From Erythrobacter sp. (GTDB taxonomy: Bacteria > Pseudomonadota > Alphaproteobacteria > Sphingomonadales > Sphingomonadaceae), in the NCBI RefSeq assembly GCF_011765465.1, contig NZ_CP050265.1:1922001-1986000 (forward strand): a stretch of DNA of 64,000 nt. The letters are read 5' to 3'. This document shows, piece by piece, positions 1 to 64,000 of the stretch. Below the pieces are notes generated by a model. The model was not told the DNA's origin and did not search any database. It worked only from the letters and a program-made list of their open reading frames with translations. The position numbers and the translations under genes are program-made. Each line of letters begins with the position of its first letter. Position 1 is the first letter of the stretch.

Positions 1-186
1 GCGGATCTTGGTGTCGATGCTCTCGGTCGTCACGCCCGGCTGCACCCACTCGGCGCATTCGTCGAGGATGGTCGCGGCCAGCCGTCCGGCCTTGCGCATC
101 CCCTCGAAGCCTTCCTCGGTGTGAAGCTTGATCGTGCCGTCGCGGTAGACGGTGTCCTTGCTGTCGACGGGCTGGTATTCGGTCAT
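1..186 (-). CDS. map: Methionine aminopeptidase, type I (N-terminal part, cut by window edge)
   Basis: Removes the initiator methionine from nascent proteins in the cytoplasm (M24A family). Only the first 62 codons lie in the window; the gene continues beyond base 1. The visible part reads as the usual MetAP N-terminal region, with YRDGTIKLHT followed by EEGFEGMRKAGRLAA and a helix leading to VQPGVTT, which is the conserved entry to the pita-bread fold. The metal-binding residues would lie in the missing part. The ATG at 186 is 52 bases after the stop of the lipoprotein gene on the same strand. The assignment rests on the N-terminal motif only, but this motif is distinctive. Confidence 0.85.
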   Translation of the reverse strand, partial: MTEYQPVDSKDTVYRDGTIKLHTEEGFEGMRKAGRLAATILDECAEWVQPGVTTESIDTKIR

Positions 187-238
187 TTCGGCTACATAGC
201 GAGCGAAAGGCGGTCTTGCGAGTCCCTCGCGGGTGAAG

Positions 239-1045
239 TCAGGGCGCAGCGAAAGCTGAGCGGTAATCCTCCTTCACCGCATCGACCAATGCGCGCGTCA
301 CCGGGACGGTGACGACATAGGGCCCCTCGGCATAGGCCCCTGCGACATAGGGCGCTGCCAACACGCGGATCGCATCGATCGCCTCGCCGCCGCTTGAAAC
401 CGGGACGATCACGAGCTGGTCGAAACCGGGGCACCGCTCGATCATCTCCGCGCGCGAGGGATAGACCTCCCCGCGCCGCTCGGCCTGGGCATCGACAAGC
501 GCTTCGCAATAGGGCTCACGCAGCGCATCGGAGAGCGCCGCGGGCGAGGTGAACAGGTCCATCGGCTCGAGCGCCTGTCCCCGTTCGCGGTCCCACACAG
601 CCGCGTCGAAGAAAGAATTGGGATGCGCGCCGCCCGAATAGATGCTCGTCTCGCCTTCGAGCGAGAGGAAACGCGCCGTGTCGGCGGCGACATTCCACGA
701 CGTCGTATGGCTGCGCGCCTTGCAGCCGACGCAATCCTCGCCCGCGAAATCGACGAGCGCCTGCTCCCAGTCGTCCTTCTGCTCGGCAAGGGCGGAATCG
801 CGCCGTTCGGCGAGAATGGCGGCGAGCTCGGGAATGGCAGAGGCGGCGGCGGGCCAGGAAAAAGCGAAGTCGCGCGTGCCGCCGTCCCTTTCGTCATTGT
901 CCTCGAAATCGACGGGACGCGGGTCATCGGTCGGAGAGACGGCAAGTTCGACGCCCCGTTCGCCCGCGATCGCTTCGCCCATCTCCTCGGGCGAGGAACA
1001 GGCGGCGATCGCAAGCCACGCCCCCATCACCGGACCCAAACGCAT
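239..1045 (-). CDS. DUF3298/RsiV-like lipoprotein
   Basis: Predicted 268-residue outer-envelope lipoprotein of unknown function. The N-terminus MRLGPVMGAWLAIAAC is a short signal peptide with lipobox IAAC (Cys16). The rest resembles the PdaC/RsiV-type DUF4163-DUF3298 fold: a central YSGGAHPNS motif near residues 136-143 and a following region with paired cysteines (EDCVGC and later EPYC, ERC). The start at 1045 is preceded by a good Shine-Dalgarno (GGGGAGGGAAGG). Longer open frame upstream of this start runs antisense to pepA and is not believed. It is divergent from the aminopeptidase gene (75-bp gap) and directly upstream of map. The domain call is by motif, with no function implied. Confidence 0.8.
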   Translation of the reverse strand: MRLGPVMGAWLAIAACSSPEEMGEAIAGERGVELAVSPTDDPRPVDFEDNDERDGGTRDFAFSWPAAASAIPELAAILAERRDSALAEQKDDWEQALVDFAGEDCVGCKARSHTTSWNVAADTARFLSLEGETSIYSGGAHPNSFFDAAVWDRERGQALEPMDLFTSPAALSDALREPYCEALVDAQAERRGEVYPSRAEMIERCPGFDQLVIVPVSSGGEAIDAIRVLAAPYVAGAYAEGPYVVTVPVTRALVDAVKEDYRSAFAAP

Positions 1046-1120
1046 CCTTCCCTCCCCTTGCGGCTCCGCCTGTGAGAATTGAAACGTGACAAGCGCCAAC
1101 GCGCGATTAAGTAGCCCTCT

Positions 1121-2509
1121 ATGACCGATGCCAGAGACCTGATCCAGCCCGATCGCGGCCAGGACGCGACCCCGATCCACCTCGTCAACAAGGACGGCTT
1201 CGAGGACTTCGCCAAGACCCTCTCCGCCGGCCAGCGGGCGAGCCTCGCCGCGCAGAAATTCGACGGGAGCGGCTATCAGGTCGGGATCGTGCCCGATGGC
1301 GATGGCTTCTTCGCGGTCGGCGGGGTCGCGAATCCCGACAGCCTGTCGAGCTGGTGCATGGCAGCCCTCGCCGAGGCGCTGCCAGAGGGGACCTATCGCC
1401 TTGCGGGCGAGCGCCAGCCGGGGGTCGCCATGTTCGGCTGGATGACCGGGCAATACCGCTTCACCCGCTACCGCGCGGAGGACAAGCCGGTAGGCGCGCG
1501 CGTCCTGCTCACCACCGAGATCGCCCGGATGGAGGCGCTCGCCGCAGAGGCCGCAGCCGAGATGAAGGTCCGCGACCTCGTCAATACGCCGGCCGAGGAC
1601 ATGGGCCCCGCCGCGCTCGAAGCCGAATGCGAGGCGCTGGCGAAGGCGCACGGGGCCGAGCTCAAGGTGACGCGCGGCGATGCGCTCGAACAGGAATATC
1701 CCATGGTCCACGCGGTCGGCCGCGCCGCCGCGCGCCACCATGCACCGCGCATCATGCACCTGATGTGGGGCAAAGAGGGCGACCCGGTCCTCGCGATCGT
1801 CGGCAAGGGCGTGTGCTTCGACTCGGGCGGGCTCGACATCAAGCCTGCCAGCGGAATGCGGCTGATGAAGAAGGACATGGGCGGCGCGGCGCACGCGATC
1901 GCGCTCGCCGGTCTCGTCATGGCAGCGGGGCTCAAAGTGCGGTTGCACCTACTGGTCCCGGCGGTCGAGAATGCGATTGCGGGCTCCGCCTTCCGCCCGG
2001 GCGACGTGCTGAAAAGCCGCAAGGGGCTGACGGTGGAGATCCACAACACCGACGCCGAAGGGAGACTGATCCTCGGCGATGCGCTGACCCGTGCGAGCGA
2101 GGAGGAGCCCGACCTGATCGTCGATTTCGCCACGCTCACAGGCGCGGCGCGGGTCGCGCTCGGCCCCGATTTCGCCGCGATGATGTCGCGGCGCGACGAA
2201 ACCGCCGAGGCTTTCCTAGAAGCGGGCAAGGCCAATGACGACGCGCCCTGGCGCCTGCCCCTGCCCGATTCCTACCGCGAATGGCTCTCGAGCGACATTG
2301 CCGACCTTGCCAACGCCCACCAGAACGCCTTTGCCGGAGCGAGCGTCGCGGGCCTGTTCCTCGACCGCTTCGTGGGCGAAGGGATCGACTGGGTCCATTT
2401 CGACACCTTCGCCTGGCGCCCCTCGGCCAAGCCCGGACGGCCCAAGGGCGGCGGCGCCTACGGCCTGCGCGCGAGCTGGCACGCGCTCAAACAGCGCTAC
2501 GGCGGGTGA
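1121..2509 (+). CDS. Leucyl aminopeptidase family protein (M17)
   Basis: Cytoplasmic two-metal exopeptidase releasing N-terminal residues from peptides. The 462-residue length fits M17 enzymes of the short alphaproteobacterial type. The catalytic domain shows VGKGVCFDSGGLDIKP (metal and active-site Lys/Asp) around residue 228, KKDMGGAA after it, and the family signature NTDAEGRL at residues 309-316. The N-terminal 150 residues form the less conserved macrodomain-like part. Start at ATG 1121; the ORF is single and clean. The next gene on the strand (SH3 protein) follows after 86 bases, matching the common alphaproteobacterial pairing of this peptidase with an SH3/NlpC-P60 protein. Confidence 0.95.
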   Translation: MTDARDLIQPDRGQDATPIHLVNKDGFEDFAKTLSAGQRASLAAQKFDGSGYQVGIVPDGDGFFAVGGVANPDSLSSWCMAALAEALPEGTYRLAGERQPGVAMFGWMTGQYRFTRYRAEDKPVGARVLLTTEIARMEALAAEAAAEMKVRDLVNTPAEDMGPAALEAECEALAKAHGAELKVTRGDALEQEYPMVHAVGRAAARHHAPRIMHLMWGKEGDPVLAIVGKGVCFDSGGLDIKPASGMRLMKKDMGGAAHAIALAGLVMAAGLKVRLHLLVPAVENAIAGSAFRPGDVLKSRKGLTVEIHNTDAEGRLILGDALTRASEEEPDLIVDFATLTGAARVALGPDFAAMMSRRDETAEAFLEAGKANDDAPWRLPLPDSYREWLSSDIADLANAHQNAFAGASVAGLFLDRFVGEGIDWVHFDTFAWRPSAKPGRPKGGGAYGLRASWHALKQRYGG

Positions 2510-2595
2510 GGCCGCCCGCCTCGCTTGCCCGCACGCAGGCTTGCAGCTAAGCGCGCGGTTTCACCGGTTCCCGACACAGGATTGCGACACGAGAC

Positions 2596-2976
2596 ATGAA
2601 CGGCGCGCGAGGCGACAGCGTTGAGGGCAAGGCGGGCTACGCCGTGCCGGGCGGCGTGCTGGGCCTGACCGGCCCGGTCGAGCGCCCCGCGCCGGGCACG
2701 CTCCCGCTGCGCGGCGACCTTGCCCATATCGCGCTCGCCGGACAGCATCTTGCGGCGCATTACGTGATCCCCGAGGCCCGCACGCTCGGCCCGGACGGGG
2801 CCGAACTGCGCCTCCTCCCGCGCGAGGACAGCGAGGTGCTGCACCGGCTCGATCCGGGCACTCCATTCGAAGTGCTCGATATCGCGGGCGACTGGGTCTG
2901 GGGCTGTCTCGGGCCGGAGGGGCCGAGCGGCTATTGCCGGATCGGCGACCTCACGACGCTGGAACACGGCTCTTGA
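2596..2976 (+). CDS. SH3-domain protein, resembling the N-terminal part of NlpC/P60 hydrolases
   Basis: Small 126-residue protein with no signal peptide. The segment RGDLAHIALAGQHLAAHYV is typical of the N-terminus of alphaproteobacterial C40 (NlpC/P60) peptidases. It is followed by a bacterial SH3-like fold (about residues 70-120: LRLLPREDSEV, GDWVWGCL, GYCRIGDL). The catalytic Cys-His domain that usually follows is absent, because the ORF stops at TGA 2974-2976. That stop overlaps the TTG start of argC. It may bind peptidoglycan or peptides, or be a truncated relic; the intact frame argues that it is expressed. Domain recognition is fair, function unknown. Confidence 0.7.
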   Translation: MNGARGDSVEGKAGYAVPGGVLGLTGPVERPAPGTLPLRGDLAHIALAGQHLAAHYVIPEARTLGPDGAELRLLPREDSEVLHRLDPGTPFEVLDIAGDWVWGCLGPEGPSGYCRIGDLTTLEHGS

Positions 2977-3905
2977 CCCACCAGGTCTTCATCGACGGGG
3001 CGGCAGGCACGACTGGCCTCGAAATCCGCGAGCGGCTCGCGGGCCGCGAGGAATTCGACCTGATCGTGCTCGATGACGCGCAGCGCAAGGACGAGGCCGC
3101 GCGGCGCGAGGCGTTGCACGAAGCCGACATCGCGATCCTGTGCCTGCCCGACGAGGCCGCGCGCGAGGCGGTGAAGCTGGCCGAGGGCTCCGACACCCGG
3201 ATCATCGACGCCTCCAGCGCGCACCGCGTGGCGGAGGGGTGGACTTATGGGTTCCCGGAAATCATCGGGCACGAGAAGATCGCCAAGGCGCGTCTGGTCA
3301 GCAATCCGGGGTGCTACCCCACCGGCTTCCTCGCGCTCGTCGCGCCGCTTGCGAAGGCGGGGCTGCTGCCGAGCGACTGGCCTTACACGGTCAATGCGGT
3401 GAGCGGGTACTCGGGCGGAGGCAATGCGCTTATCGCGCGGTTCGAAGCCCAGCCCGACATCGCCTTTCGCGCCTACGGGCTTCAGCTGGGGCACAAACAC
3501 CTCGCGGAAATGCGGGCCTTTGCCAGTCTTTCATTCGAACCCGTATTCTCGCCCAGCGTCATCCCGGCGCACCGGGGCATGGTGGTCGACGTGCCGATCC
3601 CGGCCCCACTGCTGAATGACCGAAATTCGGCGCCTATGCTCGAGAGCGAATTGGCGAGCGTCTATGCGGACAGCGCCATTGTCACCGTGCTTCAATACCC
3701 CGACCAGCCGAACGAGATCCTGCTGAGCCGCGATGCCGAGCCCTGGGACGGGATGGAACTGGCCGTGTTCGATGGCGGCCCCGAGAGCGGGCAGGCCCGT
3801 CTTGTCGCCCGGCTCGACAATCTTGGTAAGGGCGCTTCCGGCGCGGCGATCCAGAACCTCAACATCATGTGCGGCCTTCCCGAAACCGCGGGATTGCGCC
3901 TGTGA
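2973..3905 (+). CDS. argC: N-acetyl-gamma-glutamyl-phosphate reductase (type 2, short form)
   Basis: Third step of arginine synthesis: NADPH-dependent reduction of N-acetylglutamyl phosphate to the semialdehyde. The 310-residue size fits the short AGPR class. An N-terminal nucleotide-binding stretch reads DGAAGTTGLEI, and the catalytic Cys114 lies in NPGCYPTGF. The protein begins in homologous position at LTHQVFIDG, which requires a TTG start at 2973 overlapping the upstream TGA (TTGA), so translation is probably coupled to the SH3 gene. An ATG further upstream at 2934 is in frame but lies inside that gene and would add a non-homologous tail. Confidence 0.93.
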   Translation: MTHQVFIDGAAGTTGLEIRERLAGREEFDLIVLDDAQRKDEAARREALHEADIAILCLPDEAAREAVKLAEGSDTRIIDASSAHRVAEGWTYGFPEIIGHEKIAKARLVSNPGCYPTGFLALVAPLAKAGLLPSDWPYTVNAVSGYSGGGNALIARFEAQPDIAFRAYGLQLGHKHLAEMRAFASLSFEPVFSPSVIPAHRGMVVDVPIPAPLLNDRNSAPMLESELASVYADSAIVTVLQYPDQPNEILLSRDAEPWDGMELAVFDGGPESGQARLVARLDNLGKGASGAAIQNLNIMCGLPETAGLRL

Positions 3906-3914
3906 GCGGGCCTT

Positions 3915-3933
3915 CTGCCCAAATTTCGGGCAG
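3915..3933 (+). terminator. Weak stem-loop after argC
   Basis: CTGCCC and GGGCAG arms (6 bp) around an AAATTTC loop, ten bases after the argC stop. There is no T-tract, so it may be a transcript-end or stability hairpin rather than a strong terminator. Confidence 0.35.
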
Positions 3934-3984
3934 ATTGCGGCACGTTCACGAGTCCTGTTGCGCCGCGCGTCACAATCTTGCTAA

Positions 3985-4398
<414 letters not shown>

Positions 4399-4478
4399 GC
4401 ATTCCTGATTTCCTCGCCCGCCGCTTGCGGCGGGCTCCTCTCCAACCACCATCGAAATCAAGTGGAGGCAGTGACACA

Positions 4479-5888
4479 ATGGCAAGCGTGAATGACGTCC
4501 TCAAGCAGATCAAGGACGAGGAAATCGAGTGGGTCGACCTGCGCTTCACCGATCCCAAGGGCAAGTGGCAGCACCTCACCATGGCGGCGAGCGCAATGGA
4601 CGAGGACGCGCTGGAGGACGGGCTGATGTTCGACGGCTCCTCGATCGAGGGTTGGAAGGTCATCAATGAAAGCGACATGATCCTCAAGCCCGATATGGAG
4701 GCGGTCTACACCGATCCCTTCTCGGCGACCCCGATGCTTGCGGTGTTCTGCGACATCGTGGAGCCCTCCGACGGCCAGCTCTACGAACGCGACCCGCGCT
4801 CGACCGCCAAGCGCGCCGAAGCCTACCTCAAGTCCTCCGGCATCGGCGACACGGTGTTCGTCGGGCCGGAGCCGGAATTCTTCATGTTCGACGACGTGCG
4901 CTTCGAGGACGGCTATGCCGGCTCGGGCTTCGCGATCGACGACATCGAACTGCCCGGCAACACGGGCAAGGAATACGAAGCCGGCAACATGGGCCACCGC
5001 CCGCGCGCCAAGGGCGGCTATTTCCCGGTCGCGCCCGTTGACAGCGCAGTCGACATCCGCGGCGAGATGGTCTCGACCATGATGGAAATGGGCCTCAACA
5101 TGGACAAGCACCATCACGAGGTCGCCGCCGCCCAGCACGAACTGGGCATCACCTTCTCGACGCTCACCAAGACCGCCGACCAGGTGCAGATCTACAAATA
5201 TGTCGTGCAGCAGGTCGCCCATGCCTACGGCAAGACCGCGACCTTCATGCCCAAGCCGATCAAGGACGACAACGGATCGGGAATGCACACCCATATGTCG
5301 ATCTGGAAGGACGGCGCGCCGACCTTCGCCGGCAACGAGTACGCGGGCCTTTCGGAAACCTGCCTCCACTTCATCGGCGGGGTGATCAAGCACGCCAAGG
5401 CGGTGAATGCTTTCACCAACGCGACGACGAACAGCTACAAGCGGCTCGTCCCCGGCTTCGAAGCGCCGGTCCTGCTCGCCTATTCGGCGCGCAACCGCTC
5501 GGCCTCCTGCCGCATTCCCTATGGCGCGGGCGAGAAGGCCAAGCGGGTTGAATTCCGCTTCCCCGATGCGCTCGCCAATCCCTATCTCGCCTTCTCGGCG
5601 CTGCTGATGGCGGGGCTCGACGGGATCGAGAACAAGATCCACCCGGGCGAGGCGATGGACAAGAACCTCTACGACCTGCCGCCCGCCGAACTGGCCGAAG
5701 TGCCGACCGTGTGCGGTTCTCTACGAGAGGCGCTCGAGGCGCTCGAGGCGGACCACGAATTCCTGCTGAAGGGCGGCGTGTTCTCGACCGACCAGATCGA
5801 AGCCTATGCCGAGCTCAAGTGGGAAGAGCAGCTGCGGCTGGAAACCACCCCGAGCCCGGTCGAATACGATATGTATTACAGCGCCTGA
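4479..5888 (+). CDS. glnA: Glutamine synthetase, type I
   Basis: Dodecameric enzyme making glutamine from glutamate, ammonia and ATP. The 469-residue length is that of GS-I beta. Visible signatures are [10 protein letters not shown] near the N-terminus, [11 protein letters not shown] (metal ligand Glu), [12 protein letters not shown], an [10 protein letters not shown] active-site stretch, and the adenylylation site Tyr398 in [10 protein letters not shown]. The start at ATG 4479 is preceded by AGTGGAGGCAG. It lies 80 bases after glnB and is closed by a strong intrinsic terminator. Regulation by GlnE-type adenylylation is expected from the preserved Tyr. Confidence 0.97.
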
Positions 5889-5929
5889 TCCGACCCGAAG
5901 CGGTCATGGAAGGCCGCAAGGACAAGACG

Positions 5930-5961
5930 AAGCCGCCCGGAGCCGATCCGGGCGGCTTTTT
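5930..5961 (+). terminator. Intrinsic terminator of glnA
   Basis: Perfect 12-bp stem AAGCCGCCCGGA / TCCGGGCGGCTT with a GCCGA loop, ending in a run of Ts, 41 bases after the glnA stop. Confidence 0.9.
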
Positions 5962-6246
5962 GTCTCCAGGGTATCAGTAACCCGGCGGTCGGTGCGCCCC
6001 GACGCGCGTCCAGGCAGGGCGATAAAGTGATCGGCCTGCGGCAGGAGATCGACGCATTGGCCGAATTCGTACCAAGGGCTTGATGCGAAGTGCGGGCCCA
6101 TCCGATCCGCAACATCAGTTATGGAGTGTGACACATCTGCAACATGACTGCGGAACTCCATTTCGGGGTTGGATAGCAATTTACTCGCGAGATCATTCCA
6201 TTAGGAATCCTTGCGAGTGTCCATTGAACAGCAACAGGGTCTAGCC
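5962..6246 (+). promoter_or_regulatory. Leader and promoter region of the autotransporter protease, with dyad symmetry
   Basis: About 285 bases without a gene. Composition is visibly more AT-rich from 6100 onward than the surrounding coding DNA. A dyad at 6183-6218 pairs ACTCGC with GCGAGT and, inside, ATTCC with GGAAT around an ATTA loop, 28 bases before the ATG. A second 7-bp inverted pair, ATGGAGT at 6121 and ACTCCAT at 6155, lies upstream, and GCAACAT occurs twice (about 6110 and 6140). No convincing -35/-10 pair could be fixed. Confidence 0.4.
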
Positions 6247-9200
6247 ATGAAATCCGATTTCCGCCTCCCCGGCCTTCTCGCCGGCTCAGCAACACTTGCC
6301 CTCGCTGCGGCCGGCATCGCCGCTCCCGCTCAGGCGCAGAACGCGCCGACCGCGCCGGACGTGATGGTGGTCCCGAACGAGACGACCGATTCCGAACAGA
6401 TCGTCGACAATGAAGGTGAATTCGACGGTGTGGGTATGCTCTTCAGGGCGGACGGTTCGGTCTGCACGGGTTCGCTGATCAATCCGCGCACCGTCCTTTT
6501 CGCAGCGCACTGCGTAAACAATCGGGCCGCTTCCGATTACGGCCCGAACGGAGTCCCGGCGGCCTGGTCGTTCAATGTGGATGCCCTGCCCGGCTTCCAG
6601 GACTGGTTCAGCAATGCCTTCGCCAGCAATCCCGACCTCGCCGTCTTCAACGTCTCGCAGATTCAGTACGATCCCCGCTCGTTGGAAAATCCGGCGGCAG
6701 GCGGCTTCATCGAGGCGGATATCGCCCTTGCCACGCTCGACACGCCGGCCGCCAATATCCCGACGTGGGCCGTGCTGTTCTCCCCCCTGCCCGATCCGGG
6801 CGAGATCGATCCGGTCACCGGGACGGGCTATTTCGTCGATATCGTCGGGTATGGCGGGACCGGCACGGCGGCCACGGGGGCCAGCCTCGGGATCGATTTC
6901 CGTCGCCGCGCGGCGGAGAACATTCTCGGCGGGTTCTTCTCGCTCGACGATCGCAACGCGATCCTGTTCGGTCCGGGGCCGGAAAGCCTTTCGCAAAACC
7001 TCTATTTCACGGATTTCGATTCGCAGGATCGCAGCCCGTTCGTAGACATCAACATCACGCGCGACGATGCGCGACCGAATGAAGGGACGACGGCAGGCGG
7101 CGACTCCGGAGGTCCGCTGATCCTCGATGCTGAAAACAACACGCTGACCGACGAGGATCTCGTCATCGGTGTTCTCTCGGGCGGATCACGGGTGTTCGGC
7201 GTACCGTTCAGCTCGATCGGCACGCAGAGCTTCTATCAGCCGCTCTTCCTCTACTGGCAGTATATCGCGGCCAACAATCCCTATCGCTATGTCGGGACGA
7301 ATGGCGGCGACGGGGCTTGGGAGGATCCCGATCACTGGGTCACCCTGCTTGATCCGGCCTACCGCATCATCGACGAAAGCGGCGCTGTCGTGAACGGCCT
7401 GCCTTCGACGCCGGAGCTTGCGCTCGAAGGGACCGAAGGCGATTTCGGCGCGATCTGCATCGAGTTCGAAGGACCGGGCGATTTCTGCACCGACCTTGCT
7501 ACCGGCACGACAACGCCGACTTTCAACGCCGGAGCAAGCGCCACTGCCCCGGATGCCGAGCTCAGCGTCGGGGTCTGGAACAATCGGGGCCAGGTCACGC
7601 TCGAGCGCGGCGGCGAAGCGACCGAAAGCGACAATCGCGGTTTCGTCGACCTCGGGCTTGAGGATTTCCGGTCCGCTGCAAGCCAGCCGGGCGGCGAAGC
7701 AATCGCCCAGGAGGCTGTGGCCGAGGGCGGGGCCGGCGGCGGCCTGCCTGCCCCCACACTCGCCAACGGCCTTCCGGGCGCGAGCGGCTTCGTTCCGGAC
7801 AATGTCGATCCCGTCGTCAGTGCCGACCCTGCGCTTGCCGTCCAGGGACGCTATTTCGACGTCACTCTTTCCGGATCGGGCACGACCACGCTTTCGAGCA
7901 CGGTCGAGATTGACCGCCTTATCGTGCGCGATTCGGCGGGTCTTGCGATCGATGCCGATGGCGACCTGACCTCGCTCATCAACGTCAGCCAGTTCGGGGG
8001 CAATGTCGCGGTCGATGGGAGTCTTGCGAGCATCGGGGACTACACGCTTTTTGCCGGTATGCTGTCGGGGTCTGGCACGATCGAATCGCCCTTCGTGACC
8101 AGCATCATGGGCGCGATCTCGCCCGGTGAGATGGGGACGATCGACACGCTCACTATCGACGGCAATCTCGTCATGTCGTCGGGCGCGACGCTGCTGGCCG
8201 ACATCGACGCGGCTGGAAATTCGGATACGCTCGCCGTCACCGGCCTTGCCAATGTCGGCGGTGTCGTCGGCATCGGCCAGGGCATCACCGGCCAGGTCAA
8301 CGGCAATGGCCGCACCTACACGATCCTGACCGCCGATGGCGGGGTCAGCGGCGCGTTCAGCGAAACCACGATTTCCGCGATCCTGAGCCAGTCCTTCACC
8401 TACACCGAGAATGCCGTTCTGATGCAGATCGAAGCGGCAAGCTATGCCAGCGTCGTAGACCCGGATGATCCGGTCCAGTCGGCCTATGCCCAGTTGTTCG
8501 ACCAGAATCGCTCGAACGACAATATCGCGGAGATTTTCGCGCTCGACTTTGCCGATGCCGACACGATCCGCTCGACCTTCAACGGCCTTGCCCCGGTTAC
8601 CGAGGCGGCGGTGAGTTCGCTTACCCAGCAATCGGTCAACCTGCTGCAGAACTTCAACGACCGGCGCCTTCGCACCGCCGATCGGTCGAAAGCGGGCGGC
8701 AAGATCGCGAAAGTCGGCTCCCCGCTCGAAGCCACCCAGGCAAGCTTCCAGCGTTTCGGCCAGCCGGTCGGCGCGGGGGCGATGGCGCTGCAGGGCGGCG
8801 AAGGCGATGCCGAGGTGATGGACGCCGACCTGCCCGAAAACGTGGCGCTCTTCCTTGCCGGGGGCATCGTCTCCGGCGAAGCCGACCCGCTTCCCGGCTA
8901 CACCGGCAACAGCGACATGGACGGCCTGTATGTCGCGGGCGGCCTCGAATTCTATCTCGGCGATAGCACGATGATGGGTGTTTCGGGGTGGTTCTCGTCG
9001 GTCGAGGCGGACACCGCCCTTGGCCAGCGAGCCGAAGCCGATACCTTCGCGGGGTCGCTCTATGCTCGACACCGCGCGGAAGGCGGCCTGATCCTCGACG
9101 GTCAGCTGACCCTGGGTTCGATGAACCTGACGACAGACCGCCGGGTCGATTTCCTCGGCAACCCCCAGGCCCTTTCGAGCGATGACAGTGACACGCTGTT

Positions 9201-9657
9201 CTCCGCTGCGGTGGGCGCATCCTATGATCTGCAAAGCGGGATCGGTACGCTTTCCCCAGGGGTCGAGGCGCGCTTTGCCAGCGTGGATCTGTCCACGGTC
9301 GAGGAACGGGGCGGCCCGCTGGGGCTTCAAGTCAACCGCGAAACCTATCGCAGCGCCCAGGCTCGCGGCGGTCTCGATTACGAGACGTCGGGCGATATGT
9401 TCCAGGTCAATGCGACCGCGCAGATGGTCTGGGAGTTCGAAGAAGGCCCGCAGCTTCTCTCCGCCCAGTTCGTGCGCGGAAACGGCCCGGCGGCGAACTT
9501 CGTAGTCGATGGCGCCGACCGGACGTGGGGCGAAGTCGGCATCGGGGCGACCATCGGCGATGGCCCCGTGACGGTCGGCTTCGGTTTCGACGCGACGATC
9601 GGACGCAGCACTGCGGACACCCGGGTCTGGAGCGCAGAGGCGACCTGGCGCTTCTGA
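6247..9657 (+). CDS. Autotransporter serine protease, trypsin-like passenger
   Basis: Exported protein of 1136 residues predicted to carry itself to the outer membrane. It has a Sec signal peptide ending AQAQN. A chymotrypsin-type domain follows, with catalytic triad His88 (AAHC), Asp158 (EADIALA) and Ser287 (GDSGGP). A long beta-helical passenger stem comes next (repeats such as LTIDGNLVMSSGATLLADID, about residues 530-740). The C-terminal beta-barrel starts near residue 860 and ends in the aromatic-terminated strand SAEATWRF. The start is ATG 6247; a TTG at 6211 would only extend into the leader. It has its own leader and its own terminator. The substrate is unknown. Confidence 0.9.
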   Translation: MKSDFRLPGLLAGSATLALAAAGIAAPAQAQNAPTAPDVMVVPNETTDSEQIVDNEGEFDGVGMLFRADGSVCTGSLINPRTVLFAAHCVNNRAASDYGPNGVPAAWSFNVDALPGFQDWFSNAFASNPDLAVFNVSQIQYDPRSLENPAAGGFIEADIALATLDTPAANIPTWAVLFSPLPDPGEIDPVTGTGYFVDIVGYGGTGTAATGASLGIDFRRRAAENILGGFFSLDDRNAILFGPGPESLSQNLYFTDFDSQDRSPFVDINITRDDARPNEGTTAGGDSGGPLILDAENNTLTDEDLVIGVLSGGSRVFGVPFSSIGTQSFYQPLFLYWQYIAANNPYRYVGTNGGDGAWEDPDHWVTLLDPAYRIIDESGAVVNGLPSTPELALEGTEGDFGAICIEFEGPGDFCTDLATGTTTPTFNAGASATAPDAELSVGVWNNRGQVTLERGGEATESDNRGFVDLGLEDFRSAASQPGGEAIAQEAVAEGGAGGGLPAPTLANGLPGASGFVPDNVDPVVSADPALAVQGRYFDVTLSGSGTTTLSSTVEIDRLIVRDSAGLAIDADGDLTSLINVSQFGGNVAVDGSLASIGDYTLFAGMLSGSGTIESPFVTSIMGAISPGEMGTIDTLTIDGNLVMSSGATLLADIDAAGNSDTLAVTGLANVGGVVGIGQGITGQVNGNGRTYTILTADGGVSGAFSETTISAILSQSFTYTENAVLMQIEAASYASVVDPDDPVQSAYAQLFDQNRSNDNIAEIFALDFADADTIRSTFNGLAPVTEAAVSSLTQQSVNLLQNFNDRRLRTADRSKAGGKIAKVGSPLEATQASFQRFGQPVGAGAMALQGGEGDAEVMDADLPENVALFLAGGIVSGEADPLPGYTGNSDMDGLYVAGGLEFYLGDSTMMGVSGWFSSVEADTALGQRAEADTFAGSLYARHRAEGGLILDGQLTLGSMNLTTDRRVDFLGNPQALSSDDSDTLFSAAVGASYDLQSGIGTLSPGVEARFASVDLSTVEERGGPLGLQVNRETYRSAQARGGLDYETSGDMFQVNATAQMVWEFEEGPQLLSAQFVRGNGPAANFVVDGADRTWGEVGIGATIGDGPVTVGFGFDATIGRSTADTRVWSAEATWRF

Positions 9658-9683
9658 TCCGGTCGGCAGGCTTGGAATACAAG

Positions 9684-9719
9684 AGGGGCGCTTCACCGAA
9701 ACGGTCGAAGCGCCCCTTT
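9684..9719 (+). terminator. Intrinsic terminator of the autotransporter gene
   Basis: An 11-bp stem, AGGGGCGCTTC / GAAGCGCCCCT, with a 12-base loop and a short T run, 27 bases after the stop codon. Confidence 0.85.
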
Positions 9720-9794
9720 CATTTGCGCGAACGATTGCCGCGAAGCTCTTTGCTTGCCTATCCTTCCCGATCTCAAGGAGGGAGGGAGAGAGAC

Positions 9795-11744
9795 ATGACA
9801 GTTCGCATCCTCGCAATTCTAATGGCCGGTGCCGCTTTTACCGCTCCGCTCGGCGCGCAGGAGGGGTCAAAGCCGGCTTCCCCAGCGACCATTGCTGCGC
9901 AGCGCGAGGCAGCAGCGGCTCTCCCCCGGGATGGCACGCGGGATGCCGAATTCGCTGCGCGCGGTTTCCTTGCCACCCGCGCCGACCCGGTGATCCGCGA
10001 CGCGCGCGGCCAGCCGGTCTGGAACCTCGATGCCTATGCTTTCGTCGAGGGCGACCCGCCCGCCACCGTCCACCCGAGCCTATGGCGGCATATGCGCTAT
10101 CTCAAGCGGCACGGCCTGTTCGAAGTCGCCGACGGCATCTGGCAGGTGCGCGGCTTCGACCTTTCGAACATGACCGTGATCCGCGGTGAAACGGGCTGGA
10201 TCGTGATCGACCCGCTGACGACGAAGGAAGTCGCCGAAGCCGCGCTCGAGCTTGTCAACGAAACGCTCGGCGAGCGCCCGGTCGTCGCGGTGATCTACAG
10301 CCACAGCCATGCCGACCATTTCGGCGGAGTGCGCGGCGTCGCCAGCGCCGAGGACGTAGCGGAAGGCCGGGTCGCGGTGATCGCGCCCGAGCATTTCATG
10401 GAAGAGGCGGCTTCCGAAAACGTCCTCGCCGGAGGTGCGATGCAGCGCCGCGCGGCCTACCAGTTCGGCGCGGGGCTTGGCCCGAGCGACACCGGCCAGA
10501 TGGGCAGCGGGATCGGCATGGCGGTCTCGCGCGGAACGATCACCCTGATCGCGCCGACCGACACCATCCGCACGACCGGAGAGACGCGCGTCGTCGATGG
10601 CGTTCCGCTCGAATTCCAGATCGTCTCGGGCAGCGAGGCCCCGTCCGAGCTCAATGTCTACATCGCCCCGCAGCGCACCTTCCTCGCCGCCGAGATCGCG
10701 ACCTGCACGATGCACAACATTCTCACCCCGCGCGGGGCGAAGGTGCGCGATACGCGGGCCTGGGCGCGATTCCTCGACGAGGCGGCGACGCAATATGCGC
10801 CGAAAAGCGACATCGTCATTTCGAGCCATTGCTGGCCGCAATTCGGCCGCGAGGCGGGCACGGACTGGCTGACCGCACAGCGCGACAATTACCGTTATCT
10901 CCACGATCAGACCGTGCGCCGGATGAACCGCGGCGCGACCATGGATGAAATCGCAGAGGAGGTGACGCTGCCGCCCCAGCTGGCCGAAGAATGGTCGGCC
11001 CACGGCTATTACGGGACCTACAGCCACAATTCCAAGGCGATCTACCAGTATTACCTCGGCTGGTACGACGCGGTCCCTGCAAACCTCCACCCGCACCCGC
11101 CGGTCGATCGCGCGCGCCGCATGGTCGAGGCGCTGGGCGGCGCCGGGCGCGTCACCGCGCTAGCCCGCGCGGCCATGGCCGAGGGCGATTATCGCTGGTC
11201 CTCCGACCTTCTCCAGCAGCTCGTCTTCGCCGAGCCGGGCAACGCGGCGGCGAAACGCCTGCTCGCCGACAGCTACGAACAGCAGGGCTATCAGTCGGAA
11301 AGCGCGATCTGGCGCAACCAGTTCCTCGTCGCGGCGAACGAATTGAGGAACGGGCACGCCGACAATTTCCGCACCCAGAGCAACGACCTCATCGCGGCCG
11401 TACCGACCGGGCTGCTGCTCGATTCGGCGGCAACGCGCTATGATCCGGCGAAAATGGCGGAGAAAGGCGTGGCGGTGCGTTTCGACCTCACGGACCGGCA
11501 GGAAAGCGCGCTCCTCGAGGCCAATCGCAGCGTCATGATCGCGCGCATGGGAGACGAGGAGACCGTGCCCGACGTCGTCGTTACCGGGCCGCGCCAGCTC
11601 GTGCTGGGCCTGCTTTTCCTCAAGCTTCCGCTGGCGCAGATGAAGGCGGCGGGCCTTTCGACCGAAGGCGACGAGGGCGCGTTGGAGGCGCTGCTTGGCG
11701 CGCTCGATCCGATGCCGGACGGCTTCGACATCGTCACGCCCTGA
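9795..11744 (+). CDS. Alkyl sulfatase of the BDS1/SdsA1 type (metallo-beta-lactamase fold)
   Basis: Predicted secreted or periplasmic hydrolase releasing sulfate from alkyl sulfate esters such as SDS. At 649 residues it is close to the SdsA1 length. The N-terminus MTVRILAILMAGAAFTAPLGAQ is a signal peptide. The MBL metal site is HSHADHFGG (His170, His172, Asp174, His175), with later ligands in ATCTMHNILTP and SSHCWPQF. A dimerisation/helical domain follows (YSHNSKAIYQYYLGWYD), then a C-terminal SCP2-like domain (from about residue 530). Start at ATG 9795 after GGAGGGAGAG; an upstream in-frame extension overlaps the preceding gene and terminator and is rejected. The natural substrate is inferred from the family only. 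Confidence 0.92.
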   Translation: MTVRILAILMAGAAFTAPLGAQEGSKPASPATIAAQREAAAALPRDGTRDAEFAARGFLATRADPVIRDARGQPVWNLDAYAFVEGDPPATVHPSLWRHMRYLKRHGLFEVADGIWQVRGFDLSNMTVIRGETGWIVIDPLTTKEVAEAALELVNETLGERPVVAVIYSHSHADHFGGVRGVASAEDVAEGRVAVIAPEHFMEEAASENVLAGGAMQRRAAYQFGAGLGPSDTGQMGSGIGMAVSRGTITLIAPTDTIRTTGETRVVDGVPLEFQIVSGSEAPSELNVYIAPQRTFLAAEIATCTMHNILTPRGAKVRDTRAWARFLDEAATQYAPKSDIVISSHCWPQFGREAGTDWLTAQRDNYRYLHDQTVRRMNRGATMDEIAEEVTLPPQLAEEWSAHGYYGTYSHNSKAIYQYYLGWYDAVPANLHPHPPVDRARRMVEALGGAGRVTALARAAMAEGDYRWSSDLLQQLVFAEPGNAAAKRLLADSYEQQGYQSESAIWRNQFLVAANELRNGHADNFRTQSNDLIAAVPTGLLLDSAATRYDPAKMAEKGVAVRFDLTDRQESALLEANRSVMIARMGDEETVPDVVVTGPRQLVLGLLFLKLPLAQMKAAGLSTEGDEGALEALLGALDPMPDGFDIVTP

Positions 11745-11892
11745 GGAGGGGCGCCGACCTGCGGTTTGCGCCGCGCGCCGCCCGAGGATTGCGGTCGAGG
11801 AGAAGGGTAGGCGAGATTTCGTTTTCCTACTCGGCTTTTGCGTGCCTAATCGTTTCGCCTGTGCTGCCAGACCTGCATAGGAGGCCCCCGCC

Positions 11893-12567
11893 ATGACCGG
11901 TTTCGACCGCCGTTCCTGCCCCCCCCGTTCCTTTATCGAAACCCTGCGCGCGATAATCGGGAGCACGTCCCGACCGGCGGGGGATAAAGACCTTGATGAG
12001 GTTCCGGTCCCCGATATCGACCTAGCCCCCGTTCCCGAGCGCACGCCCGCGCCCGCGCCCGCGTCGGTGGCCGTGGCGAGCGTCCCGCGAGTCGCGCGCC
12101 GCGCGCCCGTTCACCGGATCGGGCCGGAGGGCATCGCCCTCATCAAGCGTTTCGAAGGCTGCGCGCGGCTGCGCCCCGACGGGTTGGTCGAGGCTTATCC
12201 CGACCCCTGCAGCGGCGGGGATCCCTGGACGATCGGCTGGGGCTCTACGGGCGCAGAGATCGGACCGGGCACGGTCTGGACGCAGGCCGAATGCGACGCG
12301 CGCTTCGAGGCCGATCTCGCGCGATACGCCGCCGAGGTCGCCGCGGCGATCGGCGACGCACCGACGACGCAGGCGCAGTTCGATGCGCTGGTGAGCTTCC
12401 ATTACAACACCGGCGCGATCGCCCGTGCGACCCTGACCCGCAGGCATCGCGCCTGCGACCACGCGGGCGCGGCGCGCGAATTTCCCCGCTGGAACAAGGC
12501 CGCCGGGCGGGTGGTCAGGGGTCTGGTGAGGAGGCGCGCAGCCGAAGCGGCGCTATACCTGTCCTAG
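11893..12567 (+). CDS. Phage-type lysozyme (glycoside hydrolase 24)
   Basis: Muramidase-like protein of 224 residues. The first 75 residues are Pro/Ala-rich (VPERTPAPAPAS) with no clear signal peptide. The GH24 domain then begins at GPEGIALIKRFEGC (catalytic Glu) and continues to DPWTIGWGSTG and FDALVSFHYNTGA, as in T4/P22-type endolysins. The ATG at 11893 is preceded by an excellent AGGAGG. No holin, spanin or other phage gene is adjacent, so it looks like a domesticated cell-wall enzyme or an orphan lysin. Cell location is uncertain because of the unusual N-terminus. Confidence 0.85.
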   Translation: MTGFDRRSCPPRSFIETLRAIIGSTSRPAGDKDLDEVPVPDIDLAPVPERTPAPAPASVAVASVPRVARRAPVHRIGPEGIALIKRFEGCARLRPDGLVEAYPDPCSGGDPWTIGWGSTGAEIGPGTVWTQAECDARFEADLARYAAEVAAAIGDAPTTQAQFDALVSFHYNTGAIARATLTRRHRACDHAGAAREFPRWNKAAGRVVRGLVRRRAAEAALYLS

Positions 12568-12570
12568 GAG

Positions 12571-13419
12571 CTATTCCGAGGAGGGGAAGCGCAGCGGCTG
12601 GCCGTCCTTGCCACGCCCGGCGGCAACATCCTTGTCGCCCGCCTTGCGCTGAGCGATCGCCTTGGCGATCAGGCGGTTCTGCTCCTCCGCGTCCATCACC
12701 TGCCAGCCTTCGCGGGTCAGCCGTTCGAGCGGGCGATAGCGCACCTTGTACTGCATCCGCGGCGACCCATCGACCCAATAGCCGAGATAGACATAGGGCA
12801 GGCCCTGTTCGGCCGCGCGGCGAATGTGGTCGAGGATGATGTAATTGCCGAGCCCCGCGCGGGTCGGATGCTTCGGATCGTAGAAGGAATAGATCATCGA
12901 CAGGCCGTCGCCCTGCCGGTCGGTCAGGCAGGCACCGACCAGAGCACCGGGATTGCCGTCAGCATCGGGCTCGCGATATTCGACCACGTTGGTGGTGACG
13001 GGCGTGTGTTCGACCATGTCGGCATAGTCGAGCTCGTCCATCTGCGACATCCCGCCGTCGGGGTGCCTTTCGCCCAGATAGCGCGCGAGCAGTTCGAATT
13101 GCTCGTCGGTCGCCCAGGGGCGGCATTCGGTCGCGATGAGGTCGGAATTGCGCTTGATATCCCGCTTCTGCGTGTTCGAGGGGCGGAATTCGCCCGCCAC
13201 CACGCGGACCGAAACGCAGGCCTGGCAATCGAGGCAGGAGGGCCGGTAGGCGACCGTCTGCGAACGGCGAAAGCCTATCCGGCCGAGCGCCTCGTTCAGC
13301 TGATCCGCGTGCGCGCCCTTAAGCTCCGTGAACACCTTGCGCTCCTGCCGGCCAGGAAGATAGGGGCACGGCGCGGGGCTGGTCACGAAAAAGCGGGGGA
13401 AGCGAATGGGGGCCGTCAC
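12571..13419 (-). CDS. bpt: Aspartate/glutamate leucyltransferase (arginyltransferase family)
   Basis: Attaches leucine from Leu-tRNA to N-terminal Asp/Glu (or oxidised Cys/Met) of proteins, marking them for ClpAPS degradation. At 282 residues with the family N-terminus [15 protein letters not shown], it shows the Cys pair [16 protein letters not shown] and the later core [11 protein letters not shown] and [16 protein letters not shown]. The start is GTG 13419. It is convergent with the lysozyme gene, the two stop codons only three bases apart. The ate/bpt distinction is made on bacterial context; the family assignment is firm. Confidence 0.93.
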
Positions 13420-13634
13420 GGGTCTGGTCGGGTCCTCTGGAAAGGGGAATCGGCGGGGGCTCGTGTTAAGACAATCTTATGCCTCGCAGAAGGGTCCGGT
13501 AAAAGTCCCTTAACCACGAAACAGGGTGAATAATGGCTTAGTATGCACAAGCTGGCGCACGAAGCCGCACCGTTCCGGAGCGATCCGGCAAAATGTCGCG
13601 CAAGGATATTGCGGGAACCGGAAACGCGCGGGAG

Positions 13635-14900
13635 TCAGTTCAGCTCGACCGGCTGGACAGAATAGCCCTCTTCCCGCAACGCCTTCACCAGCTGTTCGAC
13701 CTGCGCCGCGTCGCGCGCTTCGCATTCGATGTCGGTGATGAGACCCTTGGCCGGAAGCGTCGTGAAAATCCGCTGGTGGTAGATCTCGATGATGTTGACA
13801 TTGTGCGCGTCGAACAGGCGCATCACCTTGAACAGCGCGCCGGGGCGGTCCTGCAGGGTGACGCGAAGCCGGGCGAGCCGACCCTGCCGGGCGAGATCGC
13901 GCAGCAGGACATTGGCGAGCAGGCGCGTGTCGATATTCCCGCCGCACAGAACCAGCCCGATGGTCTTGTCGCGGAATCGGTCGGGATAGCTCATCACCGC
14001 AGCCAGCCCCGCCGCGCCCGCGCCCTCGACCACGGTCTTTTCGATCTGGAGCAGCAGCGACACGGCCTTCTCGAGGCTGGGTTCATCCACCAGCACGATA
14101 TCGTCGACACGGTTTGCGATGACCTGCGAAGTGAAGGCGCCCGGCTTCTTGACCGCGATGCCTTCGGCCAGCGTGTCGCCGCCGCAATCGCGCTCTTCGC
14201 CCTTGATCGCGGAGAACATACTCGGGAACAGCGCCGACTGCACGCCGACGACCTCGATATCGGGATCGTGCGCGCGCGCCACCGTCGCCATGCCCGAGAT
14301 CAGCCCCCCGCCGCCGATCGGCACGACGAGGCAATCGAGATCGGGCTTCGCCGCGAGCATTTCGAGCGCCACCGTCCCCTGCCCCGAGGCGATCAGCGGG
14401 TCGTCGAAGGGATGGATGAAGGTAAGCCCGCGCTCCGCCTCGATCTCACGCGCATGGGCGTAGGCATCGTCATAGGTCTCCCCGTGGAGCACGACATTGC
14501 CGCCGACGCTTTCGGTCTGCATCACCTTCACCGTCGGCGTGGTGCGCGGCATGACGATGGTGACCGGCACGCCCAGCCGGGTGCCGTGATAGGACAGCCC
14601 CTGCGAGTGATTGCCAGCCGAGGCCGCGATCACCCCGCGCGCGCGCTGTTCGTCCGACAGCGCCAGCAGCGCGTTCAGCGCGCCGCGCTCCTTGTAGGCG
14701 GCGGTGAACTGCAGGTTCTCGAATTTCAGCCAGATATCCGCGCCGGTGATCTGCGACAGCGTGATCGAATGCATCATCGGCGTGCGCACCACGGAGCCTT
14801 CGATCGCCTTCGCGGCGGCGCGAACGGTGTCGATGGTGAGAGCCTCGGGCCCGGGCGTCGCCGGGTGGGCGGGCTGCTGGGGGATGGATTGCGCGGTCAT
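13635..14900 (-). CDS. ilvA: Threonine ammonia-lyase with ACT domain
   Basis: PLP enzyme converting threonine to 2-oxobutanoate and ammonia. It has 421 residues. The PLP lysine is Lys70 in TAAYKERGALN, the glycine-rich phosphate loop is VPIGGGGLISGM, and ASAGNHSQGLS lies between them. The C-terminal ACT regulatory domain (from about residue 340: RVTLQDRPGALFKVM) predicts allosteric control. Start at ATG 14900 (MTAQSIPQQ); the frame stays open further upstream across the tandem repeat, but that sequence is repeat-derived and unlike the family. It could be named tdcB by length; the biosynthetic or catabolic role cannot be told from sequence. Confidence 0.92.
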   Translation of the reverse strand: MTAQSIPQQPAHPATPGPEALTIDTVRAAAKAIEGSVVRTPMMHSITLSQITGADIWLKFENLQFTAAYKERGALNALLALSDEQRARGVIAASAGNHSQGLSYHGTRLGVPVTIVMPRTTPTVKVMQTESVGGNVVLHGETYDDAYAHAREIEAERGLTFIHPFDDPLIASGQGTVALEMLAAKPDLDCLVVPIGGGGLISGMATVARAHDPDIEVVGVQSALFPSMFSAIKGEERDCGGDTLAEGIAVKKPGAFTSQVIANRVDDIVLVDEPSLEKAVSLLLQIEKTVVEGAGAAGLAAVMSYPDRFRDKTIGLVLCGGNIDTRLLANVLLRDLARQGRLARLRVTLQDRPGALFKVMRLFDAHNVNIIEIYHQRIFTTLPAKGLITDIECEARDAAQVEQLVKALREEGYSVQPVELN

Positions 14901-14940
14901 GACGGGCCGTGCCCTAGGCCGCCATGCGAGCGAGGGCAAT

Positions 14941-15018
14941 TCCTTTGCGCGCCATGCGGGCACGCGTCCTTTACGCGCAATGCGGGCACGCGTCCTTTGC
15001 GCGTTATGCAAGGCTTGC
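14941..15018. repeat. 26-bp tandem repeat, three units
   Basis: Units begin at 14941, 14967 and 14993 and share TCCTTTGCGCG then ATGCGGGCACGCG. The first two units differ at only three positions and the third is degenerate. It lies in the divergent gap between ilvA and the oxidoreductase gene. Confidence 0.8.
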
Positions 15019-15067
15019 GGACGCAATCCGTTGGCAAGCGCGCGGCGAGCGACTAGTCACCCGGGCC

Positions 15068-15973
15068 ATGACTGGAACAACGCAGCTTGCCTTTATCGGG
15101 CTCGGCGTGATGGGCGGTCCGATGACCGGCCACCTCGCCCGCGCCGGCCACCGCGTCGCCGCCTACAACCGCTCGGGCGAGCGCGCCGCCAGATGGCGCG
15201 CGGCGTGGGAGGAAGAAGGGCTCGCCGTCGCATTCGCCGAAACCCCTGCCGAGGCCGCGCGCGGGGCCGACATCGTGTTCACCTGCGTCGGCAATGACGA
15301 GGACTGCGCCGCCGTCACGCTGGGCGAGGACGGGGTGCTGGCCGGGCTGTCCGAAGGCGCGCTGCTGGTCGATCACACCACGACTTCCGCCGTCATGGCG
15401 CGCGAACTGGGCGAAGCCTGCGCTGCACGCGGGATCGGCTTCGTCGACGCGCCGGTGAGCGGCGGCCAGGCCGGCGCGGAGAACGGCAAGCTCGCGGTGA
15501 TGTGCGGCGGGGCGGACAAGGACGTGGCGCGCGCCCGACCGATTATGGAAGCCTATGGCAAAGCAATCGTCCACGTCGGCCCGGTCGGCGCGGGACAGAC
15601 CGCCAAGATGGCGAACCAGATGTGCATCGCGGGCGTGCTTGCCGGGCTCTCCGAAGCGGTGCGGCTGGCCGAGGCCGCCGGGCTCGACCTCGACAAGACC
15701 TACGAAGCCATTTCCGGCGGCGCGGCGCAGAGCTGGCAGATGGACAATCGCTGGCGGACCATGTGCGCCGACGAATTCGATTTCGGCTTCGCGATCGACT
15801 GGATGCGTAAGGATCTCGGCTATGCGCTCGACGAGGCGAAGCGACTGGGCCTTTCCTCGCCCGTGACCGCCCTGGTCGACCAGTTCTATGCCGACGTGCA
15901 GGCCGCCGGCGGCAACCGATACGACACCAGCGCACTCATCACGCGCCTTCCCAAGGGTGAATCGACCAGATGA
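15068..15973 (+). CDS. Beta-hydroxyacid dehydrogenase (3-hydroxyisobutyrate dehydrogenase family)
   Basis: NAD(P)-dependent dehydrogenase of 301 residues. The dinucleotide fold starts at FIGLGVMGGPM, the substrate motif is DAPVSGGQAGAENG, and the catalytic lysine is Lys180 in GAGQTAKMANQ. Exact substrate (3-hydroxyisobutyrate, tartronate semialdehyde or another small 3-hydroxyacid) cannot be assigned. Start at ATG 15068. Its stop overlaps the ATG of the downstream amidohydrolase (ATGA), so the pair is a translationally coupled operon. It is divergent from ilvA. Confidence 0.9.
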   Translation: MTGTTQLAFIGLGVMGGPMTGHLARAGHRVAAYNRSGERAARWRAAWEEEGLAVAFAETPAEAARGADIVFTCVGNDEDCAAVTLGEDGVLAGLSEGALLVDHTTTSAVMARELGEACAARGIGFVDAPVSGGQAGAENGKLAVMCGGADKDVARARPIMEAYGKAIVHVGPVGAGQTAKMANQMCIAGVLAGLSEAVRLAEAAGLDLDKTYEAISGGAAQSWQMDNRWRTMCADEFDFGFAIDWMRKDLGYALDEAKRLGLSSPVTALVDQFYADVQAAGGNRYDTSALITRLPKGESTR

Positions 15974-17616
15974 CCATGCTCCGCTCCGTCTTCGCCGCCT
16001 CCGCGGCGCTTTTCGCCGTGCCCGCCGCCGCCGATACGCTTGTCTACAATGTCGACGGCGTGACCATCGGCGAGGAGGGCGAAGTCGTCCGCTTCACCGG
16101 CCTCGTGTTCGACGACGAGGGCATCGTCACCGACCTCGTGATGCGCGGCGAGGAGCGCCCGCAGGTCGACTACGCCGTCGACGGCGAGGGCCAGGTGATG
16201 CTGCCGGGCATGATCGACGCGCACGTTCACGTCATGGACATCGGCTTCGCCGCGCTCACGCTAGACCTGTCGGACACCAATTCGCTCGCCGAAGCGCTCG
16301 AGAAGGTCCGCCGTTTCGCCGAGGAGAACCCGGGCCGCCCGTGGATCCTCGGGCGCGGCTGGAACCAGGAGAAATGGGGCCTCGGGCGGTTTCCCACCGC
16401 AGCCGAGCTGGACGCGATCGTGCCCGACCGCCCGGTCTGGCTCGAACGCGCGGACAACCATGCGAACTGGGCCAACAGCCTTGCGATGGAGCGGGCCGGG
16501 ATCACCGCCGACACGCCCGATCCCGAGGGCGGGCGGATCATCCGCGACGAAAACGGCGCTCCCTCAGGCGTCTTCGTCGACAACGCGATCCCGCTTGTCG
16601 GGGCAGTCGTCCCCGCGCCCCGGCCCGAAGACCGCGACAATGCCTTCGCCCAGGCCCAGCAGGTGCTGCTCGGCTACGGCGTAACCGCAGTCGCCGACAT
16701 GGGGACGAGCGTGGTCGACTGGATGACCTATCGCCGCGCGGGCGACAGCGGAGCCTTGCGTATCCGCATCATGGCCTATGCCCGCGGCGTCGAGGCGATG
16801 GAGCTGATCGGCGGACCCGGGCCGACCCCGTGGCTCTATGACGACAAGCTGAAGCTGCTCGGCGTGAAGCTCTATCTCGACGGCGCACTCGGATCGCGCG
16901 GGGCGAACTTGAAAGAGCCCTATGCCGACGAGCCCGACACCCACGGCCTTCCCCTGCTCACGCCGGCGCAGCTCAGGAACCTGATGAGCCGTGCCGCGAT
17001 GGACGGGTTCCAGAGCGCGGTCCACGCGATCGGCGATGCCGCGAACGAGGACGTTCTGCTGGCGATCGAGGAGCTTTCGGAAAGCTACACAGGCGACCGG
17101 CGCTGGCGAATCGAACACGCCCAGATCGTCGATCCCGTCGATCTCGAGCGATTCGGCCAGCACGGCGCGATCGCCTCGATGCAGCCGGTCCACCAGACCT
17201 CGGACATGATGATGGCCGAAGCCCGGCTGGGCGAGGAGCGGCTCGAGGGCGCCTATGCGTGGCGCAGCATTCTCGAGGCGGGCGGGCGGCTCGCCTTCGG
17301 CTCCGACGCGCCGGTGGAGCCCGCCGATCCCTTCGCCGGGATCGCGGTCGCGATCAGCCGTACGGACGCGAACGGCAAGCCTTTCGGCGGCTGGCGCGCG
17401 GAGGAGACGGTGACCCGCGAACAGGCGCTTGCCGGTTTCACCGCCGACGCCGCCTATGCAGGCTTTGCCGAGGGCCGTTTCGGACGACTGCTGCCGGGCG
17501 AGCGGGCGGATTTCCTGCTGGTCGACCGCGACCCGCTGCTCGCCTCGCCTTCGGACATCCGCGAAACCCGAATCAGTCAGGTCTGGGTCGGCGGCCAGCT
17601 CGCACTCGAGAAATAG
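15970..17616 (+). CDS. Exported amidohydrolase (YtcJ-like, amidohydrolase 3)
   Basis: Metal-dependent hydrolase of 548 residues with a signal peptide (MTMLRSVFAASAALFAVPAAA). The TIM-barrel metal site starts with DAHVHVMD (His85, His87). Later ligands lie in AVHAIGDAANED, RIEHAQIVDP and FGSDAPVEPADPF. The C-terminal GRLLPGERADFLLVDRDPL strand is typical of the composite beta-sandwich. YtcJ-type enzymes act on varied amide or carbamate compounds; no substrate can be read here. It is coupled by ATGA to the dehydrogenase upstream. Confidence 0.9.
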   Translation: MTMLRSVFAASAALFAVPAAADTLVYNVDGVTIGEEGEVVRFTGLVFDDEGIVTDLVMRGEERPQVDYAVDGEGQVMLPGMIDAHVHVMDIGFAALTLDLSDTNSLAEALEKVRRFAEENPGRPWILGRGWNQEKWGLGRFPTAAELDAIVPDRPVWLERADNHANWANSLAMERAGITADTPDPEGGRIIRDENGAPSGVFVDNAIPLVGAVVPAPRPEDRDNAFAQAQQVLLGYGVTAVADMGTSVVDWMTYRRAGDSGALRIRIMAYARGVEAMELIGGPGPTPWLYDDKLKLLGVKLYLDGALGSRGANLKEPYADEPDTHGLPLLTPAQLRNLMSRAAMDGFQSAVHAIGDAANEDVLLAIEELSESYTGDRRWRIEHAQIVDPVDLERFGQHGAIASMQPVHQTSDMMMAEARLGEERLEGAYAWRSILEAGGRLAFGSDAPVEPADPFAGIAVAISRTDANGKPFGGWRAEETVTREQALAGFTADAAYAGFAEGRFGRLLPGERADFLLVDRDPLLASPSDIRETRISQVWVGGQLALEK

Positions 17617-18041
17617 GCGCTCGCTCGGCCCATCGCCGGAATTGCACGCATTGCTGGAGCAAGCCTACGCAATGCCCCTTAGTCGGTTGATCCGCGCAAA
17701 TTCTTTCATCATTTGGTCATCGGACCGGCGCATAGGCGGCAGAGGAAAATTCGGGCGTCCCCTGCGATTGAGGTATCGGGCCGGAATGTCGCGCGAGTCC
17801 GGGGCATTCAGGGCCGTCTAAGGGGCGAGCGTGACATGAACGCAACGCTTTGCGGGGAATTCGTTTTGGCCTGTGCCTGCGTTGGCCGCTCGCCGGCGGG
17901 CGGAGTGCAATAGATTGATAAGGTGGCGTCATTTGGATGACCCCGGCGACACCTGAGAGGAAATACGGGGTTGTCAAGCAGCTATATCTGGCGTAATGCA
18001 GTGCTTGAGAACGAACACAAGAGCTCACAGGAGACGAATCG
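17617..18041 (+). promoter_or_regulatory. Gene-free stretch with possible promoter of the small secreted protein
   Basis: Contains no convincing gene. GCATTGC at 17648 pairs with GCAATGC at 17669 (14-base loop) just after the amidohydrolase and may mark its transcript end. GTCAT-TTGG-ATGAC at 17928-17941 is a short operator-like dyad. A possible -35 TTGTCA (17971) with 17-base spacing to TAATGC (17994) precedes the small gene at 18042; this promoter call is weak. Confidence 0.35.
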
Positions 18042-18260
18042 ATGAAGTTTCGGAATATCGCCCTGGCGACCGCCGCGGTCTCGCTGGCTGCTTCGCCGGC
18101 CATCGCAGAAGCCGCCTTCGAACGTTCGGTTGCTCCGGTTGAGGGCGAAAGCGAAGTGGGCGGCTCGGGTATCCTGCTCGCCGTTCTTGCCGGTGCCGCA
18201 ATTATCGGCGGCATCATTATCGCCGCCGACGGCAGCGACGACAACGCGGTCAGCCCGTAA
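18042..18260 (+). CDS. Small secreted or membrane protein of unknown function
   Basis: 72-residue protein. The N-terminus MKFRNIALATAAVSLAASPAIAEA is a Sec signal peptide. The mature part is only about 48 residues: an acidic stretch (VEGESEVGGSG), a hydrophobic glycine/isoleucine segment long enough to cross a membrane (ILLAVLAGAAIIGGIIIAA), and an acidic tail DGSDDNAVSP. A clear Shine-Dalgarno (CAGGAGACGAATCG) and a strong dedicated terminator show that it is a real single-gene unit. I do not recognise a characterised family. Confidence 0.8.
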   Translation: MKFRNIALATAAVSLAASPAIAEAAFERSVAPVEGESEVGGSGILLAVLAGAAIIGGIIIAADGSDDNAVSP

Positions 18261-18283
18261 GACTGACCACCCTGACAGTTTCG

Positions 18284-18317
18284 AAAAAGGCATCCCTCGT
18301 TGGATGCCTTTTTTTTT
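18284..18317 (+). terminator. Intrinsic terminator of the small secreted protein gene
   Basis: 11-bp stem AAAAGGCATCC / GGATGCCTTTT, loop CTCGTT, then a long T-tract (nine consecutive Ts). Confidence 0.93.
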
Positions 18318-18490
18318 GTGTCCCGCGCCTTTCCGATGCGAGGCCCGTTCGTCCTCGAACCGCCCGCCGCACCAGAGCCGCACGCCTGCGTGACGGAACC
18401 CACTGAGATGGCGCCATCGTGGCCGCTCAGGGATAGGGACCGAGTGGAACCAATGCGAGCGCTTGGGAACTTAGCGTCGTCCCGCCGCGA

Positions 18491-19333
18491 TCAGTCAGCC
18501 CTCGATTCGCCCCGGTCCGCTTCGACAGGCGCTCCGCCGCTCGCGGCATCATCGCCCGCATCCGCCGTGCCCTTGCGGCCCATCGTCCTCTCCTGCAGCC
18601 GCATCAGGAGGAGCGAGCCCTCGAACAGCAGCAATAGCGGCACGGCGAGGATCACCTGGCTCCCCGGATCGGGCGGCGTGACGATCGCAGCGAGCGCGAC
18701 CACCCCTACGATCACGTAACGTCGCGCCGATGCCAGCTGAGCGCGCGTGACGATCCCGGCGCGGTGCAGCAGCATCAGCAGCACCGGCAGCAGGAAAGTC
18801 ACCCCGAAAGCGAGGATGAACTGCATCACGAGGCTGAGATAGCGCCCTGCCGACGGTAGCGCCGTGACCGCCAGCCCTCCGGTTTCGCCCCCATAACCGA
18901 GGAAGAACAGGAAAGCGGTCGGCATCACCACGTAATAGGCCAGCGCCGCGCCGCCGAGGAACAGCACCGGAGTGGCGATCAGGAACGGCAGAAAAGCCTT
19001 CTTCTCGCGCGCGTAGAGGCCCGGCGCGACGAAGGCCCAGAGCTGGTTGGCGATGATCGGAAAGCTCACCATGAAACCCGCGAACAGCGCGACCTTGAGC
19101 TCGACGAAGAAGACTTCGGGAAGCTCGGTGAAGATCAATTGCCCCTCCCCCTTGGGAAAGGCGTCCTTCAACGGCTGGACGAGGAACCCCAGGATCGGGT
19201 CGGCGAAATAGAGGCACACGCAAAACCCCACGACCAGCGCGATGACCGAGCGCACGAGCCGCGTGCGCAGCTCGATCAGGTGGTCGAGCAGCGGGGCGCG
19301 GCTTTCGTCGATATCCTTGATCTGAAAAGGCAT
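18491..19333 (-). CDS. tatC: Sec-independent protein translocase TatC
   Basis: Inner-membrane receptor and core subunit for twin-arginine export of folded proteins. It has 280 residues with six predicted membrane helices. The cytoplasmic N-terminus has the TatC motif LLDHLIELRTRLVRS, and the first periplasmic loop carries FTELPEVFFVELKVALFAGF. The C-terminal tail is acidic and Gly/Ala-rich (DAGDDAASGG). It follows tatB by 7 bases on the same strand and completes a tatABC set downstream of scpAB, the common alphaproteobacterial order. Confidence 0.97.
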   Translation of the reverse strand: MPFQIKDIDESRAPLLDHLIELRTRLVRSVIALVVGFCVCLYFADPILGFLVQPLKDAFPKGEGQLIFTELPEVFFVELKVALFAGFMVSFPIIANQLWAFVAPGLYAREKKAFLPFLIATPVLFLGGAALAYYVVMPTAFLFFLGYGGETGGLAVTALPSAGRYLSLVMQFILAFGVTFLLPVLLMLLHRAGIVTRAQLASARRYVIVGVVALAAIVTPPDPGSQVILAVPLLLLFEGSLLLMRLQERTMGRKGTADAGDDAASGGAPVEADRGESRAD

Positions 19334-19340
19334 GACGCGC

Positions 19341-19775
19341 CTATTCGCCCGCCGCTCGCCCGGAGGCGTCCTGTCCGCCCGCGCCGTCTCCCGGCACGCC
19401 CGACCCGGCGATGTCCTCCGGTGTCGGAGGCGGCGGCGGGTCGTCGTGGGCCGGGTGTTCGGACGCGCCCTTCGGCCTGCCGTCGTCGATCGGCGGCGGT
19501 CCGGTCATCACCGGCTCGCCCGCGCGGTCCTCGGCGGAGATCGCGGTGCGGCGCATGATCTCCTCGTTCTGCGCCTTCCACTTCTTTTCCATGTCCTCCA
19601 GCTCCGCCTCGCGCACCATGGCATCGATGCCCGTGCGGAAATGGGCCGAGACGCGGCGCACCTTGCCGATCCAGCGCCCCGCCGTGCGCATGGCGAGCGG
19701 CATATCCTTCGGACCGATCACGATCACGGCCACGATGATGATCACCAGCAGTTCTGCAGCGCCAATGTCGAACAT
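19341..19775 (-). CDS. tatB: Sec-independent protein translocase TatB
   Basis: Single-span membrane partner of TatC that receives Tat substrates. The protein has 144 residues: helix MFDIGAAELLVIIIVAVIVIG, then the conserved hinge GPKDMP and an amphipathic helix, then a long acidic Pro-rich tail (DDPPPPPTPED). The ATG at 19775 is 77 bases after the tatA stop. Confidence 0.95.
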   Translation of the reverse strand: MFDIGAAELLVIIIVAVIVIGPKDMPLAMRTAGRWIGKVRRVSAHFRTGIDAMVREAELEDMEKKWKAQNEEIMRRTAISAEDRAGEPVMTGPPPIDDGRPKGASEHPAHDDPPPPPTPEDIAGSGVPGDGAGGQDASGRAAGE

Positions 19776-19852
19776 GGGGTTGCGGCGCGCGCCTCCTTGT
19801 CGCGGGCGGGACTAAGGGCCGCGAAAGCGTGGCCCCGTGACCTGACGCAGGC

Positions 19853-20098
19853 TCAGGAGCCGGTCTTCTCGTTAGCCTCGGTCGCCTTCGCTTCGCTGGG
19901 CGAAGCCTCGTGCGCGGGCGCCTCGATGCGCTTCGCCTTGGCCGGGTCGGACGAGGAATCTTCCTCGCTCATGCCCTTCTTGAAGCTCGAAATACCCTTG
20001 CCGAAATCGCCCATCATCTCCGAGATGCGCCCGCGTCCGAACAGGACGAGGACGACCAGCGCGATGATGAGGATTTGCCAGATGCCGATGCCGCCCAT
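19853..20098 (-). CDS. tatA: Sec-independent protein translocase TatA
   Basis: Pore-forming subunit of the Tat system. At 81 residues it has the canonical N-terminal membrane helix (IGIWQILIIALVVLVLFG), the FGRGRI hinge and an amphipathic helix (MMGDFGKGISSFKKGM), then a charged tail. The Shine-Dalgarno on the minus strand is a GGAAAGAGAG stretch. First of the tatABC genes. Confidence 0.96.
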   Translation of the reverse strand: MGGIGIWQILIIALVVLVLFGRGRISEMMGDFGKGISSFKKGMSEEDSSSDPAKAKRIEAPAHEASPSEAKATEANEKTGS

Positions 20099-20230
20099 TG
20101 TATAATGCTCTCTTTCCGCCCGTCTTGGGACTGTGACGGTGAATATAGGAGCGATCCTTCGCTTGTGCCAGTCACCCGCTTGCGGGCGCGCGATTGCATA
20201 GCGCCGCGAAGGCGAAGCCGAGCGGCCCCC

Positions 20231-20875
20231 TCACCCTTCCTCGTCCCGCTCGTCGCCCTCCTCGCCCTCGCCGTCGCCTCCGCCGCCGAGCGATTCCATC
20301 GCTTCCTCGAAGGCTTCGTCGACCGGATCGAGCAGGCCGGCGGCGCGCAATTCGTCGAGGCCGGGCAGGTCGCGGCGCGATTCGAGGCCGAAGTGGTCGA
20401 GGAATTCGGGCGTGGTGGCGTAGATCACCGGGCGTCCCGGCACTTCGCGCCTCCCGGCGAGCTTGATCCAGCCCGCCTCCAGCAGCACGTCGAGCGTTCC
20501 CGCGCTGGTCTGCACGCCGCGGATCGATTCGATTTCCGCGCGGCTGACCGGCTCGTGATAGGCGATGATCGCGAGCACCTCGGTCGCCGCGCGGCTGAGG
20601 CGGCGGACCTGTTCCTGTTCGCGGCGCAGCAGGTGGGCAAGGTCGGGCGCGGTTTCGAAATGCCAGCGCTTGCCGCGCTCGACGAGGTGGACACCGCGCT
20701 TGGAATAGCGTTCGGCCAGCGCCCGCAGCCCGTCGCGCACAGCCGCGTTCTCGAGCCCGCCGAGATGGGCGGCGAGCTTTTCGACCGTCAGTGGCTCCTC
20801 TGCGGCGAACAGGGTCGCCTCGAGCGCGCGCTCGATCTCGTCCGGCGGCGGCGAATCGCCCGGTGCCTCGCTCAC
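20231..20875 (-). CDS. scpB: Segregation and condensation protein B
   Basis: Winged-helix kleisin-associated subunit that works with ScpA and Smc in chromosome condensation. The 214-residue protein has the family core: IERALEATLFAAEEPLTVEKL, RLSRAATEVLAIIAYHEPVSRAEIESIRG and TPEFLDHFGL. The C-terminus is very acidic (GDGEGEEGDERDEEG). The start overlaps the scpA stop by four bases (ATGA). Confidence 0.95.
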   Translation of the reverse strand: MSEAPGDSPPPDEIERALEATLFAAEEPLTVEKLAAHLGGLENAAVRDGLRALAERYSKRGVHLVERGKRWHFETAPDLAHLLRREQEQVRRLSRAATEVLAIIAYHEPVSRAEIESIRGVQTSAGTLDVLLEAGWIKLAGRREVPGRPVIYATTPEFLDHFGLESRRDLPGLDELRAAGLLDPVDEAFEEAMESLGGGGDGEGEEGDERDEEG

Positions 20876-21759
20876 GCCGCCGCGTCCTTCAGGCGGCGGA
20901 TGCGCAAGGGTGCGAAGGCTTCCTCCTGCGCCAGCTCCGCCCGGCCCATCTTCGCCAGTTCCAGCGCCGCGACGAAGCTAGAGGCCAGCGCGGACTTGCG
21001 CAGGGCAGGTTCGGCATGGGGCGGCAGGAAGTCGCGGATCTCCATCCATTCGAGCGTCACGCCGAGCATCGCCGAAACCCGCTCCAAAGCGCTGTCCAAT
21101 GTCATCACAGGGCGATTGGCGACGTGGTAGATGCGAGGGGCCGTGCGCGCCTTGACCTGCCCGTATGCCTGGATCAGCGCATAGGCATCGCTCTTCCAAA
21201 CGGTCTTGCGGTCGGTGCGCAGCCCCTCGGGGCGCCCGCGCAGGAAGATGTCGCGCCCTAGCCGGTCACGCGCCATCAGCCGCGCCGCCGCTTCGCGCAT
21301 GGCCGAAAGCCGCTGGAGCCGCAGTTGCAGTCGCAGCGCGAGCTCCTCGGGGCTTGGATCTTCCTGCTCGTCCTTGGGCAGCAGCAGGGCGGACTTGAGA
21401 TAGGCCAGCCATGCCGCCATCACGAGGTAATCGGCGGCGAGTTCGAGCCGCATCTCGCCCGCGCGCTCGATATAGGTGAGGTATTGATCGACCAGCGCGA
21501 GTATCGAGATCTGGCGCAGGTCCACCTTCTGCCGCCGGGCAAGGTCGAGCAGCAGGTCGAGCGGACCTTCCCATCCGTCGAGTTCGAGGATCAGGGGCGT
21601 TTCGCCTGCCCGCGCGCCCTGTTTTCCGGCTTCGTCTTCGGGCCATTCGGCGGTCGGCTCGCCTGCGCGCGCGGCTTCGCCCGCGAGCATGAAGCCGGCG
21701 TCGCTCGCCTCGGCAGCAGCTTCGCGCGCTTCGTCCAGTTTCGGCTGGTCGCCCGTCAT
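20872..21759 (-). CDS. scpA: Segregation and condensation protein A (kleisin)
   Basis: Kleisin subunit that bridges the Smc heads. It has 295 residues. The first 70 residues are a variable acidic extension; the ScpA core starts at LILELDGWEGPLDLLLDLARRQ and continues with DLRQISILALVDQYL and YLVMAAWLAYLKSALLLP, with a winged-helix C-terminus. ATGA overlaps with nagZ upstream and scpB downstream indicate one transcript. Confidence 0.95.
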   Translation of the reverse strand: MTGDQPKLDEAREAAAEASDAGFMLAGEAARAGEPTAEWPEDEAGKQGARAGETPLILELDGWEGPLDLLLDLARRQKVDLRQISILALVDQYLTYIERAGEMRLELAADYLVMAAWLAYLKSALLLPKDEQEDPSPEELALRLQLRLQRLSAMREAAARLMARDRLGRDIFLRGRPEGLRTDRKTVWKSDAYALIQAYGQVKARTAPRIYHVANRPVMTLDSALERVSAMLGVTLEWMEIRDFLPPHAEPALRKSALASSFVAALELAKMGRAELAQEEAFAPLRIRRLKDAAA

Positions 21760-22781
21760 GCCGCCTCCCCGGCAAGCGCGAGCAGCGCGTCGCGCTGGGC
21801 CAGAAGCTCGCCGTGCTCATCCGCCACCGTCTCGGCCAACCGCGTGTCTTCGAGAGCATGGTCGAGCCGGGCGAGCGCCCTGTCGCTCATCGCGGGAAGC
21901 GCCTCGCAGATACCGATCATGTCGTCCATCTTCGCCCAGCAATTGAGCACCGCGTCGCAGCCCGCCGCGATCGCGCGGGCGGAACGCTCGGGGATGGGGT
22001 CGGTGAGCGCCTCCATGTCGATGTCGTCGGTCAGCAGGAGACCGTCGAAGCCGATCGAGCCGCGGATCACCTCGGAAATGATCGTCGGCGAAAGCGTCGC
22101 GGGGTTCGCTTCGTCCCAGACGGGAAACAGCAGGTGCCCGGTCATTCCGATCCGCGCCTGCGAGGCGAGAGCGCGGAACGGGGCGAGGTCGCGCTCCAGT
22201 TCCTCGGCGCTTTCGCGGACGGTGGGCATTTCGCGGTGCGAATCCACCATCGAACGACCGTGGCCGGGCATATGCTTGATGCAGCCCGCGACGCCGCCTT
22301 CGGCCAGCCCTTCGAGCACCGCGCGCCCGATCGCGGCGACCTGCGCCGGGTCCTCGCCGAAAGCGCGGTCGCCGATGACATCGTGCGCGCCGGGCTGGCG
22401 CAGGTCGAGCGGCGGGTGGTAGTCGACCGTGATGCCCATTGCGGAGAGTTCGAGCGCCATCGCCCGCGCGCTCAAACGGGCGGCCTGGATCGCGCTTGCC
22501 GGGGCGATCCGATAGAGCCGGTCGAACGCCTCGCCTGCCGGATAGGCGCCCCAATGCGGCGGGCGCAGCCGGGCGACCCGGCCGCCTTCCTGGTCGATCG
22601 AGATGAGCAGGCGGTCGCGTCCGTGGAGGGCGCGCAGGTCGTCAGTCAGCGCGCGCAACTGCTCGCGCGAGACGCAATTGCGGCCGAACAGGATGTAGCC
22701 CGCCGGGTCCGCCTCGCGGAAGAAGGCGCGCTCGTCGGCGGTGAGTTCAGGTCCGGAACATCCGAAAATCGCCGGGGTCAT
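21756..22781 (-). CDS. nagZ: Beta-N-acetylhexosaminidase (GH3)
   Basis: Cytoplasmic wall-recycling enzyme removing GlcNAc from anhydro-muropeptides. It has 341 residues. GH3 motifs are LISIDQEGGRVARL, the family signature KHMPGHG, and SHREMPTV containing the catalytic His loop; the nucleophile Asp lies in LLTDDIDM. Start at ATG 22781; a longer in-frame extension into the upstream gap has no family similarity. It lies between the SPOR-domain gene and scpA, the usual alphaproteobacterial location. Confidence 0.95.
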   Translation of the reverse strand: MTPAIFGCSGPELTADERAFFREADPAGYILFGRNCVSREQLRALTDDLRALHGRDRLLISIDQEGGRVARLRPPHWGAYPAGEAFDRLYRIAPASAIQAARLSARAMALELSAMGITVDYHPPLDLRQPGAHDVIGDRAFGEDPAQVAAIGRAVLEGLAEGGVAGCIKHMPGHGRSMVDSHREMPTVRESAEELERDLAPFRALASQARIGMTGHLLFPVWDEANPATLSPTIISEVIRGSIGFDGLLLTDDIDMEALTDPIPERSARAIAAGCDAVLNCWAKMDDMIGICEALPAMSDRALARLDHALEDTRLAETVADEHGELLAQRDALLALAGEAA

Positions 22782-22866
22782 GGACGAAACCTTGCACCAC
22801 CGGGCCGGGCGCGCAAGCGGGGCGCGCCTCCGGCGTGGGGATAAGGCTGCGTCCGGGCCGCACCGT

Positions 22867-23568
22867 TCAGGGCTTGACCTGGCAATCGAGCCCGTCGGCC
22901 TTGAGCGCGGCGCACAGCGCATCGGCGCTCGCCCGGTCGCTTGCCATGGCCTGGAGGCGATAGACCGTGCCGATATCGATCCGCCCTTCGACCACGCGGT
23001 AACGCACGCCGGAAAGCGCTTCGGTGCGGCGGGCGAGCTCGTTCCAGCCCTGCTGCGCGCGCGCGCGGCTCGAATAGGCGGCGAGCTGGACCGCGACCCC
23101 GCCCGTTTCGACCGCCGGCTGGGGCGCGGGTGCCGGTTCGCTGGCGGTGGGTGCAGGCGTCGGCGCGGGTTCATCGGTCGCGACCCGGCCCTCGCGGGTC
23201 TGGCCCTCGCCCACCACCGGGGCGACATTGCCCGTGCCTTCGAATTCCTTGCCGCCGGGATCGTCCGGCTTCACTTTCACAGGCGTGTCGGGCGCTTCGA
23301 TCGTGCTGCCGTCAGCGACGAATTCACCCTCGCCGCCGCGGCCCGCGAAATACCAGATGCCGCCCACGACCAGCACGAGAATGGCGAGCAGGATCGCCGC
23401 GAAGCCGATCACCTGCGCGGTGTCGATGCCGCCAGCATCCTCGTCGTCCTCGTCGGATTCGAGCCACGGCAGACTGTCGTCGCCGGTCAGCGCCAGCTCC
23501 TCGCCGTCGTCCTCGATCTCTTCGAATTCCGCCTCGACCATCACCTTGTCGCGCACCTTTTCTTCCAT
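22867..23568 (-). CDS. SPOR-domain membrane protein
   Basis: Inner-membrane protein of 233 residues predicted to bind denuded peptidoglycan at division sites. An acidic cytoplasmic N-terminus (LPWLESDEDDEDAGG) is followed by one membrane helix (QVIGFAAILLAILVLVVGGIWYF). A Pro/Ala-rich periplasmic linker leads to a C-terminal SPOR domain (about the last 75 residues: VAVQLAAYSSRARAQQGW, YRLQAMAS). The start at ATG 23568 is preferred. A GTG at 23610 overlapping the argS stop is also possible and would add 14 residues. It sits between argS and nagZ. Confidence 0.88.
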   Translation of the reverse strand: MEEKVRDKVMVEAEFEEIEDDGEELALTGDDSLPWLESDEDDEDAGGIDTAQVIGFAAILLAILVLVVGGIWYFAGRGGEGEFVADGSTIEAPDTPVKVKPDDPGGKEFEGTGNVAPVVGEGQTREGRVATDEPAPTPAPTASEPAPAPQPAVETGGVAVQLAAYSSRARAQQGWNELARRTEALSGVRYRVVEGRIDIGTVYRLQAMASDRASADALCAALKADGLDCQVKP

Positions 23569-23606
23569 CCCCCAGTCCCGTTCCGGGTCGGCGAGGGGGC
23601 GGCGCC

Positions 23607-25409
23607 TCACATGGATTCGACCGCTTCCACCCCGAGCACCGCCAGCCCGCCGCGGATGACTTGCCCGATCGCTTCGGCAAGGAAAAGCCTCGCCGCCGTA
23701 AGCTCGGCGTCCTGTTCCACGATGAACCGTTTTTCCACCCGATCGTTGCCAAGGTTCCAGAACGCATGGAGCTCTGCTGCGAGCTCGTAGAGGTAGAAGG
23801 CGATCCGGTGCGGTTCGCGGGCGCGGGCCGCCGCCTCGATCTCGCGCGGGAAGCGCGCGGCGAGCTTGACCAGCGCGAGTTCCTCTTCACCCAAACGGTC
23901 GAGCGCGTCGGGCGACGGCGCAAAGCCCGCCTCGCCCGCCTTTCGCAGGGTCGAGCGGATCCGCGCATGGGCGTATTGCACGTAGAAAACGGGGTTGTCC
24001 TTCGACGCCTCGACCACCTTCGTGAAGTCGAATTCCATCTGCGCCTCGGGCTTGCGGGTGAGCATGGTGAAGCGCACCACGTCCTTGCCCACTTCCTCGA
24101 CCATGTCGGCGATGGTGATGAAATTGCCCGAACGCTTGGACATCTTCACCGGCTCGCCGCCGCGTAACAGCTGGACCATCTGGACCAGCTTCACGTCGAA
24201 GGGGATGATGCGCCCCTCGCCCTGCGACAGCGCCTCGACGGCGGCCTTGATCCGCTTGACCGTGCCCGCATGGTCGGCGCCCCAGATGTCGATCAGCTCG
24301 TCCGCCTCGCCCGCCTTCTGCATATGATAGGCGAGGTCCGCGCCGAAATAGGTCCATGCGCCGTTCGATTTGCGGATCGGCCGGTCCTGGTCGTCGCCGA
24401 ACCGGGTCGAGCGGAACAGCGGCAGTTCCACCGGCTCCCAGTCCTCGGGCGGGGCCTTGCCCTTGGGCGCTTCGAGAACGCCGTCATAGACGAGGTCGTG
24501 CTGCCGCAGCCAGGCTTCCGCCTCGGCCGGCTTGCCGGCGGCGTGGAGCGCGGCTTCGGAGGCGAAGACATCATGGTGGATGCCGAGCAGGGCAAGGTCG
24601 GACTTGATGAGGTCCATCATCTTTTCGACTGCGAAAGCGCGGAAGACGGGGAGCCACTCTTCAATGGGCTCGCTTACAAACCTCTCGCCAAATTCATCCC
24701 TAGCAGCCTGCCCCACGGGCTTAAGGTATTCGCCAGGATACAGAGCGTTCTCGCCCTGATTGTCCCAGGCAATGAATAACGAGTTCAGCCAAGGGAACTG
24801 CTCAACCGTGAAGTTTCCGGTGTGGCCGCAAGCTTGCGCATAGCGCAGGAAAACCGACTTCGCTAACTGATCCACCTGCCCGCCGGCATCGTTGATGTAA
24901 TATTCGCGCGTGACGGCGTGCCCGGCGAATTCGAGCAGGCTCGAAAGCGCATCGCCCACCACCGCGCCGCGGCAATGGCCCATGTGCATCGGCCCCGTGG
25001 GGTTGGCCGAGACATATTCGACATTGACCCGGCGGCCCTTGCCCATGTCCGAACGCCCGTAATCCGCGCCGAGGTCATGGATCGCGGTCAGCTCGCCGAG
25101 CCATGCGTCGGGGGCGAGCCTGAGATTGATGAAGCCCGGCCCGGCGATCTCGGCGCTGGTGACGGTGGGATCGGCGGCGAGTTTCTCGACGATGGCCTCG
25201 GCCAGCGCGCGCGGATTGGTCTTGGCCGCCTTGGCCAGCACCATCGCGGCATTGGTCGCAAGGTCGCCATGCGAAGGATCGCGCGGCGGCTCGAGCGTGA
25301 CATTGGCGAAGCTCGCGTCGGCGGGCAGCCGCCCTTCCGCGACGAGCGCCTTCAACACGGCTTCGATCCGGTCCGCGTATTCGGCGTAGAGTGTGGTGTG
25401 TTCGGTCAT
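23607..25409 (-). CDS. argS: Arginyl-tRNA synthetase
   Basis: Class I synthetase charging tRNA-Arg. It has 600 residues. The HIGH-type motif is SANPTGPMHMGH, the KMSKS-type loop is VKMSKRSGNF, the N-terminal tRNA-contact domain is present, and the C-terminal DALRD-type anticodon domain ends FLAEAIGQVIRGGLAVLG. Start at ATG 25409. A 240-bp interval around 24661-24900 is clearly lower in GC than the rest of the gene. It is the first gene of a minus-strand block that runs to tatC. Confidence 0.97.
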   Translation of the reverse strand: MTEHTTLYAEYADRIEAVLKALVAEGRLPADASFANVTLEPPRDPSHGDLATNAAMVLAKAAKTNPRALAEAIVEKLAADPTVTSAEIAGPGFINLRLAPDAWLGELTAIHDLGADYGRSDMGKGRRVNVEYVSANPTGPMHMGHCRGAVVGDALSSLLEFAGHAVTREYYINDAGGQVDQLAKSVFLRYAQACGHTGNFTVEQFPWLNSLFIAWDNQGENALYPGEYLKPVGQAARDEFGERFVSEPIEEWLPVFRAFAVEKMMDLIKSDLALLGIHHDVFASEAALHAAGKPAEAEAWLRQHDLVYDGVLEAPKGKAPPEDWEPVELPLFRSTRFGDDQDRPIRKSNGAWTYFGADLAYHMQKAGEADELIDIWGADHAGTVKRIKAAVEALSQGEGRIIPFDVKLVQMVQLLRGGEPVKMSKRSGNFITIADMVEEVGKDVVRFTMLTRKPEAQMEFDFTKVVEASKDNPVFYVQYAHARIRSTLRKAGEAGFAPSPDALDRLGEEELALVKLAARFPREIEAAARAREPHRIAFYLYELAAELHAFWNLGNDRVEKRFIVEQDAELTAARLFLAEAIGQVIRGGLAVLGVEAVESM

Positions 25410-25464
25410 CAGGTTGTCGTGCTCTTCGACGGGAGAGTTGCGCGGATGCAAAGAAGGAAGCGGG

Positions 25465-25489
25465 GTCCCGGGTCAAGCCCGGGATGACG
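25465..25489. repeat. REP-like palindromic element
   Basis: Perfect 7-bp inverted repeat TCCCGGG-TCAAG-CCCGGGA at 25466-25484 embedded in GTCCCGGG...GGGATGACG, in the gap upstream of argS. It has the look of a dispersed extragenic palindrome of alphaproteobacteria. Only one copy is seen here, so dispersal is not shown. Confidence 0.5.
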
Positions 25490-25575
25490 AGAGCGGAGCC
25501 GCCGGGCCGAAGGCCCGCAAGCCCAATCGGGCGCCCGCAGCCGCCCGGAGCGGAACGGAGGAACAGCGGCGAGGA

Positions 25576-25595
25576 GGCAGCCCGGATGGGCTGCC
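25576..25595 (-). terminator. Stem-loop after the lipoprotein gene
   Basis: Perfect 8-bp stem GGCAGCCC / GGGCTGCC with a 4-base loop, 7 bases beyond the stop codon on the minus strand. There is no T-tract, so it may be an mRNA 3' hairpin or an imperfect terminator. Confidence 0.4.
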
Positions 25596-25602
25596 ACGAA
25601 CA

Positions 25603-26250
25603 TCAACGCGTCGCGTTATACGCCAGCTGGTCCTCGGAAAGCTGGAAGCCGACCAGCATCTCGAACCGGGTGCGCGCAATCGCGGCTTTCACTTCGGGAT
25701 CGGCCAGCGGGTCGAGCGCGGCTTCGGGATCGCCGGGGCGTCGTCGCCGCGTGATCTTCTCGCGGATGTCCTCGGGCAGCGAGGACGCGGAGCGGTCGAC
25801 ATAGCTCGCCGCCTGCCCGCTCGCCATGGCGCGCTCCTCGCCGTCGGCGAAAGTCAGCGTGACTTCGCCCACCCGCTTGGACACGACCGCCTGACCGGCG
25901 CGCAGCACGGTCACGAAATAGGGCAAGGTCACGGTGCGCGCGCCGCGCACGTCGGAGCGGCGGGCGACCACGTCGAAACTCGCGGTGGTGTAGACCTTCG
26001 CCCCGCTTTCGTCGCAGGTCGAGCGCAGGTTGGTCATCGCCGCGGTCACGTCGAGATTGGCGGCGGTGCGCTGCTCGCCCGTAAACAGGGTGACATCGCC
26101 GGTGTAGTCGGGAATCCCGACCGCCGGGCAAGAGGAAAGGACCGCCGTGATGCCGACGCCCTGGTCGACCACCAGCTCGCCCTCCTGCGAACACGCCCCG
26201 AGCGCGGCCAGTCCGGCAAGGGCGGGAACGAGACAGGTGCGTTTGAACAT
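25603..26250 (-). CDS. Hypothetical lipoprotein
   Basis: Predicted envelope lipoprotein of 215 residues; MFKRTCLVPALAGLAALGACSQ has lipobox LGAC (Cys20). The mature protein reads as alternating beta strands (VKVYTTASFDVVARR, TLPYFVTVLRAGQAVVSKRV) with a conserved-looking C-terminal QLAYNATR, and two further cysteines (LSSCP and RSTCD). The start at ATG 26250 is chosen for the signal peptide. I do not recognise a named family. It is divergent from ispH. Confidence 0.8.
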   Translation of the reverse strand: MFKRTCLVPALAGLAALGACSQEGELVVDQGVGITAVLSSCPAVGIPDYTGDVTLFTGEQRTAANLDVTAAMTNLRSTCDESGAKVYTTASFDVVARRSDVRGARTVTLPYFVTVLRAGQAVVSKRVGEVTLTFADGEERAMASGQAASYVDRSASSLPEDIREKITRRRRPGDPEAALDPLADPEVKAAIARTRFEMLVGFQLSEDQLAYNATR

Positions 26251-26401
26251 CGTGAGAAAGTCGTCCTCGATTATCGCGCCAGAAATGCCTTGGGGTTTGC
26301 GCCCCTGCGGGCCTACCCGTAATATGGCCCCGCGCCCCATGCGGGGAGCCCGACGAAACGTGCCCTAGCGAGGCGCGCCACAAAACGCTAGAGGGAGCGA
26401 C

Positions 26402-27406
26402 ATGAACGCGTCCTTGCCCGAAACGCCCGTCGCCGACGGTGCAGCCCCCGCCGCTTCCGCCGCTGCCGATGCGGCGCCGCTCAACCTCCTGATCGCCGCC
26501 CCGCGCGGGTTCTGCGCCGGGGTCGACCGGGCGATCGAGATCGTCGAGAAGGCGCTCGAACGCTACGGCGCGCCGGTCTATGTCCGGCACGAGATCGTCC
26601 ACAACAAATACGTCGTCGAAGGGCTCGAGGCGAAAGGCGCGATCTTCGTCGAGGAACTCGACGAGGTTCCCGACGATGCGCCGGTCGTGTTCAGCGCGCA
26701 TGGCGTGCCGAAATCCGTGCCGGCCGAGGCGAACCGGCGCAAGCTGCTCTATGTCGATGCGACCTGCCCGCTGGTCTCCAAGGTCCACCGCCAGGCCGAG
26801 CGCCAGATCGAGAAGGGCCGCCACATCATCTTCGTCGGCCACGAAGGCCACCCCGAAGTGATCGGCACGATGGGCCAGGTCGAACCGGGCCAGATGACGC
26901 TCGTCGAAACGATCGAGGACGTCGACAAGCTTCCCTTCGATTCCGACGAGCCGCTTGCCTATCTCACCCAGACCACGCTGTCGGTCGACGACACGCGCGA
27001 GGTGATCGAGGCGCTCGAATGGCGCTATCCGAACATCGAGGGGCCCAAGGCGGAGGACATCTGCTACGCCACTTCGAACCGCCAGGCCGCGGTCAAGGAG
27101 ATCGCGCAGGACTGCGATTTCGTGCTGGTGATCGGCGCGCCCAATTCGTCCAATTCGCTGCGCCTCGTCGAAGTCGCCGAGCGGCTGGGCACGCCGTCGA
27201 AACTGATCCAGCGCGCGGACGAAATCGACCCGGCCTGGCTCGAGGGCGTCAACACTCTCGGCATCACGGCGGGCGCCTCGGCCCCGGAAGTGCTGGTGCG
27301 CGAAGTGGTCGACGCGCTGGGCCGGATGCGCCCGATCGCGGAGGAGACGATCACCGCGGCGGAAGAGAAGATGGTGTTCAAGCTGCCGCGCCAGCTGACC
27401 GAATAA
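26402..27406 (+). CDS. ispH: 4-hydroxy-3-methylbut-2-enyl diphosphate reductase
   Basis: Last step of the MEP isoprenoid pathway, giving IPP and DMAPP. Iron-sulfur enzyme of 334 residues. Three cluster cysteines are visible: Cys38 ([11 protein letters not shown]), Cys122 (DATCPLVSK) and Cys221 (ICYATSNRQ). [10 protein letters not shown] and FSAHGVP complete the signature. The N-terminus has an Ala/Pro-rich extension of about 28 residues. The Shine-Dalgarno is GAGGGAGCGAC. It leads the ispH-thrB-rnhA cluster. Confidence 0.97.
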
Positions 27407-27430
27407 GGCGCCTTCCGGCAGGGAGGCGAC

Positions 27431-28402
27431 ATGGCGGTCTACACCCATCTAGGCGCCGAGGAACTCGCGCGGCTGATCGGCGAATACGACGTCGGCGCGC
27501 TGGTCTCGGCCAAGGGCATTGCCGAAGGCGTCTCCAATTCGAACTGGCTGGTGGAGACGGCGGGGACCGGAGACGGCACGCGGCGCTTCATCCTGACCAT
27601 GTACGAGCGGCGGATCGAGCTTGCCGACCTGCCTTACTTCCTCGGCCTGCTCGACCACCTTTCCGCGCGCGGCTGCCCGGTGCCGCGCACGATCCACGAC
27701 CGTTCGGGCGCGGCCTTCCGGATGGAGAGCGGCAAGGCGCTCGCGCTGATCGAATACCTGCCGGGCGTCTCCCCCACCCGCCCCAGTCCCGCGCAGGCCG
27801 CCGCGGTGGGCGAGGCGCTCGCGCGGATGCACCTTGAAAGCGGGGACTTCGCGCTGACCCGCGCCAACACGATGGGGTTCGCCGACAATCTCGCCGTGCT
27901 CGAAGCCTGCGGAACCGAGGCGCTGGCGGCGATCGACCCGGCCCTGCCCGCGATGATCGAGCCCGCGCGCGCCGCCGCCGCGCTCGACACCTCGCACCTG
28001 CCGCGCGGCAATATCCACGCCGACCTGTTCCCCGACAACGTGCTGATGCTGGGCGAGCGGGTCACCGGCATGATCGACTTCTACTTCGCCTGCACGGACA
28101 GCCTCGCATTGGACCTTGCCACCACCCATGCCGCGTGGTGCTTCGATGCGCAGACGAACGCCTACGACCCGGCGCGGGGGCAGGCGTTGCTGGATGCCTA
28201 CCAGCACGTGCGCCCGCTCGAGGAGGCGGAGCGGCGCGCCTTCGGGCGAATCGCGCAAGGCGCCGCCCTGCGCTTCGTCGCGAGCCGGGCGGAGGACTGG
28301 CACGCGACGCCCGGCGATGCGCTGGTGACGCGCAAGGACCCGATGGAATTCGCGCAGCGTTGGCGCTTCTATGCCGAGAACGGCGACCACCTTGTCGCCT
28401 GA
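27431..28402 (+). CDS. thrB: Homoserine kinase (APH-fold type)
   Basis: Phosphorylates homoserine on the way to threonine. The 323-residue protein belongs to the aminoglycoside-phosphotransferase-like homoserine kinases of alphaproteobacteria rather than the GHMP type. Motifs are [12 protein letters not shown] at the N-terminus, [11 protein letters not shown], the catalytic loop [13 protein letters not shown] and the metal loop [10 protein letters not shown]. It follows ispH by 24 bases after AGGGAGGCGAC. Confidence 0.94.
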
Positions 28403-28443
28403 GCCCTTGCCCCGGGGCGCGATCCCGGCGAGAGGATCAGCCC

Positions 28444-28896
28444 ATGGAACGTCCGATGAAACAGGTCGAGATCTTCACCGACGGCGCGTGCAAGGGCAAT
28501 CCCGGCCCCGGCGGCTGGGGGGCGCTGCTGCGCATGGGCGAACACGAAAAGGAGCTCTCGGGCGGCGAGGCGGAGACGACCAACAACCGCATGGAACTCA
28601 CCGCCGCGATCCGCGCACTGGCCGCGCTCACCGAGCCCTGCCGGGTCGAGCTTCATTCCGACAGCAAGTATGTCCTCGACGGGATGACGCGCTGGGTCGA
28701 GGGCTGGAAGAAACGCGGCTGGGTCAATGCCAGCAAGAAGCCGGTCAGGAACGCCGACCTGTGGCATGAACTGATCGAAGTCGCCGCGCGCCACGACGTG
28801 TCGTGGCACTGGGTGCGCGGCCATTCGGGCCACCCGGAAAACGAGCGGGTCGACCGCCTCGCCAGCGACGAGGCCGAGCGCATAGCGCGGCTGTAG
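28444..28896 (+). CDS. rnhA: Ribonuclease HI
   Basis: Degrades RNA in RNA-DNA hybrids. It has 150 residues. The catalytic carboxylates are Asp13 ([12 protein letters not shown]), Glu51 (TNNRMELTA) and Asp73 ([10 protein letters not shown]), with the final Asp in VDRLASDEA near the C-terminus and the active-site His in [11 protein letters not shown]. Start at ATG 28444; ATG 28456 is also possible. Third gene of the ispH cluster. Confidence 0.96.
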
Positions 28897-29029
28897 GGCG
28901 TTTCGCGGCCCAAAGTTGACGAAAGTCAGACGCGGGCGCCCCCTTTCGGTTGCACCCGCGCCATGAACTTTCCTACCCGCGCCCCGAAATATCCTTCACC
29001 CCGACGCGCGCGGCAATTTCCGCAAAGGC

Positions 29030-29206
29030 TCAGCTGTTGTCTTCGATCGGCGCGTCGGGGCCGTTCTTCTTGATCGAGGCGATCGCGTTCTCCGCGCTCG
29101 CCTTCGAGGAATAGCCCTCGGTCGAGAACATCACTTCCGAATTGTACTTGAACCGCACCCGGAATTCGCCCGCCTTGTCCTTGTAGATCTCGAACTTGTG
29201 AGCCAT
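29030..29206 (-). CDS. YegP-family protein (DUF1508), single domain
   Basis: 58-residue protein of the DUF1508 family: KFEIYKDKAGEFRVRFKYNSE, then GYSSKASAENAIASIKKN. Many family members carry two such repeats; this one has a single copy. The ATG at 29206 has a strong AAGGGGAGGGG Shine-Dalgarno. Cellular role unknown. It is convergent with rnhA across a 133-base gap that holds nothing else recognisable. Confidence 0.88.
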   Translation of the reverse strand: MAHKFEIYKDKAGEFRVRFKYNSEVMFSTEGYSSKASAENAIASIKKNGPDAPIEDNS

Positions 29207-29299
29207 CGGCCCCTCCCCTTGTCGCAAACAAATGTGAGGCGCTCAACCTTACAGGCCGAAGGCGGCTTGGCCACCCCCAAACGCCCCTTTTTCCGCGCT

Positions 29300-30406
29300 T
29301 CAGCCGGCGTGAAAGCGCGCGGGCGAATAGCGCGCGGCATCGATCCCCGCGGTCATCGCATCGGGGCCGAGGCCGAGCATGACCTGCGCCCCCAGCCGCG
29401 CGGCGGCGGGCGCGGTCTGGATGCCGAAGCCGCCCTGGCCTGCGAACCAGATGAAGCCCGGCACTTGCGGGTCTTCCCCATAGACCGGCAGGCGGTCGGG
29501 GGCGAAGCTCCTGAGGCCCGCCCAGCGGTGCTCGACCGCCTCGATCCGCCAGTCGGTCACGCGCTCGAAGCGGTCGATGGCGAGCGCGACGTCCATTTCC
29601 TCCGGAGCGGCATCGCAGGGTTCGGTCGGCACTTCGTCATGGGGCGAGAGCCACAGGCGGCCATTGTCGGACTTGAAATAGAAGCCGCCATTGATGTCGA
29701 GCGTCAGCGGCAGGTCGTCGGGCGCGGCGGGAGAGACGCGCAGTTGCGCGACCGTGCGGCGCTTGGGATCGATGCCGAGCGGCTTTGCCCCCGCCAGCCG
29801 CGCGACGGGGTCCGCCCACGCGCCGGCCGCGTTGACCACTTTTTCGGCGCGGAATTCGCGCCCGTCCTCGCAGGCGATTCGCCAGCCGCCTTCCTCCCGC
29901 GCGAGCGCAGCGACGCGCGCTCTCACCGCCAGCTCGACCCCCGCCGCGCGGCCTGCCTTGAGGTAATGCTGGTGGAGGCCGGCCACGTCGATATCGGCGC
30001 AGGCCGGTTCCCAGATCGCATCGACCCACTCGCCGCGCATCTGCGGGATGCGCTCCTCCAGCCCCGCGCGCCCCAATCGTTCGATGGTGACGCCCGTGCC
30101 TTCGAAGGAGGTCACGAAGGCGTCCATTTTCGCCCGGTCCTCGCCGCGCCCGACATAGAGCGCCCCGCGTCCTTTCAGAAAGCCGTGTTCGCGCAGGAAA
30201 TCGCCCGAAGGCAGGGTCAGCGGGACGACGCCCGGCCCGCCATAGCATTCCTCCCAGAAGGCGGCGGAACGCCCGGTCGAATGATAGCCCGGCGCGTCCT
30301 CCGCCTCTAGCACCAGCACGCGCGCATGGGGGGACAGCTCGGCGGCGATGCTCGCGCCGGCCATGCCCGCACCGATCACGGCGAAATCGTAAAGCGCGTC
30401 GCTCAT
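29300..30406 (-). CDS. FAD-dependent oxidoreductase (D-amino-acid oxidase family)
   Basis: Flavoprotein of 368 residues. The FAD-binding site VIGAGMAGASIAAEL at the N-terminus is followed by the family stretch GYHSTGRSAAFW. The central NAAGAWADPVARLAG and the C-terminal PGFIWFAGQGGFGIQTAPA complete the DAO fold. Some relatives act as glycine, sarcosine or D-amino-acid oxidases or dehydrogenases; the substrate is not readable here. Start at ATG 30406, just beyond the stop of the upstream hydrolase (8-base gap), so the two are probably co-transcribed. Confidence 0.92.
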   Translation of the reverse strand: MSDALYDFAVIGAGMAGASIAAELSPHARVLVLEAEDAPGYHSTGRSAAFWEECYGGPGVVPLTLPSGDFLREHGFLKGRGALYVGRGEDRAKMDAFVTSFEGTGVTIERLGRAGLEERIPQMRGEWVDAIWEPACADIDVAGLHQHYLKAGRAAGVELAVRARVAALAREEGGWRIACEDGREFRAEKVVNAAGAWADPVARLAGAKPLGIDPKRRTVAQLRVSPAAPDDLPLTLDINGGFYFKSDNGRLWLSPHDEVPTEPCDAAPEEMDVALAIDRFERVTDWRIEAVEHRWAGLRSFAPDRLPVYGEDPQVPGFIWFAGQGGFGIQTAPAAARLGAQVMLGLGPDAMTAGIDAARYSPARFHAG

Positions 30407-30414
30407 CGCGCGGC

Positions 30415-31416
30415 TCAATTCCCTGATCGCGCGGCCTCGTCAAGGAAAGCGGCGATCGCGTCCATGGCGCGGGCGCGCACCGGGTCCGCTTCGCGCAGGA
30501 TTTCGTGGCGCGCCTCGCGCCCGAATTCGACCAGCCGCGCGTTCGGAAGCCGCTTCGACGCGCGGACATTGGCCGAATGGCTCACCAGCTTGTCGGCGCT
30601 GGTCGACAGGATGAGCACCGGGGTCTCGACCGCTTCCAGCGCGCCCGATTCCTCGAGCCCGCGCCACGAGGCATAGGCGCGTTCGAGCCAGCGCCAGCTC
30701 GCCGGGCCCATGACCAGTTCGGGGCGGTGCTTGCGCCACCAGATCTCGTCTTCGTAGCGCTCGTCGTCGTGGGTGAGCAGGACATTGCGCGCCGCCGGCA
30801 TCTCGCCCGGCTTTTCCGACCATTTCCACGCCTGCCGGGCGGGATCGCCGATCCGGGTCATGGTCTTCGCAATGGCGTGGAGAGCGGGCAGCGGCAGCGG
30901 GGGTCCGTTCATGCCCAGCATCGGGGCGGACAGCACGACGGCATCGGGATCGATCCGGCGCTCGACCAGCGCGCGCATGGAAAGATGCCCGCCCATCGAA
31001 TGGGCGGCGAGGATGTGGGGGCCGGGCGTTTCGGCCTTCCAGAGCTCCCACAGGTGAGCGAGGTCATCGACCCAGTGGGCGAAATCCTCGACATGGCCGG
31101 TGACGGCATCCTTGCCGAGCCGCCCGGAGGCGCCCTGCCCGCGCCAGTCGGACGCGGTGACGCGCCAGCCCGCGCGGTGCCATTCCTCCAGCGCTTCGAG
31201 ATATTTCTCGTAATGGTCGCCGCGCCCGGGAAGGAAGAGGATCGAGCCGCGCGGCGGCTGCGCGCCGGGCCAGTCGATCCGCCGCACATCGTGACCGTCG
31301 GGAGCGGTCCAGACCGTTTCGCGCGCATGGGGCGGGATCGCGCGGCGGTCTATCGGCGCGGCCTTGCGGCTTTCGGGCGAGCTTTCACCGGTTTCCTGCG
31401 CCGCCGCCTCGCTCAT
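30415..31416 (-). CDS. Alpha/beta hydrolase, lysophospholipase / monoacylglycerol-lipase-like
   Basis: 333-residue serine hydrolase of the PldB/MGL type. The nucleophile is the Ser of AAHSMGGHLSM, the acid is the Asp of STSADKLVS, and the His is in GREARHEIL. The oxyanion strand is SILFLPGRGDHYEKY and the family helix ASDWRGQGASGRLG. Start at ATG 31416; more upstream frame exists but shows no similarity. No signal peptide. It is upstream of the FAD oxidoreductase and divergent from cpaA. Confidence 0.9.
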   Translation of the reverse strand: MSEAAAQETGESSPESRKAAPIDRRAIPPHARETVWTAPDGHDVRRIDWPGAQPPRGSILFLPGRGDHYEKYLEALEEWHRAGWRVTASDWRGQGASGRLGKDAVTGHVEDFAHWVDDLAHLWELWKAETPGPHILAAHSMGGHLSMRALVERRIDPDAVVLSAPMLGMNGPPLPLPALHAIAKTMTRIGDPARQAWKWSEKPGEMPAARNVLLTHDDERYEDEIWWRKHRPELVMGPASWRWLERAYASWRGLEESGALEAVETPVLILSTSADKLVSHSANVRASKRLPNARLVEFGREARHEILREADPVRARAMDAIAAFLDEAARSGN

Positions 31417-31528
31417 TATGCCGCTTCTCCGCCCGAAAGTGTGGTTACTATTTGGTAAGCCCTGACCTGTAGCACAGGCTAAGACAAGGGCCGCCCGCAA
31501 GGGTCGGCGGCCGCATATCGGGGGCCAT

Positions 31529-32095
31529 ATGCTTACGACCCAGATTCAACATGGCACAATTCACTACGGGCTGCTGGTTGCCTTGGCAATCGCGCTGGTC
31601 TTTGCCGCGTTCACCGACATCCGCCGGCGCCAGATCGACAACTGGCTTAACGCCGCCATCGCGCTGGGCGCGCCGGTGTTCTGGTGGTCGTCGGGCCTCT
31701 CGCTGTGGCCGGGGGTCGCCATGCAGCTGGGCGTGGCGCTGGCCGCCTTCGTCATCCTCGCCGGCCTGTTCGCGCTGCGCGTCATGGGCGGGGGCGACGT
31801 CAAGCTGCTGACCGCGCTGGCGCTGTGGATCGAGCCCGCCTCCTTCCTCCAACTGCTCGTCATCATGGCGATCGCGGGCGGGGTGCTGACCATCGTCATG
31901 GGCACCTGGCATTTCCTGCGCCGCCAGCGCGAGCGACTCGCCATTCCATACGGCGTCGCCATCGCTTTCGGCGGGCTGTGGGTGCTGGGCATGAATTACG
32001 TGCCTGAAAGCGCCTACGCCAGCCTTGCGGGGAGCGATCACACCAAAGTCGCGATTTCCGCCCCGGCGGCGTTTCCCGGGTCAACTCGATCTTAA
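31529..32095 (+). CDS. cpaA: Prepilin peptidase (A24, CpaA/TadV type)
   Basis: Membrane aspartyl protease processing Flp-type prepilins. At 188 residues it is short, as usual for tad systems. The two active-site aspartates are in FTDIRRRQIDNW and MGGGDVKLL, with several membrane helices around them. First gene of the tad operon (cpaB follows after 78 bases). No Flp pilin gene is found next to it or elsewhere in the window. Confidence 0.93.
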   Translation: MLTTQIQHGTIHYGLLVALAIALVFAAFTDIRRRQIDNWLNAAIALGAPVFWWSSGLSLWPGVAMQLGVALAAFVILAGLFALRVMGGGDVKLLTALALWIEPASFLQLLVIMAIAGGVLTIVMGTWHFLRRQRERLAIPYGVAIAFGGLWVLGMNYVPESAYASLAGSDHTKVAISAPAAFPGSTRS

Positions 32096-32172
32096 CCCTT
32101 CCGGGCTTACGCATCGCAACCATACCCGCCCGCACCACGTCTAAGGGCACTTACTAGGGGGCTAGATTAGCC

Positions 32173-33258
32173 ATGGATAGGAAGAAGCTGGTTCTGCTGC
32201 TCGGCGCGCTGATCATCGCGGTCGGCACGGCTTTCGCCGCGCGCAGTATGTTCGCCGGAAACGCCGCGCCCGATGCGACCGCCGCGGTCCCGACCGGGCC
32301 CAAGGTGCTCGTCGCGCAGCGGGCGCTGCCTGCGGGCACGATCGTCACCGCCGATGCGCTGGGCTACCAGCAGTGGCCCGAAGAGCTCGTGCAGGACGCC
32401 TATTTCATCGACGGCGAAAGCGACGTGAACCAGCTGCTCGGCACGGTCGTGCGCTATCCCGTCACCGCGGGCGAGCCGGTCACGCAGGGCTCGCTGGTGA
32501 GCCCGGGCGACCGCGGCTTCCTTGCAGCGGCGCTGGGTCCGGGGATGCGCGCGGTGACCGTGCCCGTCTCGGCCCGCACCGGCGTTGCCGGGTTCGTCTT
32601 CCCGGGCGACAGGGTCGACCTCGTCCTCACCCAGTCAGTCGAGGGCGAAGGCCGCCCGCTCAAGGCCGCCGAGACCGTGCTGCGCAACCTGCGCGTGCTC
32701 GCCACCGACCAGTCGACCGAACAGGTCGCCGACGAACAGGGCAAGACCGTGGTCCGCGCCTTCCGCACGGTGACGCTCGAGGTGACGCCCAAGATCGCCG
32801 AGAAGATCGCCGTCGCCCAGACCGTCGGCACGCTCAGCCTCGTGCTGCGCTCGATCGCGGACAACCAGGCCGAGCTCGAACGCGCCATCGCCGCGGGCGA
32901 TGTCACCATCCCCGAGGACGCGACTCCCGAAGAGGAAGAGCGCATCCTGCGCGCCGCGATGGGCCGCCCGATCGACAGCGGCACGACCTACGCCACCGGC
33001 GGCGACGTGTCGCGCTTCCAGCGCAAGTCGATCCCGCCGCAGGACGACGGCAAGCCGAAATACACCCCGCCCGCGCCCGGCGTCTCGGCCAAGGTGGACG
33101 GCGCGCCCGTCAACAAGGGCCCGAGCGTGCGCGTCACCCGCGGCAAGGCGACCACCGAAGTCCCCGTGAGCGGCGGCTTCGTGAGCACCGGCGCCCGCGG
33201 GTCGCGCGGGGGCGACAACGACGAGCCGGCCGAACTCGGCTCGCTGACGGTGCGCTGA
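32173..33258 (+). CDS. cpaB: Flp pilus assembly protein CpaB/RcpC
   Basis: Periplasmic tad component anchored by an N-terminal membrane helix (KLVLLLGALIIAVGTAFAA). An SAF domain follows (VLVAQRALPAGTIVTADAL), then the RcpC domain (MRAVTVPVSARTGVAGFVFPGDRVD). It has 361 residues. The C-terminal 80 residues are low-complexity and Pro/Gly-rich. It stabilises the CpaC secretin in related systems. Confidence 0.93.
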   Translation: MDRKKLVLLLGALIIAVGTAFAARSMFAGNAAPDATAAVPTGPKVLVAQRALPAGTIVTADALGYQQWPEELVQDAYFIDGESDVNQLLGTVVRYPVTAGEPVTQGSLVSPGDRGFLAAALGPGMRAVTVPVSARTGVAGFVFPGDRVDLVLTQSVEGEGRPLKAAETVLRNLRVLATDQSTEQVADEQGKTVVRAFRTVTLEVTPKIAEKIAVAQTVGTLSLVLRSIADNQAELERAIAAGDVTIPEDATPEEEERILRAAMGRPIDSGTTYATGGDVSRFQRKSIPPQDDGKPKYTPPAPGVSAKVDGAPVNKGPSVRVTRGKATTEVPVSGGFVSTGARGSRGGDNDEPAELGSLTVR

Positions 33259-33365
33259 GGAGAGCGATAATGACCGGGGCACACAACACACAGCTTACCG
33301 CAAGCTGCGCGGCGCAAGGGGCCGAAACCATGCGCGCACAGCCGACCATCCGAGGGGGTCAGACA

Positions 33366-34988
33366 ATGAAACGCCGCCTGAAAGCGAAACTGCTGCTTGC
33401 CAGCCTGGCGCTCGCGCCGACATTCGCGGCCTTTCCCGCGACCACCGCGACCGCCCAGCAGGTGGTCAAGCCGAGCGAGGAGATCGTCCTGTCGATCGGC
33501 CGCGGCGAGCTTGTCACCGTGCCCGGCACGATGACCGATGTCTTCGTCGCCAATGAAAACGTCGCTGACGTCCAGATCAAGTCGCAGCGCCAGCTCTACG
33601 TCTTCGGACGCGCCGGCGGCGAGACCACGATCTACGCCAGCAATGCGCGCGGCGATGTCATCTTCTCGGCCAATATCCGGGTCGGCAACAACATCTCGAG
33701 CATCGACCAGATGCTCGCGCTCGCCATGCCCGATGCCCAGGTGAACGTGGCGACGATGGGGACCAACACGGTCCTTCTGACCGGCACGGTCGCCGCGCCC
33801 GAGGACGCCGCCGAGGCCGAGCGTCTCGTCCAGGCGTTCCTCGGCGAGGACGCCAATGTCATCAGCCGGATGAAGACCGCGACCCCGCTTCAGGTCAACC
33901 TGCAGGTCAAGTTCGCCGAAGTCAGCCGCAGCCTCGTGCGCGAGATCGGCGGCAACCTGACGACCTTCGACGGGTCGAGCGGTTTCCGCTTCGGCATCGG
34001 CACGGGCCGCCAGCTCGGCGGCACGGAAACGTGGTCGCCGCAGGGTCCGCTCGGCGTCGGCAACGACGTCGCGCAGTCGGCCTTCATCCTGCCCGACGGC
34101 ACGCAGATCCCGGGTCCGGCGGTCGATTCGAACGATTCGACCACGCTGTCGGGCCTCGGCCGCCTGTTCGGGATCGACACGTTGGGCGCGCTCGACCTGT
34201 CCGAACGCCTCGGCCTCATCACCACGATCTCGCAGCCCAACCTCACCGCGCTGTCGGGCGAGACCGCGACCTTCCTCGCGGGCGGCGAATTCCCGATCCC
34301 GATCGCGCAGGGGCTGGGCAACGTGGCGATCCAGTTCCGCAATTTCGGGGTCAGCCTGTCCTACACGCCGACCGTGCTTTCCAATGGCCGCATCTCGCTG
34401 CGCGTCCGCCCGGAAGTCTCCGAGCTTTCGACCCAGGGCTCGGTCACGCTGAACGGCTTCCAGGTTCCCGCGCTCACCATCCGCCGCACCGAAACGACGG
34501 TCGAACTGGGTTCGGGCCAGAGCTTCATGATCGCAGGGCTCATGAGCACGAATTCGCAGAACGCGCTCGACAAGGCGCCGGGCCTCGGCGACGTGCCGAT
34601 CCTCGGCAACCTCTTCCGCAGCCGGGAATTCCGCCGCGGCGAGAGCGAGCTGGTGATCGTCGTCACGCCCTATCTCGTGAAGCCCGTGGACGCGAAGGAC
34701 ATCGCGCTTCCGACCGACGGCTATCGCTCGGCGAACGAGCTCGAACAGCTCATAGCCTACCAGAACCATGCCGGCGTCTCGGGCGCCGAGCGTCCGAAGC
34801 CGACCGCTGCGGTCGGGGACGAGGCGCCCGCGCCCGACATCAGCAATGCCGACCCGGCCGCGATCGTGCCCAACAACGTGCCGAAGCTTCCCAAGCCCAA
34901 GCGGGCCGAGGACCGCTCGCGCGGGCGGACCGACCGCACCGCCGACGTCGATAAGGGTGGGGCGGCCGCGCCCGGCTTCAGCCTGTAA
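33366..34988 (+). CDS. cpaC: Outer-membrane secretin CpaC/RcpA
   Basis: Forms the outer-membrane channel for the Flp pilus. It has 540 residues: signal peptide (MKRRLKAKLLLASLALAPTF, then ATAQQ), N-terminal pilus-formation domain (VLSIGRGELVTVPG), a BON-like segment, and the secretin domain (VNLQVKFAEVSRSLVREIG, SGETATFLAGGEFPIPIAQ, LGDVPILGNLFRS). The Pro/Lys-rich C-terminus is unusual. The start at ATG 33366 is chosen for the signal peptide and a GAGGGGG Shine-Dalgarno; ATG 33270 is also in frame. Confidence 0.94.
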   Translation: MKRRLKAKLLLASLALAPTFAAFPATTATAQQVVKPSEEIVLSIGRGELVTVPGTMTDVFVANENVADVQIKSQRQLYVFGRAGGETTIYASNARGDVIFSANIRVGNNISSIDQMLALAMPDAQVNVATMGTNTVLLTGTVAAPEDAAEAERLVQAFLGEDANVISRMKTATPLQVNLQVKFAEVSRSLVREIGGNLTTFDGSSGFRFGIGTGRQLGGTETWSPQGPLGVGNDVAQSAFILPDGTQIPGPAVDSNDSTTLSGLGRLFGIDTLGALDLSERLGLITTISQPNLTALSGETATFLAGGEFPIPIAQGLGNVAIQFRNFGVSLSYTPTVLSNGRISLRVRPEVSELSTQGSVTLNGFQVPALTIRRTETTVELGSGQSFMIAGLMSTNSQNALDKAPGLGDVPILGNLFRSREFRRGESELVIVVTPYLVKPVDAKDIALPTDGYRSANELEQLIAYQNHAGVSGAERPKPTAAVGDEAPAPDISNADPAAIVPNNVPKLPKPKRAEDRSRGRTDRTADVDKGGAAAPGFSL

Positions 34989-35011
34989 CGCGAGAGGAAA
35001 GGTTTACGATC

Positions 35012-35713
35012 ATGACCAAGCAACCCAACCGCACCCGGGCCCGCCTGCTCGGCGCCCCCGGTGTCGCCCTCGCCCTCTCGCTCGGCCTCGTGCTCGGCGG
35101 CTGCGCCGGGATGCCGGAAAACCGCACGCTCTATTCGGTCAAGCAGCCGGTGGTGGAGCGGACCAATTTCACGCTCGACGTGAACACCGCATCCGACGGC
35201 CTGCCGATTTCCGAACAGCAGCGCCTCAACGGCTGGTTCGAAGCGATGGACCTCGGCTATGGCGACCGCGTCTCGATCGAGAACCCGACGGCCAACCCGG
35301 CTGTGACCAACGCGGTCAACGACCTTGCCGGGCGCTATGGCCTGATCGTGTCGGAAACCGCGCCGACCACGCAGGGTATGCTCGCCCCCGGCCAGGCGCG
35401 GGTCGTGATTTCCCGTTCCGAAGCGCGCGTGCCGGGCTGCCCCGACTGGTCGGCCCCGGCCGATGCGAACTACTACAACGCGACCAGCCCCAATTTCGGC
35501 TGCGCGGTCAACAGCAACCTCGCCGCCATGGTGGCCGATCCCGAAGACCTTCTCGAAGGCAAGAAGGGTGACAGCGAGACGGTCATCTCGACTTCGAACA
35601 AGGCGATCGGCGCGCTGCGCGATGCCGAGCCCACCGGGGCTCGGGGCCTGATGAATGCCAACGCCGGTGGCGGCGCCGGAGGCGGCGGCGGCGGCGGTGC
35701 AGGAGGAAACTAA
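35012..35713 (+). CDS. cpaD: Pilus assembly lipoprotein CpaD
   Basis: Outer-membrane-associated tad component of 233 residues. The signal peptide ends in lipobox LGGC (about Cys31). The domain reads FTLDVNTASDGLPISEQQRL and later RVVISRSEARVPGCPDWS and NFGCAVNSNLAAMVADPEDL, which are the CpaD signatures. It ends in a glycine run (GGGAGGGGGGGAGG). 23 bases after cpaC, 3 bases before cpaE. Confidence 0.93.
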   Translation: MTKQPNRTRARLLGAPGVALALSLGLVLGGCAGMPENRTLYSVKQPVVERTNFTLDVNTASDGLPISEQQRLNGWFEAMDLGYGDRVSIENPTANPAVTNAVNDLAGRYGLIVSETAPTTQGMLAPGQARVVISRSEARVPGCPDWSAPADANYYNATSPNFGCAVNSNLAAMVADPEDLLEGKKGDSETVISTSNKAIGALRDAEPTGARGLMNANAGGGAGGGGGGGAGGN

Positions 35714-35716
35714 GCC

Positions 35717-37003
35717 ATGAATGCTCCCTGGAAAAACGGCCTTCCCGGCAATCGCGATCCCTTCGCGGCTTTCATCTGCGACGACACCGCGCTGGACGTG
35801 CTGCGTCCGGTGGTGATCGAAATGGGCTGGCAGCCGGAAAAGTGCAACAAGGGCGGCCTGCGCAACGCGATCCAGTCGCTTTCGGTCAGCGCCTCGCCGG
35901 CGATCCTCGTCGTCGACCTGTCGGAAAGCGGCGATCCCTTGAACGACATCAACGCGCTCGCCGAAGTGTGCGAGCCGGGCACGGTCGTCATCGCGATCGG
36001 CCAGGTCAACGACGTGCGGCTCTATCGCGACCTGCTCGCGAGCGGGATCCACGACTATCTGCTCAAGCCGCTTTCGGCGCAGCAGGTGCACGATGCGCTG
36101 AACAACGCGCTGACCGTCTTCACCGCGCCGCGCGCGGGCGAAGGCGACGGCGTGCGCCGCCACCTCTCGACCGCGGTGGTCGGCACGCGCGGCGGGGTGG
36201 GCGCCTCGACGCTGGCGACCTCGCTCGCCTGGCTGTTCTCCGACGAGCACAAGGCGCCGACCGCGCTGCTCGACCTCGACGTGCATTTCGGGACCGGCGC
36301 GCTCGCGCTCGATCTCGAACCGGGCCGCGGGCTGACCGACGCGATCGACAATCCCAGCCGCATCGACGGCCTGTTCATCGAACGCGCCATGATCCGGGCG
36401 AACGACAACCTGTCGATCCTGTCGGCCGAAGCCCCGATCAACCAGCCGCTGATGACCGACGGGTCGGCCTTCGTCCAGCTGGAGGAGGAATTCCGCCAGG
36501 CATTCGAGATGACGGTCATCGATATGCCGCGCAATATGCTGATCAATTTCCCGCAGCTTCTGGGCGACGTGAACCTCGTGCTCGTCACCTGCGAACTCAC
36601 GCTCGCCTCGGCGCGCGATGCGATCCGCATCCTCTCGTGGCTCAAGACCAACGCCGCGCACGCGCACCCGATGATCGTCGCGAACAAGGTCCAGCCGGCC
36701 GTGGCCGAGATTTCCAAGGCGGATTTCGAAGCCTCGATCGAGCGCAAGATCGATTTCGTCATTCCCTATGACATCAAGGCAGCCTCGAACGCGGCCAAGC
36801 TGGGGCAGGTCTTCGTCGATGCGAACCGGTCGAGCAAGGCGAGCGCGGCGATGCGTTCCATCGCCGAACGCATCGTCGGCGCGAGCGAGGACGATCTCGA
36901 AAGCGTCGCCGGCGGCCCCGAGAAGAAGTCGCTGCTCGGCGGGTTCGATTTCAAGTCGCTGCTGGCGAAGAAGGACAAGAGCGAGGCCGAAGCGGCCGAG
37001 TAG
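35717..37003 (+). CDS. cpaE: Pilus assembly ATPase CpaE (MinD/ParA-like)
   Basis: Localises the pilus machine in relatives. The 428-residue protein has an N-terminal receiver-like domain with no clear phosphorylation Asp (ILVVDLSESGDPLNDINAL) and a ParA/MinD domain. A deviant Walker A, GTRGGVGAST, lies at about residue 155. FEMTVIDMPRNMLINFPQ and VLVTCELTLASARDAIR follow. Starts 3 bases after cpaD. The next gene is tadB, after a 160-base gap, where cpaF would be expected. Confidence 0.92.
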   Translation: MNAPWKNGLPGNRDPFAAFICDDTALDVLRPVVIEMGWQPEKCNKGGLRNAIQSLSVSASPAILVVDLSESGDPLNDINALAEVCEPGTVVIAIGQVNDVRLYRDLLASGIHDYLLKPLSAQQVHDALNNALTVFTAPRAGEGDGVRRHLSTAVVGTRGGVGASTLATSLAWLFSDEHKAPTALLDLDVHFGTGALALDLEPGRGLTDAIDNPSRIDGLFIERAMIRANDNLSILSAEAPINQPLMTDGSAFVQLEEEFRQAFEMTVIDMPRNMLINFPQLLGDVNLVLVTCELTLASARDAIRILSWLKTNAAHAHPMIVANKVQPAVAEISKADFEASIERKIDFVIPYDIKAASNAAKLGQVFVDANRSSKASAAMRSIAERIVGASEDDLESVAGGPEKKSLLGGFDFKSLLAKKDKSEAEAAE

Positions 37004-37024
37004 GCCCTATCGGCAAAGGGCGCC

Positions 37025-37061
37025 GGGCGGCGCCGGGGCGGCTGGCCGCCCGGCGCCGCCC
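37025..37061 (+). other. Large GC-rich hairpin in the cpaE-tadB gap
   Basis: An 18-base left arm (37025-37042) pairs with a 17-base right arm (37045-37061) with only one bulged G. No T-tract follows, so it is not a canonical terminator. A 10-bp direct repeat GTCACGGGCA (37086 and 37101) lies just downstream. Confidence 0.75.
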
Positions 37062-37163
37062 GGCCCCCTCCCTCCCCCGGAGCGCGTCACGGGCACGGGG
37101 GTCACGGGCAAAGGGGCAAGGCTCGCGGAACCGGGCAGAGTTAAGAAGGCAGGAGCCAAAGGC

Positions 37164-38135
37164 ATGAGTTTTTTCGAGACCCTGCTCATCACGGGCGCGA
37201 TCTTCTGCATGATCGTGATCGGCTACCTCCTGCTCGAAGGCGCCGGCGCGGGCAAGGCGCAGAAGCGCCGCGTCGAGGCGCTGCGCTACCGCCATTCCGA
37301 AAGCGTCGATGCCAAGGTCGAAAGCCAGTTCAAGCGCGCGATCGCGCAGCGCAAGCCCAAGCTCTACCGCAAGGCGGGTTCCGGCTCGCGGCTCGAAGCG
37401 CTCGAAGGGCGGCTCGACCGCACCGGCAAGGGCTGGACCCTGTCGCAATATCTCTACACCAGCCTCGGCCTGTGGATCGCGGTTGCGGTGGTGATGTATA
37501 TCCAGTCGGGCGCGCTGCTGCTCTCGCTCGGTGTGGGCCTGCTGATCGGCGCGGGGCTGCCGCACATGGTGGTGGGCTATTTCATCAAGAGCCGCACGTC
37601 CAATTTCAACGCCAAGTTCCCCGACGCGATCGAGCTGCTGGTGCGCGGCCTGCGCTCGGGCCTGCCGGTGACCGAAACGCTCGGCGTGGTCGCGCAGGAA
37701 GTGCCCGGCCCGGTGGGCGAGGAATTCAAGGGCATCACCGAACGCATCAAGATCGGCAAGACGATGGAGGATGCGCTCCAGGAAACCGCCGACCGGCTCG
37801 ACATTCCGGAATTCAACTTCTTCTGCATCACGCTCGCGATCCAGCGCGAAACCGGGGGCAACCTCGCCGAAACGCTGTCGAACCTCGCCGACGTGCTGCG
37901 CAAGCGCGCCCAGATGAAGCTCAAGATCAAGGCGATGAGCTCAGAGTCCAAGGCATCGGCCTATATCGTCGGCGTGCTGCCCTTCATGGTGTTCGGCATG
38001 ATCTACTGGATCAACCCGGATTATATCGGCGGCTTCTTCACCGACGACCGGCTGATCGTCGCCGGGCTCGGCGGGCTGGTGTGGATGGGCATTGGTGCCT
38101 TCGTCATGGCCAAGATGGTCAGCTTCGAAATCTGA
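37164..38135 (+). CDS. tadB: Flp pilus assembly inner-membrane protein TadB
   Basis: Type II secretion F-like platform protein of 323 residues. Membrane helices lie at the N-terminus (LLITGAIFCMIVIGYLLLEG), at about 100-140 and at the C-terminus. The T2SSF domain includes FPDAIELLVRGLRSGLPVTE and RETGGNLAETLSNLADVLR. Start at ATG 37164 after AGGAGCCAAAGGC; the frame stays open further upstream through the hairpin, but that reading is low-complexity. Followed by tadC after 16 bases. Confidence 0.94.
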   Translation: MSFFETLLITGAIFCMIVIGYLLLEGAGAGKAQKRRVEALRYRHSESVDAKVESQFKRAIAQRKPKLYRKAGSGSRLEALEGRLDRTGKGWTLSQYLYTSLGLWIAVAVVMYIQSGALLLSLGVGLLIGAGLPHMVVGYFIKSRTSNFNAKFPDAIELLVRGLRSGLPVTETLGVVAQEVPGPVGEEFKGITERIKIGKTMEDALQETADRLDIPEFNFFCITLAIQRETGGNLAETLSNLADVLRKRAQMKLKIKAMSSESKASAYIVGVLPFMVFGMIYWINPDYIGGFFTDDRLIVAGLGGLVWMGIGAFVMAKMVSFEI

Positions 38136-38151
38136 GCCGGGAACAAAAGTC

Positions 38152-39144
38152 ATGATCAACCAACCCCCCGGACCCACCCTGCTCGGCTTCGACGTCGTGC
38201 TCGTCGGCTCGATCCTCGCCGGGATCGCCGCGCTCGCCGTCCTGTTCGCGATCTACACCGCGGTGACGATCAAGGACCCGATGGCGAAGCGCGTGAAATC
38301 GCTCAATGCCCGGCGCGAGGAGCTGAAGGCGGGGATCGTCAATTCCACCGCCAAGAAGCGCGCGAGCCTGGTGCGCAAGACCGACACGACCGAAAAGGTC
38401 CGCGACCAGCTCAGCCGGATGAAAGTCCTGCAGCAGAGCCAGGTCGAAGCGGTCCAGCAGAAGCTCGCCCATGCGGGCTACCGCAACAAGGAACTCGCGG
38501 TCGTCATCATCGGCCTGCGCGCGATCCTGCCGGTGGTGTTCGGGATCGTCGGCTTCTTCGTGTTCTACTATGCCAACACCTTCGAGCTCGGCCCGTTCAC
38601 GCAGCTGATGGCTTTCGCGGGGGCCGTGTTCCTCGGCTACAAAGGGCCGGAAATCTACCTCAGCAACAAGTCGTCGAAGCGCACGGCGGAAATCCAGAAG
38701 GGACTGCCCGATGCGCTCGACCTGCTGGTGATCTGCGCCGAGGCGGGCCTGACGGTGGACGCCGCCTTCAACCGCGTGGCGAAGGAACTGGGCCGGGCCT
38801 ATCCCGAACTGGGCGACGAATTCGCGCTCACCGCGATCGAGCTTTCGTTCCTCAACGAGCGCAAGACCGCGTTCAACAACCTCGCCTACCGCGTCGATCT
38901 CGAAGCGGTGAAGGGCGTGGTGACGACCATGATCCAGACCGAGCGTTACGGGACGCCGCTCGCATCCGCGCTGCGCGTGCTCTCGGCCGAATTCCGCAAC
39001 GAGCGCATGATGCGCGCCGAGGAAAAGGCCGCGCGCCTGCCCGCGATCATGACCGTGCCGCTGATCCTGTTCATCCTGCCGGTGCTGTTCATCGTCATCC
39101 TGGGTCCGGCAGCCTGCTCGATCTCGGATGCGATGCTGAGCTAG
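38152..39144 (+). CDS. tadC: Flp pilus assembly inner-membrane protein TadC
   Basis: Second T2SSF-type platform protein, 330 residues. The N-terminal membrane helix is VVLVGSILAGIAALAVLFAIY. The T2SSF core includes GLPDALDLLVICAEAGLTVDAAF and YGTPLASALRVLSAEFR, with a C-terminal helix PLILFILPVLFIVILG. Last gene of this tad operon; no tadD, tadE, tadF, tadG, flp or cpaF follows. Confidence 0.94.
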   Translation: MINQPPGPTLLGFDVVLVGSILAGIAALAVLFAIYTAVTIKDPMAKRVKSLNARREELKAGIVNSTAKKRASLVRKTDTTEKVRDQLSRMKVLQQSQVEAVQQKLAHAGYRNKELAVVIIGLRAILPVVFGIVGFFVFYYANTFELGPFTQLMAFAGAVFLGYKGPEIYLSNKSSKRTAEIQKGLPDALDLLVICAEAGLTVDAAFNRVAKELGRAYPELGDEFALTAIELSFLNERKTAFNNLAYRVDLEAVKGVVTTMIQTERYGTPLASALRVLSAEFRNERMMRAEEKAARLPAIMTVPLILFILPVLFIVILGPAACSISDAMLS

Positions 39145-39168
39145 GCGGCTGGGGCCGCGAGGAGAGAG

Positions 39169-39203
39169 CCGGCCGGACCCGCCCAAGCGGCAGGTCCGGC
39201 CGG
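39169..39203. terminator. Stem-loop between convergent tadC and the MarR gene
   Basis: 11-bp perfect stem CCGGCCGGACC / GGTCCGGCCGG with a 13-base loop, 24 bases after tadC and 26 from the marR-type stop. No T-tract on either side; a bidirectional transcript end is plausible. Confidence 0.5.
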
Positions 39204-39229
39204 TTCGCGTCGGGGCTCGGGAAAAGGGC

Positions 39230-39742
39230 TCAGGCCGCGGGCGGGTCTTCGGCCAGCGCCATCGCGCGTTCGTAAAGCCGCTGAAGCAGGCGCTTGACCT
39301 CGCGCTGTTCGGACGGGGCCAGCCCCTCGAACAATTCCGCCTCGGTGGCGAGCGCCAGCGGCATTATCTCGGCATGGATCGCGCGGCCATCGCCCGTCAG
39401 CTCGAGCAGGTGCGAGCGCCCGTCCGCCTCGTTCGCCGCGCGCGCGATGAGGCCGCGCTCTTCGAGCACCTTGCACGCGCGGTTGACCGCGACCTTGTCC
39501 ATCAGCGTCGCGCGGGCGAGTTCGCGCTGGGTGCGCCCTGCGCCGCCCTCCGCATCGCCCAGCACCGCCATCACGCGCCACTCGGGGATCTTCAGCCCGA
39601 AGCGCTTGCGATAGCGTTCGGCGATCAGGCTGCTGACCGCATTCGAGGCGACCGACAGGCGGTAGGGCAGGAACCCGCCCAGCCCCCAGGGTTCATCCGT
39701 GGTGGCGGTGGCGGGTGCGTCGGGCGTGAGCGTTTCGGTCAT
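39230..39742 (-). CDS. MarR-family transcriptional regulator
   Basis: 170-residue winged-helix DNA-binding protein. The MarR core is IPEWRVMAVLGDAEGGAGRTQRELARATLMDKV (read across the recognition helix), then VLEERGLIARAANEADGRSHLLELT, the characteristic beta-wing. Typical members respond to phenolic or CoA-linked ligands. Start at ATG 39742. It lies 73 bases downstream of an enoyl-CoA hydratase gene on the same strand and may regulate that gene; this is inference. Confidence 0.92.
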   Translation of the reverse strand: MTETLTPDAPATATTDEPWGLGGFLPYRLSVASNAVSSLIAERYRKRFGLKIPEWRVMAVLGDAEGGAGRTQRELARATLMDKVAVNRACKVLEERGLIARAANEADGRSHLLELTGDGRAIHAEIMPLALATEAELFEGLAPSEQREVKRLLQRLYERAMALAEDPPAA

Positions 39743-39815
39743 GAACTGGTTTCTAATGAAACTTGTGGTCCATGCAAGTGTCACGTGATGGCGTCACGTC
39801 GACGCAAGGCGCGCC

Positions 39816-40688
39816 TCATTCGTAGGCGCGCTCCTCCCACCAGGGGTAGAAATCGGGCATATCCTCGCTGACCTTGCCGGGATAGACCGGGCGGCGCTTG
39901 TCGAGGAAGCTGGCGATCCCCTCCTTCGCGTCGGCCCCGCGCGAGAGGCGATAGATCGCGCGGCTGTCGATCTTGTGCGCCTCCATCGGGTGATCGGCGC
40001 TCATCAGCCGCCACATCATCGCCCGCGTCATGGCGACCGAAATGGCGCTGGTGTTCTCGGCGATCTCGGTGGCGAGTTCCTTGGCCGCGTGCATCAGGTC
40101 GCCGGGCGCATGGACCGACCGCACCAGCCCGCCCGCCTTCGCCTCGGCCGCGTCGAACACCCGGCCCGAATAGCACCATTCCAATGCCTGGCTGATGCCG
40201 ACGATGCGCGGCAGGAACCAGGACGAAGCGGCCTCGGGCACGATCCCGCGCCGCGCGAAGACGAAGCCGTAGCGCGCCGTCTCGCTGGCAAGGCGGATGT
40301 CCATGGCAAGCTGCATGGTCGCACCCACGCCCACCGCGACCCCGTTGCAGGCCGAAATCAGCGGCTTCTTCGATTCGAACAGGCGCAAGGTGAGCAGCCC
40401 GCCCCCGTCGCGCACGCGCTCGTCCGAGAGATCCTTGACTTCCTCCCCGCTCGAGAAGACCTGCCCGCCGCCCTCGGGCGTGAGGTCCGCGCCCGCGCAG
40501 AAGGCGCGCTCTCCCGCGCCTGTAAAGATCACCGCGCGCACGGCATCGTCGGCGTCGATGTCGTCCATCGCCGCCATGATCTCCTCGCCCATGGTGCGGG
40601 TATAGGCGTTCATCTTGTCCGGGCGATTGAGGGTGATCGTGGCGATGCCGTCGGCCTTTTCGACCGTGATCTGGGTGGGCTTGGTCAT
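39816..40688 (-). CDS. Enoyl-CoA hydratase/isomerase family protein
   Basis: Crotonase-fold enzyme of 290 residues. The two oxyanion-hole segments are visible: GERAFCAGADLTP and ACNGVAVGVGATMQLAMD. RRGIVPEAASSWFLPRIVG carries the usual acidic residue region. The precise substrate (fatty acyl or branched or aromatic acyl-CoA) is not determinable. The neighbouring MarR gene and the thiolase and SDR at 43.5-45.5 kb suggest acyl-CoA breakdown. Confidence 0.9.
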   Translation of the reverse strand: MTKPTQITVEKADGIATITLNRPDKMNAYTRTMGEEIMAAMDDIDADDAVRAVIFTGAGERAFCAGADLTPEGGGQVFSSGEEVKDLSDERVRDGGGLLTLRLFESKKPLISACNGVAVGVGATMQLAMDIRLASETARYGFVFARRGIVPEAASSWFLPRIVGISQALEWCYSGRVFDAAEAKAGGLVRSVHAPGDLMHAAKELATEIAENTSAISVAMTRAMMWRLMSADHPMEAHKIDSRAIYRLSRGADAKEGIASFLDKRRPVYPGKVSEDMPDFYPWWEERAYE

Positions 40689-40821
40689 GGGTTCGTGTCT
40701 CTCCTCGGGGATCGGCGGTCCGGCATGGGGCCGGTGCCTGTCCGTCTGCCGAGGAGGCTAGAGCGAGCGGGTGCGCCGCGGCAAGCTCGCTTTTTTGGCG
40801 AGCCTCCCGGCGCGCGCCGCG

Positions 40822-41910
40822 TCAGTCGAGCACGCGGTCGACATAGCGCCGCTTCATCGCGTCATGCGCCGCGTTGCCGAACGTCCCCCCCACTTTCGTC
40901 CCGCGCCAGCCATGCCGCGCGAAGCGCATCTCGAATTCGCCCATGACGAACCAGCCATACCCTTCCCCGCCGGGCGCGAATTCGGCCCACACCGCCTTGA
41001 ACGGGCGATCGGTGACGAAGACCGGACGGCTCGCCGCGACCGAAAGGCGCCGGTCGTAGACCATGTCGAGCGTCTGGTTGTAGCTCTGCGTCGGGTCCCT
41101 CACCGTCGCCATCATGGCGGCGCTTGACATGATCTTCATGCTCTTGAGGTTGCGCATCCGCGCCATCGGCAGCCCGCTCAGCTCCACCGCGACCCGCCCG
41201 TCGTCGAGCAGGCCGGTCCGCACGTCGAGCGATTTCTCCTCTTCGGAAAGGCCCTCCCACGTTAGCCTGAAGGACGTGTCGTTACGCGTGCGCCAGAACG
41301 GGTGGCCGGTGTCCTTGCCACCGCGAAACGCCTTGAAATTGTTGCGGCCATAGACGCCTTCATAATCCGCGCCGCGGCGGTTGGCCCAGGCGAGGTCGAA
41401 CAGGTTTTCAGCCACCGGGCAGGCCGTCTGCGGCGCGCCGCGATAGGGCTCGGGCGTCTCGCCGCCCAGCGCCCCGGCGAAGGCGTCGATCAGCACCCGC
41501 TCCTTGAACGGGGTGTCCACCATCCGGGCGAGGCGCTGGCACGTGCCGGGCGCGTCGCGCACGCTTGCGAGCATGGAGAGGGCGAGCCGGCGCAGGCCCG
41601 CAAGGGCGCCCTTAACCTTTTCGCCGCCCGCGAGACTGGCGCAGTCGTTCACCTTCACGATGTTGCGCGCCTCGATGTCGTAGGGATCCTTGTCGGGATC
41701 GTAGGAGTTCCCGTCGCCGCGAACGTTCGCGCGGAATTGTTCGACGGCGACCCGGACGGTGGAAGGGACGAGATGGCACTTGATGTCGGCATGGAGCACG
41801 ATGCGCGACAGGAGATAGCTCTCCTCCACCTTGCCGAGCGGCTGCGCGTGAAGCGCGGCGGGCAAGACGAGGAACAGCGCCGCGAAAGGCACGAGGATGA
41901 CGGAGCGCAT
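40822..41910 (-). CDS. Secreted protein of unknown function
   Basis: 362-residue protein with a signal peptide (MRSVILVPFAALFLVLPAALHAQ). The mature part contains four cysteines, two in KCHLVP and NDCASL and two in GTCQRL and QTACPV, so periplasmic disulfides are likely. An aromatic C-terminal segment (GYGWFVMGEFEMRFARHGW) is notable. I do not recognise a family. Start at ATG 41910 is set by the signal peptide; upstream frame is not credible. Divergent from the microgene at 42180. Confidence 0.78.
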   Translation of the reverse strand: MRSVILVPFAALFLVLPAALHAQPLGKVEESYLLSRIVLHADIKCHLVPSTVRVAVEQFRANVRGDGNSYDPDKDPYDIEARNIVKVNDCASLAGGEKVKGALAGLRRLALSMLASVRDAPGTCQRLARMVDTPFKERVLIDAFAGALGGETPEPYRGAPQTACPVAENLFDLAWANRRGADYEGVYGRNNFKAFRGGKDTGHPFWRTRNDTSFRLTWEGLSEEEKSLDVRTGLLDDGRVAVELSGLPMARMRNLKSMKIMSSAAMMATVRDPTQSYNQTLDMVYDRRLSVAASRPVFVTDRPFKAVWAEFAPGGEGYGWFVMGEFEMRFARHGWRGTKVGGTFGNAAHDAMKRRYVDRVLD

Positions 41911-42010
41911 GGCCTTCCCCCTGCGACGCGACCCGAGGGGCTTGAGCCTAGCCACCCCCGGCCCGTCTGACAAGCCGCGCGCGGCAGGCGGAAAGGCCGC
42001 GGCCCAAGGG

Positions 42011-42027
42011 TTGGGAAAATTTCCCAA
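42011..42027. promoter_or_regulatory. Perfect palindrome, candidate enhancer-binding site
   Basis: TTGGGAAA-A-TTTCCCAA, 8-bp arms with one central base. Its end lies 75 bases upstream of the -24 GG of the sigma-54 promoter, a usual distance for an activator site. Confidence 0.6.
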
Positions 42028-42100
42028 ACTTGCGCCTCGCCCCCTTGGCCGCCAGCGGCGCTCCCCCGCGCAAAGCCCGGATTTCCGCCATTTCGCGAGT

Positions 42101-42117
42101 TTGGCACGGCTCCTGCA
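42101..42117 (+). promoter_or_regulatory. Sigma-54 (RpoN) promoter of the 37-residue microgene
   Basis: The sequence TTGGCACGGCTCCTGCA matches the YTGGCACGrNNNTTGCW consensus at all but one defined position, with exact GG-N10-GC spacing between -24 and -12. The predicted transcript would start near 42128, giving a leader of about 50 bases before the ATG. Confidence 0.75.
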
Positions 42118-42179
42118 GCATATCGGGCAGGAAGCGGGAACGACCCGCAAACGCCACGAAAGACCAAGGAGACCGACCA

Positions 42180-42293
42180 ATGTTCAACGCCGACACCAGC
42201 CGCAACCTCTTCGCCGCCGCCGTCTCGCTCGGCATCAGCGCGATCCTCTTCGCCTATGCGATCGTCCCCGCCAGCCCGAGCCTGATCGCCTGA
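42180..42293 (+). CDS. 37-residue single-span membrane microprotein
   Basis: Tiny protein with a polar N-terminus (MFNADTSRN) and one hydrophobic helix of about 20 residues (LFAAAVSLGISAILFAYAIV) ending PASPSLIA. A strong Shine-Dalgarno, AAGGAGACCGACCA, precedes the ATG. The gene sits alone with its own sigma-54-like promoter upstream and a strong terminator downstream, which argues strongly that it is real and separately controlled. I do not recognise a function. Alternative: the transcript is a small RNA and the ORF is secondary, but the Shine-Dalgarno and hydrophobic pattern favour translation. Confidence 0.75.
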   Translation: MFNADTSRNLFAAAVSLGISAILFAYAIVPASPSLIA

Positions 42294-42348
42294 CCATCCC
42301 CCGCGGGTCCGGACCATCCCCCAACTCCGCACAACCGGACCCTTCGAC

Positions 42349-42380
42349 AACCCCCGCCGCGTCCCCCGGCGGGGGTTTTT
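42349..42380 (+). terminator. Intrinsic terminator of the microgene
   Basis: 11-bp perfect stem AACCCCCGCCG / CGGCGGGGGTT with a 7-base loop, then Ts. Four bases before the stop of the convergent membrane-protein gene. Confidence 0.92.
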
Positions 42381-42383
42381 CGT

Positions 42384-43361
42384 TCAGCGGGCCGGCATCC
42401 GTTGCGGCGCGCTCTCCGGCCGGGCTGAGGCAGCGGGCGGCTCGATCCGCCAGAAGCTCGCAGCGTGGACGAAGAACAGCGCCGCGATCAGGAATTCGAG
42501 CAATTCGTCGTCGTAATGCGGGAGGTGGTCCGACCAGTTGATCGGCAGCGGCGTCGGCGTGCCGAGCGCAAGGCCGGTGACCGCATAGCAGCCCGCCGCG
42601 AAGGCGTAGAGCGCGGCCGAGCGCACTGGCGCGACCGGGAATTCCAGCGCGTCGAGCAGCCGCCGCAGCGCGGGCGCATGGCGATGCGCCAGCGGCAGGA
42701 CGAACAGCAGCGCCGCCGTCACCGCGAGGCCGGGATAGACGAACAGCGAATTCGAATAGACGTTGTGCAGCGTGAATTCGCCCTGCACGTTGACCGCCGC
42801 GAGGTCATCCGGCGTGCCGAAGCCCAGCAGGCGCTGGCCCCAGCTGATCTCCTCCCCGCCGACGAAGACGAACAGCGCGGCGAGCCCGGCGAGCCACAAG
42901 CGCAGCCTCGCGCGCCCGCGCGCGCGCCCGGCGAGCGCGAGGCACGCCCCCGCCGCGCCGAAATAGAGCAGCGCCGAGCCGTATTCGAACGGCCCGTCTT
43001 CCTCGAACAATACGGTGAACGTGCGCGCATCGGCGATCGCGAGAATGGTGAGCCCCGCACCGGCGAGCGCCACGGCGAGGCCGCTCATGCGCTCGAAAGG
43101 TCCGGCTTCGGCGCGCCGGGCGAGCGGGGCGGCCTGCCCCTCCTCGAGCCGCCCTGCGATCCGCTCGGCAAGAACCGCGAGCCGCCGCCGCGCCAGCCAT
43201 GCGCCCGAAAGGCCGAGCACGAGGCTCCAGATCGCGGCCTGGCCGAGCAGCAGCTTGACCCCGCTCGCTTCGGTCAGCCTCGCCATCACGTCCTGCAGCC
43301 ACAGCCCGGCAGCAAGCCCGGCGAGGACCACGACCATGTCCGTGACGATGTTACGCATCAT
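42384..43361 (-). CDS. Multi-pass membrane protein of unknown function
   Basis: 325-residue inner-membrane protein with about seven hydrophobic helices. A central motif, GGEEISWGQRLLGFGTP, recurs in a group of uncharacterised bacterial membrane proteins I recognise only by this signature. PINWSDHLPHYDDELLEF near the C-terminus is a second polar patch. Start at ATG 43361 (or the adjacent ATG 43358). No functional inference is made. Confidence 0.82.
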   Translation of the reverse strand: MMRNIVTDMVVVLAGLAAGLWLQDVMARLTEASGVKLLLGQAAIWSLVLGLSGAWLARRRLAVLAERIAGRLEEGQAAPLARRAEAGPFERMSGLAVALAGAGLTILAIADARTFTVLFEEDGPFEYGSALLYFGAAGACLALAGRARGRARLRLWLAGLAALFVFVGGEEISWGQRLLGFGTPDDLAAVNVQGEFTLHNVYSNSLFVYPGLAVTAALLFVLPLAHRHAPALRRLLDALEFPVAPVRSAALYAFAAGCYAVTGLALGTPTPLPINWSDHLPHYDDELLEFLIAALFFVHAASFWRIEPPAASARPESAPQRMPAR

Positions 43362-43454
43362 TCGCTTCCTGCCATGCCCCCGTCGCGGGGGTGAAAGCCT
43401 GCGAGGTTAGCCGCGTCGGGTGAACGCCGCGTAAAACCGCACCGCCCCCCTTCC

Positions 43455-43497
43455 AAAAAAGAGAGCGCCGCCCGCACCCGGGGGTGCGAGCGGCGCT
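43455..43497 (-). terminator. Intrinsic terminator of the SDR gene
   Basis: On the minus strand a long hairpin, AGCGCCGC with GCGGCGCT and an inner GCACCC / GGGTGC, is followed by CTC and six Ts. It separates the SDR gene from the membrane-protein gene. Confidence 0.85.
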
Positions 43498-43526
43498 GCG
43501 TGATCTGATGATGTCTGAGGCGGCGC

Positions 43527-44312
43527 TCAGCGCGGCGACATCCGGATCGCACCGTCGAGGCGCACGTCCTCGCCGTTGAAATAGCCCGTCTCGATCATGC
43601 ACATGGCGAGCTTGGCGTATTCCTCGGGATGGCCGAGCCGCTTGGGGAACGGGACGGAGGCGGCGAGCGCTTCCTTCACCTGCGGCGGCGCGGCGTTCAT
43701 CAGCGGCGTGTCGAAGATGCCGGGCAGGATCGTGTTAACCCGGATGCCTTCCTTCATCAGGTCGCGCGCGATGGGAAGCGTCATGCCGACCACGCCGCCC
43801 TTGGACGCCGAATAGGCCGCCTGGCCCATCTGGCCGTCTTCCGCCGCGACGCTCGCCGTGTTCACGATCGCGCCGCGATCACCGTCGTCCGAAAGCGGGT
43901 CGAGGCTCATCATGCCCGCCGCCGACTTGGCGATGCAGCGGAAGGTGCCGATGAGGTTGACCTGGATCACGAAGTCGAAGGCCGAAATCGGGAAATGCTT
44001 GATTTCGCCCGTCTGCTTGTCGCGGCTGGCGGTCTTGATCGCATTGCCGATCCCGGCGCAGTTGACGAGGATGCGCTCCTGCCCATGCGCCTCGCGCGCC
44101 TTGGCGAAGGCGGCGTCGACTTCATCATCGCTGGTCACGTTGACCTTGCAGAACACGCCGCCGAGTTCCTTGGCGGCCTTTTCGCCCTCGTCTTCCTTGA
44201 GGTCGAAGATCGCGACCTTGGCGCCCTTCGCGGCAATCGCGCGGGCGGTGGCAAGGCCGAGGCCGGAGGCGCCGCCGGTGACGACGGCGGGGGTGTTGGC
44301 GGATACTTCCAT
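43527..44312 (-). CDS. SDR-family 3-hydroxyacyl-CoA dehydrogenase-like protein
   Basis: 261-residue short-chain dehydrogenase. The cofactor motif is TGGASGLGLATA and the NAG-like motif reads NCAGIGNA. The active site is NTASVAAEDG with YSASKGGVVGM (Tyr and Lys). The overall pattern (FDLKEDEGEKAAKELGG; GQMGQAAYS) is that of type II 3-hydroxyacyl-CoA dehydrogenases. Start at ATG 44312 after an AGGAGAG stretch. Follows the thiolase gene by 41 bases on the same strand, so the two form a beta-oxidation-type operon. Confidence 0.9.
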   Translation of the reverse strand: MEVSANTPAVVTGGASGLGLATARAIAAKGAKVAIFDLKEDEGEKAAKELGGVFCKVNVTSDDEVDAAFAKAREAHGQERILVNCAGIGNAIKTASRDKQTGEIKHFPISAFDFVIQVNLIGTFRCIAKSAAGMMSLDPLSDDGDRGAIVNTASVAAEDGQMGQAAYSASKGGVVGMTLPIARDLMKEGIRVNTILPGIFDTPLMNAAPPQVKEALAASVPFPKRLGHPEEYAKLAMCMIETGYFNGEDVRLDGAIRMSPR

Positions 44313-44353
44313 TACTCTCTCCTGTTGGTCGGAAACCTGTTGTTCTTGAGGGT

Positions 44354-45523
44354 CTACAGGGCCTCGACGATGGTGACGTTGGCGACGCCGCCGCCTTCGC
44401 ACATCGTCTGGAGGCCGTATTTCTTGCCGTGGCGCTTCAGCGCATGGACGAGCGTCGCCATCAGCTTGGTTCCGCTCGCGCCGAGCGGGTGGCCGAGTGC
44501 GATCGCGCCGCCGTGGACGTTGAGCTTTTCGGGGTCCGCGCCGGTGTGCTTGAGCCAGGCGAGCGGCACGGGGGCGAAAGCCTCGTTCACCTCGTAAAGG
44601 TCGATGTCGTCGATCTTCATCCCGGCGCGCTCCAGCGCCTTGTCGGTCGCGAACAGCGGCTCTTCCAGCATGATGACCGGATCGCCCGCGGTGACGGTGA
44701 GGTTGTGGATGCGGGCAATCGGCGTCAGGCCATACTTCTTGAGCGCCTCTTCGGAGACGACCAGCACCGCGCTCGACCCGTCGCAGATCTGGCTCGACGA
44801 GGCCGCGGTGATCTTGCCTTCGGGCGAGAGCAGCTTGACCCCCGCGATCCCTTCGAGGCTCGCATCGAAGCGGATGCCTTCATCGACCGTGTGCATTTCC
44901 TCGCCCTCGGGCGTTTCGATGGCGATCGGCACGATCTCGTTCTCGAACGCGCCCGCCTGCGTCGCGGCGATGGCCTTTTCGTGGCTCGAGAGCGCGAACT
45001 TGTCGAGATCGTCCTTCGAGAAGCCGTGCTTCTTCGCGATCATTTCCGCGCCCATGAACTGGGAGAACTGGATGCCGGGGAACTTCTCTTCCAGCCGGGG
45101 CGACTTGTAGTGGCCCAGGCCCTCCTTCATGTGGAGCGTGGCGTTCGAGCCCATCGGCACGCGGCTCATGCTTTCGACGCCGCTCGCGATGACGACGTCC
45201 TGCGTCCCGCTCATCACCGCCTGCGCCGCGAACTGGATCGCCTGCTGGGACGAGCCGCACTGGCGGTCGATCGTCACCGCCGGGGTCGAATCCGGAAGGT
45301 TCGAGGCGAGCACACCCATGCGCCCGACCTGCATCGACTGTTCGCCCGCCTGCGTCACGCATCCGGTCACCACGTCGTCGATCGCATTCGGGTCGATCCC
45401 GCTGCGCTCCACGATCGCATCGAGCGAGGCTGCGAGAAGGTCGACCGGGTGCACCCCGGCAAGGCGACCGCCGCGCCGTCCCCCGGCGGTGCGGACGGCT
45501 TCGACGATATAGGCTGTGCTCAT
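44354..45523 (-). CDS. Acetyl-CoA C-acyltransferase (thiolase)
   Basis: Thiolytic cleavage or condensation of acyl-CoA. It has 389 residues. The nucleophile is Cys89 in DRQCGSSQQA; NVHGGAIALGHPLGASG contains the His and the C-terminal CEGGGVAN the second Cys. YEVNEAFAPVPLAW is the conserved loop. The start at ATG 45523 follows AAGGAGAGAGAA. Likely degradative given the partner SDR. The promoter must lie in the 120-base gap shared with the divergent oxygenase gene. Confidence 0.93.
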   Translation of the reverse strand: MSTAYIVEAVRTAGGRRGGRLAGVHPVDLLAASLDAIVERSGIDPNAIDDVVTGCVTQAGEQSMQVGRMGVLASNLPDSTPAVTIDRQCGSSQQAIQFAAQAVMSGTQDVVIASGVESMSRVPMGSNATLHMKEGLGHYKSPRLEEKFPGIQFSQFMGAEMIAKKHGFSKDDLDKFALSSHEKAIAATQAGAFENEIVPIAIETPEGEEMHTVDEGIRFDASLEGIAGVKLLSPEGKITAASSSQICDGSSAVLVVSEEALKKYGLTPIARIHNLTVTAGDPVIMLEEPLFATDKALERAGMKIDDIDLYEVNEAFAPVPLAWLKHTGADPEKLNVHGGAIALGHPLGASGTKLMATLVHALKRHGKKYGLQTMCEGGGVANVTIVEAL

Positions 45524-45665
45524 TTCTCTCTCCTTTGATCCCGAAAACCCGTTGCGGTTTGATACTCGCCTATGAGAGCGACGAGCCGGAATCAAGCGGG
45601 CAAAAGCGGCAGGGCGCGCGCTCGCGGCTTGCAAGCGCGCGAGGGTGCTGGCAGGCACTGGCCCC

Positions 45666-46412
45666 GTGACGACGGCTGCCCCGAAAACCCTTTTCGCGAT
45701 CAATCCCGCGCTCGACCGGGCAGCGCTCGCGCGGCGGTTTGCCGAAACGGGCCGGGTGCAGGTGCGCGACGTGCTGACGCCCGAAAGCGCGCGCGAGATG
45801 CTGACCGTGCTGGCGAAAGGCACGGCCTGGGGCATGGCGACCGGCGCGGGCGAAGAAAAGCCGAAGAGCTTCCGCGCCGAGGAAACGCGCACACCGCAAG
45901 GCCAGCAGGCGCTCGGCGCGGCGTTCAAGGCGGCGGAGGAGCATACGGCGCGGGGCGAATACGGCTTTCGCTTCGCGCATTACCCGATCCTCAGCGCCGT
46001 GCAGGAAAACTGGTCGGGGAGCGAGGCGCACCAGATCCTGCTCGAACACATCAACGCGCCCGAATTCATGGGTCTGGCGCGCGAGGTCACGGGGATCGAC
46101 ACCCTGTTCAAGGCCGACGGGCAGGCGACTTTGTTCGCGCCGGGCCACTATCTCGGCAAGCACATCGACAGCCACGTCGCCGAAGGCTGGGAAGTCGCCT
46201 ACGTGCTTAATTTCGCGCGCGAGGACTGGCATCCGGACTGGGGCGGCTACCTCCTTTTCCTCGACGAGGAAGGCGACGTGGTCGAAGGATTCCGCCCGCG
46301 GTTCAATGCCTTGAACCTGTTCAAGGTGCCGACCTCGCACATGGTGAGCTATGTCCCGCCCTTCGCGCCGGTGGGCCGGCTCGCGGTGACCGGCTGGCTG
46401 CGCACGAAATGA
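45666..46412 (+). CDS. 2OG-Fe(II) dioxygenase, prolyl-hydroxylase-like
   Basis: 248-residue non-heme iron oxygenase. The double-stranded beta-helix has the metal motif HIDSH (His-x-Asp), a distal His in PTSHMVSYVPPF and the 2-oxoglutarate Arg in GRLAVTGW. GGYLLFLDEEGDVVEGFRP and NALNLFKVP match the Tpa1/OGFOD1-type prolyl hydroxylases, some of which modify ribosomal protein S12; a protein substrate is therefore possible but unproven. The start is uncertain: GTG 45666 is chosen, GTG 45645 adds seven residues. Its stop overlaps the next ATG (ATGA). First gene of a three-gene operon. Confidence 0.85.
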   Translation: MTTAAPKTLFAINPALDRAALARRFAETGRVQVRDVLTPESAREMLTVLAKGTAWGMATGAGEEKPKSFRAEETRTPQGQQALGAAFKAAEEHTARGEYGFRFAHYPILSAVQENWSGSEAHQILLEHINAPEFMGLAREVTGIDTLFKADGQATLFAPGHYLGKHIDSHVAEGWEVAYVLNFAREDWHPDWGGYLLFLDEEGDVVEGFRPRFNALNLFKVPTSHMVSYVPPFAPVGRLAVTGWLRTK

Positions 46413-48157
46413 GCGCGCCCGCCCCCACCCTTTCCGCACCCGAGGCGATGGTGCGCGTGCGTATGGCGATGGAGCGCGGCGATCTCGCCGGCGCGCGCGC
46501 CGTGGTGGAGGAGGCGCGGCGCGCGCATCCGCGCGACGCCGCGCTGGCCGATGCGGCAGGCGACATTGCCCTCAAGTCCGGCGACGCACCCGCCGCCGCG
46601 GCGCATTTCGCCGCCGCCTGCGCGCTCGCGCCCGCGATGATGGACTACGCGCTCAACCACGCGATCGCGCTGCAACGGCTGGAACGCCACGCCGAGGCGC
46701 TCGCCGCCATCGCCCCGCACGAAAAGGCCGGGCGCGGTGTCGCGCGCTATGGCAGCGTCGCCGCGCTCTCGCACCGCGCGCTCGGGCAGCCGGGAGAGGC
46801 AGCGCGCTGGTACGAGGCCGCGCTCGCCGCCGAGCCGCGCCACCCGCGCGCGCTGCATGGCCGGGCGCGGGTCGCGCTCGAACGCGGCGAAGGCGACGCG
46901 CTGGCGCGGTTCGATGCGGCGCTCGCCGTCAATCCGGGCGATGCCGACCTGTGGCTCGGCAAGGCGCAGGCGCTGGAAGTCGCGGGCGACGTGACAGGCG
47001 CGCGGGCGATTGCCGAACAGGTCTGCGCGCAGGCCCCCGGCTTCATCGCAGCGCTGACCTTCCTCGCCGGGCTGAAGCACGCCGCAGGCGAGGCGGACTG
47101 GACCTCGCCCTTTGCCGAGGCGGCGCAAAAGCACCCGCAGGACCCCAATATCCCGGCCGCCCATGCCGAAGCCTTCGCCGGGCTCGACCACGCCGCCGAG
47201 GCCGCCGAAGTCGCCGCCGACGCGCGCCGCCGCTTTCCCGGCGAGCCGCATTTCGCGCTGATCGAGGCGGTGCATCGCGGCTCGGCGGGCCAGTGGGAGG
47301 AGGCCGAAGCGATCTTCGCCCAGCTTTCCGATACCCGCGCGATGCGCCACCTCCACGAAGCCCGCCACGCGCTGCGTGCGCGCGACCTCTCGCGGGCGCA
47401 CGCCTGTCTCGATCGAGCGCTCGCTGCGAACCCGTGGGACATTTCGGCCTGGGCGCTGCGCGGGATCGCGTGGCGGCTGGGCGAGGACGAGGCTTCGCGC
47501 GCGAAGGCGGAATGGCTCCATGAACAGGCCGGGCTGGTCGCCCTGCGCGAACTGGTCGGGCGCGTGGGGCTGGTCGCAGATGCCGTGGCCGAATTGCGGG
47601 CGATCCATGCCCGCTCGACCATGCCGCTGGGGCAGAGCTTGCGCGGCGGGACGCAGACACGCGGCATCCTCTTCCACCGCACCGAGCCGGTCCTCGCCGA
47701 ACTCCACGAAGCGATCCGCGCGACGCTGGAGGTGCACCGCGAAGGGCTGCCGCCGCTCGATGAAAGCCACCCGCTGCTGCGCCACCGCGAAACGCCGTGG
47801 CGGCTGCTCGGCTCGTGGTCGGTGCGGCTCGCCGGGGGCGGTGCGCCGGGGTCCGGCGACTATCACACCGCGCATATCCACCCGCAGGGCATCCTCTCTA
47901 GCGCGCTCTACCTCGTCGTGCCGGAAGAAGCGCACGCGCCCGTCGCCGAGGGCGAATTGCCGCAGGGTTGGCTCGAGATCGGTCGTCCGCCGCCCGACCT
48001 CGGGCTCGACCTGCCGCCGCTTCGCACGATCGAACCCAAGGAAGGTCACCTCGCCCTGTTCCCCTCGACGCTCTACCACGGCACGACGCCCTTCGGTTCG
48101 GCGGAGCGCATGACGGTCGCCTTTGACGTGGTTACGGGCGACGGGGTGACGGCATGA
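46409..48157 (+). CDS. TPR protein with C-terminal 2OG-Fe(II) oxygenase domain
   Basis: 582 residues in two parts. Residues 1-380 are tandem tetratricopeptide-like helix pairs (such as AALADAAGDIALKSGDAPAAA and YEAALAAEPRHPRALHGRAR). The last 170 residues are a putative 2OG-Fe(II) oxygenase of the Oxy_5 type: HTAHIHPQGILSSALYLVVP, then GHLALFPSTLYHGTTPFG and ERMTVAFD. No signal peptide. The TPR part probably presents a protein or peptide partner to the oxygenase. ATGA overlaps on both sides couple it to the dioxygenase and the methyltransferase. Confidence 0.87.
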   Translation: MSAPAPTLSAPEAMVRVRMAMERGDLAGARAVVEEARRAHPRDAALADAAGDIALKSGDAPAAAAHFAAACALAPAMMDYALNHAIALQRLERHAEALAAIAPHEKAGRGVARYGSVAALSHRALGQPGEAARWYEAALAAEPRHPRALHGRARVALERGEGDALARFDAALAVNPGDADLWLGKAQALEVAGDVTGARAIAEQVCAQAPGFIAALTFLAGLKHAAGEADWTSPFAEAAQKHPQDPNIPAAHAEAFAGLDHAAEAAEVAADARRRFPGEPHFALIEAVHRGSAGQWEEAEAIFAQLSDTRAMRHLHEARHALRARDLSRAHACLDRALAANPWDISAWALRGIAWRLGEDEASRAKAEWLHEQAGLVALRELVGRVGLVADAVAELRAIHARSTMPLGQSLRGGTQTRGILFHRTEPVLAELHEAIRATLEVHREGLPPLDESHPLLRHRETPWRLLGSWSVRLAGGGAPGSGDYHTAHIHPQGILSSALYLVVPEEAHAPVAEGELPQGWLEIGRPPPDLGLDLPPLRTIEPKEGHLALFPSTLYHGTTPFGSAERMTVAFDVVTGDGVTA

Positions 48158-49065
48158 GCGAGACGCAGGACGACGCGCGCGCCTGGGGCGAGTTCTGGAA
48201 GGCCAATGCGGGCGGGGATTCGACCGGCTGCCTGCCCGAACGCTGGGCCGCGATCGAGGCGGCGCAGCGCGCGGCGTGGCGCGGCTTTGCAGCACAGCTC
48301 GGCGATGGCGCGCGGCTGCTCGACCTCGCGACCGGCGACGGGCGCGTGCTGCGCTGGCTTCGCGAGGAACGCAGCGACCTCGACCTGTCCGGCATCGACC
48401 GCGCCCCCGAACTGCCGCCCGCGCCCGAAGGCACGGCGACCCGCGGCGGGGTGGCGATGGAGGACCTGACATTCGAGGCGGACAGCTTCGATGCCGTCAC
48501 CAGCCAGTTCGGTTTCGAATACGGCGACACGGCCGCGGTCGCGGGAGAGATCGCGCGCGTGCTCGCACCGGGTGGGCGCGTCGGCCTGATGGTCCATCGC
48601 GGCGACGGGCCGATCCTCGAACACAATCGCGCACGGCAGGCTGCAATCGGCTGGGCGATCGAGGAGAAGGCGGTTCCCGCGACCGCGATCCGCGCGCTGA
48701 CCGATCCGCGCGGCGGGGTGGACGCGGCAGCGCAGGTCGCGGCCGCGTTCGCCATGCTGGGCGAACGGGCGCATGGGCGCAGCACACCCGCCTGGGAGAT
48801 CCCCGAAGCGGTGCGCCGCACGGTGCTGATGGGGGCCGAGCGCGGGGCCGATGCCGCCGCGATCACGGCCACGATCGAGGCGATCGCGGCGCAGGCCGAC
48901 AACGAGCTCGGCCGGATCGCTTCGCTCGCGCGGGCCTGCGAAAGGGCCGATGCGCGCGGGGCAATCGAGGCTGCCTTTGCCGCGCACGGCCTCGCGCCGG
49001 GCGAGACGGTTCCGGTGGCCGAACCCTCGGGCCGCGTCCTCGCCGATTTCCTGACCTTTTCCTGA
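48154..49065 (+). CDS. SAM-dependent methyltransferase, class I
   Basis: 303-residue methyltransferase. SAM motif I is LLDLATGDGRVLRWL (about residues 54-68), followed by a DLDLSGID acidic strand and the SQFGFEYGD motif IV region. RVLAPGGRVGLMVH is motif V. The C-terminal 120 residues are helical and unlike common small-molecule methyltransferases. Its start overlaps the stop of the TPR oxygenase. Substrate unknown; the tight coupling suggests it acts on the same target. Confidence 0.87.
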   Translation: MSETQDDARAWGEFWKANAGGDSTGCLPERWAAIEAAQRAAWRGFAAQLGDGARLLDLATGDGRVLRWLREERSDLDLSGIDRAPELPPAPEGTATRGGVAMEDLTFEADSFDAVTSQFGFEYGDTAAVAGEIARVLAPGGRVGLMVHRGDGPILEHNRARQAAIGWAIEEKAVPATAIRALTDPRGGVDAAAQVAAAFAMLGERAHGRSTPAWEIPEAVRRTVLMGAERGADAAAITATIEAIAAQADNELGRIASLARACERADARGAIEAAFAAHGLAPGETVPVAEPSGRVLADFLTFS

Positions 49066-49149
49066 GCCGCTCCGGCCCGGCTTGCAGAGGCGCGCAGGCC
49101 GCGTGCGGCCGGCGCGCCTCCGCATCCTCGAACCCGTTCGGCAGGCACG

Positions 49150-49188
49150 AAAAAGGGCGGCGGACCGAAGTCCGCCGCCCCTCTTTTC
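49150..49188. terminator. Bidirectional intrinsic terminator
   Basis: 11-bp perfect stem GGGCGGCGGAC / GTCCGCCGCCC with a CGAA tetraloop, AAAAA on one side and CTCTTTT on the other, so it can end both the methyltransferase operon and the TonB-receptor gene. Confidence 0.92.
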
Positions 49189-49213
49189 GTTCCGCTCTCG
49201 CGGGCGTCCGTTC

Positions 49214-52183
49214 TTAGAACGAGAACGCCGCGGAGATGAAGAAGTCCCGACCCAGCACGTCGTAGACGCTCGGGAAGGTGTTCGCCTGCTCCTGGTTGTC
49301 GCCCAGCAGGAGGCTGTTCGGACGGTTGGTCACAAAGCCGTTCGCATCGAATTCGGGCGTGCCCGGCAGCGTGTCGAACAGGTTGTTGATACCCGCCGAG
49401 ATCGTGACGTTTTCGGTCGCTTCGACCGAGAAGGTCAGGTCGAACAGGTCGTAGGCACCGATCCGTTCGATCCCGTTGAACGCCGCGAAGTCGACCGAGG
49501 TCAGCGCATCGTCCACGCCCGACAGGTGACGCCAGCGGACCGAAGTGGTCAGCGGGCCGTCGACCCAGGTGAAACGCGAGGTCCACTTGAACGACGGGAT
49601 CGGCTGGCCGCAATTGCCGCCGAACTGACCCGCACACTCGTCGACCTGCGGAAGGCCGGCGACCGGCGTGAAGTCGTTCTGGTCGGTCCACGTGCCGATG
49701 AAGTTCATGTTGAACCGCGACGAACCCGTGTCGGTCAGCAGCGAGAACGGCAGGTCGGTGCGGTAGTTGACCTGAAGGTCGATACCCGAAACCTGCAGTT
49801 CGGCCGCGTTCACGCCCGAAACCAGCGGCGGATTGTCGACGCTGATCGCACCGTCGGCGTTACGAATGCCGACGAAAGGCTGGCACGCCGGGGCGTTCAC
49901 ATCCTGGACCGAACCGTAGCACAGGTTGAGCAGGCCCTGGAGGCTGCCGCCCGCGACGGTGATGAAGTCCTCGACCTTGATGTTGAAGTAGTCCGCCGTG
50001 ATCGTCAGGCCGGGCACGAAGCTCGGCTGGAAGACGACACCGCCGGTGTAGCTGGTCGAGGTTTCTTCGCCGAGGTCCGGGTTACCGCCGAACAGCGCCG
50101 GGATCTGCGCGTTGAGCTGGACCACTGCGGCATTGCCGACATTGCCCGCGGGCACGCCGGTCGCGATGCAGACCTGGTCCGCACCGGGGTTGTCCGCGAT
50201 GAAGGTCGCATCGGCGCAGGGGTCGGTCGCACCGGGGAAGCCGATGGCCTGGCCCTGGAACAGCTCGCCCACGTTCGGCGCACGCACCGCACGCTGGTAC
50301 TGACCGCGCAGGAGCACGCCGTCGGTCGGCACGAACTGCACGCCGCCGGCATAGGTCCACACGCCGCCGACCCGGTCGAGCGAGTAGTCGGAGTAACGGA
50401 CCGCGCCGTTGACATCGAGGCGCACACCCGAATCCGTTTCGAGGATCGGGATGTCGATTTCGGCAAAGAGTTCCTTCACGTCATAGGCACCCTCGGTCGG
50501 GCTGCCCGCGTTGAAGCCGATCACGTCGCCCGAGGCGAGCGCGGTGTCGGGAATGAACTCCGCCGCGACCCGGCGATATTCGGCACCGACCGCGAAGCCG
50601 ATGTCGGCCCCACCGAAGCCGAGGTTGCCGAGGAAGCCCGAAATCGTACCGGCGGCCACTTCGACCGTCGAGATGTCGCCGTTCTGCGCGGTGATGCTGA
50701 ACGAATCGACCATTTCCGGCGTCAGCGTGCCCGGGCCGAAGATGTTCAGCGCGACATCGCCCGTGCCGTCGAGACCGGCCTGGAAGGCCGAACGCGACAC
50801 GTTGCCCTGCTGGACGTTGGCGTTACGCGTGCGGGCGTAGGAGTAGTACAGGTCGTAGTTGAGGTTGTCGGTGATCGACCCCTCGACGCCGGCGAGCACG
50901 CGGAAGGCGTTGCGCTCGTCGAGCGAGTTACGCGGTCCGGTTTCGAGCACACGGCGCTGGACGAAGGTCTGGACCACGCCAGCCCCCGGGAAGCGCGGAT
51001 CGCCGCCGGCAGCCACGAGCGCGGCATTGGCGTCGGCTTCGCGCTGGTCGAGCGTCTGGAACTCGGCCAGGGTCGCCGCGTCGATGAACGGGGCGATAGT
51101 GTTGAGGTCGAGGTTGAACGTGCCGGTGACCGGGGTCGCGGCGAGTTCCTGCTGGACCCGGTTGTTGACGAACGTCACCTCGGTATAGGCGCGATGCCCG
51201 TCGGTGAATTCATAGTCGGCATAACCGCCGAGCAGGTAACGCTCCTGCGGGATCTGCAGGTAGTTGACCGGCGCGTAGTTGTAGGTGTCGCCCGCGCGCG
51301 GACGCGGCGAACCCGGGGTGTCGAAGATCGCGTCGTCGATCGTCAGGCCCGCACCGAGCGGGAATTCGACACCGTCGATGGTGGTCGAACCCGAGGTGTT
51401 GATACGGCCCTGCGGAACGGTCGAAGAACCGAACTGAAGCAGGTTGAGGCCGAAGCTTTCCCCGCCGAGCGCGAATTCGGAAAAGCCGCGATCGCCCTGG
51501 AAGACCGATTCGCGGTTGAAGTATTCGGCATAGACCGTCGCGTTACCGCGGCCGTCGTCGAAGCTGGTGCCGATCGCGCCGTACATCTGGTAGCGCGCAC
51601 CGTCACCGCGTTCGGTGAGCGAGTACTGGCCGCCGAATTCGACGCCCTGCACTTCCTTGAGGCGGAAGTTGACGACGCCCGCGAGCGCGTCCGAACCATA
51701 GACCGCCGAGGCACCGCCGGTGACGGTGTCGACGCTTTCGATCAGGAACTGCGGGATCGTGTTGAGGTCGACCACCTGGCTGGTGTCGAACGAGACCCAG
51801 CGCCGGCCGTTGACCAGCACGAGGGTACGGGTCGAACCGAGGCCGCGCAGGTTGAGCGTGGCGGCGCCGTTACCGGGGTTGTTCGAGAACGCGGTGAAAC
51901 CCGGAACCGCCTGCGGCAGGGCGTTGATGACGTTTTCGACGTTGACCGCACCGGTCAGCTTGAATTCCTCGGCTTCGACCACCGCGATCGGCGCGGCGGT
52001 TTCGACGTTGCGCTGCTGAATGCGCGAGCCGGTGACGGTGATGAAGTTGTCGGTGTCGACATCCTGGTCGGCGCCCGACTGGATCGCCGGATCGACGTCG
52101 GTGTCCTGTGCCATTGCCGGCGTGGCCACCATGGCGCTTGCCATGATCGTGCCCGCAAGGAGCGAGCCCTTGTTAAAACGCAT
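49214..52183 (-). CDS. TonB-dependent outer-membrane receptor
   Basis: 989-residue gated channel. The signal peptide (MRFNKGSLLAGTIMASAM, ending AMAQD) is followed by a short acidic stretch and a plug domain: FITVTGSRIQQRNVETAAP, LNLRGLGSTRTLVLVNGRR and TGGASAVYGSDALAGVVNF. A 22-strand-type barrel ends in the terminal Phe strand RDFFISAAFSF. The start at ATG 52183 follows AGGGGACA. Substrate unknown; the plug is of the sphingomonad type often linked to oligopeptides or glycans. Divergent from the 191-residue exported protein. Confidence 0.94.
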   Translation of the reverse strand: MRFNKGSLLAGTIMASAMVATPAMAQDTDVDPAIQSGADQDVDTDNFITVTGSRIQQRNVETAAPIAVVEAEEFKLTGAVNVENVINALPQAVPGFTAFSNNPGNGAATLNLRGLGSTRTLVLVNGRRWVSFDTSQVVDLNTIPQFLIESVDTVTGGASAVYGSDALAGVVNFRLKEVQGVEFGGQYSLTERGDGARYQMYGAIGTSFDDGRGNATVYAEYFNRESVFQGDRGFSEFALGGESFGLNLLQFGSSTVPQGRINTSGSTTIDGVEFPLGAGLTIDDAIFDTPGSPRPRAGDTYNYAPVNYLQIPQERYLLGGYADYEFTDGHRAYTEVTFVNNRVQQELAATPVTGTFNLDLNTIAPFIDAATLAEFQTLDQREADANAALVAAGGDPRFPGAGVVQTFVQRRVLETGPRNSLDERNAFRVLAGVEGSITDNLNYDLYYSYARTRNANVQQGNVSRSAFQAGLDGTGDVALNIFGPGTLTPEMVDSFSITAQNGDISTVEVAAGTISGFLGNLGFGGADIGFAVGAEYRRVAAEFIPDTALASGDVIGFNAGSPTEGAYDVKELFAEIDIPILETDSGVRLDVNGAVRYSDYSLDRVGGVWTYAGGVQFVPTDGVLLRGQYQRAVRAPNVGELFQGQAIGFPGATDPCADATFIADNPGADQVCIATGVPAGNVGNAAVVQLNAQIPALFGGNPDLGEETSTSYTGGVVFQPSFVPGLTITADYFNIKVEDFITVAGGSLQGLLNLCYGSVQDVNAPACQPFVGIRNADGAISVDNPPLVSGVNAAELQVSGIDLQVNYRTDLPFSLLTDTGSSRFNMNFIGTWTDQNDFTPVAGLPQVDECAGQFGGNCGQPIPSFKWTSRFTWVDGPLTTSVRWRHLSGVDDALTSVDFAAFNGIERIGAYDLFDLTFSVEATENVTISAGINNLFDTLPGTPEFDANGFVTNRPNSLLLGDNQEQANTFPSVYDVLGRDFFISAAFSF

Positions 52184-52459
52184 GATTAGTGTCCCCTACT
52201 CATGACGCGCACCGAAATTGGCGCACGCAATTCTCTACGGGCAGGTGCCCGCTAGGTTGCGGCTCTATGACAACGAGCCTGTCCAGAGCAATTGTCGGCG
52301 GGAACCGTCGCGCGGGTTGTCTTCAAGCTGTGGCAAATGGGCGACACTGGGCGACGGGCCGTGGTTCCTGCGCTGCCGGACGAGGCGATCATGCGCCGTG
52401 CATGGGGCCGCGCGATGGTTTATGTGCACGCCGACAGCCGGATCGGGAAAGGGAATTAC

Positions 52460-53035
52460 ATGAAGCGAATCGGAACTTTGGGCGCGCGGTGTCGGCTCGC
52501 CGCCGGCACGCTCGCGGCGGCCGCGCTGCTGACGAGCGCGGGCCCACTGAAATCGCAGGAGAATGCGCCTGCCGGGCAGGCCGCGGCGAAGGCCGACATT
52601 CTTGACCGTTTGAAGACGTGTCAGCGACTGGAAGATGACAGCGAACGCCTCGCCTGCTTCGACGAGCGGGTCGGCGCGCTGGTCGCCGCGAGCGAGGCGG
52701 GCGACGTGCGAGTCGTCGACCGCGAGGACGTGCGGCGCACGCGGCGGCAGCTGTTCGGCTTTTCCGTGCCCGATGTCGGCATCCTCCAGGGCGACGAGAA
52801 GGACGCCGAGGCGACCGACACGCTGGTGACGACGATCACCAGCGTACGCTACCGCCCGCGCCGCCGCGCCGAATTCACCACCGCCGAGGGCGCTCGGTGG
52901 GAAATCTTCAAGGTCCCCGCGCGCCTCGCCGACATCGAGCCGGGCGACGAGGTCGAATTCAAGAAGGCCTCGCTCGGCACCTTTTTCATCCGCATCAACG
53001 GCCAGATGGGGGTCAAGGGCAAGCGCATCGAATAG
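52460..53035 (+). CDS. Exported protein of unknown function
   Basis: 191-residue protein with a signal-like N-terminus (RLAAGTLAAAALLTSAGPLKSQ). The mature part opens with a helix DRLKTCQRLEDDSERLACFDERV whose Cys pair recurs in small exported proteins. A beta-rich C-terminal half follows (TLVTTITSVRYRPRRRAEFTT, FFIRINGQMGVKGKR). The start at ATG 52460 follows GGAAAGGG. No family name is offered. It ends in a strong hairpin. Confidence 0.78.
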   Translation: MKRIGTLGARCRLAAGTLAAAALLTSAGPLKSQENAPAGQAAAKADILDRLKTCQRLEDDSERLACFDERVGALVAASEAGDVRVVDREDVRRTRRQLFGFSVPDVGILQGDEKDAEATDTLVTTITSVRYRPRRRAEFTTAEGARWEIFKVPARLADIEPGDEVEFKKASLGTFFIRINGQMGVKGKRIE

Positions 53036-53096
53036 GTCCTCCCCGGGGACCGGCAGTCGGCCCCGTACACGACGCTTGTCGCGGGCGGAAAGGCAA

Positions 53097-53134
53097 GGGG
53101 GCCCGGCCGCATCGCGGCCGGGCCCCCTCGTTTC
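53097..53134 (+). terminator. Intrinsic terminator of the 191-residue protein gene
   Basis: 14-bp perfect stem GGGGGCCCGGCCGC / GCGGCCGGGCCCCC with an ATC loop, followed by TCGTTTCG, 61 bases after the stop. Confidence 0.75.
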
Positions 53135-53155
53135 GCTCCCGCGCGGCGGCGGCGG

Positions 53156-55165
53156 TCAGAGACCGCCGGGGCCGCAGTCGTTGGCGAGATAATCCGCGAG
53201 CTTCGTGTAAAGCTGCTGCTGGTGGTTGTACATCAGCGTGTTCGAGAAGTGGTCCGCCTTCTCGAGCGTGACGAACTGGCCGTCCTTGTTGCCCGCTTTC
53301 TCGAAGGCGTCCTTGTAGTCCTTGAAGTGGTAATACATCACGCGCCGGTCGACGTCGCCGTGGATCATCAGCAGCGGGATGTTGACCTTCTCGACTTCGT
53401 TGATCGGGTTGATGCCGATCGTCCCGCGCCGCTTCGACCATTCGTCGAGCGCCTTGAGATCTTCGTTGCGCCGGCCGAGATACTGCTTTTCGGCATCGGC
53501 CACTGCCGCGACCGCGACCGAGCACTGGTAGAGCTGCGGCTCGCGGCTGGCGGCGACCAGCGCGGCATAGCCGCCATAGGACCAGCCCATGAAGGCGACC
53601 CGGTCGGGATCGACCAGACCCTGGTCGATCAGGTAGAGAACGCCGTCGTCCTTGTCGTCCTGCATGGCAAGGCCGTGTTCGCCATAGCCCGCGTCGAAGT
53701 GCTTCTGCCCCCAGCCCACGGAAATCCGGTTTTCCGGGTGCAGCACCATGTAGCCCTGGCTGGCGAGGAACTGGCCGATCTCGTCATAGGACACCATGCC
53801 GTTCACGTGCGGGCCGCCATTGTGCTGGACCACCAGCGGAAACGGCGGCTCGCCCACCTTGGGCACGGTGACGTAGGCCGGGATCGAAAGCCCGTCGCGC
53901 GCGGGGTAGCGGATGTACTTCACGTCCGCGAGCATATCCTGGTTGACCAGCGGGTTGCGGCTGCCGAGCTTCGCCAGCTTGCCGTCCCTGACCAGCCAGT
54001 AGGAGCCCGGATCGTGCGGCCCGCGATTGGTCACGATCATCGTCCTGCCGTCGACCGACCGGCTCGAGATCGAGACCTGCCAGGCATAGGGGATCTGCTG
54101 CTCGAGCGCCTCGTAGAGCGCCTTTTCTTCCTCGTCGAACCAGTGGCGCTCCATCTTCTCGCCCGGATAGAGCGCGGCGACGAGCTTGTCGTTGCCGGGG
54201 ATCGAGTGGGTCTGGATGCCCATCACGTCGGCGTCCTCGGCCTTGAACAGCTCCTTGCCGATCTTGCCGGTGTCGAAGTTGAATTCGTAAAGGCCCGCCT
54301 TGTCGTTCCCGGGAAGGGTCTCGATGATGTAGCCGATATTGGGGTTGTTCGGATCGAAGCCCTGGATGCCGTGAATGCCCGAAAGCACGCGGTAGAGGTT
54401 CGACTTGTCCTCGAGGTCGTATTCGTTGACCAGCGTCCAGGATCCGTCGCCCGGCTTGCGGTAATAGGTTCCCTGCGTCCCCTTGCCGGGGTCGAAGGAC
54501 GAGGTGAAGCGCGGATTGCCTTCATTATCGAAGGCTTGCACCTGCGGGAATTGCAGCGTGCCGCGCAGGATCAGCGACTTGGTGCCCTTTTCAAGGTTGA
54601 ACTTGTAATAGGACCGCGGGCGCAGCGCGGCGATCGGATCGACCCCGCCGAGCGCCGAGACCGCATTGCCCCCGCCCACCAGCACGTGATCGGGATCGCG
54701 CGGCAGGGTATCGATGATCTGGAGGTTGTCGTTGACCGTGTTGAACTCGTTCTCTTCGAGATTGTAGGAATAGGCGAGGTAGTCGCGCGTGTCCTGCTCG
54801 GGACGCTTCACCTGCGAACGGCGCTGCTGCCATGCCGCGCCGAAGATGTAATTGTCGCTCACCCAGCGCGCGGTGATGATCTCCATCGGATCGGCGTTGA
54901 GCCGGCGCAGCGGCTCGGACAGGTCGTCGGTCTTGTAGATCTCGAGCAGGTAATCGCCCTCCTTGCTCTCGATCTTGTGCACCAGCAGGTGCTTGCCGTC
55001 GGGCGAGACCTGCACGGCGTTCACGACATCGCGCAGGGCCCACACCTCGATCGGGACCGAGGTCTGCGACTGGGCCTGCGTGTCGGCGGGAGAAGCGACG
55101 AGCGAAAGGCCGAGGACCGAAACGCCGGCCATGACCGCCGCGAGCGGAGCTTTGAGAAGTTTCAT
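53156..55165 (-). CDS. S9 family peptidase (prolyl-oligopeptidase type)
   Basis: Periplasmic serine peptidase of 669 residues. It has a signal peptide (MKLLKAPLAAVMAGVSVLG, cleavage near TQAQS), then a beta-propeller region (VVNAVQVSPDGKHLLVHK; RWVSDNYIFGAAW). The C-terminal hydrolase domain has Ser in FMGWSYGGYAAL (about residue 528), Asp in IHGDVDRRV and His in KADHFSN. It probably trims peptides imported through a neighbouring TonB receptor. Lies between the two receptor genes; its own promoter must be in the 174-base gap upstream because a terminator closes the receptor gene above it. Confidence 0.94.
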   Translation of the reverse strand: MKLLKAPLAAVMAGVSVLGLSLVASPADTQAQSQTSVPIEVWALRDVVNAVQVSPDGKHLLVHKIESKEGDYLLEIYKTDDLSEPLRRLNADPMEIITARWVSDNYIFGAAWQQRRSQVKRPEQDTRDYLAYSYNLEENEFNTVNDNLQIIDTLPRDPDHVLVGGGNAVSALGGVDPIAALRPRSYYKFNLEKGTKSLILRGTLQFPQVQAFDNEGNPRFTSSFDPGKGTQGTYYRKPGDGSWTLVNEYDLEDKSNLYRVLSGIHGIQGFDPNNPNIGYIIETLPGNDKAGLYEFNFDTGKIGKELFKAEDADVMGIQTHSIPGNDKLVAALYPGEKMERHWFDEEEKALYEALEQQIPYAWQVSISSRSVDGRTMIVTNRGPHDPGSYWLVRDGKLAKLGSRNPLVNQDMLADVKYIRYPARDGLSIPAYVTVPKVGEPPFPLVVQHNGGPHVNGMVSYDEIGQFLASQGYMVLHPENRISVGWGQKHFDAGYGEHGLAMQDDKDDGVLYLIDQGLVDPDRVAFMGWSYGGYAALVAASREPQLYQCSVAVAAVADAEKQYLGRRNEDLKALDEWSKRRGTIGINPINEVEKVNIPLLMIHGDVDRRVMYYHFKDYKDAFEKAGNKDGQFVTLEKADHFSNTLMYNHQQQLYTKLADYLANDCGPGGL

Positions 55166-55271
55166 GGGTTTTCCGTCTTCCAGCTTGAATGAGTGCCAGC
55201 TTCCTGGCGGTCCGATGCGCCCTGCCGCGCGGCCTCCCGTCCGGCGCGGCTCGAACAGGGATGAGTAAACC

Positions 55272-55310
55272 AAAAAAGCGGCCCCTCGACAAGTCGAGAG
55301 GCCGCTCTTT
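55272..55310 (-). terminator. Intrinsic terminator of the large TonB-receptor gene
   Basis: 14-bp stem AGCGGCCCCTCGAC / GTCGAGAGGCCGCT with one mismatch and a 2-base apex; on the minus strand it is followed by six Ts. Confidence 0.85.
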
Positions 55311-55339
55311 CTGGCTTGTTTCAGCCGTTTCCCGTTCGA

Positions 55340-58300
55340 TCAGAAGCGAACGAGAAGCTGGCCGAAGAACTCGCGCCCGTTGAGGTCGTAGGGCGTACCC
55401 AGCGGGGTGTTCGAGATCTGCAGCACGCCGGCACGCGGGGAGACCTGCGGCGGAGGCGTGTCGAAGATGTTGCGGACGCCCAGGATGACACGAATGTCAT
55501 CGCTGTCCCAGCGCAGCGAGGCGGTGTGCTCGAAATATTCCGGAGCCGTACCGACCGGGCGGCAGAAGGTGCCGTCGCCCTGCACGTTGCCGTTGGGGCC
55601 GTCGCCGCCGATACAGGTCGGCGAGAACACGCCGGTGAAGTTCTGGTCGCTGTTCGGCGAGATGTTGTTGAACACGTCGCCGAAGGGACGCTCGACTTCC
55701 TGGCCGTTGAGGTTGGTCACCGTGTTGAAGGACTGGTTCACCGAGTCGACGTAACGGATCTGATAGGTGAACAGGAAGTCGTCCCAGCGCACCTGGCCCG
55801 TCACGCGGCCCGTCCAGTCGGGGAACACGAAGCCCGAGATCTCCTTCAGGTCGTTCTCGATGATGTCGCCGGTTTCCGTGGTCAGGAAGTTCGTACGCTC
55901 GATCAGCTTGTTCGCCACGAGGTTCAGCGTGAGGTCGAATTCCTCGCCGCCGATCATCAGCGGGTAGCCGAAGGTCGTGTTGATATCGAGACCGCGCACG
56001 GTTTCCTGGTCACGGTTGAGGAAGCCGGCCCGGACCCCGCTGATCAGCTGGCGATCGCCGCTGTCGATGTCGATACGGTCGCAGAACTCCGAACGCTGCT
56101 CTTCCTGGCGCAGGAAGCAGTCGTTGATGATGAACTGGCCGCTCGGCTCGATGATCGCGTCCTTGATCTTGATGTCAAAGTAATTGAAATTGAACGCGAA
56201 TTCGAAACCGCTCGCCCAGCTTTCCTCGAACGCGAAACCGGTCGTGATCGAACGCGAGGTTTCCGGATCGATGTCGAGCGAACCACCCTGGGTGATCTCG
56301 CCGCTGACCTGCTGGATCGTGTTCAGGCCCTCGGCGTCGATCCCGACGCGGGTCGGGTCGCGGCCTTCGCGGATGCAGTTCTGCAGCACGAAGTCCTGGC
56401 GCTGGTCGAGCGTGGCATCATAGGCCCCGTTGACGAACGCTGCGTCGGGAACCGCGCACGGGTCGAACAGGCCGGTGAAGCCCGATTGGCCGCGCAGGAA
56501 GTTCTCGCGCAGGTTCGGCGCACGGAACGAGGTGCCGTAGCTGAACTTGAACAGCAGCGACGGGATCGGACGCCACCCGGCCTTGATCGCGTAGGTGCCG
56601 TTGGTGCCGTAGAATTCCTCGTCGGTGAGACGGCCCGAAATGTTGACGGTCAGTTCCTCGACGAGGGGCTTACCGGCAGCAAGCGGGATGTCCATTTCGC
56701 CGAAGAGCTCGCGGATCCACTTGGAACCCGAGGCGCCGCCGTCGGCGAAGAAGCCGAACAGCAGGCCGTTCGAGGCGACGAGGTCGGGGTTCGATTCGAT
56801 CGAATCCTCGCGCCATTCGCCGCCGAGCACCACGCCGACCGGGCCGGCGGGCAGTTCGAACAGGTCGCCGGTGACATAGGCCTGCAGCATGACCTGTTCG
56901 TAGGTCGTGTCGAAGTCGCGGCTGTCGAACACGTAGTCGCGCTCGGCCTGGCTGGCGAAGTCGCCCACGGCGCCGGTCAGGACGCTCGGCGCGAACAGGT
57001 TGACCGGAACACAGCCGGTCGCATTGAGGTCCGGCGCGGCGAGGTCGGGGTTGGCGAGACCGCCGCCGTTGCACTCACCGATCCACTGCGGATCGCCGAA
57101 GAACCCGAACACGTCGATATTCTGGTTGTAATCGTCCGCGATGCCGTCGCCGTCATCGTCGACGATGCCGTCGCCGTCATAGTCGGCCGTCGGGTCGAGA
57201 CCCAGCGCGAGCGCGAGACGGTCTTCGCGGATGCCGAGGCGCGAGGAACGGCCCTCGGAGCGCGAATAGGTCCCCGACACGTCGAAGGTCCAGGTCGACC
57301 CGATGAAGGGCAGGTCGCCGCGCACGCCGAGCACGCCGCGATACTGTTCCTGCAGCACGTCGAAATTGTTGCGGTCGCCGCGGATCGAGGCGATCGGAAC
57401 GACCGGCGTGGGGATGAAGTCGAAGCCCAGCGGCGCCGCGCGCCCGGCGTTCGCCTGGCCCGGGAGCAGCTGCTGGAAGGCGTTGTCGACCGCGCGGCAC
57501 GCCACGCCGGTCGGCTGGTTCGGGTTACACGGGTTGAACTGGTTGAAGTCGGGCACCGACGGGAAGATCTGCGGGTTGCCCGCCCCCGTGTTGGTGATGT
57601 CCGCGCGGGTGTACTGCGCCTCGAAGTAAGGCGTGATGTTCGCTTCGCCCGGGAAGGTGTATTCACCATAGGAGAAGACGTTGATCAGCTCCTGCTGCGA
57701 GATGAAGGTCCGCGCCAGCTCGGCCTCGGCCGCGTTGGTGTTGACGTTCTGGAAGTCGACGTCGCGGATGCCGTCGCCGTTGACGTCCTGGTCGACCCCG
57801 AAGAAGTCGGTCGATTCGCCGAAATTGAACGTCCGGCCCGTGATCGGATCGACCGGGAAGTTGGCGATGTTGCCGTTGGCCGGGAAATAGACCGAACCGA
57901 AGCGGGTGAAGGGTGCGAAGATACGGCCCGAAATACCCGCGACGGTGCACTCGCTTTCCGAAACCGTCACGCCCGGCGTGCGGTCGCGCACCACGGCGTT
58001 GTCGGCGAGGCCGAGACGGAAGATCTGGCCCGCTTCGCTCTGTTCGAGGTTGGTTTCGCAGCCGCGCAGGAAGTCGCGGTCGCGCAGCTTCACCTCGTCG
58101 CGGAACTGGTATTCGGCGCCGATGCCGAACACCGCGCGGTCGGTGTTGAAGCCCCAGGCCGCGCTGACCGAGTAGTCCTCGCCCGCGCCCTGCGGATTGA
58201 TGTCGCCGTTGGCCTGCAGTTCGAGGCCATCGAAGTCCTTACGCAGGACCACGTTGACCACGCCCGCGACCGCGTCCGAACCATAGACCGACGACGCACC

Positions 58301-58909
58301 GTCGGTGAGAAGGTCGTAGCGGTCGACCAGCGTCGCCGGGATGAGGTTGATCGAGGGCTGCGTCGGCGCGCCCTCCACGCCCGCAGGCGCAAGGCGGCGG
58401 CCGTTGACCAGAACGAGCGTCCGGCCCGCGCCGACACCGCGCAGGTTGATCGTCTGCGAACCCGGGCCGTTGTCGAGCACGAAGCCCTGGAAGGTCGCGT
58501 CGATCTGCGTGCCGGTGGCCGCTTCGCTGCGCTGCAGGATCTGCGCCGGGTCGAACGCGCCGACCGCCTGCTGGTTCTCGGTCGAAAGCACCTGCAGCGG
58601 CGAGATCGACGAATAGGTGTCGCGCACGATGCGCGAACCGGTCACGGTGATGCCCCGGCCCTGGCCGGTTTCGCCGCTCGCGCCGGTGGCGATTTCGACG
58701 TCTTCGCCCTGGCCGGTGGTCGTGCCGGTCGGGCCTTCCTGGATTTCGACGCAGTCACCTTCGGCGTTGATGACGCCGGGGACGTTGCCGACGAGGCAGT
58801 CTTCACCCGGCTCGCCGTCCTGCGCGAAGGCGGGCATGGCGGTGGTGAAGGCAATGGCGGATGCGGAGAAGGCGAGCGCCTTCAGCGTGGTGCGGTGAAA
58901 CGTGTTCAT
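55340..58909 (-). CDS. TonB-dependent outer-membrane receptor with calcium-loop-like insert
   Basis: 1189-residue receptor. A signal peptide (MNTFHRTTLKALAFSASAIAF) is followed by a Cys-containing acidic N-terminal segment (EDCLVGNVPG, GDCVEIQ) and the plug: ITVTGSRIVRDTYS, INLRGVGAGRTLVLVNGRR and TDGASSVYGSDAVAGVVNV. A barrel ends FFGQLLVRF. A loop holds two adjacent DGDGI.DD units (57126-57192) and a related DVNGDGIRDVD. The ATG at 58909 follows GGAGTG; a GTG at 58915 is in frame two codons earlier. Several extra Cys residues in loops suggest extracellular disulfides. Substrate unknown. Confidence 0.93.
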   Translation of the reverse strand: MNTFHRTTLKALAFSASAIAFTTAMPAFAQDGEPGEDCLVGNVPGVINAEGDCVEIQEGPTGTTTGQGEDVEIATGASGETGQGRGITVTGSRIVRDTYSSISPLQVLSTENQQAVGAFDPAQILQRSEAATGTQIDATFQGFVLDNGPGSQTINLRGVGAGRTLVLVNGRRLAPAGVEGAPTQPSINLIPATLVDRYDLLTDGASSVYGSDAVAGVVNVVLRKDFDGLELQANGDINPQGAGEDYSVSAAWGFNTDRAVFGIGAEYQFRDEVKLRDRDFLRGCETNLEQSEAGQIFRLGLADNAVVRDRTPGVTVSESECTVAGISGRIFAPFTRFGSVYFPANGNIANFPVDPITGRTFNFGESTDFFGVDQDVNGDGIRDVDFQNVNTNAAEAELARTFISQQELINVFSYGEYTFPGEANITPYFEAQYTRADITNTGAGNPQIFPSVPDFNQFNPCNPNQPTGVACRAVDNAFQQLLPGQANAGRAAPLGFDFIPTPVVPIASIRGDRNNFDVLQEQYRGVLGVRGDLPFIGSTWTFDVSGTYSRSEGRSSRLGIREDRLALALGLDPTADYDGDGIVDDDGDGIADDYNQNIDVFGFFGDPQWIGECNGGGLANPDLAAPDLNATGCVPVNLFAPSVLTGAVGDFASQAERDYVFDSRDFDTTYEQVMLQAYVTGDLFELPAGPVGVVLGGEWREDSIESNPDLVASNGLLFGFFADGGASGSKWIRELFGEMDIPLAAGKPLVEELTVNISGRLTDEEFYGTNGTYAIKAGWRPIPSLLFKFSYGTSFRAPNLRENFLRGQSGFTGLFDPCAVPDAAFVNGAYDATLDQRQDFVLQNCIREGRDPTRVGIDAEGLNTIQQVSGEITQGGSLDIDPETSRSITTGFAFEESWASGFEFAFNFNYFDIKIKDAIIEPSGQFIINDCFLRQEEQRSEFCDRIDIDSGDRQLISGVRAGFLNRDQETVRGLDINTTFGYPLMIGGEEFDLTLNLVANKLIERTNFLTTETGDIIENDLKEISGFVFPDWTGRVTGQVRWDDFLFTYQIRYVDSVNQSFNTVTNLNGQEVERPFGDVFNNISPNSDQNFTGVFSPTCIGGDGPNGNVQGDGTFCRPVGTAPEYFEHTASLRWDSDDIRVILGVRNIFDTPPPQVSPRAGVLQISNTPLGTPYDLNGREFFGQLLVRF

Positions 58910-59308
58910 GATCACTCCAGTTGCGACAACCGGAGCCCCTCGCCCACCAAGCCAGCCCTGCGCGCCGCCCCGTCCTTCAAAAGGATCGTCCCCGAACAGC
59001 GCGCAGCAGCGGTCCCCGTTGACAGACGAACAGCCCCTGCGGTGGGGGATTTGTGCAATAGCGAAACATTGTTGTCATCATGGCACGCAGCCGCCGGAGC
59101 ACTTTTCGCCCCTGTGTTGCGTTAATCCCACATTCACGGAAACACCCCGGCAATGATCGTGCCCGCGCGCTTTCCGATCGCTTCGCCAAACGCCTCGCGC
59201 GCGAAACAATCCGCTATTCTCATCGAAATGTCATGTTTGCCGAAGGGCCCTGCGCGGGCTTTCGCGGGCGGGAATCGCTCCCGCCCGCGCCCGTTTCGCG
59301 CGTCTGCC
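58910..59308. other. Gene-free region between clpB and the TonB receptor
   Basis: About 400 bases with no convincing gene. The part near 59040-59250 is less GC-rich than its surroundings and should hold the receptor promoter. A stem-loop at 59263-59289 (CGCGGGCGGGA / TCCCGCCCGCG, 5-base loop) lies 20 bases after the clpB stop on the minus strand but lacks a T-tract. Confidence 0.5.
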
Positions 59309-61888
<2,580 letters not shown>

Positions 61889-61924
61889 GAAAGACCCCTC
61901 ATCGGATAATGGCTTACCCTTCCC

Positions 61925-61952
61925 AAATAGTGTTGCATCTTTGCAACACAAG
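61925..61952 (-). promoter_or_regulatory. RpoH-like heat-shock promoter of clpB with internal dyad
   Basis: On the minus strand, CTTGTG (from 61952) is followed after 16 bases by CTATTT (61930-61925), close to alphaproteobacterial sigma-32 promoters. Between these elements lies the perfect inverted repeat GTGTTGCA-TCTT-TGCAACAC (61930-61949). Not a CIRCE element. Confidence 0.6.
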
Positions 61953-62126
61953 TGTCCCGACACCCGATTTTCGCATCCCGCCGATCCCGGTTGCGGCGAT
62001 GCGAAGGTGTGTTACCCGCCTAGGTGGGTTCGGCCCCGCCGCTCGGCAAGTCCCCCGGACTTGACCGGACGCGCACCGATCCGCATTGACGCGGGTCAAG
62101 GGATTGCAAGCTTCGGGAAACGCACA
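61953..62126. promoter_or_regulatory. Divergent control region, clpB / penicillin acylase
   Basis: Contains a 16-bp near-perfect palindrome ACCCGCCT-AGGTGGGT (62014-62029, one mismatched pair), a GTGTC-CC-GACAC dyad (61952-61963) and TTGAC-GCGG-GTCAA (62086-62099), 27 bases before the acylase ATG. No clear -35/-10 pair could be fixed for the acylase. Confidence 0.4.
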
Positions 62127-64000
62127 ATGAAATGGCTCAAAAGAGGCGGGCTCGCGCTCGCCGTCATCCTCGTCCTCGCCTTCACGGTGCTGGCGACCTG
62201 GGAGCCGTTCTTCGCCCGCGAGACGACCCCACCGCCCGCGCGCACCTACACCGCCGAGATCATCCGCGACGAATACGGCGTGCCGCATATCTACGGAAAG
62301 ACCGATGCCGACGTCGCCTTCGGCGTGGCGATCGCCCACGCGGAGGACGATTTTTCCACCTTGCAGGATGTCGTCGCCATGTCGAAGGGCCGCTACGGCG
62401 CGATTGCAGGCGAGGAAGGCGCGCAGTTCGACTACATCTACCACCTGCTCGACGCGCGCGGGACGGCCGAGCGGCACTACCCCGACCTGCCCGAGGACAC
62501 CCGCGCCCTGTTCGAAGCCTATGCCAGCGGGCTCAACCAGTATGCCGCCGAGCACGCGGACGAGCTGAAGCTCGGCAACCTCTTCCCGGTCAACGGCGAG
62601 GACGTCGCGGCGGGCTTCGCGCTGCGCCAGCCCTTCTTCTTCGGCCTTTCGGGCGTGATCGAACCGTTGGTGACAGGCGAGCCGCTGCGCCGCGAATTCG
62701 GCCCGGACATCCCCGGTTATCCGCGCGAGCTCTCCCCTCCGAGGCCGCAGGCCGAGGCACCCTCGCAAGAAGCGCCCGAAGAGACGGCGCATCGCCCCCG
62801 CACCGCCTTTCCGCTCGGCGAGGAAGCGGGGCTGCTCGGCTCCAACGCCTTCGCGGTCGCGCCGGAAAAGTCGGGCGGGCCGACTTTCCTCATCTCCAAT
62901 TCGCACCAGCCCCTGCGCGGCGGGGTCGCGTGGTACGAATTCAGCGTCGAGAGCGAGGAAGGCTGGCATTTCACCGGGGCGAATTTCCCCGGCTCGCCTT
63001 TCCCCTTCTTGGGGCATAACGAGCACCTCGGCTGGACCAACACGGTCAATCGCCCGGACATGGTCGACGTCTACGAGCTGGAACTGAACGAGGACGCGAG
63101 CGCCTATCGCCTCGACGGGGAATGGCGCGAGCTCGAAACCGAATGGGTGACGCTGCCGGTGCGCATGGGCCCGGTGGTCCTGCCGATCCGCCGCGCGGTG
63201 TATCGCTCGGTCCACGGCCCGGTCATCATGCGCGAGGCCGAAGACGGGACGCAGGAAGCCTTCGCGATCCGGTACGGCGGGATCGACCGGCTCGACCAGC
63301 TCGACGCCTATTACCGGCTCAACAAGGCGACCAGCCTCGAGGAATGGCAGGAACAGCTCGCCCGCATGGCGATCCCTTCAACCAATTTCATCTACGCCGA
63401 CGAACGGGGCAACATCGCCTATGTCTACAACGCCGCGATCCCCGACCGGCCCGAGGACGTCGACGCGAACTGGCGCGGCGTGCTGCCGGGCGACCGTTCG
63501 GACCTCATCTGGGAGGGATCGGTCGGCTATGACGAAATCCCGAAACTGGTGAACCCGGACAGCGGCTGGATCTACAATTCCAACAACGAGCCCTTCACCG
63601 CCGCAGGCGCGGGCAGCGACCTCTCGCCGGAGGATTTCTCCCCCGTGCTCGGCATCGAGCGCAAGCAGACCAACCGCTCGCGCCGCGCCTATAAGCTCTT
63701 GTCCGAGGCCGAAGTGCTCGACCGCGAGACGCTGCGCGCGATCAAGTACGACCGCGGCTACGAACGCTCCGACTACATCGCGGTGCTGTGGGACGCGCTC
63801 GAGACGATGGAGGCCGAGGGCGAGCTGGCAGAAGCGCGCGACCTGCTGCTGAACTGGGATTTCGTCGCCGACAATGAAGGCCCCGCCGACGCGCTCGCGC
63901 TGCTGATGATCCGCGACTGGATGTCGGCGGAATACCAGAACAAGCCCGAATGGCCCGATGCGAAGGAAAAGCTCGCCCAGCACGTCGCCCACCTCAAGGA
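62127..64000 (+). CDS. Penicillin acylase family protein (N-terminal nucleophile hydrolase, 3' end outside window)
   Basis: Exported amidohydrolase precursor, first 624 codons. A signal or anchor helix (LALAVILVLAFTVLATW) is followed by the alpha chain with RDEYGVPHIYGKTDADV and AIAHAEDDF. The autocatalytic cut site is GLLGSNAFAV, making Ser239 the beta-chain nucleophile. The beta chain continues with NPDSGWIYNSNNEP and NFIYADERGNIAYVY. The GVPHI and GSN motifs fit both penicillin acylases and acyl-homoserine-lactone acylases; the substrate cannot be told. Divergent from clpB. The stop codon lies beyond base 64000. Confidence 0.92.
   Translation, partial: MKWLKRGGLALAVILVLAFTVLATWEPFFARETTPPPARTYTAEIIRDEYGVPHIYGKTDADVAFGVAIAHAEDDFSTLQDVVAMSKGRYGAIAGEEGAQFDYIYHLLDARGTAERHYPDLPEDTRALFEAYASGLNQYAAEHADELKLGNLFPVNGEDVAAGFALRQPFFFGLSGVIEPLVTGEPLRREFGPDIPGYPRELSPPRPQAEAPSQEAPEETAHRPRTAFPLGEEAGLLGSNAFAVAPEKSGGPTFLISNSHQPLRGGVAWYEFSVESEEGWHFTGANFPGSPFPFLGHNEHLGWTNTVNRPDMVDVYELELNEDASAYRLDGEWRELETEWVTLPVRMGPVVLPIRRAVYRSVHGPVIMREAEDGTQEAFAIRYGGIDRLDQLDAYYRLNKATSLEEWQEQLARMAIPSTNFIYADERGNIAYVYNAAIPDRPEDVDANWRGVLPGDRSDLIWEGSVGYDEIPKLVNPDSGWIYNSNNEPFTAAGAGSDLSPEDFSPVLGIERKQTNRSRRAYKLLSEAEVLDRETLRAIKYDRGYERSDYIAVLWDALETMEAEGELAEARDLLLNWDFVADNEGPADALALLMIRDWMSAEYQNKPEWPDAKEKLAQHVAHLK

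Follow-up and report, generated by a model that had tools for sequence, protein, structure and literature searches.

The phage-shock response has been described best in enterobacteria; there PspG is the sole extra target of PspF, with a role that is still unclear (PMC9239133). In the Psp logic, PspA holds PspF until membrane damage releases it, and enhancer-bound PspF then acts on sigma-54 polymerase (PMC3709507, PMC9239133). The closest described counterpart of the locus reported here is pspG of Escherichia coli and Yersinia, which lies apart from the pspA operon, is controlled by PspF and sigma-54 and encodes a small inner-membrane protein; however, the protein at our locus has one helix and matches no Pfam or NCBIfam model, whereas two helices are predicted for PspG (PMC2763126). 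PspD is also a small protein, from the psp operon itself, but it is reported solely with gammaproteobacterial operons (PMC11237479), while the micro-ORFs described below show no profile match, lead their operon and are found in sphingomonads. The PspF, PspA, PspB and PspC orthologues, the divergent pspF and the enhancer-plus-sigma-54 layout resemble the known pspFABC locus, which differs in having neither the extra unnamed micro-ORF before pspA nor the second, dispersed promoter class that precedes micro-ORFs with or without a short PspC. Finally, E. coli YohP and other stress-induced microproteins share with the protein studied here a length of <50 residues, a single helix and a link to stress (PMC12719787), although their regulation is different and the likeness is one without demonstrated sequence relation. 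The micro-ORFs are undescribed in the main text of broad Psp surveys, from which sphingomonads are absent too, and in the open-access literature searched, an absence that is weak evidence.

A predicted sigma-54 cassette around a 37-residue reading frame

The window, that is, the whole 64-kb stretch analysed, covers positions 1,922,001-1,986,000 of a 3.30-Mb single-contig Erythrobacter genome. An earlier note had claimed a perfect 17-bp palindrome at 42011, a sigma-54 box with exact GG-N10-GC spacing, an AAGGAG Shine-Dalgarno, a single-helix 37-residue ORF at 42180 and a strong terminator at 42349, and each of these parts was found where it had been placed:

42004-42007 (+): CCAA, a column set conserved in 25 aligned promoters, directly 5' of the palindrome and part of the extended enhancer
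42011-42027 (+): enhancer (upstream activating sequence), perfect palindrome TTGGGAAA-A-TTTCCCAA, predicted PspF site
42028-42101 (+): spacer from the enhancer to the -24 element, 74 bp, length conserved
42100-42117 (+): predicted sigma-54 -24/-12 promoter TTTGGCACGGCTCCTGCA
42166-42171 (+): Shine-Dalgarno AAGGAG, retained in the sister species
42180-42293 (+): 37-residue single-helix membrane microprotein MFNADTSRNLFAAAVSLGISAILFAYAIVPASPSLIA, with the ATG at 42180 and the stop ending at 42293
42349-42384 (+): intrinsic terminator, with a stem of 11 pairs (42349-42377) and a T run

The palindrome TTGGGAAAATTTCCCAA (42011-42027) has 8-bp arms, a 1-bp centre and 0 mismatches; it is the sole A/T-rich palindrome of its size in the window, and none of this quality is expected according to 100 shuffles. 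The box TGGCACGGCTCCTGC (42102-42116) has GG at 42103-4 and GC at 42115-6 with N10 between them, together with TGGCAC and TGC at -24/-12, as in a sigma-54 promoter. TGGCAC-N5-YTGC has one occurrence in the 64 kb with both strands counted, and this occurrence is the box; its -12 element is CTGC, the consensus being TTGC. Across the 25 aligned promoters the box is invariant except for one C-to-T within TGGCAC, and GGATTTCCGCCATTTCGCGAG, immediately 5' of the -24 element, is conserved as well. A second conserved stretch lies just 5' of the -24 element at window positions 42079-42099 (GGATTTCCGCCATT here versus GAATGGCGGAATTCCGCC in relatives) and may be another protein site. No IHF site was seen by eye between enhancer and promoter. 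Transcription is predicted from the promoter class to start at about 42127, and because the intrinsic terminator (fold z-score -4.1) follows at 42349-42384, the window gene is taken to be monocistronic.

The same promoter elsewhere in the genome

The earlier note had proposed a genome scan for the site near other RpoN promoters; an unbiased search for the palindrome returned one twin. At <=2 mismatches the palindrome occurs at 2 places in the 3.3-Mb genome, the window's included, and the reversed-palindrome control gave 0 matches in the same search. The twin, at 407,841, precedes a sigma-54 box by 74 bp (palindrome end to TGGCAC), as in the window, and the two promoters are alignable along their entire length. 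It heads three tandem micro-ORF paralogues, which were also recovered by an independent protein search, and then the gene of a 69-residue PspC-domain protein (Pfam 66 bits, cut-off 25).

We further used a promoter profile (R2) trained on 14 promoters of another genus, with the sites of this genome held out; an earlier profile (R1) had included the three genomic sites and was left out as evidence. R2 has exactly three matches in the genome, namely the recF-linked operon (1.8e-18), the window (2.5e-9) and the pspF-pspA intergenic region (7.9e-6), and the next-best match has an E of ~1. Because the profile never saw this genome, this result is a real prediction. The intergenic site ATAGTGAAATTTCCCAA is a half-converted palindrome with an identical 74-bp spacer, as would be expected if the window gene belonged to the PspF regulon. 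Counting against such membership, this pspA site matches the window palindrome at 13/17 positions, and the window palindrome matches E. coli UAS I at 10/17. By their sequences, the three promoters make up one predicted regulon.

PspF as the predicted activator

Six strong sigma-54 activators are encoded in the genome. One is PspF (TIGR02974, 478 bits against a cut-off of 443.6); it shares 49% identity with the E. coli protein, the two HTH regions being aligned, and its gene is divergent from a 60-residue micro-ORF, pspA, pspB and pspC. A true PrsR is encoded as well (676 bits, cut-off 503; locus 1177780). Both PrsR and a PspF type had been named as candidates in the earlier note. If the activator were PrsR, which controls PEP-CTERM/exopolysaccharide functions, the microprotein would serve envelope polysaccharide export; however, the surroundings of prsR contain no such promoter, the three sites of the genome being those of the two micro-ORF loci and of pspF-pspA, and in other species it is pspA or pspC operons that follow the site. 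Because the sites precede pspA/pspC operons and occupy the pspF-pspA intergenic region, thus tracking the Psp genes, PrsR is rejected as the activator and an export role under its control is extremely improbable. The PspF half of the proposal held up, and PspF control of the microgene is strongly supported by sequence comparison.

PspF is present in 382 of the 398 genomes of the order and is therefore uninformative as a correlate of the micro-ORF. In one genome (G267, locus L226) the micro-ORF operon and a good enhancer are kept while pspF and pspA were not found in the draft assembly; as a counter-example of a site without PspF this case is weakened since PspA is missing too, and an assembly gap or a joint loss would also explain it.

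The first gene of the pspA operon (L029 4722-4904, - strand) is a different 60-residue single-helix micro-ORF, which has no match in Pfam or NCBIfam. Most sphingomonad loci have a counterpart of ~50-63 residues ahead of pspA, and [ILV]A is the usual ending there too.

Conservation of the enhancer, spacer and box

To follow the arrangement across genomes, 298 genomes of the order were searched with the spacer free to vary from 60 to 90 bp. Nine of them matched, with 11 sites, and 9 of the 11 have the same spacing as the window; of the remaining sites, one is 1 bp longer and one, before a micro-ORF-pspA-pspB operon, is 10 bp shorter. The distance from E. coli UAS I to its -24 element is 64 bp, equal to this shorter pspA-operon spacer. 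Spacers of 64 and 74 bp are one helical turn apart, which is suggestive, but not proof, of helical phasing. A larger scan covered 84,980 species genomes with a degenerate enhancer-N74-box pattern; because it fixed the spacing at 74, the spacing argument rests on the free-spacer search.

The large scan yielded at least 119 loci, nearly all in sphingomonads, and the named relatives bearing the cassette among the matches listed are Erythrobacter, Qipengyuania, Altererythrobacter, Novosphingobium and kin. Among the matches listed, 107 of the 111 scored precede an ORF of <=75 codons, and the other 4 precede pspA directly. Following the micro-ORF, again among the matches listed, pspA comes in 46 of the 107 loci and pspC without pspA in 37, as assigned by short sequence motifs within 1.6 kb downstream. 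Since the arrangement recurs across a bacterial family, the cassette is far beyond chance. The comparison of ORF, promoter and palindrome with related genomes that the earlier note had proposed turned out favourably, as did the genome scan, and conservation in many genomes supports the earlier idea of a membrane microprotein expressed from a sigma-54 promoter that has an enhancer of its own. On the other hand, the cassette had been called unusual, which it is not: sphingomonads carry many such micro-ORFs, and the window copy is a relocated paralogue.

Far outside Alphaproteobacteria, in three Latescibacterota metagenome bins (L097, L151 and L156), an enhancer, 74 bp and a sigma-54 promoter are also found directly before a PspA-like gene.

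A family of membrane microproteins

Matches to the micro-ORF profile are found in 104 of the 398 genomes of the order and in 40 of the 41 of the genus. Pairwise comparison of 106 distinct coding sequences splits the differences 2172:1335:4830 over codon positions 1, 2 and 3, and the median dN/dS of these family sequences is 0.23, a descriptive value as the sequences are related to each other. A chance ORF or a non-coding leader is ruled out by the dN/dS together with conservation throughout the family. By these results, the micro-ORFs are real proteins under purifying selection family-wide. The same selection bears on whether the orphan is chiefly a second PspF site that titrates PspF from pspA, with the protein secondary. 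In E. coli, basal pspA transcription goes up when the pspG promoter is removed but not when the gene itself is (PMC3709507), and the pspA site of this genome is less symmetrical than the perfect palindrome of the window; nevertheless, a pure decoy needs no purifying selection of the kind seen in the family, and we regard a chiefly titrating role as unlikely. Titration by the extra enhancer may still contribute beside a functional protein, by analogy with E. coli.

AlphaFold gives the window protein a single helix at residues 3-31 (mean pLDDT 79), in line with the one helix claimed earlier. In 103 non-redundant first ORFs of both micro-ORF kinds among the matches listed, 158 K/R residues lie before the helix and 8 after it, and because of this imbalance the microproteins are predicted to be inserted N-in/C-out. 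The family has a near-invariant core, A-x-A-I-[VIL]-P-[AG]-[ST]-P. With a positive N-terminus, a hydrophobic stretch next and this nearly invariant A-x-A followed by I-[VIL]-P-[AG]-[ST]-P, the protein could be a precursor that signal peptidase cuts after A-x-A (AYA before IVPASPSLIA), releasing a periplasmic signal peptide of membrane stress; yet the hydrophobic stretch of ~19-20 residues is typical of an anchor and A-x-A is missing or shifted in the pspA-linked micro-ORFs, so that such processing seems hardly probable.

The C-terminal residue is Ala in 98 of the 103 first ORFs and the penultimate one I, L or V in 92 of the 103 among the matches listed, whereas [ILV]A ends just 1.7% of 350 long ORFs from the same loci, likewise among the matches listed; the [ILV]-Ala end lies at variable distance from the helix. 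The pspC-linked, pspA-leading and orphan groups barely align in sequence. It is conceivable, if rather unlikely, that the PspF-driven microproteins of sphingomonads share a free periplasmic C-terminus that a PDZ protease or receptor of Prc/Deg type recognises in the periplasm. If true, this would link PspF to periplasmic proteolysis, and we know of no Psp system with such a link.

None of the Pfam and NCBIfam models matches the micro-ORF family of the window, and because of this the microprotein is neither PspG nor PspD; membership in either was excluded, the window protein also having one helix where PspG wants two. The orphan is best read as analogous, not homologous, to enterobacterial pspG, with a likeness of function and not of descent. 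The micro-ORF class is a widespread, unnamed, sphingomonad addition to the phage-shock response.

Origin of the orphan locus

The usual micro-ORF locus is flanked by the divergent recF on one side and an SDR gene on the other, and a short pspC lies downstream of the micro-ORF. In contrast, the window copy sits between genes for a 362-residue and a 325-residue protein, neither of which has a Pfam match. The downstream 325-residue neighbour is found in only 2 of the 61 genus genomes, this one included, and the idea that this locus has conserved synteny in the genus was accordingly rejected. In the second of these genomes, that of a sister species, a micro-ORF with its Shine-Dalgarno and a drifted promoter lies beside the 325-residue gene; its enhancer has drifted to TTGGGAAAAATCCCCGA and its -12 element is GTGC, which counts against the PspF reading. 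Because the neighbour occurs in 2 of 61 genomes, the locus is young though the micro-ORF family is old. From these comparisons, the window gene is a monocistronic copy relocated from the recF-linked micro-ORF-pspC operon, a young relocation that has survived at least one speciation. Stand-alone copies of the micro-ORF without pspC also occur in other genomes.

The 69-residue PspC-domain protein (L007 6466-6675) is much shorter than the PspC of the main operon, and across the family the recF-linked micro-ORF operon usually ends in such a short PspC-domain gene. About 7 kb upstream of the microgene, a Tad-type pilus cluster has its secretin gene (PF00263, E 8e-40; window positions 32373-34988), and the sister genome likewise carries a TadC-like gene near the orphan (L225 6322-6945). 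Secretin mislocalisation is a classic Psp trigger in enterobacteria, and the closeness of the Tad secretin to the microgene may or may not be meaningful.

Proposed mechanism and significance

Taken as a whole, it is very probable from the sequence comparisons that the cassette is an orphan PspF-regulon gene, induced by membrane stress, with a likely Psp effector as its product. Inner-membrane stress would free PspF from PspA, and the freed PspF would bind the 42011 palindrome and, across the 74-bp spacer, open the sigma-54 form of RNA polymerase at the -24/-12 box. The gene would thus be silent at rest and induced upon loss of membrane integrity. The short transcript would give a 37-residue protein in the inner membrane, N-in/C-out, with the short periplasmic tail IVPASPSLIA, which would join the products of the pspF/micro-ORF-pspABC locus and of the second operon with its three micro-ORFs and PspC-like protein. 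The microprotein is most likely a Psp effector by which the membrane is stabilised or PspA/PspC tuned, the part ascribed to PspG in enterobacteria. E. coli YohP is one of the tiny membrane proteins that are induced by stress and lower membrane potential (PMC12719787), and a small hydrophobic toxin-like protein could in principle do so or slow metabolism under stress; we consider this quite improbable for a gene that is conserved on the chromosome and whose operons with pspC and pspA are long-lived, and for which an unsystematic look saw no antisense partner.

With its three promoters in a single genome, the predicted regulon is clean and open to test, and the palindrome, 74 bp and sigma-54 box provide a simple sequence handle by which others can be found. 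The [ILV]-Ala kept at the C-terminus points to a definite partner more than to a generic hydrophobic peptide. More broadly, a large alphaproteobacterial group places PspF-type promoters of near-fixed geometry before tiny membrane proteins that are under selection and unnamed in family libraries.
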